Assembly: GCA_903857685.1 (NCBI GenBank) | Contig: CAIOFO010000090.1 | Coordinates: 1-40,717, forward strand | Direction: 5' to 3' | Origin: an uncultured Alphaproteobacteria bacterium | GTDB taxonomy: Bacteria > Pseudomonadota > Alphaproteobacteria > Micropepsales > Micropepsaceae | DNA: 40,717 nucleotides | Shown here: one piece after another, positions 1 to 40,717 of the stretch | Position numbering within the stretch: the stretch's first letter is position 1 | How the letters are laid out: every line of letters starts with the position of its first letter | Translations under genes and position numbers: made by a program | The notes under the pieces: model-generated | Told to the model about the DNA's origin: nothing | The model's input: only the letters and a program-made list of their open reading frames with translations | The model's database searches: none

Positions 1-248
1 GACTGGGTGAAGAAGCGGAAAATCTGGGTCAGCAAATTCTTCTCGGAATCGCCCAGCCGGCCCGACTGCCAGTCCTTGATGTCGGCGCCCAGCGGCACTT
101 CCTCGCCCATCCAGTGGGTCTGCTGCTGGCGCTTCCAGCAGTCATAGGCCCAGGGATAGCGGGTGATGTCATAGGTGCCGCTGGAATTGAGCAGGCCGAT
201 GGTCTTCTTGCCGATCAGGGTGCGCGGATCGACGCCGCCAAGGTTCAT
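1..248 (-). CDS. nrdB: Ribonucleoside-diphosphate reductase beta subunit (5' part only)
   Basis: This is the N-terminal 82 residues of the class I ribonucleotide reductase small subunit, which carries the metal/radical cofactor used by NrdA to reduce ribonucleotides. The gene runs off the left edge of the window. The visible part has the NrdB-type start with TRYPWAYD and the HWMGEEV segment, followed by the helix ending RFFTQ just before the first metal-ligand region, which lies outside the window. The ATG overlaps the nrdA stop as ATGA, so the two subunits are translationally coupled. No ATP-cone precedes the ferritin-like part. Assignment rests on sequence resemblance and on position behind nrdA. 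Confidence 0.93.
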   Translation of the reverse strand, partial: MNLGGVDPRTLIGKKTIGLLNSSGTYDITRYPWAYDCWKRQQQTHWMGEEVPLGADIKDWQSGRLGDSEKNLLTQIFRFFTQ

Positions 249-2209
249 TGGCATGCCAGGCACTCTTCATAATCGGTTTTCTGGACGGCCGCCGCCTTGG
301 CGCCCTTTTTCTCCAGCTGGCCGGCAAAGCCGGCGCGGCTGATGGACTTGGAGCGGCAGTAATAAAGGCTCTTGATGCCGCGTTCCCATGCCGTCCAGTG
401 CAGCATGTGCAGGTCCCACTTATCTATGTCGGCGGGCAGATAAAGGTTGAGCGACTGGCTCTGGCAGATGAAGGGGGTGCGGTCGGCCGCCAGCTCGATC
501 ACCCAGCGCTGGTCGATCTCGAAGGCGGTGCGATAGACCGATTTTTCCTCGTCGCTCAGGCAATCCAGGTGCTGCACCGAGCCTTCCTGCTCGACGATGG
601 AGGCCCAGGTCTCGGGCGTGTCCTTGCCCTTGGCAGCCAGCAGCTCCTGCAAATAGGGATTGCGCACCGAGAAGGCGCCGGACAGGGTCTTGTGGGTATA
701 GACATTGGCCGGGATCGGCTCGACGCAGGCGCTGGTGCCGCCGCAGATGATGGAAATGCTGGCGGTGGGGGCGATGGCGATCTTGTGGCTGAAGCGGGCC
801 TTCATGCCGCGCTCGGCCGCGTCCGGACAGGCGCCGCGTTCCTCCGACAGGATATAAGACGCCGCATCCGCTTCGCGCCGTATCTTCTTGAAGATGCGCA
901 GATTCCACGACTTGGCCATGGCGCTTTCCATGAGGATGGCCTTGGACTGCAGGAAGGAGTGAAAGCCCATCACCCCCAGCCCGACCGAGCGTTCGCGCAT
1001 GGCGGAATATTTGGCGCGCTTCATGCTGTCGGGGGCGGTTTCGATGAAATCGGTCAGCACATTGTCGAGCATGCGCAGCACGTCCTCGACAAAGCCGGGG
1101 ACCTCGTTCCACTGGTCCCAGGTCTCGACATTCAGCGACGACAGGCAGCAGACCGCGGTGCGGTCGTTGCCCAGATGGTCGATGCCGGTCGGCAGCGTGA
1201 TTTCGCTGCACAGGTTGGAGGTATTGACCTTTAGGCCCAGCTCCCGCTGGTGCTTGGGCAGGGCGCGGTTCACCGCGTCAATGTTCAGGATATAGGGCTC
1301 GCCGGTCTGCAGGCGGGTCTCCAGGATGCGCTGCCAGAGCTGGCGGGCGTTGATTTCGCGCAGCACTTCGCCGGTCTTGGGGCTCTTGAGGCCGAACATC
1401 CCGCCCTCTCTCACCGCCAGCATGAATTCGTCGGTGATGTTGATGCCGTGATGCAAATTCAGGCCCTTGCGGTTGAAATCGCCGCTCGCTTTGCGGATTT
1501 CCAGGAACTCCTCGATCTCCGGATGGGTGATGTCGAGATAGACCGCCGCCGAGCCGCGCCGCAGGGAGCCCTGGCTGATCGCCAGCGTCAGCCCGTCCAT
1601 CACATGAATAAAGGGAATGATGCCGCTGGTCTGGCCGGTCTTCACTTTTTCGCCGATGGAGCGGACCTTGCCCCAGTAAGTGCCGATGCCCCCGCCATTG
1701 CTGGCCAGCGCCACATTCTCGTTCCAGGTACCGACAATGCCGTCCAGCGAATCCGAAACGTCGTTGAGGAAACAGGAGATGGGCAACCCGCGCTTGGTGC
1801 CGCCATTGGACAGAACCGGCGTAGCGGGCATGAACCAGAGCTGGCTCATGGCGTCATAAAGGCGCTGGGCATGGGCCGCATCATCGGCATAGGCGCAGGA
1901 GACCCGGGCGAACATGTCCTGAAAGCTTTCGCCCGGCATCAGATAGCGGTCGGTCAGCGTCGCCTTGCCGAAGGCGGTGAGCAGAGCGTCGCGCGACCTG
2001 TCCAGCTTGAGGTCGGCGGCCACCGGCTTTCGCGCCAGCGGCGCGGGCATCGGCGGCTTGACTACCGGCTTGAGCAGGTCTTGCGAGGGAGCCGGCTTGC
2101 GGGCGGCGGCGGCTTTGCGTTCCGCCAGGCTGGGGCGGTAAGGCGTCTCGACCAGCTGGCCGTTTTCATCAAAATCGCCGCTGAAATCCAGTTTGCCGAC
2201 TGCCGACAT
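245..2209 (-). CDS. nrdA: Ribonucleoside-diphosphate reductase alpha subunit
   Basis: This is the catalytic subunit of class I ribonucleotide reductase, about 654 residues, converting ribonucleotides to deoxyribonucleotides in the cytosol. Visible signatures are the redox cysteine in PISCF (C146), the active-site motif NLCSEI (N332, C334, E336), the partner cysteine at C354/C355, the radical-transfer tyrosine pair (Y616-Y617) and the C-terminal shuttle cysteines in EECLACQ. I start at the ATG giving MSAVGKLDF, preceded by a G-rich SD; an upstream in-frame start at 2278 would only add unconserved leader. The first ~70 residues are Ala/Pro/Lys-rich and show no ATP-cone, unlike the 761-residue E. 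coli enzyme, so overall-activity control by dATP is probably absent. nrdB follows with a 4-base overlap. Confidence 0.95.
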   Translation of the reverse strand: MSAVGKLDFSGDFDENGQLVETPYRPSLAERKAAAARKPAPSQDLLKPVVKPPMPAPLARKPVAADLKLDRSRDALLTAFGKATLTDRYLMPGESFQDMFARVSCAYADDAAHAQRLYDAMSQLWFMPATPVLSNGGTKRGLPISCFLNDVSDSLDGIVGTWNENVALASNGGGIGTYWGKVRSIGEKVKTGQTSGIIPFIHVMDGLTLAISQGSLRRGSAAVYLDITHPEIEEFLEIRKASGDFNRKGLNLHHGINITDEFMLAVREGGMFGLKSPKTGEVLREINARQLWQRILETRLQTGEPYILNIDAVNRALPKHQRELGLKVNTSNLCSEITLPTGIDHLGNDRTAVCCLSSLNVETWDQWNEVPGFVEDVLRMLDNVLTDFIETAPDSMKRAKYSAMRERSVGLGVMGFHSFLQSKAILMESAMAKSWNLRIFKKIRREADAASYILSEERGACPDAAERGMKARFSHKIAIAPTASISIICGGTSACVEPIPANVYTHKTLSGAFSVRNPYLQELLAAKGKDTPETWASIVEQEGSVQHLDCLSDEEKSVYRTAFEIDQRWVIELAADRTPFICQSQSLNLYLPADIDKWDLHMLHWTAWERGIKSLYYCRSKSISRAGFAGQLEKKGAKAAAVQKTDYEECLACQ

Positions 2210-2357
2210 GCAAGCCCCCAAATACAGGTGGATCGGCCATGCGATCCTTTGAAAATCAGGGCTCTCGGGAGGGGACAAAAAGGCCTTGGCCGGACCGAGA
2301 TTTCAGCCCACCAGATGCCTTAGAACCCCTAGAATTGTGACAAATCAGAGAACCCAG

Positions 2358-2373
2358 CCACCATATCTAGTGG
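2358..2373. promoter_or_regulatory. Candidate NrdR box upstream of nrdAB
   Basis: The 16 bases ccaccatatctagtgg match the NrdR box consensus (aCaCwAtATaTwGtGt) at nearly all conserved positions, including both CAC/GTG ends and the central ATAT. NrdR is the ATP/dATP-sensing repressor of ribonucleotide reductase genes, so an operator here is expected. NrdR boxes usually come in pairs about 31-32 bases apart. A second site would fall near 2325-2340, where only the right half (aattgtga) resembles the consensus. The box covers the predicted -10, which fits repression. Confidence 0.65.
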
Positions 2374-2394
2374 ACCAATCAAGGGTTCCGTCAA
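2365..2394 (-). promoter_or_regulatory. Predicted nrdAB promoter (-35 TTGACG, -10 CTAGAT)
   Basis: On the minus strand TTGACG (2394-2389) and CTAGAT (2370-2365) are separated by 18 bases and point at nrdA. The start codon is about 155 bases downstream, so a fairly long leader is implied. The -10 lies within the NrdR-box match. The rest of the 2210-2567 intergenic stretch holds no gene that I can support; it must also carry the promoter of the plus-strand gene at 2568. Confidence 0.5.
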
Positions 2395-2567
2395 GACGTT
2401 TTGGGGTGTGGATAACCGCCCAATAGCAAAAATATCGCGCGGATCAGCCGCGTTTGGTGCCTTGAATTTCTACGGGGATGGTTTCCGGATTTCGCGAATC
2501 AGTCCGCGAATTCCGCCTGTGCTAGCCTGTGGCGGCGCGGCAGGCGCCTGACATGGGGATCAATGCA

Positions 2568-3173
2568 ATGAAATGGGTTTTTGGCGCGCTGGCCGCTTTT
2601 TGCCTGGTCGCTCCCGCCTGGGCGCAGGAGCGCTTTCCGGCCCTGACGCCGCTACAGATGACGCCGGAGCAGAAAACGGTCGCGGACAAGATCATGGGCA
2701 GCCGCAAGAATCTCAGCGGACCCTTCATTCCCTGGCTGCGCAGTCCCGAACTGGCCGACCGTTTCCAGAATGTCGGCGAATATGTGCGCTACAACAGCGC
2801 CATCCCCAAACCGCTCAGCGAATTCACCATCCTGATCACGGCGCGCGACTGGACCTCGCAGGTCGAATGGCAGATCCATTATCCCGAAGCCATCGCCGCC
2901 GGGATGAAACGGCAGGTGCTGGACGAGCTGGCGCTCAACAAAAGGCCACACGGCATGAGCACCGACGAAAGCCTGGTCTATGATTTCAGCATCGCCATGC
3001 ACCGCGACAAGGGCCGGGTTTCCGATCCGCTGTTCGATGCGGTGAAAAAACGCTTCGGCGAGAAGGGCGTGATAGACCTGATCGGCATCAATGGCTATTA
3101 CGACGCCGTGGCGATGACGATCAACGCCGCCCGGGTGCCGCTGGCCGATCCCGGTCCGCCGCCGCTGAAATAG
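2568..3173 (+). CDS. Secreted carboxymuconolactone decarboxylase-family protein
   Basis: A protein of about 201 residues with a clear Sec signal peptide (MKWVFGALAAFCLVAPAWAQ). The mature part resembles the carboxymuconolactone decarboxylase / AhpD-like helical fold (segments SEFTILITARDWTSQVEW and the helix LIGINGYYDAVAM). The typical CxxC redox pair of AhpD is absent, so no peroxidase role can be claimed; family members include decarboxylases and many proteins of unknown function. Start chosen at 2568 because the signal peptide begins naturally there. An ATG at 2553 or a GTG at 2529 would lengthen the n-region. It is convergent with btuD, the two stops being one base apart, and is not obviously part of the B12 system. 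Confidence 0.8.
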   Translation: MKWVFGALAAFCLVAPAWAQERFPALTPLQMTPEQKTVADKIMGSRKNLSGPFIPWLRSPELADRFQNVGEYVRYNSAIPKPLSEFTILITARDWTSQVEWQIHYPEAIAAGMKRQVLDELALNKRPHGMSTDESLVYDFSIAMHRDKGRVSDPLFDAVKKRFGEKGVIDLIGINGYYDAVAMTINAARVPLADPGPPPLK

Positions 3174-3174
3174 T

Positions 3175-3930
3175 TCAGGGCAGGATGGCGACGCTGGCGT
3201 AGGGCCCCTCGCCCCTTATTTCCGCCTGCACATCAAAGACCCCGGCGATCAGCGCCGATGTCAGCGCCCCCTCGCCCGCTTTCCTGCCGTCTTTCAGCGC
3301 CAGGATGCGATGGGCATGGCGCGCCGCCAGCGTCAGGTCGTGCAGCGAAGCGATCACCAGCTTGCCGCCGGCCGCATAGGCCGCCAGCCGCGCGGCGCAG
3401 TCCATGGCATGGCGGGGATCAAGGCCCGTCACCGGTTCGTCCACGATCAATATGTCGGGCTCGCCGACCAGGGCGCGCGCCAGCATGGCGCGGGAGAATT
3501 CGCCGCCCGACAGAGTGGTGACGGTCTGCTCGCGGCGGCTGGTGAGATCGCAGGCTGCCAGGGCCCTGGCAATCGCCGGCTCAAACTCCGGCGGCAATCC
3601 GCCAAGCGCCGGCAATTGCGGCGTCAGGCCCAGCGCCACCAGACGTTCGACCGACAGCGGCCATTCGCAGACCGGATTTTGCGGCAGATAGGCCCGGCGC
3701 CGCGCCAGTGTCTTGCGCGGGATTTCCGGAAAATTCTTGCCGTCCAGGCTGACCTCGCCGGAGGTGGGCTTCAGCAATCCCGCCAGCACCGACAACAGGG
3801 TGGATTTGCCCGCGCCATTGGGCCCGATCACGGCGAGGAAATCGCCCGCGCCGGCTTCCAGCGAGACATCGTCCAGTATGACGCGACCGCCCTTGCTGAT
3901 GCTGACATGCTCGGCCAGCAAATAGGTCAT
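3175..3930 (-). CDS. btuD: Cobalamin ABC transporter ATP-binding protein
   Basis: A 251-residue ABC ATPase of the iron/B12 importer class that powers transport through the BtuC permease at the inner membrane. Walker A is GPNGAGKST (36-44), the Q-loop glutamine is near residue 84, the signature LSGGE is at 140-144, Walker B ILIVDEP at 160-166 and the H-loop histidine near 197. The start codon overlaps the permease stop as ATGA. The specific assignment to cobalamin, rather than heme or siderophore, comes from the operon: btuB-btuF-btuC-btuD behind a cobalamin riboswitch. It is the last gene of the operon and ends against the convergent gene at 2568-3173; I see no hairpin terminator between them. 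Confidence 0.88.
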   Translation of the reverse strand: MTYLLAEHVSISKGGRVILDDVSLEAGAGDFLAVIGPNGAGKSTLLSVLAGLLKPTSGEVSLDGKNFPEIPRKTLARRRAYLPQNPVCEWPLSVERLVALGLTPQLPALGGLPPEFEPAIARALAACDLTSRREQTVTTLSGGEFSRAMLARALVGEPDILIVDEPVTGLDPRHAMDCAARLAAYAAGGKLVIASLHDLTLAARHAHRILALKDGRKAGEGALTSALIAGVFDVQAEIRGEGPYASVAILP

Positions 3931-4907
3931 GGCGATTTCCTCGGCAGGCGCAGCACCAGCCAGAAGAAGAAGGGCGTGCCGATCAGGCTGGTGAATACCC
4001 CCAGCTTGATTTCCGGCCCCAGGTGAATGGTGCGCACAGATATATCGGCGACCAGCAGCAGCAGCGCCCCGCCCAATGTGGCGGGCAACAGGATGCGGCT
4101 GGGCTGCTGGCCGGCAAATGGCCGCGCCAGGTGCGGCGCCACCAGGCCGATGAATCCGATCGCACCGGTCACCGAGGTCGCCGCGCCCACCGCCAGCGCC
4201 ACACCGGCGATAATCGTAAAGCGCAGATGGCTCATGCTGATGCCCAGGCTTTCCGCCTGCGCCTCGCCCAGCGACAAGGCGTCGAGAGCGCGGCCGGTGG
4301 TGGCCAGAAGTCCGCAACCGATGATCACAAAGGGCAGCACCAGCCACACTTGCACCCAGCTTTTGTCGGCCAGCGAGCCCAGCAGCCAGTTCATGATTTC
4401 ATAGGCGGCATAGGGATTGGGCGCGAAATTCAGCGCCAGGGCGATACCCGCGGCGGTGAGACTGGAAACCGCAGCTCCCGCCAGGATCAGCGCGATGGTG
4501 CCACCGCGCCCCGGCGCGCCCCCACTTCCAAGCAAGAAGGTGAGTGAACAGGCGGCCAGCGCGCCCAGCAAGCCGAACAGCGGCCCCGCCACGCTGGAGA
4601 GCGCGGTGACGCCGAAATAGATCGCGATCACCGCGCCCAGCGCCGCGCCAGTGGAAACGCCCAGCAGGCCCGGTTCGGCGAGCGGATTGCGCGTCAGTCC
4701 CTGTAGCACCGCGCCGGACAGGCCCAACGTCGCCCCCATCGCCAGCGCCAGAATGGTGCGGGGGGCGCGGATGTCGCTGACGATCAGGACCGCCAACGAA
4801 TTGCCCGAGAAAATATCCTGCGGCGCGATCCACACCCGCCCCGCCAGCAGCGAGGCGGCCACCGCCAGCAGCAGCAATATCGTCAGTGTAAGGATCAATA
4901 ACCTCAC
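3927..4907 (-). CDS. btuC: Cobalamin ABC transporter permease (FecCD/BtuC family)
   Basis: A polytopic inner-membrane permease of 326 residues, the usual length for BtuC/FecD/FhuB-type subunits, with many hydrophobic segments. Family segments include RAPRTILALAMGATLGLSG near the N-terminus, the GAALGAV region and the cytoplasmic coupling-helix region with GFIGLVAPHLAR. It forms the translocation path for cobalamin, working with BtuD and BtuF. The start is GTG, overlapping the btuF stop as GTGA; the downstream btuD start overlaps its own stop. Only one permease gene is present, so the transporter would be a homodimer, as in E. coli BtuC2D2. Substrate is inferred from the riboswitch and the receptor, not from this sequence alone. 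Confidence 0.88.
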   Translation of the reverse strand: MRLLILTLTILLLLAVAASLLAGRVWIAPQDIFSGNSLAVLIVSDIRAPRTILALAMGATLGLSGAVLQGLTRNPLAEPGLLGVSTGAALGAVIAIYFGVTALSSVAGPLFGLLGALAACSLTFLLGSGGAPGRGGTIALILAGAAVSSLTAAGIALALNFAPNPYAAYEIMNWLLGSLADKSWVQVWLVLPFVIIGCGLLATTGRALDALSLGEAQAESLGISMSHLRFTIIAGVALAVGAATSVTGAIGFIGLVAPHLARPFAGQQPSRILLPATLGGALLLLVADISVRTIHLGPEIKLGVFTSLIGTPFFFWLVLRLPRKSP

Positions 4908-5752
4908 GGCAGGCCGCCATTCCGGAGTGGCGCGGGATTGCGCATCGCCGCCGTCAGCGCGGTGCGCAGCGCCGCCGCCGCATCGGCGCTTTGCGGCAGG
5001 CCGCAGCCATAGAGCGCCGAGGGGTAGGTAATGCGCCTGCCGGCAAACAGTTTCAGCAGCACGGGATGGACATTCTGGTCGCGGCGCAGCGATGGCGTAT
5101 CGCTGTAATCATCGCCATAGGCCAGCACATCGGGCCGGGCCGCGATCAGGCTTTCGACATCATAATAGCCGCCCGCGATGCTCTGGCCGCCCGCGGCAAG
5201 GAGCACGCTGTTGAACAAGCCTTCCCGGCCCGGCACAAAGCCGCCTCCGCCCCAGCCCGCGACGCGGATGATCCGGCGCGGCGCGTTGGCGGCAAGCCGC
5301 CGCAATGTGTCGTCCATATGCGCGATCAGCATCTTGGCGCGGGGCCGCGCCCCCACCGCGTCCGCCACCAGGCGCGTGACCTTGCGGATCTGGTCGAAAT
5401 CGCCCGCCGCCGGAACCTCGACCACCTTGGCGCCGCTTCGCGCCAGAACCGCACGCATGGCGGGCGTGGTGTATTCGTCCGTCAGGACAAGATCGGGATG
5501 CGCCGCCAGCACTTCTTCGGCGGTATTGTGATTGACGGGAATACCGGCCGCCTGGGGCCAGATTTTCAGCGCCGCTTTTTCGCGCGACAGATAGGAGATG
5601 GAAGCGATGCGCTCCGGCGGCACCAAATCCATCAGCAGTTCATCGGTGCAAAGTTTCAGCGACATGATGCGCGCGGGTGGAGAAGCCGGCGCGGCGATCA
5701 CCGGCCGGCACACCGCCAGCAGGATAATCGCCGCGCCAATCACTCGTTTCAT
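4904..5752 (-). CDS. btuF: Periplasmic cobalamin-binding protein
   Basis: A 282-residue periplasmic substrate-binding protein of the TroA/BtuF fold (class III, two lobes joined by a long helix). A Sec signal peptide is evident (MKRVIGAAIILLAVCRPVIA) with no lipobox cysteine, so the mature protein is probably soluble. The N-lobe pattern IMSLKLCTDELL..L-PPERIASISYLS and the segment AAHPDLVLTDEYTTPAMRAVL are typical of vitamin B12/iron-complex binding proteins. Its ATG directly follows the btuB stop codon with no gap, and its stop overlaps the btuC GTG. It would capture cobalamin released by BtuB and hand it to BtuCD. Confidence 0.85.
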   Translation of the reverse strand: MKRVIGAAIILLAVCRPVIAAPASPPARIMSLKLCTDELLMDLVPPERIASISYLSREKAALKIWPQAAGIPVNHNTAEEVLAAHPDLVLTDEYTTPAMRAVLARSGAKVVEVPAAGDFDQIRKVTRLVADAVGARPRAKMLIAHMDDTLRRLAANAPRRIIRVAGWGGGGFVPGREGLFNSVLLAAGGQSIAGGYYDVESLIAARPDVLAYGDDYSDTPSLRRDQNVHPVLLKLFAGRRITYPSALYGCGLPQSADAAAALRTALTAAMRNPAPLRNGGLP

Positions 5753-7609
5753 CTAAAACGTCGCCTTGATGCCGGCATAAAAACCCTGGCCCGGCTGTAG
5801 GAAGCCGCTCGGATTCTGATAGACTTCATTGAACAGGTTATCGGCCCGGCCATAAAGCGTGAACATGTCCGACAGGGCATAGTTCAGCGAAAGATCCGCC
5901 GTGACATAATTCTGGTCCCGGACCGGCAGGAACCTTTCACGGTCCACATCCACCGCCCCGCTGACAACCAGAAGCGTGGCGCCGGCGGAAAGTTGCGGCA
6001 GCACCTGCCACTGGGCATTGCCGCTGAGCTTGTTGGCGGGCCGCCGCAGCAGGCGCTTGTTGAGAGTGACGTCCCGCGCCTCGGTATAGGTGTAATCGGC
6101 GCGCAGCTTCAGTACGTCCAGCGGCGTCCAGGCCAGATACGCCTCGACCCCCTGCGTCCGCGCCTTGTCGATATTGATCGGCGCGTAAGTCGGCGGCGGG
6201 CCGGATTCGATCAGGTTGCGGATGTCATTGTGATACCAGGTGACGCCGCCGGTCAGCGCCGGCAGGAATTGCTGCTCCAGCCCGATGTCATAGCCCGTGC
6301 TGGTTTCCGGCCTCAGGTTCGGATTGTGGCCGAAGGGTCCGAACAGATCCTCCAGCGACGGCGCCTTGAAGCCGGTGCCGAAGCTGGCTTTCAGCCGCGT
6401 GCCGGTTTCCCCGATCCGGTAAGTCGGCGCGATGCGATAAGTGAACTTGTTGCCGAAGCGGCTATTGTCGTCGTAGCGCACGCTGACGGCGTTGCTGAAA
6501 TCACCCAGCGCCGATTGCAGTTCGGCATAACCGGCATTGATGGTGATGCCCGCCGAGAGCGGCAGATGGATCGCGTCGCGCGCCGTCTCTGCCCCCAGCA
6601 CCAGGGTCTCGCCCTCCATCACGCTCCAGTTGCCCTGCCAGTCCAGCTTGGTGCGGCTGCCGGAGTTGCGCGACTTGCCGTTGTTGGGATCATTGTCGAT
6701 CGTCACCGCGCTGCTGAAGGCAAGACCCAGCGTCTGGTCGAAGCTGCCCAGCACCAGATGCGCCGTGGCGCGGGCGTCATTGCCCTGCACCGTGATGCGC
6801 GACTGGGTGGGCGAGGGAAAGCCGGTAAAGGTTTTGAGGCTGAAGCCGTCGCCGGTGGTCTTTTCCAGCGCCTCATTGCTGCGCGCCACCAGGCCGAGAT
6901 CGAAATAATCGGTGACGTCGAAGCCCAGCTTCGCCGAACCGGTGATGCCGTCATAGTAATCGCCGTTGGCTCTTTCGCCCGGCAGCAGCAGCGCCGCCGG
7001 CGTCACCGGCGTGTTGCCGGCATGTTGGTGCGCCACGGTCAACCGGTAATGCAGGCGGTCGTCCGAACCGCTGACGCTGGCGTCCTGGTTGAAACTGTCG
7101 AAACTGCCGCCCTCGGCATGGCCCATCACGCTGAGCGGACCGTCGCCGCTTTTGGTGATGACATTGATGACGCCGCCGATGGCATCCGAGCCGTAAAGGC
7201 CCGAGCCGGGCCCGCGCAGAACTTCCACCCTTGCGATATCGGCGGCGCTGAACTTGCCGAAATCGAAGACATTGGTGGGGGTGGAGGGATCGGAGACATC
7301 AATCCCGTCCACCAGGATCTTGGTGTGGTTGGAATTGGTGCCGCGGGTGAAAACAGAGGTCTGGCCGCCCTCGCCGCCGCTGCGCACAATGTTGAGGCCC
7401 GGCACGTCGCTGAGGATATCGGGCAGCGATTTGAGCTGCTGGCTTTCGATCTGCGCCGCGTCGATCACCGTGACCGAACTGGCGATCTGGTCCGCCGGCG
7501 TGGCGATGCGGGTGGCGGTGACGATGATGTTTTCGGTGTTATCGGCGCGGGCAAGAGACGGCGACAGCGCGATGGCGGCGGCACCGATAAACAGAATGGA
7601 TTTCAACAT
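5753..7609 (-). CDS. btuB: TonB-dependent vitamin B12 outer-membrane receptor
   Basis: A 618-residue TonB-dependent receptor, close to the 614 residues of E. coli BtuB. It has a signal peptide (MLKSILFIGAAAIALSPSLARA), a TonB-box-like stretch right after cleavage (NIIVTATRI), a plug domain with ILVDGIDVSDPS and VEVLRGPGSGLYGSDAIGG, and a 22-strand-type barrel ending in an aromatic (KATF). I start at 7609 because AGGAG sits 5 bases upstream; an in-frame ATG at 7663 lies in the riboswitch expression platform and is unlikely to be used. It is the first gene of the btuBFCD operon. The cobalamin riboswitch upstream strongly supports the B12 assignment over a siderophore receptor. Confidence 0.93.
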   Translation of the reverse strand: MLKSILFIGAAAIALSPSLARADNTENIIVTATRIATPADQIASSVTVIDAAQIESQQLKSLPDILSDVPGLNIVRSGGEGGQTSVFTRGTNSNHTKILVDGIDVSDPSTPTNVFDFGKFSAADIARVEVLRGPGSGLYGSDAIGGVINVITKSGDGPLSVMGHAEGGSFDSFNQDASVSGSDDRLHYRLTVAHQHAGNTPVTPAALLLPGERANGDYYDGITGSAKLGFDVTDYFDLGLVARSNEALEKTTGDGFSLKTFTGFPSPTQSRITVQGNDARATAHLVLGSFDQTLGLAFSSAVTIDNDPNNGKSRNSGSRTKLDWQGNWSVMEGETLVLGAETARDAIHLPLSAGITINAGYAELQSALGDFSNAVSVRYDDNSRFGNKFTYRIAPTYRIGETGTRLKASFGTGFKAPSLEDLFGPFGHNPNLRPETSTGYDIGLEQQFLPALTGGVTWYHNDIRNLIESGPPPTYAPINIDKARTQGVEAYLAWTPLDVLKLRADYTYTEARDVTLNKRLLRRPANKLSGNAQWQVLPQLSAGATLLVVSGAVDVDRERFLPVRDQNYVTADLSLNYALSDMFTLYGRADNLFNEVYQNPSGFLQPGQGFYAGIKATF

Positions 7610-7614
7610 GACTT

Positions 7615-7633
7615 CTCCTGACAGGTTCAGGAG
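7615..7633 (-). promoter_or_regulatory. Hairpin masking the btuB Shine-Dalgarno sequence
   Basis: Immediately before btuB the RNA reads CTCCTGA-ACCTG-TCAGGAG: a perfect 7-bp stem with a 5-base loop whose 3' arm contains the AGGAG ribosome-binding site, 5 bases from the ATG. This is the arrangement expected for an RBS-sequestering expression platform. There is no U-tract, so control at translation rather than by termination is inferred. Extra pairing between this region and the riboswitch may set the switch. Confidence 0.7.
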
Positions 7634-7744
7634 CCGCACGGCCGCATCTGGTTTGTGGTTCACGAATGCCCCGCAACGACTCCAACTTTGTCGCCGCGAC
7701 GGTTTTCCCCGCGAATCTTCGGCGCACCCCGGCCGCAGACTGGA

Positions 7745-7915
7745 CGACAGTGCGAGGCAGGTTTCCTGGCTCCCGGGTTCTTGCTCTCGCCCGCCTTCCC
7801 AAACAGCCGAAGCTGGTCAGTGGCTTATTGGACGATCACTCGCCGGTTACAGTTGCGGGGGCAGCCGCGGTTTTGAACCGCGTTCCCTAGACCTTGCACC
7901 TGCCGCACCTTTGCT
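7745..7915 (-). ncRNA. Cobalamin (adenosylcobalamin) riboswitch
   Basis: Read on the minus strand, this stretch shows the conserved cobalamin riboswitch elements in the right order: GGGAACGCGGT with the partner ACCGCGGCTGCC, then CCCCGCAACTG (7860-7850), GCCACTG (7824-7818), GGGAAGGCG, and the B12 box GCCAGGAAACCTGCC (7770-7756). The outer stem P1 can form between GTGCG (7908-7904) and CGCAC (7754-7750). It lies in the btuB leader, 136 bases from the start codon. Known behaviour of the family is to lower expression of B12 uptake genes when cobalamin is bound. The promoter should lie in 7916-8040, shared with the divergent peroxiredoxin gene; I see no convincing -10/-35 pair there. Confidence 0.96.
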
Positions 7916-8040
7916 CCGGCGGGCCGGCTTCGTCAACCGCAAATTCCCCCTGTCCCGTCCTGTGAAACTCGCGGGAACGCTGTTTCGCCCTGCGCAATTT
8001 GGGATAAAGTCCGCCGCCATATTGCCAGAGGAATTGTGAC

Positions 8041-8697
8041 ATGCCGCTTTCGATCAACGACATCGCTCCCGATTTCACCGCCGCCTCCACCGAGGGGCCG
8101 CTGCATTTTTACGATTGGGCCGAGGGCAGCTGGGTGCTGTTTTTCTCGCACCCCAAGGATTTCACGCCGGTCTGCACCACCGAATTGGGCGCCGTCGCCA
8201 AGCTCAAGCCGGAATTCGACAAGCGCGGCGTCAAGGTGCTGGGCCTTTCGGTGGACCCGGTGGAGAACCATGCCAAATGGTCGGCCGACATCAAGGAGAC
8301 CCAGGGCATGGGTCCCAACTATCCCATGATCGGCGACACCGACCTGAAAGTGTCAAAGCTTTACGGCATGCTGCCCGCCGACACGGAAGGCACTTCCGAA
8401 GGCCGCACGCCGGCCAACAACGCCACGGTGCGCAATGTCTTCATCATCGGGCCGGACAAGCGGGTGAAACTGCTGCTGGTCTATCCCATGACCACCGGGC
8501 GCAACTTCGATGAAATTTTGCGGGTGATCGATTCCATGCAGCTCACCGCCAAGCACAAGGTGGCGACGCCGGCCGACTGGAAACAGGGCGGCGATGTCAT
8601 CATCACTGGCGCGGTCAGCGACGACGAAGCCAAGACGCTGTTCCCCGGCTACAAGACCCACAAGCCGTATCTGCGGACAACGGGACAGCCGAAGTAG
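8041..8697 (+). CDS. 1-Cys peroxiredoxin (Prx6 subfamily)
   Basis: A cytosolic thiol peroxidase of 218 residues that reduces hydrogen peroxide and alkyl hydroperoxides. The peroxidatic cysteine is C45 in FTPVCTTELG. There is no other cysteine in the protein, so it is of the 1-Cys type and needs an external reductant. The long C-terminal domain (from about residue 165, with GDVIITGAVSDDEAKTLFPG) is typical of the Prx6 subfamily. AGAGGA lies 8 bases before the ATG. It is divergent from btuB and convergent with the TSUP gene; no link with B12 uptake is implied by sequence. Confidence 0.93.
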   Translation: MPLSINDIAPDFTAASTEGPLHFYDWAEGSWVLFFSHPKDFTPVCTTELGAVAKLKPEFDKRGVKVLGLSVDPVENHAKWSADIKETQGMGPNYPMIGDTDLKVSKLYGMLPADTEGTSEGRTPANNATVRNVFIIGPDKRVKLLLVYPMTTGRNFDEILRVIDSMQLTAKHKVATPADWKQGGDVIITGAVSDDEAKTLFPGYKTHKPYLRTTGQPK

Positions 8698-8706
8698 AGA
8701 GGCTGC

Positions 8707-9456
8707 TTAGCTGCCCTGATGGGCGCGGACGAACAGTCCCACCGTCAGGGCGATGCCGATCAGCACCACCACGAGGCGCAGCGCCTTTTCATTGACCTTG
8801 TTGACCATCATGCCGCCGGCATAGCCGCCGCCCACCGCGCCTGCGCAGACCACCCCGGCCTGCAGCCAATGCACCTGGGGCGAGAAAACAAAGATCGCGA
8901 CCGCCGAGGCGTTTATCAGTACCGCCAGCACATTCTTGGTGCCGCCCGCCGCCCGGATCGCCAGGCCCGCCGAGCCCAGCGCCGCCAGCATCAGAAAACC
9001 GATGCCGCCGCCGAAATAGCCGCCATAGATCGCGATCACGAACTGGGCCAGCGCCGCGCCGCCCCGTCCCAGCCAGGGCCTGGCGCCTGCCTTGCGCGGC
9101 ACGAAGCTGCCATAGGCGAACAGCGCGGTGGCGAACAGCACCAGCCAGGGCACCATCGCGGCGAAGAAACTGGACGGCGTCACCAGCAGCAGCACCGCGC
9201 CCACCGCCCCGCCCGCCAGGCTGATGATCATCAGCGCCCGCAGCGAAAGGCCGGCGATGCCCGCCGCGCTCTTGCGCACGGTCAGGCCAGTGACCAGCTG
9301 GGCAGGAAACAGCGCGATGGTGGAAGTGATATTGGCGGCCCGCGCATCCATGCCGCTCAGCATCAGGAGCGGCAGGGTGATGAAAGTGCCGCCGCCGGCC
9401 AGTGCGTTCTGCAGCCCGGCCCACAAGGAGGCGGTGAAAAGGACCACCAGGATCAT
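8707..9456 (-). CDS. TSUP-family (TauE/SafE) membrane transporter
   Basis: A polytopic inner-membrane protein of about 249 residues of the TauE/SafE sulfite-exporter/TSUP family. The N-terminal half shows the family pattern ALAGGGTFITLPLL, followed by NITSTIALFPAQ; the second repeat has YGGYFGGGIGFLMLAALG and GGTKNVLAVLINASAV. About eight hydrophobic segments are visible. The substrate cannot be read from the sequence; relatives move sulfonates, sulfite or other small anions. The start is uncertain: the ATG at 9456 gives a natural first helix but has a weak SD, and a TTG at 9486 is in frame. Confidence 0.85.
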   Translation of the reverse strand: MILVVLFTASLWAGLQNALAGGGTFITLPLLMLSGMDARAANITSTIALFPAQLVTGLTVRKSAAGIAGLSLRALMIISLAGGAVGAVLLLVTPSSFFAAMVPWLVLFATALFAYGSFVPRKAGARPWLGRGGAALAQFVIAIYGGYFGGGIGFLMLAALGSAGLAIRAAGGTKNVLAVLINASAVAIFVFSPQVHWLQAGVVCAGAVGGGYAGGMMVNKVNEKALRLVVVLIGIALTVGLFVRAHQGS

Positions 9457-9502
9457 GCCAGCGGCATGGCATTTTGGGACGGCCAAGACAAGAGAGGCAA
9501 TG

Positions 9503-9934
9503 CTACATGCCGCCCCGCATGCTCATCATGCCATTGTCCATGCCCGTCGCATCCCCGAGCGGCTTCATGTTCTGCAAGGCATCCTGTGTGCGCTGGGCCT
9601 GCGCTGCCTGCTGGCGCTTGCCGGCATCCTGCGCCAGCGTCACGGCCAGTTTTGCGCGGGCCTGTGCCACGCCGTCCTGAAATTGCGCGCCCGTGATTTT
9701 TGCACCGTCCAGCTTTTTCGCCAGATCCAGGCGCGCAGCCGCGAACGTCCCGTAGCCCTGCACTTCATCCGGCGCGTCCTTGCGCAAGACCGCTTCATCG
9801 GCATCGTTGAGACAGGTCACGTACAGCGTCATCATGCCCGTCAGGCTGCATTTCGTCTGGGCGGATTTCAGGTCGGAATCCAGCGACGCGCATCCCGCCA
9901 GAATGAGCATGCCGGCCAGAACCAGATAGAGCAT
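9503..9934 (-). CDS. Small lipoprotein of unknown function
   Basis: A 143-residue protein with a lipoprotein signal: hydrophobic MLYLVLAGMLILAGC with the lipobox LAGC, so it should be lipid-anchored after cleavage before C15. The mature part has two further cysteines (near residues 29 and 41) that could form a disulfide, a helical Ala/Gln/Lys-rich middle, and a Met/Gly-rich tail ending MSMRGGM. GGGAGG lies 6 bases upstream of the ATG. I recognise no family. It is flanked on the same strand by the bicupin gene upstream and the TSUP gene downstream, with gaps of about 60 and 46 bases. Confidence 0.75.
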   Translation of the reverse strand: MLYLVLAGMLILAGCASLDSDLKSAQTKCSLTGMMTLYVTCLNDADEAVLRKDAPDEVQGYGTFAAARLDLAKKLDGAKITGAQFQDGVAQARAKLAVTLAQDAGKRQQAAQAQRTQDALQNMKPLGDATGMDNGMMSMRGGM

Positions 9935-9994
9935 GGCAGCCTCCCGGGCCGCAAGGCGGCCCTGGCCATGCTATCATGCGCTCAAGGGGCGAGA

Positions 9995-11137
9995 CTAGCT
10001 GTAGAGATAACCGACCGGCCTTGCGTCAGTCCGCAAAGGACGCAATTCCCTTTGCGTGATGATCTGGCCGGCCAGGCCATCCACTTCGTCCCTCTGCGCC
10101 GGCGTCCAGCTGCGCAGATTTTCCAGGCCGTTCAGGAGGCCCAACCGCAGGACCTGGGTATCTTCACCGACCCCAACCAGGTCGAGCGAATCTTTTCCGG
10201 CGGTGATCACATCGCCCGCCACCAGCGCATGGGTGGTTCCCGCATGATCCTTGAATTGCGCATGGCCGCGGATGACGCGGTACATGGCGACTTCGCTTTT
10301 CGCCAGGGCGCTCAAATCGCCCTTGCCGGAAGCACTCTTGGGCAGCAGCGATTGTTCGCGCGGGTCCGTCGCGATGATGTGACCGGTCACCAGATGGCCG
10401 CTGGGAATCTCGATTTCCAGATCGCGGATATAGACGGTCGTGTCCGATTTGATCGCGCCATCCGCCGGCAAGGGCTTGTAGAGCGCTCCCAGCGCCAGCG
10501 GGTCCTGGAGCCAGAAGCCGGCGCCGGCCGGCCGGTCATGCAGCGGATGGGTCCAGGCCGTCCGTGCTGTTTCGGCTTCACGGATCTGATCGTTGCCCAC
10601 AATGCTGGGATTGGGAAACGTCGTCGGATCATTCACGAAGGCTTCGAGAAACTTGCCGGAATAACCCATCGTCAGCGGATCGGGCACGACCGACTGCGGC
10701 GTGTTCAGATTGTCCTGCGTGGACATTCCCGACCAAGTGTAGAAAAGCTGGCGGTGCACGATGGCGCTCTGCAGCATCACCGCGCCGGGTCCGACATAAA
10801 ACATGCTGCCATCGTAATCGAAGGCGAAAACGCCGGACGTCACCAGAACAAACTGAAAGCCGCCCGGCGGTAGATGCAGATGAAAATCGGTGGGGCCCGT
10901 GTCCGGCCGATGGATCGGCAGATTGGTCGCCACCTCGTGCAGCAGGAATGCCTCGTTGTTGGCGTGAAATCCGTTGTCGGCGCGGCTGTAGAGGGCTTGC
11001 GGGCGATAGGTAGCCTTGTACTGCGCGCCCTGCTGGCGGTCGATGGCGACGAATTTCTGCCTGTTCAGGCGAATAGGTTCACCACCCGGATGAATCAAGC
11101 CGGCCAATTGGGGACCAACCGCTACGTGCTTCGTCAT
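9995..11137 (-). CDS. Bicupin-like protein of unknown function
   Basis: A protein of about 380 residues with two cupin-like beta-barrel regions. The first (about 70-140) contains FHLHLPPGGFQF and a second strand set ending with AIVHRQLFY. The second (about 245-345) contains HLVTGHIIATD and MYRVIRGHAQFKDHAG followed by a GDV turn. Histidines in both could bind a metal as in cupin dioxygenases or isomerases, but I cannot assign a reaction. No signal peptide is seen. The start at 11137 is chosen for GGGAAG six bases upstream; an ATG at 11149 is in frame. It stands alone between the lipoprotein gene and a small upstream ORF. Confidence 0.7.
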   Translation of the reverse strand: MTKHVAVGPQLAGLIHPGGEPIRLNRQKFVAIDRQQGAQYKATYRPQALYSRADNGFHANNEAFLLHEVATNLPIHRPDTGPTDFHLHLPPGGFQFVLVTSGVFAFDYDGSMFYVGPGAVMLQSAIVHRQLFYTWSGMSTQDNLNTPQSVVPDPLTMGYSGKFLEAFVNDPTTFPNPSIVGNDQIREAETARTAWTHPLHDRPAGAGFWLQDPLALGALYKPLPADGAIKSDTTVYIRDLEIEIPSGHLVTGHIIATDPREQSLLPKSASGKGDLSALAKSEVAMYRVIRGHAQFKDHAGTTHALVAGDVITAGKDSLDLVGVGEDTQVLRLGLLNGLENLRSWTPAQRDEVDGLAGQIITQRELRPLRTDARPVGYLYS

Positions 11138-11189
11138 TATGCTTCCCATCAAGGCAGGACATCGGCCCAGGCAGAGGCGAGCCGTCTCC

Positions 11190-11396
11190 TCACGGGTCTT
11201 GCTCACCTGTCGAATGCGTCATGAAGGTCCTGGAATTGGCAATAACCAGCGCAATGCCGTTCCAGAAGGCCGCGCTGACGGCATCGCCGACTTTCGCATT
11301 CTCGGCTGCGAATTGCCGGATCAGGAGCGAAGCCTCATCGCCATAAAGCCTTTGAAGGCCTTCGGCCAAACTTACAATGCTATCGGTGGGCGTCAG
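11190..11396 (-). CDS. Possible small protein, about 68 residues, start uncertain
   Basis: The last ~68 codons of a longer open frame read like a real small helical protein (segments SIVSLAEGLQRLYGDEASLL, AAENAKVGDAVSAAFWNGIA), whereas the frame upstream looks like noise. No ATG or GTG lies at the junction. The only well placed signal is GGGAGG five bases before a CTG at 11396. A TTG further upstream is possible but lacks an SD. The pattern, with GD and a late W followed by a hydrophobic helix, resembles small uncharacterised alphaproteobacterial proteins. No function can be given. The 233 bases upstream (11397-11629) hold nothing else that I can support. Confidence 0.4.
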   Translation of the reverse strand: MTPTDSIVSLAEGLQRLYGDEASLLIRQFAAENAKVGDAVSAAFWNGIALVIANSRTFMTHSTGEQDP

Positions 11397-11629
11397 AGGA
11401 CCCTCCCGACGCGTGCAAGAAAGTGTCTCGCCCCAGCATGCCCTGCATCCCAAATTGTGCAATGCACAAGCATTGTTCCCCCTAAAAAACGGGGCGTCAA
11501 GGAGAAATTGGTGCGACGCAACATGCAATGGCGGGTTTTTCCTGGGGACAGATACGGCCCTAAATCGCGCCCCGGACCAGCATGATCGCGCCCGGATTTT
11601 TTCAATAGAACCGGGATCCGCCGGCAGCA

Positions 11630-11779
11630 TTAGTGGCGCTTGAAGTACTGCACGTCTTTTTCGTGCTTTTCGGCGGCCTTGTGGCTCTTGAAGGTGCCGA
11701 GATTGCGGCGCTTGCCCGTCTTGGGATTTTTCTTGCGCGAATAAAGCCGGTATTCGCCGGATGGCAGTTTGCGGATCAT
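11630..11779 (-). CDS. Conserved small basic protein, 49 residues
   Basis: A 49-residue, Lys/Arg-rich protein beginning MIRKLPSGEYRLYSRK and ending EKDVQYFKRH. I recognise this as a small uncharacterised protein seen in many Alphaproteobacteria; its role is not known to me. GGAG lies six bases before the ATG, and the start overlaps the stop of the GFA-family gene upstream (TGATG), so the two are probably co-translated. An ATG at 11791 is in frame but has no SD. The high charge and the pattern GKRRNLGTFKSHKAAEKHE suggest a nucleic-acid or ribosome contact, which is inference only. Confidence 0.75.
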   Translation of the reverse strand: MIRKLPSGEYRLYSRKKNPKTGKRRNLGTFKSHKAAEKHEKDVQYFKRH

Positions 11780-12270
11780 CAGTCGCTCCATAATCCGTGG
11801 CTGCGATGCCAGTCCTCGATCGAGAGCCTGGGATATTCCTGGAAACGCGCATCGCCGCGGCCGAATTCCGCCTTCACCCAGGACGGCTTGTATTTCAGCA
11901 TCAGGTGCACCTTGGACGGCGGCCTGGGCAGCCTGCTGTCGATCGCCGAGGCGAAGGGATGCACCAGCTCGGGCCACTCGGGATCATAAAGCCAGAGCGC
12001 GGCGGCGCATTTCGAACAGAAATGGCGCTGGCCCCGGCTTTTCTCGCAATGGCGGCCCTCTTTGATTTCGGCATGGAAAATCCGGATGGCTTTCCTGCCC
12101 CGGACTTTCAGGCTTTTGCTGTCGCCCATCAGGTTGATGGCGAAGCCGCCGCCCCCCGCCGTCTTGCGGCAGATCGAGCAATAGCAAAGCTGGTAGGGAT
12201 AGGGCGTGTGGCTGGTGACTGAGAATGCCACCGTCCCGCAGCGGCAGGAGCCTTCCAGTTTCCAGGCCAT
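11779..12270 (-). CDS. GFA-family (glutathione-dependent formaldehyde-activating-like) zinc protein
   Basis: A 163-residue cytosolic protein of the GFA/CENP-V fold. Zinc-site cysteines are arranged as in the family: C9 and C11 in GSCRCGTV, C29/C31/C34 in CYCSICRK, and C85/C88 in HFCSKC. Relatives include S-(hydroxymethyl)glutathione synthase, but most members have no proven enzymatic role, so only the family is called. AAGGA lies about nine bases before the ATG. It overlaps the downstream 49-residue gene and is divergent from the alcohol dehydrogenase at 12405. Formaldehyde detoxification by the pair is tempting but not shown. Confidence 0.85.
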   Translation of the reverse strand: MAWKLEGSCRCGTVAFSVTSHTPYPYQLCYCSICRKTAGGGGFAINLMGDSKSLKVRGRKAIRIFHAEIKEGRHCEKSRGQRHFCSKCAAALWLYDPEWPELVHPFASAIDSRLPRPPSKVHLMLKYKPSWVKAEFGRGDARFQEYPRLSIEDWHRSHGLWSD

Positions 12271-12404
12271 GGGGGTTGTCCTTCCCGGTCTTGCCCCTCG
12301 ACAACGCGCGAAAAGCCCGTGCTTTCCGCCGCAAATTCGGGTTTGTTTCCGGGCGGCGCGCTCCCTATTCTCCGCCGCCGCCCTCTTTACGAAAGCCCGC
12401 AATA

Positions 12405-13469
12405 ATGGAAGTTCGCGCCTACGCCGTAAAGGACGCCAAATCCCCCCTCGCCCCCTTCAAGGTCGAGCGCCGGGAACCGGGCCCGCACGACGTGCAGATC
12501 CAGATTCTCTATGCCGGCATCTGCCATTCCGACCTGCACCAGGCGCGCGATGACTGGGGCCGCTCCATCTATCCCATGGTGCCGGGCCACGAGATCATCG
12601 GCCGCGTCGTCAAGGTCGGCGATCAGGTGAAAAAGCTGAAGGCGGGCGACATCGCCGGCGTCGGCTGCATGGTCGACAGCTGCCGCGAATGTTCCGCCTG
12701 CCAGGCCGACCAGGAGCAGATGTGCGAAAAAGGCGGCGCGACCTGGACCTATAACGGCCGGGAGCGCGTCAGCGGCCTGCCCACCGGCGCGCCCACCTAT
12801 GGCGGCTATTGCGAACAGATCGTGGTCGAGGAACGCTTCACCGTGAAGGTGCCCGAAAGCCTGGACCTGAAAGCGGCCGCGCCGCTGCTTTGCGCCGGCA
12901 TCACCACCTATTCGCCCTTGCGCCAGTGGAAGGTGGGGCCGGGACAGAAGGTGGGCGTGATCGGGCTCGGCGGCCTGGGCCATATGGGCATCAAGTTCGC
13001 CAAGGCGTTCGGCGCGCATGTGGTGATGATCACCACCTCGCCCGACAAGGGCAAGGATGCCACGCGGCTGGGCGCCGACGAAGTGCTGCTGTCGCGCGAC
13101 GAGGCCACGATGGCGGCCCATGGTGGCAGTTTCGATTTCCTGCTCAACACCATTCCGGTCGGCCATGACGTCAATCCCTATATGCGGCTCTTGAAGCGCT
13201 ACAGCACCATGGTGATGGTGGGGGTTCTGACGCCGATGGAACTGAGCGGCGGCAGCGTGATTGCCGGGCGCAAGAGCATTGCCGGCTCCAGCATCGGCGG
13301 CATGGCCGAAACGCAGGAGATGATTGACTTCTGCGCCAAACACAACATCGTCAGCGATATCGAGATGATCAATATCCAGTCGGTCAATGAAGCCTATGAG
13401 CGGATGCTGAAGAACGACGTGAAATACCGCTTCGTGATCGACATCGCCAGTTTGAGGAGCGCGGCATGA
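12405..13469 (+). CDS. Zinc-dependent NAD(P) alcohol dehydrogenase (cinnamyl/YahK type)
   Basis: A 354-residue medium-chain dehydrogenase that oxidises alcohols or reduces aldehydes in the cytosol. Catalytic zinc ligands are C40 (in GICHSDLH) and H62 (in PGHEIIG), with a third cysteine in PLLCAGIT. Four structural-zinc cysteines C93, C96, C99 and C107 are present. The cofactor loop is GLGGLGHMG. The overall pattern fits the aldehyde-reductase/cinnamyl alcohol dehydrogenase branch rather than class III formaldehyde dehydrogenase. Start at 12405 is chosen by homology; the SD is weak. Its stop overlaps the start of a 59-residue gene. Confidence 0.92.
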   Translation: MEVRAYAVKDAKSPLAPFKVERREPGPHDVQIQILYAGICHSDLHQARDDWGRSIYPMVPGHEIIGRVVKVGDQVKKLKAGDIAGVGCMVDSCRECSACQADQEQMCEKGGATWTYNGRERVSGLPTGAPTYGGYCEQIVVEERFTVKVPESLDLKAAAPLLCAGITTYSPLRQWKVGPGQKVGVIGLGGLGHMGIKFAKAFGAHVVMITTSPDKGKDATRLGADEVLLSRDEATMAAHGGSFDFLLNTIPVGHDVNPYMRLLKRYSTMVMVGVLTPMELSGGSVIAGRKSIAGSSIGGMAETQEMIDFCAKHNIVSDIEMINIQSVNEAYERMLKNDVKYRFVIDIASLRSAA

Positions 13470-13645
13470 CAAATGAAGCGGAAGTCTTGGCGGCGCTGGA
13501 AAAGCCGCTGGCGGTTTATGCCTTGCAGCAGCGGGTCGATCCCAGCAGCAAGAGCACCGATGCCCTGCAGGACCTCTTGATGCGCATGCGGGCGGCCGGA
13601 AAGGTCAAGTTCGACATCAAGACCGGCAAATGGAGCAGGGCCTGA
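13466..13645 (+). CDS. Small protein of 59 residues coupled to the alcohol dehydrogenase
   Basis: The frame begins with an ATG that overlaps the dehydrogenase stop (ATGA) and reads MTNEAEVLAALEKPLAVYA to WSRA before TGA. The composition is balanced, with two predicted helices (VLAALEKPLAVYALQQRV; TDALQDLLMRMRAAG) and a beta hairpin (KVKFDIKTGKW). That pattern resembles a minimal winged-helix, but I recognise no family. The tight overlap argues for real translation. It may be a regulator or partner of the dehydrogenase; this is inference. Confidence 0.6.
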   Translation: MTNEAEVLAALEKPLAVYALQQRVDPSSKSTDALQDLLMRMRAAGKVKFDIKTGKWSRA

Positions 13646-13713
13646 AATTTCAGGCCTCTGTGTCCCTTGCAAATTTCCCTTGCCCCGCCTGCCGCCCTTG
13701 ACCGGGGGGCCGA

Positions 13714-13736
13714 AGCGCGCCCACTCTGGGCGCGTT
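13714..13736 (+). terminator. Possible terminator after the dehydrogenase pair
   Basis: A GC-rich hairpin AGCGCGCCC-ACTCT-GGGCGCGTT (9 bp with one G-U pair, 5-base loop) follows the 59-residue gene and is followed only by CTTG, so the T-tract is short. It lies 24 bases before the HiPIP start and could separate the two transcripts. Confidence 0.35.
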
Positions 13737-13759
13737 CTTGAAACCGGGGACGCGGGGCA

Positions 13760-14032
13760 ATGGCGGCTGGAGACAAAGAAGGCAGCGGCATCTATCGCCG
13801 TCAATTCCTGCGGTGCGGATTGACCGGCACGTTGACAGCGCTTGCGGGACTGGCCGTGCGACCGGCCCGGGCGCAGGATTTTCCCAAAGCGACCAAGGAA
13901 CAGGCGAGCTACCAGGACCGGGTTGACAGCCAGACCTGCGCGCAGTGCACGCTGTTCCTGCCGCCGGATGACTGCAAGGTCGTGCAGGGGCCGGTCAGCG
14001 AAACCGGCACCTGCGTTTATTTCACCCAGTGA
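13760..14032 (+). CDS. Tat-exported high-potential iron-sulfur protein (HiPIP)
   Basis: A 90-residue precursor. A twin-arginine motif (RRQFLRCG, R13-R14) is followed by a hydrophobic stretch and the cleavage region RPARAQD, so the folded protein should be exported by Tat. The mature ~51 residues carry four cysteines spaced C60-x2-C63-x8-C72-x12-C85 and end in TGTCVYF, which is the HiPIP [4Fe-4S] pattern. HiPIPs carry single electrons in the periplasm. The partner is unknown; no cytochrome or respiratory gene is nearby. It is convergent with the metallo-beta-lactamase-fold gene. Confidence 0.85.
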   Translation: MAAGDKEGSGIYRRQFLRCGLTGTLTALAGLAVRPARAQDFPKATKEQASYQDRVDSQTCAQCTLFLPPDDCKVVQGPVSETGTCVYFTQ

Positions 14033-14070
14033 GAAGCCACGCCTGAAGGCGTCTGCGTGTGCCTCGCCCT

Positions 14071-15096
14071 TTATTCTATGACGGTTCCCGGCGGTATCGG
14101 GATATTCCAGGCATTGTCCTCGGGCGACCGGGCTTCGGCCCCGACCGTGCAGGTGTGGACGATGTCGTAATAGCGATCCACATAGGCCGGGCCGACCACA
14201 AACGGGTTCGGATCGCCGGGCTTGCGGGCACGGACGGCGGCCAGGCGCGGCAGCACATCGGCCGCGAAGACATGGGTGTTGTAATACCCCACCGCCTTGG
14301 CGTCGGCGCTGATCTTCTTGAAGCGCTGGATGGACTTGTCATAGGCCAGCAGACCGGAGGCCTGATCGTTGGGCTCCAGATTGGGCGGCAGTGCCGCCAT
14401 GCCCAGCAGCGAGATGGGATATACCTTGCCGCCTTCCCGCGCCGGCAGGATGGCGGAGACCGCGCCGAGCGTGTGTCCGGGCGTGACATAGAGCTTGATC
14501 GTGTCATCGCCCAGTTTCAGGGTCTGGCCGTCCACCACGTCGAAGTCGTGATGGGGGAGCTTGCTGTCGGCGGCCGGCTTCACGAAGATGGTCCAGTCTT
14601 CCTTGCTGAGCGCAACCTTCGCGCCATAGGTGCGCTGCCAATATTCGGCCCCGCCGAAATGATCGACATGGCCGTGCGTGCCGATGACATATTTGACCTG
14701 CTTGGGATCAAGACCCAGCTTGACCAGGCCCGGCACGACGAAATCGCGCGCCTCGGCCTCGCTCTGGCCGCCATCGAACAGGATAATGCCGCCGCTGGTG
14801 GTGAAGGCCAGCACGCCGACGAATTGCGAGCTGATGGAATAAAGATTGTCGAACAGCATGGTCGGCTCGACCCGGATCTTGGAGCCATTTTCCAGCGCAT
14901 TGCGGATGACGAAGCCCGCATGCGGCTTGCACAGGAACAGCGGCATCGCCTTGGCATCGGCGCCCGCGATCTTGGTGGCGGCCTGAAGCTGCGCCGCTGC
15001 CTTGGGCGGTTCGTCCGCGACAGCGGGGACCGCAAAAACGCCTGCCATGAGCAAGGCTATCAGCCGGCCTGTTTTCATCGTCTTGCACTCCATCAT
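14071..15096 (-). CDS. Secreted metallo-beta-lactamase-fold hydrolase (subclass B3-like)
   Basis: A protein of about 341 residues with a signal peptide (hydrophobic RLIALLMAGVFAVPAVA). The metal motif HGHVDH at 141-146, H208 in PGHTLG and H275 in the C-terminal part give the zinc-ligand set of the MBL fold, in the order of subclass B3 enzymes. Strands such as GGIILFDGGQSE also fit. The true substrate is unknown: B3-like folds include beta-lactamases, lactonases and other hydrolases, so antibiotic resistance should not be assumed. The start at 15096 is chosen for GGGAGG seven bases upstream; an ATG at 15078 would give a shorter signal peptide. Confidence 0.85.
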   Translation of the reverse strand: MMECKTMKTGRLIALLMAGVFAVPAVADEPPKAAAQLQAATKIAGADAKAMPLFLCKPHAGFVIRNALENGSKIRVEPTMLFDNLYSISSQFVGVLAFTTSGGIILFDGGQSEAEARDFVVPGLVKLGLDPKQVKYVIGTHGHVDHFGGAEYWQRTYGAKVALSKEDWTIFVKPAADSKLPHHDFDVVDGQTLKLGDDTIKLYVTPGHTLGAVSAILPAREGGKVYPISLLGMAALPPNLEPNDQASGLLAYDKSIQRFKKISADAKAVGYYNTHVFAADVLPRLAAVRARKPGDPNPFVVGPAYVDRYYDIVHTCTVGAEARSPEDNAWNIPIPPGTVIE

Positions 15097-15319
15097 TTGG
15101 GCCCTCCCCAGGGTGAGCAGCCAGCCATTTCGCACGCGCGCGCTGGGCTTGATCTCGGGACGCGACAGGAAAAAATCTATTCTCTAGTGAAATGGTAGTG
15201 TATTTTCCGGGTCAGGGGAAGAGCGCTGCCCGGCGAAAATATCACGGCCGCACCGTGTCGCGGCTGACACAGAGATGTGCTAGAAAGAAATTTATCAACT
15301 TCAATGTCTTAGGCCGCCG

Positions 15320-15910
15320 ATGATCCTGCTGATCGATAACTACGACTCCTTTACGTACAACCTCTTTCATTTCCTGGGGGAGCTGGGTGCGGAAGTGCGG
15401 GTGGAGCGCAATGATGCGCTGACCGCCGCCGAGGCGCTGGCCCTGAAGCCGGAAGGCATCGTACTGTCGCCGGGGCCCTGCACCCCCAATGAGGCGGGCA
15501 TCTGCCTTGAGGTGATCGAAAAAGCGGGCGGCACGGTGCCGATCCTGGGCGTCTGCCTGGGGCACCAGGCCATCGGCCAGGTCTATGGCGGCAGCATCGT
15601 GCGCGCGCCCGAGCCGATGCACGGCAAGCTGAGCAAGATCCGCCACACCGGCAAAAGCGTGTTCCGCGGCCTGAACAATGATTTTTCCGCCACCCGCTAT
15701 CATTCCCTGACCATCGCGCCCGAAAGCATGCCGGCGGCGCTGGAAGTCACCGCCCGCTCCGACGACGGCGTGATCCAGGGCGTGATGCACAAATCCCATC
15801 CCGTGCACGGGGTGCAGTTTCATCCCGAAAGCATCGCCAGCGAAAACGGCCATGCCATGCTGCAGAATTTCCTCACCATCGCCCGCACCTTCGACAAGCA
15901 GCCGGCATGA
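15320..15910 (+). CDS. trpG: Anthranilate synthase component II (glutamine amidotransferase)
   Basis: A 196-residue class I glutamine amidotransferase that supplies ammonia to anthranilate synthase TrpE for tryptophan synthesis; it may also serve p-aminobenzoate synthase. The nucleophile is C79 in LGVCLGHQ, and the His-Glu pair of the triad is H168/E170 in GVQFHPES. The start MILLIDNYDSFTYN is the family start. It opens the trpGDC operon; the stop overlaps trpD as ATGA. trpE is not in the window. The 223-base leader upstream (15097-15319) shows no clear attenuator or confident promoter. Confidence 0.96.
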   Translation: MILLIDNYDSFTYNLFHFLGELGAEVRVERNDALTAAEALALKPEGIVLSPGPCTPNEAGICLEVIEKAGGTVPILGVCLGHQAIGQVYGGSIVRAPEPMHGKLSKIRHTGKSVFRGLNNDFSATRYHSLTIAPESMPAALEVTARSDDGVIQGVMHKSHPVHGVQFHPESIASENGHAMLQNFLTIARTFDKQPA

Positions 15911-16914
15911 CCGATCTGCTTGACCTGATGCGGGTGCGCGAAGAACCGCTCAGCGCCGCAGAGACCGAAAGCCTGTTCGACAGGATTTTCGAAGGAAAAC
16001 TGAGCGACGAGCAGCTTCTGGCCTATCTCACCGCCACCGCCGACCGCAAGCCCACCGTGGCGGAGATCACTGGCGCCGCCCGCTCGATGCGCAATTACAT
16101 GCTGCCGGTGGAAGCGCCGCCGGACGCGATAGACCTGTGCGGCACCGGCGGCGACGGCCAGGGCACGCTCAACATTTCCACCGCCGTGTCCTTTGTGGTG
16201 GCGGGGGCGGGCGTGCCCGTCGCCAAGCACGGCAACCGCGCCGCCTCGTCCAAAAGCGGCGCCGCCGACATTCTGGAAGCCCTGGGGGTGAAGATCGGGC
16301 TGGAGCCGCAGACCGCATCGAAGGTGCTGGCCGAGACCGGCATCGTCTTCCTCTTTGCCCAGACCCATCATCCTGCGATGAAACATGTCGGCGCCGCCCG
16401 CGCCCGCATCGGCCGCCGCACCATCTTCAACTTGCTGGGGCCGCTGGCCAGCCCGGCGCGGGTGACGCGCCAGCTGGTGGGAATCTTCGCCGAGGAATGG
16501 CTGGAGCCCTATGCCGAAACGCTCCAGGCGCTGGGCTCGTCGCGCGCCATGGTTGTGCACGGCCGGGACGGGCTGGACGAAGTGACCAACACCGACGTCA
16601 CGGCCACCGCAGCGCTGGCGGATGGCCGGATCATGCGCGGCCAGATCGCGCCGGAGGATGCCGGGCTGGAACGCGCCAGCCTGGCCGATCTGAAGGGCGG
16701 CGGCGCACGGGACAATGCCGCCCGGCTGACGGCGTTGCTGGCCGGGGAGCCGGGCGCCTACCGCGACATTGTGCTCATCAACGCGGCTGCGGCGCTGATG
16801 GTCGCCGGGCGCGCAAAGGATATACTGGCGGGCATGCATCTGGCCTCCCAAGCCTTGGATTGCGGCGCCGCGCGCGCCAAACTGCAAGAGCTGATTGCCG
16901 CAACAAACCGATGA
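15907..16914 (+). CDS. trpD: Anthranilate phosphoribosyltransferase
   Basis: A 335-residue enzyme joining anthranilate to phosphoribosyl pyrophosphate, the second step from chorismate to tryptophan. The PRPP-binding motif CGTGGDG and following NISTAVSFV are visible, as are [15 protein letters not shown] and the LGPLASPA segment. It overlaps trpG by ATGA and trpC by ATGA, so all three are translated as a coupled set. Confidence 0.97.
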
Positions 16915-17711
16915 CCATCCTGGACAAAATCGTCGCCTATAAGCGGGATGAGGTCGCCGCAGCCAAGAAAAAACTCCCGGCCAAGGAGATCGAGGCGCTG
17001 GCCCTTGCCGCGGATCCGGTGCGCGGCTTCCTGGCGGCGCTGGAAGACAAGAAAGAGCGCGGCGAATACGGGCTGATCGCCGAGATCAAGAAAGCCAGCC
17101 CTTCCAAGGGCCTGATCCGCGCCGAATTCGATCCGCCGTCGCTGGCCGAAGCCTATGAGGCGGGCGGGGCGGCCTGCCTGTCGGTGCTGACCGATGCCCC
17201 GTCCTTTCAGGGCGCGCCGGAATATCTCCCCGCCGCGCGCGACGCCGTTCGCCTGCCGGTGCTGCGCAAGGATTTCATGCTGGAGCCTTATCAAGTGGCC
17301 GAAGCCCGGTGCTGGGGCGCCGACTGCATCCTGGTCATCCTGGCCATGGTGGATGACGCTGTGGCCCGCGCCCTGATGGACGAGGCCGCCCGCTTTGGCA
17401 TGGACGCGCTGGTCGAGGTGCATGACGAAGCCGAGCTGGAACGGGCGCTGGAGCTGGACGCCTATCTGGTCGGGGTCAACAACCGGAACCTGAAAACCTT
17501 TGTCACCGACCTTGGGGTAACGCTGCGCCTGGCGCACGGATTGCCCAAATCCGTCCATCTGGTGGCCGAGAGCGGCCTTTCGGCTCCCGCCGACCTCAAG
17601 CGGCTGGCGGGCGCCCATGTCACCAGCGTGCTGATCGGCGAAAGCCTGATGCGGCAGAAGGATGTGGAAGCCGCCACGCGCCAGTTGCTGGGCGACGGTT
17701 TCCGCCTGTGA
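16911..17711 (+). CDS. trpC: Indole-3-glycerol-phosphate synthase
   Basis: A 266-residue TIM-barrel enzyme forming indole-3-glycerol phosphate in tryptophan synthesis. Signature segments are [10 protein letters not shown] with the catalytic lysine, [12 protein letters not shown] and [11 protein letters not shown], and the phosphate site [11 protein letters not shown]. It is a separate TrpC, not fused to TrpF. The ATG overlaps trpD, and the stop overlaps a GTG that starts the next gene. Confidence 0.97.
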
Positions 17712-18262
17712 GCACCCGGATCAAGGCCGTCAGGGCCGAGGCGGTGGTGAGTTATTCGCGAAATGCCGATGCGGGCGGGGCGCGTTCCGCCGCGCGAAAC
17801 CTGGCGGTGGAATGCGAATTCCGCCCCGGCAGCATCCGCATCCTGGCCAGCTGCGACGGCAGCGGCGCGGACGCGCTGCGCGCCGCGGCGGATGCGGCGC
17901 TGGCGCTGGTTGCGGCGCTTGGTGACGACAGCGCCATGATTGAAAGCATCAAGCTGGCGGGAGCGGAAAAACCGCAGCGCGGCGCGATATCGCGCGGATC
18001 CCTCAGCAAGGAACGGCCGACGCCGCAGACCCTGATGGGGGAAGTGTCGGCGCCCAGGCCCCAGCCCGACAACCGGCGCGAAGCCTTTCGCAATTTCATG
18101 ACCGCCAATCGCCTGCGCCCCACCATCTGGGCGAAAGACGCCGGCGTGAATAGCGGCGAGATACTGGGCTATCTCACCGGCCGCTCACGCGGCTTTTCCG
18201 GCGAGGTCGCCGAGAAACTCGCCCGCGCCGCCAAGGTGCGGGTCGAGGATATGTTCAAGTAA
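17708..18262 (+). CDS. MoaC-like remnant fused to an XRE-type helix-turn-helix (proposed)
   Basis: A 184-residue protein starting with GTG that overlaps the trpC stop (GTGA). Residues 30-92 can be matched by eye to the C-terminal half of MoaC (cyclic pyranopterin monophosphate synthase): VECEF with IRILASCDG, then [14 protein letters not shown] in the place of MoaC's EALTAVSVAAL, and MIESIKLAG in the place of its RLLEK strand. The MoaC catalytic residues (the GVEMEA and DMCKA motifs and the HP motif) are missing. After a Pro-rich linker (92-122), residues 123-184 look like a Cro/C1-type HTH ([19 protein letters not shown]...[11 protein letters not shown]). In many Alphaproteobacteria moaC and moeA sit between trpC and lexA; neither is otherwise present here. 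That this is a repurposed MoaC is inference. Confidence 0.55.
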
Positions 18263-18302
18263 AAATCGCCCGCGCGCCCCGCCGTTCAGGCCTTTTCGCC
18301 CG

Positions 18303-18331
18303 TTGACCGGCTGCGAGAACTAAAGTAGAAC
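18303..18331 (+). promoter_or_regulatory. lexA promoter with overlapping LexA (SOS) box
   Basis: GAAC-TAAAGTA-GAAC at 18317-18331 is a perfect GAAC-N7-GAAC site, the alphaproteobacterial LexA operator (equal to GTTC-N7-GTTC on the other strand). A -35 TTGACC (18303-18308) and -10 TAGAAC (18326-18331), 17 bases apart, place the operator over the spacer and -10. This fits autorepression of lexA. The start codon is about 112 bases downstream. Confidence 0.8.
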
Positions 18332-18442
18332 GATTCTCCATGTTTCGGCTTTGTTCGCCCTGCTTCGCGGGCAACCCGAATGGATTTAGCGCTGGATTTG
18401 CTGGCTTCTTTCACCGGAGCCCGCCCAAGAAGGACATGGCCG

Positions 18443-19168
18443 ATGCTGACCCGCAAACAATACGAACTTCTGATGTTCATCCATGAACGGATCCGCGAGG
18501 CGGGCGTGCCGCCTTCCTTCGACGAGATGAAGGACGCCCTCGATCTCAAGTCCAAGTCCGGCATTCACCGCCTGATCACCGCCTTGGAAGAACGCGGTTT
18601 CCTGCGCCGCATGGAAAAGCGCGCCCGCGCCCTGGAAGTCATCCGCCTGCCCGAAAACATGGCCGAGACCGCCCGCCCCGCCACCACCCGCAGCCAAAGC
18701 CAGCGCATCCTGCCTTCCGCCCGCCACGGCCGCGGCGCCGATCCGCGCCATACCAGCCCACGCAAGGCGATGGGCGACAGCGAGAATTCCGTCAATGTGC
18801 CGATGGTCGGGCGCATCGCCGCCGGCACGCCGATCGAGGCGCTGCAAAACCGCATCGCCGATGTGCCGGTGCCCAGCGGCATGATCGGCCATGGCGAGCA
18901 TTACGCGTTGGAAGTCACCGGCGATTCCATGATCAATGCCGGCATCCTGGACGGTGACACCGTCATCATCCAGGAAGCCTCGACCGCCAGCACCGGCGAG
19001 ATCGTCGTGGCGCTGGTGGACGACACGGAAGCGACGCTGAAACGCCTGCGCCGCCGCGGCGATTCCATCGCGCTGGAAGCCGCCAACCCGGCCTATGAGA
19101 CGCGGCTTTATGGCGCCGACCGCGTCAAGGTTCAGGGCAAGCTGGTGGGGCTCATCCGGCGGTATTGA
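18443..19168 (+). CDS. lexA: SOS repressor LexA
   Basis: A 241-residue repressor of DNA-damage genes that self-cleaves when stimulated by RecA. The N-terminal winged helix starts [17 protein letters not shown], with the recognition helix near [12 protein letters not shown]. The cleavage site is A127-G128 in GRIAAGTP, with catalytic S162 in TGDSM and K200 in ATLKRL. A long linker of about 45 residues (75-118) is typical of alphaproteobacterial LexA. AAGGA lies eight bases before this ATG; an upstream in-frame start at 18380 would put 21 unconserved residues ahead of the HTH. Confidence 0.97.
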
Positions 19169-19204
19169 GACTGCAGAGACGGCGATGTCACCTAGATAAC
19201 CGCC

Positions 19205-19797
19205 ATGGCGATACCCAAGTTCACGCTGGATACCAATTGTATATTTGCTCTCGACGAGCAACGACCTGAGTCGACTCCTTTGCAAAAGCTGCTTGAAGCA
19301 CATCAAAGCGGCTCGATAGATTTAGCGGTTGTCGGCATTTCCGCTTCAGAAAGGCAGAAGAGCGGCGGACACCTTGAGAATTTTCAATCTTTCTTGGATC
19401 GATTGTCGGGACTGGGACTTCAATCCTGCGAAATACTAAAGCCGATGCTTTACTTCGACATCTGTTTTTTCGACTGGGCCTATTGGGCTTCACCAGAAAT
19501 GGAAAGCCTAGAGGAGAAGATACATAATTCGCTATTTCCAAATATCGAATTTCACTGGACAGATTTTTGCAAGGCTAGAAACCTCGATGTCAACTCCATT
19601 TCTAACAAGTGGAGGAATGCCAAATGCGACACTCAAGCACTTTGGGCTCACGTTTGGCATCACAGAGATATATTTGTGACCAATGACAGTGGATTTCATT
19701 CAGCTTCAAAAATGCAGCACTAATTGCGCTTGGTGCCGGGCTCATTGAGCGACCAGAGGCTGCTGTCGCACGCATTCCGTTTATTATATCCGCTTAG
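19205..19797 (+). pseudogene. PIN-domain protein gene with a -1 frameshift near its 3' end
   Basis: The frame from 19205 encodes 172 residues with PIN-like features: an N-terminal strand FTLDTNCIF with the first acidic residue, a glutamate in SASERQK, and DIFVTNDSGFH near the end with the last acidic residue. It stops early at 19723 (SASKMQH). One extra A in the run of five at 19708-19712 would join it to a frame that continues KNAALIALGAGLIERPE to a TAG at 19795-19797, which is the C-terminal pattern expected after TND. So the gene has lost one base, either in nature or in the sequence. PIN proteins are often RNases and toxins, but no antitoxin-like gene precedes it. Confidence 0.7.
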
Positions 19798-19812
19798 ATC
19801 ATCGCGCCAACC

Positions 19813-19974
19813 GTGAGCATACGAATTGAGATTTTGACTACTAATAAAGCGTGGAGATTTCGGCACTTAATAAAGGCTCAACAAAAAGAACCGCCATCTG
19901 TATATGACCGAGTGCTAGTTCCAGCTATAAGAGCCTTCGGCGAGTTGGTTTCGAGAAGGCGTAATGGGTGCTAA
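19813..19974 (+). CDS. Possible short ORF, 53 residues, unknown
   Basis: A GTG-initiated frame (MSIRIEILTTNKAWRF... to RRRNGC) stays open for 53 residues in an AT-rich stretch where stops are frequent, and overlaps the start of the membrane-protein gene by 7 bases. The composition is plausible (helical, basic) but there is no clear SD, and I know no family. It could be a remnant of a longer gene. Confidence 0.25.
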   Translation: MSIRIEILTTNKAWRFRHLIKAQQKEPPSVYDRVLVPAIRAFGELVSRRRNGC

Positions 19975-20678
19975 GACTACCAAGAGCCCTGCTCCCTCGT
20001 TGGCGATATTGGCCCGCAATTAGCCTGTCCTGCTTGGTGCTGCTAGGTCCGGTAGGGTTCTGGCTGCCACCAATCGTGCAGTCGGCTAGACAAACAAAAC
20101 ATACTGCGGCAGAGGCAACTCAGATTAGCAATCCTGAATTCCTTGGTCTTGGATCGGAAGCTTGGACAGCGCTCTTCACGCTTGCTCTGACAGTTTCCAC
20201 TCTAATGTTGTGGTTCCAGACCCGTAGCGCGGCCAGAGAATCAGTAAAAAGTCTCAAAACTGTCGAGAGGGCTTATCTTTTTTGGGATTTTCGCCAATCG
20301 TTTATTGTTGACGTAACCACCGGAATTTTGACATTGGATTTTTGCGCTCACAACTCTGGTAAAACCCCAGCGATTGTTTTCGAGGTCTATGGCGAGATCG
20401 CTCAAACCCTTCCAGTTGTGCCACGGACTTACGCAAATGCAGAAAGAAAGATGAAAATCGATATTAGTGTTCAAGCAGATGCGCAGGGTCGATTGGGCAA
20501 GACCACGTATCCTACTCCCCCGCAGCAGGGATACGCCGTTTTGGGATATGCAATATACCGCGACGTCTTTGGTGATGAACACAAAACAGGATTTGCTGCC
20601 GTCTACAACGCCAACACTGTGCCACCACAATGGGAAGGAAGCGGTCCCGGCTGCGAGCCTTGGAATTACTGGAGTTGA
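19968..20678 (+). CDS. Two-helix membrane protein of unknown function
   Basis: A 236-residue frame starting with GTG, with AAGG about nine bases upstream. Two hydrophobic segments are seen (WPAISLSCLVLLGPVGFW and WTALFTLALTVSTLMLWF), followed by a soluble beta-rich domain containing ERAYLFWDF, HNSGKTPAIVFEV and YAIYRDVFGDEHKTGF. This pattern (two helices, an R-A-Y/F strand, N-x-G-x-T-P-A, then YRDxFG) recurs in many uncharacterised bacterial proteins. No function is known to me. The region lies in the AT-richer insertion, and the exact N-terminus is uncertain because an ATG at 19964 is in another frame that closes after 19 codons. Confidence 0.65.
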   Translation: MLRLPRALLPRWRYWPAISLSCLVLLGPVGFWLPPIVQSARQTKHTAAEATQISNPEFLGLGSEAWTALFTLALTVSTLMLWFQTRSAARESVKSLKTVERAYLFWDFRQSFIVDVTTGILTLDFCAHNSGKTPAIVFEVYGEIAQTLPVVPRTYANAERKMKIDISVQADAQGRLGKTTYPTPPQQGYAVLGYAIYRDVFGDEHKTGFAAVYNANTVPPQWEGSGPGCEPWNYWS

Positions 20679-20765
20679 CCGGCTTGGTTTCTAGGTCGTG
20701 CCAGCCCCAGCGCCACGCCCAAGCTAGGCGCGTTCGCATGGGAACCCGATCACCTAATGCAGGTG

Positions 20766-22793
20766 TTATTGCACCCACGGCCTGTCGCCGCGTGACTGCC
20801 GCACACTCAGCGCCTTTCCACCAGTAATCGCATAGCCGCCGCCCAGCGCGATGGCGCGGGAATCCAGCACCAGTTTCGGGCCGGGGCAATTTCCCACCGG
20901 CACGGCGCTGAGAATGATCGCGGCATGGGCGCAATCCTCCGCCACCGCTTCCAGGCGGAAGGGCATGGCAATAAAATTTCCGTCCGGCAGCGTCATCACG
21001 CAGCTTTCGCCGTCGCATGTCGCGCCGCCGGCCGCGTCTTTCACGCTGCGCGCATCGCCGTCCCGCGCCAGCCAGCGCGCGGCGGAAAAGCGGTCCTTGG
21101 GCGCACGCGGAAAATGAAAACGCCCGTCGCTGCCGCGCAGCGCAATGGTGCGGGCATCGGCGGCCACCAATATGTCCGGCGGCCGCGCCGCCAGCGCGAT
21201 CACGATTCCGGCCGCAATGGGCGCCAGGCCGAGCCAGCGCCAGCCCGTGCGCCAGATCGCCAGCCACAGCCCGCCCAGCGTCATCGCCGCCAGCGCGCCC
21301 ACAGGCCAGGCGCGCGACACCGTCACCGCCCCGGGAAGAGCGGAGACGAAGCGGCCTGTTCTCAGCATTATATCTATGCCCCAGCCCATCAGATGCAGCG
21401 GCGCGGCCTCCAGACCGAAGGGCATCGCCATCACCCCCAGCGCGGCGGCCGGCATCACGACAAATCCCATCACCGGCATGGCCAGCAGATTGCCCAGCAC
21501 GGCGTAATGGGTGGCGCAGTCGAAGGTGAAGATGGCGAAGGGCATGGTGGCCAGGCTGCCGACCAAGCTGGTGAGCGCGATGCCGCGCAGGTAGCGATAG
21601 AAAGTCCCGTGCGGCTGCACGCGCTGCCGCCGCTGCTCCCATTCCGCCACCGCGACCAGCGCCGCCACCGCCGCGAACGACATCTGAAAGCCCGGCTCGG
21701 TGACGGATTGCGGCCGCCACAACAACACTATCGCCGCCGCCAGCGCCAGGCTGCGCATCGAAAGCGCCGGGCGATCCGCCAGGATCGCCAGCAACATCAT
21801 CGCCAGCATGACAAAGGCGCGGGTGGAGGACGCGGTGGCGCCGCTGATGACCAGGTAAAAGCCCGCGCCCAGCAGCGCCGCGCCAGCCGCCCATTTCTTG
21901 ATGGGATAATTCAGCGCCACCGGCGGAAATGCCGCCAGCACCGCCCGCACCAGCCAGAACAGTCCCATGCCCACCAGCGCCATGTGCAGGCCCGCGATCG
22001 CCAGCACATGGGCCAGGCCTGCATCGCGCAGCGCGGTTTCGTCGTCCGGCTCGATGCCGCCGCGCTCCCCGGTGATCAGCGCGCTGGCGATGGCGCCGTC
22101 GCTGCCGGGCAATGCGGCGCGAATGCGCGCCGTCATGGCTTCGCGCAAAAGCTCCACCCCGGCGGCGATCCGCGCCATCAGGTCCGGCTGCGACGCCAGC
22201 GGTGCGGGGATGGGCGCGCCATAGGAAAAACCCACCGCGCCGATTCCTTCAAAAAAAGCCGCCCGGGCGAAATCGCTGTCGCCCGGTTCGGATGGTCCGG
22301 GCGGCGGCAGCAGCCGCGCCGTCAGGGAAATACCGTCGCCGGGGCGCAAGGCCGTGACGCCGCGCACCGCAATGCGCGCCCGCCCCGGGACCGCGCCGGC
22401 AAAGCCGCCGGAGCGCAAGCTGCCCACCACCAGTCTTGAACCATAGGCGGCCGGATCAACCGACAGGACCCGTCCCGTCAGGTGCAGTGTCATGACCTGG
22501 GACAGGACCGGCGCCGCGATGCGTTCTTCGCTGAGCTTGGCCGCGCCAAAACCCAGCGCCAGGGCGGCGGCCAGCGCCAAGGGGATCCGCGCCGCAGGAT
22601 TTATGATGGCCGCGGCGATGCCCGCGAACGCCGCGACTGCCGCGCCCCATCCCGCCGCCGCCGGCGGTTCGGCGGGCAAGGCGAAATACAGCGCCGCCCC
22701 CGTTCCCAGCATCACCGGCAGCCAGAGCGGCCAGCGGTGCCGCTCGCCCCGCGCTGCCCCGGACAGCCTTTCCCAAATGCCACCTATCGCCAC
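20766..22793 (-). CDS. comEC: ComEC/Rec2-family DNA-uptake channel protein
   Basis: A large inner-membrane protein of about 675 residues (700 if the GTG at 22868 is used). It has the N-terminal soluble (DUF4131-type) domain after two or three hydrophobic segments, then the polytopic Competence domain with [35 protein letters not shown] and the [14 protein letters not shown] segment. It would carry single-stranded DNA across the inner membrane in transformation. The C-terminus lacks the HxHxDH metallo-beta-lactamase motif found in full-length ComEC, as often in Alphaproteobacteria. I favour the GTG at 22793, which has CAGG five bases upstream and gives a typical N-terminus. It is divergent from gltX. 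Confidence 0.88.
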
Positions 22794-22924
22794 TCGAACC
22801 TGCCCGGCGCCTCGCCCAAGCGTCCGCACGCTGTCGCTACGGACCGTTCGGCGCTCAAATCGGTCCACAGGACCGACTTGCCCCGCTGGCGCGGGTCACG
22901 CCTCACCTGCTAAACGGGCGCACC

Positions 22925-24337
22925 ATGACGCAAACCCAAAAGCCTGTCCTGCGCTTCGCCCCCTCGCCCACAGGCATGCTGCATATCGGCGGCGCCCGCA
23001 CCGCCCTGTTCAACTGGCTCTATGCCCGCCACACCGGCGGCACATTTCTCCTGCGCATCGAAGACACCGACCGCGAACGCTCGACGCCGCAGGCGGTGGC
23101 CGCCATCCTGGGCGGCATGCGCTGGATGGGGCTGGACTGGGATGGGCCGGAAGTCTTCCAGGCCGCCCGCGCCGCCCGCCACCGTGAAGTGGCCGATGCC
23201 CTGCTGGCGGCAGGCCGCGCCTATCGCTGCTATGCCACGGCCGAAGAACTTTCCGCCATGCGCGAAGAACAGAAAAAAGCCGGCAAGCCCATGCGCTATG
23301 ACGGGCGCTGGCGAAACCGCGATCCGGAAGAAGCCCCGCCGGGCGCCCCCTTTGCCGTGCGGCTGAAGGCCGATGACAGCGGCGAGACCATCGTCCATGA
23401 CCTGGTGCTGGGCGATGTGCGTTTCGCCAATGACCAGCTCGACGACATGGTGCTGCTGCGCTCCGACGGTTCGCCCACCTACATGCTGGCGGTGGTGGTG
23501 GACGATCACGACATGGACATCAGCCATGTCATCCGCGGCGCCGACCATCTCAACAACACCCCGCGCCAGCTGCAGATCATTTCCGCCATGGGCTGGGCCA
23601 AGCCGGCTTACGGCCATCTGCCGCTGATCAACGGGCCCGATGGCGCCAAGCTGTCCAAGCGCCATGGCGCGCTGGCGGTGGAAGCGTACCGCGACATGGG
23701 CTACCTGCCCGAAACCATGCGCAACTACCTGCTGCGGCTGGGCTGGAGCCATGGCGATGACGAGATCATTCCCACCGCCCAGGCGATCGAATGGTTCAAT
23801 CTGGAATCCATCGGCAAGAGCGCGGCGCGGATGGATTACAAGAAGCTCGACAATCTCAACGGCCATTATATCCGCGCCACGCCCGACGACATTCTGGCGG
23901 CCGAAGCGGTGGCGTTTCTGGAGCGGGAAAATCCGCCCCGCATTCTTTCCACGACGGCGCGGGCGCGGCTGCTCAGCGCCATGCCCTCGCTGAAGGAACG
24001 GGCCAAGACGCTGGTCGAACTTATTCAGGGTGCGGATTTTCTGTACACGGATGGTGTCCGGGACCTCGACGCCGCCGCGCAAAAGCTGCTGCCCCCGGAG
24101 GCCCGCGGCCTGCTGGCCGCCGCCCTGCCCGCGCTCGCCGCCACCGACTGGAGCGCCCCGGCCCTGGAGGCCGCCGCGCGAACCCATGCCGAGGCCCATG
24201 GCCTGAAGCTTGGCCAGGTGGCCCAGCCCCTGCGGGCCGCCCTGACCGGCAAGGCCTCTTCCCCCCCGCTATTCGAGATGTTGGCACTTCTCGGGCGGGA
24301 AGAATCTCTTATCCGATTAAGGGCTTATGCCGATTAG
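22925..24337 (+). CDS. gltX: Glutamyl-tRNA synthetase
   Basis: A 470-residue class I aminoacyl-tRNA synthetase attaching glutamate to tRNA. The HIGH motif appears as HIGG at residues 20-23 (in [15 protein letters not shown]) and KMSKS as KLSKR at 242-246. The catalytic domain continues with [11 protein letters not shown] and [13 protein letters not shown]. The C-terminal helical anticodon-binding domain is complete. The SD is weak. Alphaproteobacteria often have two GltX copies, one acting on tRNA-Gln in the indirect pathway; which one this is cannot be read from the sequence. Confidence 0.96.
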
Positions 24338-24368
24338 GGAAATTTCGCGCCAGGCTGCCATTCGTCTG

Positions 24369-24398
24369 GTGACGCCGCCGCCGATCCACGCTTATATT
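24369..24398 (+). promoter_or_regulatory. Predicted gltA promoter
   Basis: GTGACG (24369-24374) and TATATT (24393-24398) are 18 bases apart, about 50 bases before the gltA start and outside the gltX coding region. The match to a sigma-70 promoter is fair. Confidence 0.4.
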
Positions 24399-24447
24399 GC
24401 GCTGCAAGATAAGCATAATTCAGGGAATAGTTGAGGGAGTTGAGTGC

Positions 24448-25758
24448 ATGCGTGAGAGCAAGATGAAGCCTGCCGGAACGGCAAGCCTGAAATATGACGG
24501 CAAGGACTACGAGTTTCCGGTTCTGGCGGGCACGCAGGGCCCCAACGGCATGGATATCCGCAAGCTCTACGACCAGGTGGATATTTTCACCTACGATCCC
24601 GGCTTCACCTCAACCGCCTCGACCGAAAGCAACATCACCTTCATCGATGGCGACAAGGGCGTGCTGCAATATCGCGGCTACACCATCGCCGACCTGGCCG
24701 AGCATTCCACCTTCCTGGAGAGCTGCTACCTGCTCCTCTACGGGGAATTGCCGACCAAGGAGCAGATGGACTCCTTCACCTACGCCATCACCCACCACAC
24801 CATGGTGCATGAGCAGATGGTGAGCTTTTTTCACGGCTTCCGCCGTGACGCCCATCCCATGGCGATCATGTGCGGCGTGGTCGGCGCCATGGCGGCCTTC
24901 TACCATGACAGCACCGACATCAATGATCCCAAGCAGCGCCAGATCGCCAGCCACCGCCTGGTCGCCAAGATGCCCACCATCGCGGCGATGGCGTTCAAAT
25001 ATCATGTCGGCCAGCCCTTCGTGTATCCGCGCAACGATCTGGGCTACACCGAAAACTTCATGCGCATGTGCTTCTCGGTCCCGGCCGAGGATTACAAGCC
25101 CAATCCGGTGCTGACCAAGGCGCTGGACACCATCTTCATCCTGCATGCCGACCATGAACAGAATGCCTCCACCTCGACCGTGCGGCTGGCCGGTTCGTCC
25201 GGCGCCAATCCCTTTGCCTGCATCGCGGCGGGCATCGCCTGCCTGTGGGGCCCGGCGCATGGCGGCGCCAACGAGGCGGCGCTCAAGATGCTGGAAGAGA
25301 TCGGCACCGCCGACCGCATTCCCGAATATGTCGCCAAGGCCAAGGACAAGAACAGCGGCTTCCGCCTGATGGGCTTCGGCCACCGCGTCTACAAGAACTA
25401 TGATCCGCGCGCCAAGGCGATGCAGATCCAGGCCCATGCCGTGCTCGACGAGCTGGGCCTGCATGACGATCCGTTGCTGAAGGTGGCGATCGAGCTGGAA
25501 AAGGTGGCGCTGTCCGATCCCTATTTCATCGAGAAGAAGCTCTATCCCAACATCGATTTCTATTCCGGCATCACGCTGAAGGCGCTGGGCTTTCCCAAGA
25601 GCATGTTCACCGTGCTGTTCGCCCTGGCCCGCACCGTGGGCTGGATCGCGCAGTGGAAGGAAATGCTGGAAGACCCGCACCAGAAGATCGGCCGGCCGCG
25701 CCAGATCTATACCGGGCCGACCGAGCGAAAATACACCCCCATGGACAAGCGCAAGTAG
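24448..25758 (+). CDS. gltA: Citrate synthase
   Basis: A 436-residue type II citrate synthase, condensing oxaloacetate and acetyl-CoA at the entry to the TCA cycle. Catalytic histidines are H271 in GPAHGGANE and H312 in GFGHRVYKN, with the aspartate in the NIDFYSG region. The long N-terminal beta domain ([20 protein letters not shown]) fits the hexameric, NADH-sensitive type of Gram-negatives. Start at 24448 is preceded by GGGAG; a longer in-frame frame begins at 24397 within the promoter region. It is convergent with lpxB, 8 bases between stops. Confidence 0.97.
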
Positions 25759-25766
25759 CGCCTCAA

Positions 25767-26951
25767 TCAGGCGATAAAGTCCAGAAGCACACGGGCGGCG
25801 CGCCGGGACGGGGGTTCATCCCACTCACCCAGCCTTCGTGCGAATTCATTCATGGCGTCGATCTGCATGGCCCGCGCGCCGGGATCGGAAAACAGCTTTT
25901 CCAGCGCCGCCGCCATTACGTCAGGCTTGGCGCGGCCCTGCAGGAATTCCGGCACCGCTTCCCGGTCCAGCAGGACATTGAGCAAGGTGAAGAAGCGCGA
26001 ATTGAAAAACCAAATTCCCAGGGCATAGGTCAGTCCGCCCAGGATATAGAAGACCACCATCGGCGTGCGCGACAGGGCGATCTCCGCCGTCACCGTGCCC
26101 GAGGCGGCGAATGCCACATCGGCGGCGTCGAAGGCGGCGAACTTGTCGGCTTCATTTTCAATGATGTGCAGCGGCGTCGGCCAGCCTTGCGTGGCGGCGC
26201 GGACGCGCGCGGCGACATGCGGCACGGTGGGCAGGACGGTGACCAGCCCCGGAATTTTCTTCGCGAGCAGCTCCACCGTCTTGCGGAAGGTGGGGAACAT
26301 CAGGCGGATTTCGCTGGTGCGGCTGCCCGGCAGCATCGCCAGCAGGGGCGCGTCCGCGGCAATGCCGAGACGCGCGCGCAAGGCATCGCCGCCGGTCATG
26401 CGGACCCGCCGCTCGATCACCGGATGGCCGACAAAGATCGCCCTCAAGCCATACTTGTCGAAGAACGGCACTTCGAAGGGAAACAGCGCCAGCACCAGAT
26501 CGAAATAGCGCGCCATCGCCTTGGCGCGCCAGGGGCGCGTCGCCCACACTTGCGGGGCGACATAATTCACCGTCCGGATCGAAGGGTCCGCCTTCTTCAG
26601 AGCCCGGGCAATGCGGTGGGTGAAATCGGGACTGTCGATCAGCACAACCGCGTCGGGCCGTGTCTCAAGGGCGAAGGCGGTTGCTTCCTGGACCCGGCGA
26701 AGGATGGCGGGAATGGCGGGCACCACTTCGCGCAATCCCATCACCGCCATGGTTTCGAGGGGGAACAGGCTTTTGAGACCCTGGGCCGCCATGGCATCGC
26801 CGCCAACCCCGGTGATTGTCACGCTGTCGCCGGCCAAATTGCTGATGCCCGCCATCAGCTGCGCACCGAGCTGGTCGCCCGATGGCTCGCCGCAGATCAA
26901 CATCACTTTTTTTGCTTTTTGCGCATCCGCGGACGCGTCCGCGGCTTTCAC
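25767..26951 (-). CDS. lpxB: Lipid-A-disaccharide synthase
   Basis: A 394-residue GT19 glycosyltransferase that joins UDP-2,3-diacylglucosamine and lipid X to form the lipid A disaccharide at the inner membrane. Visible features are MLICGEPSGDQLGAQLM at the start, YVAPQVWATRPWRAK and LPGSRTSEIRLMFP, and the ASGTVTAEIAL donor site. The start is GTG overlapping the lpxI stop as GTGA. It is the last gene of the rpsB-to-lpxB cluster. Confidence 0.96.
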   Translation of the reverse strand: MKAADASADAQKAKKVMLICGEPSGDQLGAQLMAGISNLAGDSVTITGVGGDAMAAQGLKSLFPLETMAVMGLREVVPAIPAILRRVQEATAFALETRPDAVVLIDSPDFTHRIARALKKADPSIRTVNYVAPQVWATRPWRAKAMARYFDLVLALFPFEVPFFDKYGLRAIFVGHPVIERRVRMTGGDALRARLGIAADAPLLAMLPGSRTSEIRLMFPTFRKTVELLAKKIPGLVTVLPTVPHVAARVRAATQGWPTPLHIIENEADKFAAFDAADVAFAASGTVTAEIALSRTPMVVFYILGGLTYALGIWFFNSRFFTLLNVLLDREAVPEFLQGRAKPDVMAAALEKLFSDPGARAMQIDAMNEFARRLGEWDEPPSRRAARVLLDFIA

Positions 26952-27781
26952 AGCCTGACGCCGGTGATGAACAGCCCCAGACGGTCGGCTTCGGCGGCGA
27001 CAACGCTCTTGCCCACGATCAGGCAGGCATCCGCCTCCAGCGCAATGCCGGCCAGGCCCGCGGCAAGGGCGCCCCGCACCGTCTCGATGCCGATCACCGG
27101 CGAATCGGTCTTGCGGTCCTGCGTGGCTTTCAGCCCCTTGGCCAGCACGCCGCGTTTCCGGTCGGGCGTGCCGCGCAGATTTTTGCGCAAGGTGGCGACG
27201 CGGGCGATCATGGCATCGGTGCCCTCGGCGGCTTCGACACAGAGCGGCAGCCCGTCACAGACGATGGCGGCCTGCCCCACATCCAGGTTTCCCAGCGCGC
27301 GGATAATGGCAAAGGCGCGGACAATGTCCTCCTGCTGGCCGGCATCGGGCGTCAGTTTTCCCAGCGGACCTTGCGCCATCACCAGCCCGGGGGCCGCTTC
27401 CATGGCGGTCAAAACCGTAAAACCCTCGCGGGCGAAAAAATCCGATGTCACGCGCAGCATGGCGTCGTCGCCCTTGCGGGCGGCCGCCACCAGCGAGGGC
27501 AGGATCATCAATCCCTTGGTGTCGAACTTGATCTCCGACAAAGTGGGGCGATCCACCCGTCCCACCAGCACGATTTCCTTTGCCCCCGCCGCCGCCAGGA
27601 GCCGTACCGACAGGCCCCATTCGCCCAGCGTCATCCAGTCATGGGAAAATTCGGGCAGCCAGGCTTCATCGGCGCTGCCCCGGATCGCCAGCACATGCAC
27701 CTTGCGCCCGGCGGTGGCGGCGCTCTGCGCGATGGCGTGCGGCAATTCCCCGCCGCCCGCGATGATGCCCAGGAGGCTCAT
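26948..27781 (-). CDS. lpxI: UDP-2,3-diacylglucosamine pyrophosphatase LpxI
   Basis: A 277-residue enzyme (formerly DUF1009) that hydrolyses UDP-2,3-diacylglucosamine to lipid X; it replaces LpxH in Alphaproteobacteria. Family segments are LGIIAGGGELPHAIA at the start and DVGQAAIVCDGLPLCVEAAEGTDAMI in the catalytic half, with ACLIVGKSVVAAEAD near the end. The ATG overlaps the lpxA stop and the stop overlaps the lpxB GTG, fitting their consecutive steps. Confidence 0.95.
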   Translation of the reverse strand: MSLLGIIAGGGELPHAIAQSAATAGRKVHVLAIRGSADEAWLPEFSHDWMTLGEWGLSVRLLAAAGAKEIVLVGRVDRPTLSEIKFDTKGLMILPSLVAAARKGDDAMLRVTSDFFAREGFTVLTAMEAAPGLVMAQGPLGKLTPDAGQQEDIVRAFAIIRALGNLDVGQAAIVCDGLPLCVEAAEGTDAMIARVATLRKNLRGTPDRKRGVLAKGLKATQDRKTDSPVIGIETVRGALAAGLAGIALEADACLIVGKSVVAAEADRLGLFITGVRL

Positions 27782-28584
27782 TCTGTTTCGCCGCGGCGGC
27801 GCGCCAGGCACAAGGGCTGCTTGGCGTCGGCCAGGATGAAATCCACGATCTCGCCCACTTCCGCCACGTCCGGCCAGCGGATTTTCGCTTCCCGGGCGCG
27901 CAGTTCGGTCGAACCGCCCTTGCCGTAGAAAATCGCGCGGAAGGCGCCGCGCAGGGCATGGATGGCGTCGCGCGTGAGGCCGCGCCGCTTCAGGCCGATC
28001 AAGTTCAATCCCGCCAGCTCGGCATGGTCGCCGAACGCCATGGCATAGGGGATGACATCGCGGTTGATGCCGGTCAGGCCGCCCACCATGGCGCCGGCGC
28101 CGACGCGGCAGAATTGCTGCACCGCCGACAGGCCACCGAAGATCACCCGGTTGCCGATCTGCGAATGGCCGCCCAGCGCCACCGAATTGGCGAAGGTGAC
28201 GTCATCGCCGACATGGCAGTCATGCCCGACATGGGAATTGGCCATGAAATAGCCCCGCGCGCCCACTTGGGTGACGCCACCGCCCTTGCGGCTGCCCACA
28301 TTCATCGAGACCATTTCGCGCAGCACGCAATCCTCGCCGACCTCAAGCCGCCCATCGGCAAAGTCATTGCCGCGAATCTGGCCCTCGCCGCCCAGCGCCG
28401 CATGGGGATGCACCACGGTGCGCGCGCCGATGCTGGTGACGCCGGCAATGGTGACATGCGACAGCAGCCGCACGCCCTCCGCCAATTTCACCCTGGCGCC
28501 GACATGGCAGAAAGGCCCGATCTCGACGCCTGCGCCGAGATCGGCGCCGTCTTCGACCAGCGCGGTGGGATGGATCTTCGCCAT
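27778..28584 (-). CDS. lpxA: UDP-N-acetylglucosamine acyltransferase
   Basis: A 268-residue left-handed beta-helix enzyme catalysing the first step of lipid A synthesis: transfer of a 3-hydroxyacyl chain from acyl carrier protein to UDP-GlcNAc. Hexapeptide repeats run from about residue 10 to 190. The catalytic histidine is H121 in SHVGHDCHVG. The C-terminal helical part follows (IGLKRRGLTRDAIHAL). It starts 4 bases after the fabZ stop, as usual for the lpxD-fabZ-lpxA order. Confidence 0.97.
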   Translation of the reverse strand: MAKIHPTALVEDGADLGAGVEIGPFCHVGARVKLAEGVRLLSHVTIAGVTSIGARTVVHPHAALGGEGQIRGNDFADGRLEVGEDCVLREMVSMNVGSRKGGGVTQVGARGYFMANSHVGHDCHVGDDVTFANSVALGGHSQIGNRVIFGGLSAVQQFCRVGAGAMVGGLTGINRDVIPYAMAFGDHAELAGLNLIGLKRRGLTRDAIHALRGAFRAIFYGKGGSTELRAREAKIRWPDVAEVGEIVDFILADAKQPLCLARRRGETE

Positions 28585-28588
28585 GCTG

Positions 28589-29062
28589 TCAGCTTCCGCC
28601 CGGGCTGTCGGGGATCATGGCGCTGAATTCCGCCTCGGCGCAGAGCACGCCATCTACATAGGCCTGGCCTTCGAACCGCCAGACCGGGCCCCGCCGCCGG
28701 AGCGCCTTGACCGGCATGCGCAGCAGGTCGCCCGGCGTCACCGGCTTGCGGAAGCGCGCCTTCTCGATGGTCATGAAATAGACCATGCGCCTATCGCCAG
28801 CCTCACCCAGCGAATGCACCACCAGGGCGCCGGCCGCCTGGGCCATGGCCTCGACAATCAGCACCCCCGGCATCACGGCATAATCGGGAAAATGTCCGGC
28901 GAAATGCGGCTCGTTGAACGACACGGCCTTCCAGCCCACGGCGCTCTCATGCGGCACGATGTCGGTCAGCCGCTCCACGAACAAAAAGGGCGCGCGATGC
29001 GGCAGCAATTTCTTGATCTGCTCGACATCCAGAACAAGCGCCGTGCCGGGCTTATCGGTCAT
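28589..29062 (-). CDS. fabZ: 3-hydroxyacyl-ACP dehydratase FabZ
   Basis: A 157-residue hot-dog-fold dehydratase of fatty-acid elongation. Catalytic H57 lies in PHFAGHFPD and E71 in GVLIVEAMAQ. The N-terminal IKKLLPHRAPFLFVERL is typical. AGGA lies seven bases before the chosen ATG, which overlaps the end of lpxD by 11 bases. FabZ and LpxA/LpxD compete for hydroxyacyl-ACP, which explains their linkage. Confidence 0.97.
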   Translation of the reverse strand: MTDKPGTALVLDVEQIKKLLPHRAPFLFVERLTDIVPHESAVGWKAVSFNEPHFAGHFPDYAVMPGVLIVEAMAQAAGALVVHSLGEAGDRRMVYFMTIEKARFRKPVTPGDLLRMPVKALRRRGPVWRFEGQAYVDGVLCAEAEFSAMIPDSPGGS

Positions 29063-30110
29063 TTTCGTCCTTGCGGCGGCGGAACCTGCCATGCGCCAGC
29101 CCGCTCAGGGCATGAATCTCGCGCAGCCATTGTCTTACAGGTTTCGCCGGAACCCCGCCATAATCCTGTTCGCCGGGGATCGTCTGCCCCGACACCAGGG
29201 CCGTGCACGCCGCCAGCCGGGCGCCGCTGCCGATATGGACATGGTCGGCGACCCCGACCTGGCCGCCCAGCACCGCGAAGTCCTCGATCACCGAGCTTCC
29301 CGCCACGCCGACCTGGCTGACCAGCACGCAGTGTCGGCCGATATGAACATTGTGGCCCACCTGGACCAGGTTATCGAGCTTGCTGCCTTCGCCGATCACC
29401 GTGTCGCCCAGGGCGCCGCGGTCGATCGCGGTGCCGGAACCGATCTCGACGCCGTCCTGGATGATGACGCGGCCCAGTTGCGGAATCTTGGCGTAGCCCT
29501 GCTGCGACGAGGCCAGTCCGAAACCAGGCTGGCCGATCTGCGCTCCGGGCAGGATGGTCACGCGGTCGCCGATATAGGTATGGCTGATGGTGACATTGCT
29601 GCCGATCTCGCAATTCTGCCCGATCGCCACGCCCGGCGCGATCACGCTGCCCGCGCCGATCCTGGTGCCGTTGCCGATCTCGGCGCCGCGGCCGATCACC
29701 ACGCAAGGCCCCAGCACCAAGCCCTCGCCCAGCACCGCGCCGGGATCAATGGCGCGCTCCTGCGGCCACACCGCCAGCGAGGCGGCGGGATAGAACAGCG
29801 AGGCGATGGCGGCAAAGGCATGATTGACGGAATCGCAGGGCAGCAGCGTCATGCCCGGCGGCGGCGGCGGCGGGGTTTCACCATTGGCGGGCACCAGGCA
29901 GAAGCCCGCGCTCGACCGGACAAAGGATTCGCCGGCAGGGCGCGAGCCGGAAAAAATGCTCAAATGCCGCGCGGCCGCGCCATCCAGGCTGGCCAGATCG
30001 AAAACCTCCGCCGCACCGTCCGCCGCATCCGGAACGGCGATGCCCGCTATCGCGCAAATCTCGGCCAGCGTGAATGGACCGCGATTGTCGTAGAAGCGGG
30101 GATCGGCCAT
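29052..30110 (-). CDS. lpxD: UDP-3-O-acylglucosamine N-acyltransferase
   Basis: A 352-residue acyltransferase, third step of lipid A synthesis. The N-terminal uridine-binding domain (1-100) is followed by hexapeptide repeats (about 105-310; e.g. IGRGAEIGNGTRIGAGSVI and DNLVQVGHNVHIG, with the likely catalytic histidine). A proline run (PPPPPP, near residue 85) lies in the loop between domains. The C-terminus ends in a basic tail (FRRRKDEND). It lies 11 bases after skp. Confidence 0.96.
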   Translation of the reverse strand: MADPRFYDNRGPFTLAEICAIAGIAVPDAADGAAEVFDLASLDGAAARHLSIFSGSRPAGESFVRSSAGFCLVPANGETPPPPPPGMTLLPCDSVNHAFAAIASLFYPAASLAVWPQERAIDPGAVLGEGLVLGPCVVIGRGAEIGNGTRIGAGSVIAPGVAIGQNCEIGSNVTISHTYIGDRVTILPGAQIGQPGFGLASSQQGYAKIPQLGRVIIQDGVEIGSGTAIDRGALGDTVIGEGSKLDNLVQVGHNVHIGRHCVLVSQVGVAGSSVIEDFAVLGGQVGVADHVHIGSGARLAACTALVSGQTIPGEQDYGGVPAKPVRQWLREIHALSGLAHGRFRRRKDENDR

Positions 30111-30121
30111 CCGCGCGCCTT

Positions 30122-30721
30122 TTAGCGGCCCGGCGCCGGCGGAGGCGCGGCCGGGGCCGCCAATGTCACCTTGATCGACGAAATCTTCTGGTTGAGCTGG
30201 TCGATCGCCGCCTGGGTGACGTCGAAGGCGCTGCTGTTGGCGAACACCACGGCGCTCTTGTCCAGGATCAGGTTGGCGCCGCGCTGCTGCATCAGCCCGT
30301 TCAGGATAGGTTCCAGTGCGGCGGCGACGGTGCGCTGCGCGACATCAACGCCGCCCTGAATTTCCGCTTCCTTGCGCTGGGCCGCGAGTTGCAGCGCCTG
30401 TTCCTTGGCCTGGAACGCGTCGATCTTTTTCTGCTTGGCGTCGGGCGCCAGAATGGCGATCTGCTGCTGCAGCGCCTGGCCTTCGGCCTGCAGCGCGCGG
30501 CTCTGCGCCGCCATGTCGGCCTTGGCCTGGTTGGCCATGGCCTGGACCTGGCGGCCGATATCCTGGCCCACCTTGGAGAATTGCAGGATCTGGCCGCGAT
30601 TGATCACCAGGATCTTGGGTGCCGGCAATGCCGGCGGCGGCGGCGCGGCCGGCGCCGCCAGGGCGGGCAGAGCCAGAAAACCGATAAGGGCGGTTGCGAG
30701 AAGAAGGGTTTTTTTCAGCAT
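30122..30721 (-). CDS. skp: Periplasmic chaperone Skp/OmpH family
   Basis: A 199-residue periplasmic chaperone for outer-membrane proteins. It has a signal peptide (MLKKTLLLATALIGFLALPALA), the OmpH start KILVINRGQILQFSKVG, and a long Gln/Ala/Lys-rich coiled-coil (about 60-140) forming the tentacles. The ends are unusual: Pro/Ala-rich runs flank the mature N-terminus and form the C-terminal tail. It starts one base after the bamA stop and works with BamA in barrel assembly. Confidence 0.92.
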   Translation of the reverse strand: MLKKTLLLATALIGFLALPALAAPAAPPPPALPAPKILVINRGQILQFSKVGQDIGRQVQAMANQAKADMAAQSRALQAEGQALQQQIAILAPDAKQKKIDAFQAKEQALQLAAQRKEAEIQGGVDVAQRTVAAALEPILNGLMQQRGANLILDKSAVVFANSSAFDVTQAAIDQLNQKISSIKVTLAAPAAPPPAPGR

Positions 30722-30722
30722 C

Positions 30723-33155
30723 TTAGAATCCTGTTGCGGTCGAGAAGTGGAGAATTTGCGGACGGTCATATTTGGCTTTGATGTAAGGCAGCGCCAGATC
30801 GATCTGGATCGGGCCGAACGGAGAACGCCACTGGAAGCTGACGCCGGCGGTGGCGCGGAAGGCGAAATTGTCCTTGTCGCAGGTGCCCTGGCTGGTGGCG
30901 GTATTGGGGGTACAGGCGCGGATAATATTGTCCACCCGGCCCAGCGTGCCGAAATCGGTGAACACGCCCAGCGAGACGCCGTAACTTTCGGGCAGGAGTG
31001 TGGGCAGGCGCGCCGCCAGCGTGCCGATGGCGAAGACGTTGCCGCCCAGGGCGCCCTGGTCGATCGGCGCGTCGATGTCGCGTGGGCCGATGCCGGCCAG
31101 CTTGAAGCCGCGGAAGGTGTCGCCGCCCTCGAAGAACCGCTGGTTGATCGGCACATTGGCGCCGCCATAGCCGGTGATATAGCCGGAATTGAGAGTCAGC
31201 GAACTCACCACATTGTCGGAGAACATGGACTGGTAGCCGGCGAATGACGCATTGGTCTTGATGAATTTCAGATTGCCGCCGAAACCGGCAAAGCCCTGGG
31301 CGAAAGAGACCGACACGCCCTTGGTGGGTTTGCGGGCATCGTCGAGCGTGTTGTAGATGTAATTATAGCCGAAGATCGAACCATAGGTGCTGCCCGCCGC
31401 CAGCAGGATTTCCAGCGGCGCGCCGCCGAACGGCAGCACCTGCGCGACTTCATAGGTGTAGTTGAGTCCGACAAAGGAATATTCCGAGATCGGAAAATTC
31501 AGCGACAGGGTGCCGCCGGTATTGTCGCTGCGGTAAGTGGCCTGCTGATAATCGGTCTGGGCCTTGAACAGCTGGATGCCGGCGGCCAGCGGACGGTCCA
31601 GGAAATACGGTTCGGTGAAGGCGGCGGTATATTCCTTGGAGATCTGGGAAATCGTCACTGCCGCCTTGAGGAACTGGCCGCGGCCGAACAGGTTCTGCTC
31701 GGTATAGCTGAACTCGCCGACCAGGTTGCTTTGCGAGGAATAGCCAAGGCCCAGCTGCAGCGAGCCGGTGGACTGTTCGGTGACCGCCACCGTGATGTCG
31801 GTGCGGTCGGGCTGGGTGCCCGCCGTGTTCTTGATGTCCACATCCTTGAAGAATCCCAGGGAGCGGATACGGGTGCGGGACCGGTCCACCAGCACGCGGT
31901 TGAAGGCATCGCCTTCCACCAGGCGGAATTCGCGGCGGATCACCTTGTCGAGCGTCCTGGTGTTGCCGGTAATGTCGATGCGCTCGATATAGACGCGCGG
32001 CCCCTGCACAATGTCATAGACCAGATCGATTGTCTGGTGGATGCGGTCGCGGCCGATGCGCGGATGTACCTCGGCAAAGGCATAGCCCTTGGTGCCGGCG
32101 GCGTTGGTCAGCGCATCGATGCTTTTCTGCACCAGCTCGCCGTCGTAAACGTCGCCGGTATTTATTCCCACCAGCGGGCGCAAATCGGCCTCGCCCAGCT
32201 CCTTGATCTTGGAATTGATCGTCACTTTGCCAAAATTGTACTTCACGCCTTCGTCCACCGTGAAGGTGACGTAGAAATCCTCGCGGTTGGGGGCGAGCTG
32301 CGCCACGGCGCTGACCACCTTGAAATCGGCATAGCCGTGATTGACATAGTAACGGCGCAGCTGCTCGCGGTCGAAGGACAGCCGGTCGGGATCGTAATTG
32401 TCGTTGCTGGCGAGAAATTTCCACCAGGCGCTTTCCTCGGTGGCGATCTGGCCCTTCAGGGTGTCGGAATCATAGACCTTGTTGCCGACGAAATTGATCC
32501 GCGCGATGCCGGTGGTGGCGCCTTCATGGATCGAGAAGATCAGGTCGACGCGGTTCTGCGGCCGCTGGATGATCTGGGGGTCCACCCGGGCGGCGAATTT
32601 GCCGTCGCGCCGGTAGATTTCAATGATGCGCTGGACGTCCTGCTGCACCTTGGCGCGGGTGAAGACGGCGCGGGGCTTGATCTGGACTTCCTTGGTCAGG
32701 TCCTTGTCGGAAACCTTGCTGTTTCCCTCGAACACCACCTGGTTGATGATCGGGTTTTCCACCACCCGGATATTGAGCGTGGCGCTGGCGGGGTCGAAAT
32801 TGACCTTCACGTCGGAAAACAGGCCGGTGCCGTAGAGCGTCTTGAGCGCCTGGTCGATCTGGGCCGGGTCGTAGGGATCGCCTTCGCGCAAGGCGACATA
32901 GGTCAGAACCGTGGCCTGTTCGACGCGCTGGGTGCCGCTGACGGTTATGTGCTGGACGGTGCGCTGGGGCGCCGCCTGGGCGGCGGGCGCCGCGGCGGGG
33001 TTGGCGGCGGCGGCGGCGGCGGCATTGTTGCCTTCCGCTTCGGAGCGCAGCTGCGCGTCGGCGGGGCTGAGGAAAAGCACCAGGGCCAGCGACGCGGAAC
33101 TCGCGCGCAGCAGCCCCTTGTTGAAGGCGCGCTTGGGATGGACAAAATTCCGCAT
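30723..33155 (-). CDS. bamA: Outer-membrane protein assembly factor BamA
   Basis: An 810-residue Omp85 protein, the core of the barrel-assembly machine. A signal peptide (to about residue 35, SPADAQ) is followed by an Ala/Pro-rich low-complexity spacer of about 30 residues, then five POTRA repeats (first starting TVQHITVSG) and a 16-strand barrel ending in phenylalanine (STATGF). The VRGF-type loop motif appears as FRGFKLAG. The ATG at 33155 is chosen; a GTG five codons upstream is in frame. It follows rseP. Confidence 0.96.
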   Translation of the reverse strand: MRNFVHPKRAFNKGLLRASSASLALVLFLSPADAQLRSEAEGNNAAAAAAANPAAAPAAQAAPQRTVQHITVSGTQRVEQATVLTYVALREGDPYDPAQIDQALKTLYGTGLFSDVKVNFDPASATLNIRVVENPIINQVVFEGNSKVSDKDLTKEVQIKPRAVFTRAKVQQDVQRIIEIYRRDGKFAARVDPQIIQRPQNRVDLIFSIHEGATTGIARINFVGNKVYDSDTLKGQIATEESAWWKFLASNDNYDPDRLSFDREQLRRYYVNHGYADFKVVSAVAQLAPNREDFYVTFTVDEGVKYNFGKVTINSKIKELGEADLRPLVGINTGDVYDGELVQKSIDALTNAAGTKGYAFAEVHPRIGRDRIHQTIDLVYDIVQGPRVYIERIDITGNTRTLDKVIRREFRLVEGDAFNRVLVDRSRTRIRSLGFFKDVDIKNTAGTQPDRTDITVAVTEQSTGSLQLGLGYSSQSNLVGEFSYTEQNLFGRGQFLKAAVTISQISKEYTAAFTEPYFLDRPLAAGIQLFKAQTDYQQATYRSDNTGGTLSLNFPISEYSFVGLNYTYEVAQVLPFGGAPLEILLAAGSTYGSIFGYNYIYNTLDDARKPTKGVSVSFAQGFAGFGGNLKFIKTNASFAGYQSMFSDNVVSSLTLNSGYITGYGGANVPINQRFFEGGDTFRGFKLAGIGPRDIDAPIDQGALGGNVFAIGTLAARLPTLLPESYGVSLGVFTDFGTLGRVDNIIRACTPNTATSQGTCDKDNFAFRATAGVSFQWRSPFGPIQIDLALPYIKAKYDRPQILHFSTATGF

Positions 33156-33204
33156 TCCGCCGTCCGGCACTCGTCTTTCGGGGCGCGCCGCAGCTCGCCA
33201 GGTT

Positions 33205-34341
33205 TCAGAAAAGATTCAGCCGAACCAGGTCGTTCCAGGTGGTCAGGAGCATCAACCCCAGCACCAGCACCAGCCCAAGGCGAAATCCGACGTCCTGGGC
33301 CCGCTCACCGAGCGGCCGCCCCAAAACAGCTTCGCATGCATAGTACAGAAGATGCCCGCCGTCGAGCAGTGGAATCGGAAAAAGGTTGGCCAGACCGATG
33401 CTTACGGAAAGTACAGCCGCCAGATTGAGGAGCGCCAGAAAGCCGTATACGGCCACCTGGCGGGTCATCTTGGCGATCCCCAGCGGCCCCCGGAACTGGT
33501 CTGCGCTGGCATAGCCCCGCACCATCTGGGCGATGCCCTGGACGGTGGTCCTGGCGATATCCCAGCTGGTGCCGCAGGCCGCCAGCAGCGCCCCGCCCGG
33601 GCCATAGGTGACGCGTGTCACGGGGGCGGTGGGGGACGGATGCACCCCGATCACCATCGTGCTGCTGAGATCGCCCAGGGCATCGCGGATCTTCATGGTG
33701 CGCGGCGTCACCCACAAGGTGAGCGGCTGGCTGCCCCGCACCAGGTCGAGCTTCAGGGTCCTGCCGCCGCTGACCGAAATGATCTCGGGCATCTGTTCGA
33801 AGTCATTGATGGCCGCCCCGTCGATCGCGGTGACGCGGTCGCCCGGCTTGATGCCTGCCGCCTCGGCGGCGCTGTCCTTGACCACATCGCCGATCACCGG
33901 CGCCATCACGACATGGCCGGTGTGCAGGTTGAGGCCGGTGAACAGCACGATGGCGAGCAGGAAATTGGCGAAGGGTCCCGCGGCGGCGATCAGGGCGCGC
34001 TGCCAGAGCGGCTTGAAGAACAGCACGCGCTTGCGTTCCGCGTCCGACATGGCCTCGGCCGCCTTGGCGTCGGGCATGCTGGCGGCATTGGCGTCGCCGG
34101 CGAATTTCACGTAACCGCCGACCGGGATCCAGGACAGTTTCCAGCGCGTGCCGGAGCGGTCATTGAAGCCGGCAATCTCCTTGCCGAAGCCGATGGAAAA
34201 GACATCCACTTTCACGCCGCAGGCCCGCGCCACCAGGAAGTGGCCCAGCTCATGGAAGAACACCACCAAGGTAATGACGAACAGGAAGGCCGGCAGCCCG
34301 AGCGGTGTCCAGGCGACGAGGTTGTGCAGTGCTTGAAACAT
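33205..34341 (-). CDS. rseP: Site-2 protease RseP
   Basis: A 378-residue intramembrane zinc metalloprotease that cleaves anti-sigma factors and signal-peptide remnants. The HExxH motif is HELGH at residues 30-34, with the second motif PIPLLDGGHL near the C-terminus. One PDZ domain is evident in the middle (about 125-200, AAGIKPGDRVTAIDG). AGGAG lies six bases before the ATG. The start lies inside the last codons of dxr, so the two are coupled. Confidence 0.95.
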   Translation of the reverse strand: MFQALHNLVAWTPLGLPAFLFVITLVVFFHELGHFLVARACGVKVDVFSIGFGKEIAGFNDRSGTRWKLSWIPVGGYVKFAGDANAASMPDAKAAEAMSDAERKRVLFFKPLWQRALIAAAGPFANFLLAIVLFTGLNLHTGHVVMAPVIGDVVKDSAAEAAGIKPGDRVTAIDGAAINDFEQMPEIISVSGGRTLKLDLVRGSQPLTLWVTPRTMKIRDALGDLSSTMVIGVHPSPTAPVTRVTYGPGGALLAACGTSWDIARTTVQGIAQMVRGYASADQFRGPLGIAKMTRQVAVYGFLALLNLAAVLSVSIGLANLFPIPLLDGGHLLYYACEAVLGRPLGERAQDVGFRLGLVLVLGLMLLTTWNDLVRLNLF

Positions 34342-34349
34342 GGTTCTCC

Positions 34350-35594
34350 TTACAGCCCCACCCGTGAACAAATTTCCTCGGCCAGCACCCGCGCCCGTGC
34401 ATCGGTGCCCAGCACCGTGTCCAGGTCGCCCGCGATGCCGTTGCTGCCATGGGCGGCATCGGCATCCAGGGTTTCGCCCACGACGCGCGATATGTCGAGA
34501 AAGCCGATGCGGCGGTCGAGAAACGCCTGTACCGCGATCTCGTTGGCGGCATTGAGGACGGTGGGCGCAAGTCCGCCCGAACGCATCGAATCGATCGCCA
34601 GGTTCAGCGCCGGGAAGCGGTCATGCGCCGGCTTCTGGAACACCAGCTGGCCCAGCGCCGCAAGGTCCAGCCGCCGAGCCGGCGAGGCGATGCGGCGCGG
34701 CCAGCCCAGGGCATGGGCGATGGGCGTGCGCATGTCCGGCGCCGACAGATGCGCCATGGTGGTGCCGTCGCCGTAACTGACCAGGCAGTGCACGATGGAC
34801 TGGGGATGCACCAGCACCGCCAGTTTTTCCGGCGGCAGGGCGAAGAGGAAATGCGCCTCGATCAGCTCCAGCCCCTTGTTCATCAAGGTGGCGCTGTCGA
34901 GCGAGATCTTGCGTCCCATCGCCCAGTTGGGGTGGGCCACCGCCTGCTCCACCGTGGCGCCGCGCATCTTTTCCAGCGGCCATTCGCGGAACGGCCCGCC
35001 CGAGGCGGTGATGGTGCAAAGCTCGACTTCGCTGGCATCGCCCGAGCCCAGCACCTGGAAAATGGCATTGTGCTCGGAATCCACCGGGATGACCTGGGCG
35101 CCGGACTTGACCAGCGCGTCGTGGAAGACCTTGCCGGCGGCCACCACGCATTCCTTGTTGGCCAGCGCCACGATGACGCCGCGGCGGATCGCGGCCAGCG
35201 CCGGTTCGATCGCCGCCGCGCCCATGATGGCGATCATCACGAAGTCCGACGGCATGTCCGCCGCCGCGATCACCGCGGCGCGCCCGGCAGCCACTTCGAT
35301 GCCGGTGCCGCTGAGGCCGGTCTTCAGGGCGTCATAAAGCTTTTCATCGCCGATCACGGCGCGTTTGGGTTTGAGGGCGCGTGCCTGCTCGATCAGCTTT
35401 TCCACATTGCCGCCCGCCGTCAGCGCCAGGATCGGAAAGGCCTGCGCGCCATATTGCTGGCGGGCATGGGCGATCACATCCAGCGTGTTGACGCCGATCG
35501 AGCCGGTGGACCCCAGCACGGTGACGCTGCGCGCCAGCACGCTTTCCAGCCCCGGCATGTCGGCGAACAGGCGTGTGGTGGCGATGGGGGTCAT
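34350..35594 (-). CDS. dxr: 1-deoxy-D-xylulose-5-phosphate reductoisomerase
   Basis: A 414-residue NADPH enzyme making MEP, the first committed step of non-mevalonate isoprenoid synthesis. The NADPH motif GSTGSIG is near residue 29. The metal/active-site segments VDSEHNAIFQ and ITASGGPF are present, as is the NPNW-like HPNWAMGRKISLDSATLMNKGLE. The first 20 residues are an extra leader. The ATG overlaps the cdsA stop. Its product feeds UppS, next in the same cluster. Confidence 0.96.
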   Translation of the reverse strand: MTPIATTRLFADMPGLESVLARSVTVLGSTGSIGVNTLDVIAHARQQYGAQAFPILALTAGGNVEKLIEQARALKPKRAVIGDEKLYDALKTGLSGTGIEVAAGRAAVIAAADMPSDFVMIAIMGAAAIEPALAAIRRGVIVALANKECVVAAGKVFHDALVKSGAQVIPVDSEHNAIFQVLGSGDASEVELCTITASGGPFREWPLEKMRGATVEQAVAHPNWAMGRKISLDSATLMNKGLELIEAHFLFALPPEKLAVLVHPQSIVHCLVSYGDGTTMAHLSAPDMRTPIAHALGWPRRIASPARRLDLAALGQLVFQKPAHDRFPALNLAIDSMRSGGLAPTVLNAANEIAVQAFLDRRIGFLDISRVVGETLDADAAHGSNGIAGDLDTVLGTDARARVLAEEICSRVGL

Positions 35595-36465
35595 ACAAAC
35601 ACCCCGGCAAACAAGGGGTTGAAATGCAGCACCAATACCAGCAGCGCCATGACCGGGGCCGCCGCCAAAGTGGAATCGATACGGTCGAGAATGCCGCCGT
35701 GACCGGGAATGACGGCACCGGAATCCTTCAGACCAAAATGGCGCTTGACGAAGGATTCAAACAGGTCGCCGCCATGGGCGACAAAGCTGAACAGAAACGC
35801 AAAAAGCGCCGCCGCCAAGGACACATGTCCCCAAAGAAAATAAATGTAAAACACATAAATCAGGGCAGCACAGATGCTGCCGCCGATGGTGCCGGCCCAG
35901 GTCTTGCCCGGCGAGAGCTTGGGCGCGAGGCGCGGACCGCCGATCAAATTGCCGAAAACCAGTGCGCCGGTATCGGTGGCCCAGACGATCAGCAGCATGC
36001 CGATCACGACCTGCTGACCGCCATGCGGCAGGGCACAGAGTGCCACCAGCGACAGGGCCGGCACCGCCAGATAGGGCACGCCGGCCGCCTGCCAGAGGGG
36101 ATTCTGCTGCTGCCGCAGCGCCAGGACGACGGACACCGCCATGCCCAGCAGCACAACGGCCAGCCCGGCCCAGAAATGCCCGGCAAACAGCAGCGCCGCC
36201 TCGGCAAGCGCCACGGTCGTCACGGTCACGGCCGCCTCGGCGCGGTAATGGACCCCCGCGCTGACGCAGCGGTGCCATTCCATCGCTGCCAGGATTAAGG
36301 CCAGCGCGATCAGGATGGCGAAAGACCGCGCGCCAAAGAAAATCACGCCGAGGGTAAAGACGGCCAGCAGAATGCCAAACAGCGGCCGCGTGATCCAGTC
36401 CATGTTGAAACGGATGGCGCGATAGCCCGGCGCGTGGCCCGGCGTGGGGGTTGTGTGCTGGACGC

Positions 36466-36469
<4 letters not shown>
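35591..36469 (-). CDS. cdsA: Phosphatidate cytidylyltransferase
   Basis: A 292-residue polytopic inner-membrane enzyme making CDP-diacylglycerol, the precursor of all phospholipids. Several hydrophobic segments are followed by the C-terminal signature: LSPGKTWAGTIGG, then DSGAVIPGHGGILDRIDS. The start is GTG overlapping the uppS stop as GTGA; the stop overlaps dxr. Confidence 0.94.
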
Positions 36470-37197
<728 letters not shown>

Positions 37198-37202
37198 CTG
37201 CT

Positions 37203-37763
37203 TCAGACCTGCATGATTTCCTGCTCCTTGGACTGGAGCGCCGCGTCTATGTCCTTGATGTGCTGGTCGGTGAGCTTCTGCAGCTCCTCGCCCTTGCTGT
37301 GATGTTCGTCTTCGCCGATCTTGTGGTCTTTTTCGAGGCGCTTGAGCACGTCCATGCCGTCGCGCCGGACATTGCGCACCGCAATGCGGGCGGCCTCGGC
37401 ATATTTGGACGCCAGCTTGGAAAGTTCCTTGCGCCGCTCCTGGTTCAGTTCCGGCAGTGGGATGCGCAGCAGCTGGCCGTCCATCTGCGGGTTGAGGCCC
37501 AGGCCCGCGTCGCGGATCGCCTTGTCCACCGCCTTGGCCAGGCCCTTGTCCCAGACCTGCACCGTGAGCATGCGGGATTCCGGGGTGGAGATGGTGCCGA
37601 CCTGGTTGATCGGCACGGTATTGCCATAGGCTTCCACCTGCACCGGATCGAGCAGCGCCGGCGAGGCGCGGCCGGTGCGCAGGCCGGAGAATTCGCCCTT
37701 GAGCGTGGATACCGCCCCGCTCATCCGCCGGTTCATCTCGTCTTTGCTGTAAACGTCCGCCAT
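37203..37763 (-). CDS. frr: Ribosome recycling factor
   Basis: A 186-residue protein, the standard length, that splits post-termination ribosomes together with EF-G. Features are the three-helix bundle with [12 protein letters not shown], the domain II segment [20 protein letters not shown], and [15 protein letters not shown] with the conserved RNVRRDG. It follows pyrH by 72 bases, where I see no terminator. Confidence 0.97.
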
Positions 37764-37835
37764 TTCGACTTTATTTCCTGTTTTCCCCCGCCAAGCCTAG
37801 CCCAATCCGGGAACAAACCTAACCGGAAGTGAGCC

Positions 37836-38558
37836 TCACTTTTCCGAGATTATGGTGGCCCGGCCTTTGCCCGCCAGCACCTGGGTAAGCGCTCCTTTGT
37901 CGTGCAGGGAAAAAACCAGGATCGGGATGGCGTTTTCCCGTGACAGGGAGATGGCCGATGCATCCATCACCTGAAGGTTCCGCGCCAACACCTCGTGATA
38001 ACTCAGGGATTCATAACGAACAGCATCTGGCACCTTCTTGGGATCGGCGCTGTAGACGCCGTCTACATTAGTGGCTTTAAGCATGGCGTCGCAAGTCATT
38101 TCCGCCGCCCGCAGCGCCGCCGCCGTGTCCGTGGTGAAGTAGGGATTGCCGGTGCCGGCGGCGAAAATCACCACCCGGCCCTTTTCCATGTGCCGAATCG
38201 CCCGGCGCCGGACATAGGGTTCACACACTGTGCTCATGGGAATGGCGGACTGGACCCGCGACGGCAGGCCGGTGCGTTCCAGCGCCGCCTGCATCGCCAA
38301 GGCGTTCATCACCGTGGCCAACATGCCCATATAGTCGGCGGTGGCCCGGTCGATGCCCTTTGCGGCGCCCGCCAACCCGCGGAAGATATTGCCGCCGCCG
38401 ATCACCATGCAGATCTGGCTGCCGGCGTCCGCGGCCTCTTTCACATCGCCGGCGATGCGGTCCACGGTGGCGACGTCAATGCCGAAGCCGCCCTCGCCCA
38501 TCAACGCCTCGCCCGAGACCTTGAGCAGAACCCGGCGGTATTTCGGCGCTGTCGGCAT
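37836..38558 (-). CDS. pyrH: UMP kinase
   Basis: A 240-residue bacterial UMP kinase (amino-acid-kinase fold) that phosphorylates UMP to UDP. It starts [14 protein letters not shown] and shows [23 protein letters not shown] and the C-terminal [17 protein letters not shown] precedes the ATG. It sits between tsf and frr as in most bacteria. Confidence 0.97.
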
Positions 38559-38636
38559 ATCGCCCGTCCTATGGAATTCGCGGAGCAACGGCCTGGAAAA
38601 GTGTGAAACGGTTTTCCGCTGGCCGTGCGACCAAAA

Positions 38637-39561
38637 TTAGCGTGTACCTGCCATCTGGGCGACTTCGTCGGCGAAATCGCTTTCGACCTTCTCGATGCCC
38701 TCGCCCACCTGGAAGCGGACAAAGCCTTCGACCGCGATCGGTGCGCCGAGGTCCTTGGACGCCTTTTCAATCACCTTGCCGACCTGGGTTTCGCCGTCGA
38801 TCACGAAGGTCTGGGACAAAAGCACCGTCTCTTCGTAGAATTTGCGCATCCGCCCTTCCATCATCTTTTCGATCACGGCGTCGGGCTTGCCCGACTGGCG
38901 GGCGATTTCGGTCTGCACCGCGCGCTCGCGGTCCACGACGTCCTTGCTCAGATGTTCGGGGGAGATCGCCAGCGGAGACGCGGCGGCGACATGCATGGCG
39001 ATCTGCTTGGCCAGGGCGGCCAGCTTGTCCTTGTCGGCAGTGGATTTCAGGGCCACCAGCACGCCGATCTTGCCCAGCTCGGGCGAGGCGGCGTTATGAA
39101 CATAGGCCGCCACGGCGCCGGGACTGACCGCCAGCGCGATGGTGCGGCGGACCGACATGTTCTCGCCGATCTTGGCGACCATCTCGGTCAGGGTCTGCTG
39201 CACGGTCGAGGCGCCGAGCCCCGCGGCCAGCAGCTTTTCCAGGTCGCCGCCCTCTGTCAGGGCGATGCCGGCGGCGCTTTTGACAAAGCTCTTGAATTCC
39301 TCGTTGCGGGCGACGAAATCGGTTTCGGCATTCACCTCGACCAGGGCCCCCGGCATTGCCCGAGACGGCAACGCCCACCAGGCCTTCGGCGGCAACGCGG
39401 CCGGCCTTCTTGCCCGCCTTGGAAATGCCTTTCTTGCGCAGCCAGTCGATCGCCGCTTCCATGTCGCCGCCGGTTTCGGTCAGCGCGTTCTTGCAGTCCA
39501 TCATGCCCGCGCCGGTCTTGTCGCGCAGGTCTTTCACCAAGGCGGCGGTGATGTTGGTCAT
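38637..39561 (-). pseudogene. tsf: Elongation factor Ts, frame disrupted by one extra base
   Basis: EF-Ts (about 307 residues if intact) exchanges GDP for GTP on EF-Tu. The N-terminal part ([22 protein letters not shown]..., UBA-like domain) is in one frame, and the rest ([18 protein letters not shown] to the end) is in another. The break is at a run of five G on the coding strand (C at 39347-39351): with four G the frame reads [13 protein letters not shown] without a gap. GGAGA lies six bases before the ATG. As EF-Ts is essential or nearly so, a sequence or assembly error is the likeliest cause; a true mutation or slippage cannot be excluded. Everything else in the gene looks normal. Confidence 0.9.
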
Positions 39562-39586
39562 GCTGGTCTCCACAGTTGAAGGTTCC

Positions 39587-39612
39587 GCCCGCGCGGATTG
39601 ATACGCGCGGGC
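39587..39612 (-). other. Hairpin in the rpsB-tsf spacer
   Basis: GCCCGCGCG-TATCAATC-CGCGCGGGC forms a perfect 9-bp stem with an 8-base loop between the rpsB stop and the tsf start. No U-tract follows, so it is not a classic terminator. It could be an RNA-processing or partial-attenuation site setting the rpsB:tsf ratio. Confidence 0.5.
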
Positions 39613-39624
39613 GAGTTTCAGTCT

Positions 39625-40401
39625 TTAAGCGGTGGCTTCGGCCGGTTCGGCGTGGGACGAGGTATCCTCGATCTCCACCGCCGCGCCGATATCCACGCCC
39701 GCCTCGACTTGGTTCTGGCCCAGGCCGTCAATGATGGCGCGGGCCGCCAGGTCACAATAAAGCGCCAAGGCGCGGGCCGCGTCGTCATTGCCCGGAATCG
39801 GATAGGCGATGCCGTCGGGATCGCAGTTGGAATCCAGGATCGCGGTCACCGGGATGCCCAGCTTCTTGGCCTCGGCGATGGCGATGGCTTCCTTGTTGGT
39901 GTCGATCACGAACAGCATGTTGGGCAAGCCGCCCATTTCCTTGATGCCGCCCAGCGAGCGTTCCAGCTTGTCCTGTTCGCGCAGCAGGCCCAGCAGTTCC
40001 TTCTTGGTCAGGCCCGACTGTTCGGCGGTGGTCAGGGTTTCCTCGATGGTGCGCAGGCGCTTGATCGAATGGCTGATGGTCTGCCAGTTGGTCAGGGTGC
40101 CGCCCAGCCAGCGATGATTGACGTAATATTGGGCGCAGCGCTTGGCGGCCGCGGCGATCGGCTCGGACGCCTGGCGCTTGGTGCCGACAAACAGGATGCG
40201 TCCGCCGCCGGCCGCGACTTCGCGCAAGGCGACCAGCGCCTGGTGCAGCAGCGGCACGGTCTGGGTGAGGTCGAGAATGTGGATGTCGTTGCGCGTGCCG
40301 TAGATGTAGGACGCCATTTTCGGATTCCAGCGCTGGGTGCGATGGCCGAAATGGGCGCCCGATTCGAGCAGCTGGCGCATGGAAAATTCTGGCAAAGCCA
40401 T
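39625..40401 (-). CDS. rpsB: 30S ribosomal protein S2
   Basis: A 258-residue ribosomal protein of the small subunit. Family segments are [20 protein letters not shown] at the start, [27 protein letters not shown] and [15 protein letters not shown]. The C-terminal tail is acidic/Ala-rich. GGAG lies about ten bases before the ATG. A longer in-frame frame starting at 40539 lies in the leader and promoter. It is the first gene of the long minus-strand cluster. Confidence 0.97.
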
Positions 40402-40430
40402 GGATTCAGTCTCCTTTACCGGTTGGCCAG

Positions 40431-40502
40431 ACGCATGGGTTACCCCTTTTGGGAGGCACCGGACGGGGACGGCAGAACACCTGTCGAAACCCACCCATGC
40501 GT
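40431..40502 (-). promoter_or_regulatory. Structured rpsB leader RNA (candidate autoregulatory element)
   Basis: The leader can form a perfect 10-bp stem: ACGCATGGGT (40502-40493) pairs with ACCCATGCGT (40440-40431), enclosing 52 bases that contain a smaller hairpin (CTCCC-AAAA-GGGG type, around 40441-40455). It lies between the predicted start of transcription and the rpsB SD. In other bacteria rpsB leaders are bound by S2 for feedback control; that this leader does so is inference. Confidence 0.55.
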
Positions 40503-40515
40503 GCGAGATGCCGGG

Positions 40516-40544
40516 CTTATACGGACTGATACCCCCCAAATCAA
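40516..40544 (-). promoter_or_regulatory. Predicted rpsB promoter (-35 TTGATT, -10 TATAAG)
   Basis: On the minus strand TTGATT (40544-40539) and TATAAG (40521-40516) are exactly 17 bases apart. Transcription would start near 40509, giving a leader of about 108 bases that begins just before the 10-bp stem. This should drive rpsB-tsf and perhaps much of the downstream cluster. Confidence 0.7.
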
Positions 40545-40614
40545 GGGTGAAAGCGGGGCCGCCCTGCAGGTTTAGCGCCTGTTGCCAAGGACTTAGCGAT
40601 GGTATGAGAAACCC

Positions 40615-40717
40615 ATGACCGCAAAAAGCCCCATCCGGCCGCAGATTCAGGCCCTGGAACTGTCCGGCATCATGAAGATCGCCGCCCTGGGACTGGGCAA
40701 CCCCGACGTGCTGCCCC
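40615..40717 (+). CDS. Aminotransferase class I/II (5' end only)
   Basis: The first 34 codons of a gene running off the right edge, beginning [19 protein letters not shown] and continuing [14 protein letters not shown]. This matches the start of fold-type I PLP-dependent aminotransferases common in Alphaproteobacteria, but the lysine and cofactor site lie outside the window. The gene is divergent from rpsB. The substrate cannot be judged. Confidence 0.6.

Follow-up and report, generated by a model that had tools for sequence, protein, structure and literature searches.

The question raised by this locus is what kind of element occupies the leader between a promoter and the rpsB gene in the window, i.e., the whole stretch of DNA that was analyzed (40,717 nucleotides). 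The promoter, the two arms of a stem, the Shine-Dalgarno (SD) sequence, and rpsB were all located on the minus strand. The rpsB gene (39625..40401) encodes ribosomal protein uS2 of 258 aa, which matched TIGR01011 with 319.5 bits (cut-off 76.3) and PF00318 with an E-value of 5.6e-92, and its ATG start codon was situated at 40401-40399. The nearest named relative of this uS2 among the records searched was that of Rhizobiales bacterium dw_265 (90% identity). The gene 3' of rpsB was tsf, identified by a profile match, followed by two frames that we take, by sequence recognition, to be pyrH-like and frr-like. The tsf gene (EF-Ts) was split over two frames in the window (38637-39573, minus strand), one frame covering positions 1-72 of TIGR00116 and the other positions 70-291; of 13 same-genus loci inspected, 11 had an intact frame across the junction, and the other two (L013 and L015) did not match the search expression. 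As tsf is regarded as essential, the split more likely reflects an error of sequencing or assembly than a true disruption of the gene. A divergent frame on the plus strand started at 40615 and ran off the window (40615-40716), and its 34 residues had no match in NCBIfam (E ≤ 0.001) or Pfam (E ≤ 0.1).

The rpsB gene was searched in 61 genomes (the window's own, others of the same genus, and others of the same class) and was matched in 54; the seven genomes with no rpsB match comprised six of the genus and one other. The rpsB-bearing genomes that were kept included 31 of the 37 genomes of the genus, the window's own among them, and 23 others, and the 31 genus leaders were aligned from the -10 element to the ATG. 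The well-spaced promoter reported in the initial annotation held up in this comparison. Its -35 hexamer TTGATT (40544-40539) and -10 hexamer TATAAG (40521-40516) were separated by a 17-base spacer, and TTG opened the best-scoring -35 hexamer in 30 of the 31 genus leaders, mostly 17 bases 5' of the -10. The mean -35 match in these leaders was 3.5 of six positions, as compared with 2.2 in shuffles, and the commonest form was CTTGC rather than TTGAC, whereas the conservation of the -10 is partly circular because the genus leaders were trimmed at a -10 match. A stock promoter scan reported no promoter for the window leader because it requires a T at position 6 of the -10. Judging from the promoter spacing, transcription probably starts near 40509. 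The SD sequence AAAGGAG (40417-40411) was invariant at all seven columns in the 31 genus leaders.

An open frame without a stop extended from rpsB through the leader (39625-40716; 363 codons in the window and 259 to 414 codons across the 31 genus matches), and the leader might on this account be read as coding for an N-terminal extension of uS2. This is scarcely credible, since the genus leaders differed by indels that were not in threes, an SD and an ATG were present at 40417-40399, and seven leaders contained an in-frame stop two codons before the ATG (L027, L028, L032, L039, L043, L044, and L045). A coding leader was rejected on this evidence, and the open frame is probably due to chance in GC-rich DNA.

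The 10-bp perfect stem that had been proposed from the sequence, with arms 52 bases apart and ahead of the SD, was present as described between the promoter and the SD of rpsB. Its 5' arm, ACGCATGGGT, was located at 40502-40493 and its 3' arm, ACCCATGCGT, at 40440-40431; this stem is hereafter called P1. The P2 hairpin (40465..40492; loop GTGTT) consisted of an outer helix, GGG/CCC (40492-40490 with 40467-40465), and an inner helix, CGACAG/CTGCCG (40486-40481 with 40475-40470), which contained one A-C mismatch in the window. A short P3 hairpin with the core CCC AAAA GGG was located at 40443..40454. When the 143-base stretch was shuffled 1000 times with its dinucleotides preserved, nine of the shuffled sequences contained an inverted repeat of at least 10 perfect pairs (loop 10-100). 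Elsewhere in the 40.7-kb window, seven sites carried perfect 10-mer inverted repeats with loops of 20-100 (a total of 12 hits, several of which overlap). Furthermore, the folding energy of the leader was ordinary (z -0.15; 87 of 200 shuffles were as good). Taken alone, the single leader sequence suggests a real stem with only moderate persuasiveness; given chance repeats and an ordinary folding energy it is not convincing, and the comparison between leaders decides.

The 24 pairs tested on the 31 genus leaders were those that form P1, P2, and the pseudoknot in the window. Standard pairs were present in 95.8% of cells, which are not independent events because the leaders are related, and both-side changes were observed at 15 of the 24 pairs. 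Covariation of the whole structure was 0.414, as compared with 0.173 ± 0.011 after shuffling (none of 500 shuffles was as high), and fell to 0.108 or less once partners were slid by 1-3 columns; shuffles were as high as the observed value in 10 of 500 cases for one of the five measures, the number of further pair types. In P1, the alignment of related leaders that had been put forward as a check revealed both-side changes at eight of the 10 pairs, with 93.8% of cells paired, and the tenth pair (U29-A82 of the leader) was not conserved, being unpaired in 14 of the 31 leaders. Both-side changes were found at all six pairs of the inner helix of P2 (95.2% of cells paired) and at one of the three pairs of its outer helix (96.7%). 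An unguided RNAalifold consensus recovered nine P1 pairs and most of P2; it also placed three additional pairs 5' of the presumed transcription start, outside P1, and added a two-pair hairpin between the ACCGG strand and the SD, the tool being incapable of writing pseudoknots. P1 is thus a real stem.

An inverted repeat of 10 perfect pairs a short way 3' of a promoter could also be a DNA element, such as a site for a transcription factor, rather than an RNA stem. The chance of this is remote, because the two arms change together across genomes (both sides at eight of 10 pairs) and hold no fixed site sequence, G-U pairs occurred at six of the 10 P1 positions, and the repeat belongs to a larger conserved RNA with several stems. 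The DNA-binding site was rejected on the evidence of covariation.

The length of P3 varied across the 31 genus leaders, and this part of the alignment was too loose for a covariation test. A GC-rich repeat, about AGCGTCSGCNNNAGCSGVAGCGACC, was observed in the P3 region of six of the 31 leaders (L015, L019, L027, L029, L032, and L033). Exact copies (1-10 per genome) were found in 14 of 25 genus genomes and in none of 16 other class genomes, with a control reading of 0, although the pattern was derived from the leaders and the counts lean towards them. Sites included G000:C15:32399, C91:36166, and C151:43836, and five tandem copies in 33-base steps were located at L132:724-880. This looks like a genus-specific interspersed repeat that is tolerated in P3.

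The initial annotation recognized P1 as its stem and overlooked a pseudoknot between CCGGT in J2-3 (40462-40458) and ACCGG (40423-40419; positions -22 to -18 from the ATG), which lies four bases 5' of the GGAG of the SD. CCGGU/ACCGG was present in all 31 genus leaders, and this lack of any variation means that covariation lends the pseudoknot no support inside the genus. Leaders from elsewhere in the class were therefore informative. The non-genus set (n = 94) consisted of 75 named records and 19 unnamed class genomes, the latter being 19 of the 23 non-genus genome leaders (G038, G052, G054, and G060 were left out), and the former remaining from 80 named loci after removal of two without a leader (L056 and L097) and of L051-L053, which duplicate L032, L041, and L011. 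ACCGG preceded the SD in 76 of these 94 leaders, and 74 of the 76 also contained CCGGU; of the other two, L030 has CTGGT (one G-U) and L057 offers TTCCGG/CCGGAA.

The 3' strand was altered in the other 18 of the 94 leaders, in which the strand was placed from its flanks, and the J2-3 place of the 5' word was judged, by eye. Eight of them contained an exactly complementary J2-3 word (L003, L042, L050, L074, L083, L087, L094, and L114), the exact compensatory types being CUGGU/ACCAG, CCGAU/AUCGG, UCGGU/ACCGA, and UCAGU/ACUGA. Seven others, from Brevundimonas, Caulobacter, and Asticcacaulis records, had UUCCGA/UCGGAA (L064, L075, L080, L085, L089, L100, and L101), and in the last three (L008, L010, and L026) the strands paired with one G-U. 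By chance, exact complements of the individual changed words turned up in 1-12% of other non-genus leaders, and UUCCGA in two of 76 other leaders. The number of independent events is smaller than the number of leaders, as L074, L087, and L094 share one type and so do the seven UUCCGA leaders. These compensatory variants elsewhere in the class support the predicted pseudoknot.

The rpsB motif, described by Meyer et al. in 2009 from most Alphaproteobacteria, is located before rpsB and comprises a long P1 that joins P2 and P3 in a three-stem junction, plus a pseudoknot formed by J2-3 and a strand 3' of P1 (PMC2704228); its Rfam entry is RF01815. The window leader is likewise a 5' leader of rpsB with a long P1, P2 in the junction, and a pseudoknot of about five pairs (CCGGU/ACCGG); P3 is present in the window sequence, with variable length and a loose alignment. 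RF01815 matched the whole element over the full model (40505-40407, minus strand; model 1-132) with 21.9 bits and an E-value of 0.012, and the stretches UCCGGU and AACCGGUAA...AGGAGA of the window were placed on those of the model, so that the pseudoknot strands and the SD were aligned. This score does not reach the gathering score of 40, a cut-off that is an annotation rule and not a structural definition. RF01815 went unlisted when 10.7 kb were scanned with Rfam and appeared when the scan was limited to 181 bases, presumably owing to the dependence of filters and E-values on scan length.

RF01815 was matched at E ≤ 0.1 in 92 of 142 class genomes, 36 of them with a match above the gathering score and 56, likewise, with none above it; no match was found at this threshold in the three genus genomes among the 142 drawn. 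In a locus scan that covered 17 of the 31 genus loci, five were matched at E ≤ 1 (22.6-28.3 bits), none above the cut-off, and the window's own locus (L001) was not matched at this threshold. The genome search recovered RF01815 at the rpsB leader of at least two of 23 genus genomes (four of the 23 had no rpsB match), a lower bound because its first look loses matches: G012 and G011 had no genome-search match, and their loci scored 28.3 bits (L037) and 25.9 bits (L039), respectively, in the locus scan.

A model, R1, was built from the 31 genus leaders only, and its overlap with RF01815 therefore ties the genus form to that family. R1 matched 35 of the 142 class genomes, i.e., the three of the genus and 32 others, and in 29 of these 32 the R1 match overlapped an RF01815 match when the lists were compared by eye. 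The three R1 matches with no RF01815 counterpart were in G059, G057, and G088; the one in G057 was located directly before rpsB, and the one in G059 (on contig 1, with rpsB on contig 140) is probably due to chance. At E ≤ 0.01, R1 matched 44 of 92 sources, a part of the loci collected that included the duplicate L053, and 48 had no match. The 44 were the window and 43 other loci, all directly 5' of rpsB, and 42 of the 43 lay outside the genus, since L053 duplicates L011. Covariation in the alignment of these 44 matches, which was fitted to the model, was 0.571 as compared with 0.179 (none of 500 shuffles was as high), and in 20 of 500 shuffles as many pairs changed on both sides as in the alignment itself. 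R1 is not a universal model, having missed seven of the 10 leaders tested besides the window at E ≤ 10 (L010, L074, L083, L075, L114, L008, and E. coli).

These comparisons of sequence and predicted structure place the window leader in the known rpsB motif, RF01815, as a divergent member. The earlier view that a ribosomal-protein leader precedes rpsB was thus upheld by covariation, position, and the full-length RF01815 match. Its proposal of autoregulation by S2 accords with the precedent of E. coli. Its supposition that the form was not yet catalogued found no support in the main sense, as the motif was published in 2009 (PMC2704228) and is held as RF01815; it applies only narrowly, in that none of the 17 genus loci reached the gathering score and that a GGAGG/GGCGG element was absent from the genus.

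The leader is very probably a divergent RF01815 leader of the rpsB-tsf mRNA, and most likely an operator for autorepression by uS2, with uS2 binding as a predicted step. Transcription would start a few bases 5' of P1, and the RNA would fold into P1, from the top of which P2 and P3 branch at a junction, with the J2-3 strand CCGGU pairing with the ACCGG directly 5' of the SD to form the pseudoknot. Surplus uS2 (helped by bS1 in E. coli) would bind and stabilize this P1-pseudoknot fold, the 30S subunit could then not load at the adjoining SD, and the translation of rpsB, and of tsf with it, would fall. The 30S footprint is expected to reach positions -22 to -18, either at its edge or inside it; the 3' strand of the pseudoknot would thus lie at the edge of or inside the footprint, and pseudoknot formation would hinder initiation. 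A multi-stem leader directly 3' of a promoter might also act as a transcription attenuator with alternative terminator and antiterminator forms. However, a scan of both strands of 40380-40717 revealed no terminator-like site and no T-run followed P1, P2, or P3, which favors translational control and makes an attenuator very unlikely; it was rejected on this evidence. Translational repression would resemble that in E. coli, where uS2, with the help of bS1, represses rpsB-tsf translation via the 5' UTR (PMC10931766).

The genus leaders differed from other leaders of the motif beside P1. GGAGG or GGCGG followed P1 in 62 of the 94 non-genus leaders, 13 others had another GNGG and 19 had neither, whereas neither GGAGG nor GGCGG was found in the 31 genus leaders, all of which had a CUGG-, UAGG-, CAGG-, or UUGG-type sequence at this place. 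Furthermore, 30 of the 31 contained an extra pair at the foot of P1 (A-U, G-U, or G-C), and the like column was unpaired in 36 of 39 cases in the alignment of the 44 R1 matches. The low RF01815 score probably owes much to the missing GGAGG/GGCGG and the extra foot pair. No description of the genus version of the leader was found in the open-access literature. The leader is ordinary as a kind, and what is new is confined to the absence of the GGAGG element from a single genus.

One possible, though doubtful, reading of this loss is that the uS2 operator was rebuilt in the genus: the GGAGG/GGCGG side of an internal loop at the foot of P1 would be gone and partly replaced by ordinary pairing, and P1, P2, and the pseudoknot would stay. 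If this were true, and if the loop is a protein contact elsewhere, uS2 (or uS2 with bS1) must recognize the RNA differently, and the rebuilt operator would constitute a natural test of what the operator requires. It is improbable that the remodeling beside P1 left a structured RNA of the rpsB family whose regulator in the genus is not uS2, or whose regulation was lost. The distribution of GGAGG/GGCGG (0 of 31 genus leaders vs. 62 of 94 non-genus leaders, plus 13 with another GNGG) would agree with such a change, and so would the statement of a review that E. coli can lose S2 control through a small deletion in a conserved bulge distant from the ribosome-binding site (PMC10931766), a bulge that may or may not correspond to the GGAGG element. 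However, the fold is kept in the genus, where covariation is seen in P1 and P2 and the pseudoknot does not vary, and GGAGG/GGCGG is also missing from 32 of the 94 non-genus leaders, including the 19 without any GNGG.

Autorepression by uS2 is retained as the most likely function. According to a review, the mechanism of uS2 autoregulation is still unclear (PMC10931766), and a lineage without the GGAGG element offers a ready natural variant for testing it. In addition, 31 leaders of one genus confirm the fold of a published ribosomal-protein leader, class-wide support is added for the pseudoknot of the rpsB motif, and the curated cut-off of Rfam was found to leave out the genus in the loci scanned.

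Compared with the rpsB motif, the window leader has the same site before rpsB, long P1, P2/P3 junction, five-pair pseudoknot, and occurrence in Alphaproteobacteria, and it differs in its score (21.9 bits against the gathering score of 40) and in the remodeling beside P1. Compared with the 5' UTR of E. coli rpsB (t44/tff, RF00127), the gammaproteobacterial form, it shares the position before rpsB and a closing stem, whereas the E. coli leader contains GUGGAGG after the stem. The t44/RF00127 model, against which the leader of E. coli itself scores 83.5 bits, had no match in the window leader at E ≤ 10, nor did R1 match the E. coli leader at this threshold. At the place of the pseudoknot, the E. 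coli leader (L131) contains a five-pair complementarity of its own, GGGGU/ACCCC.
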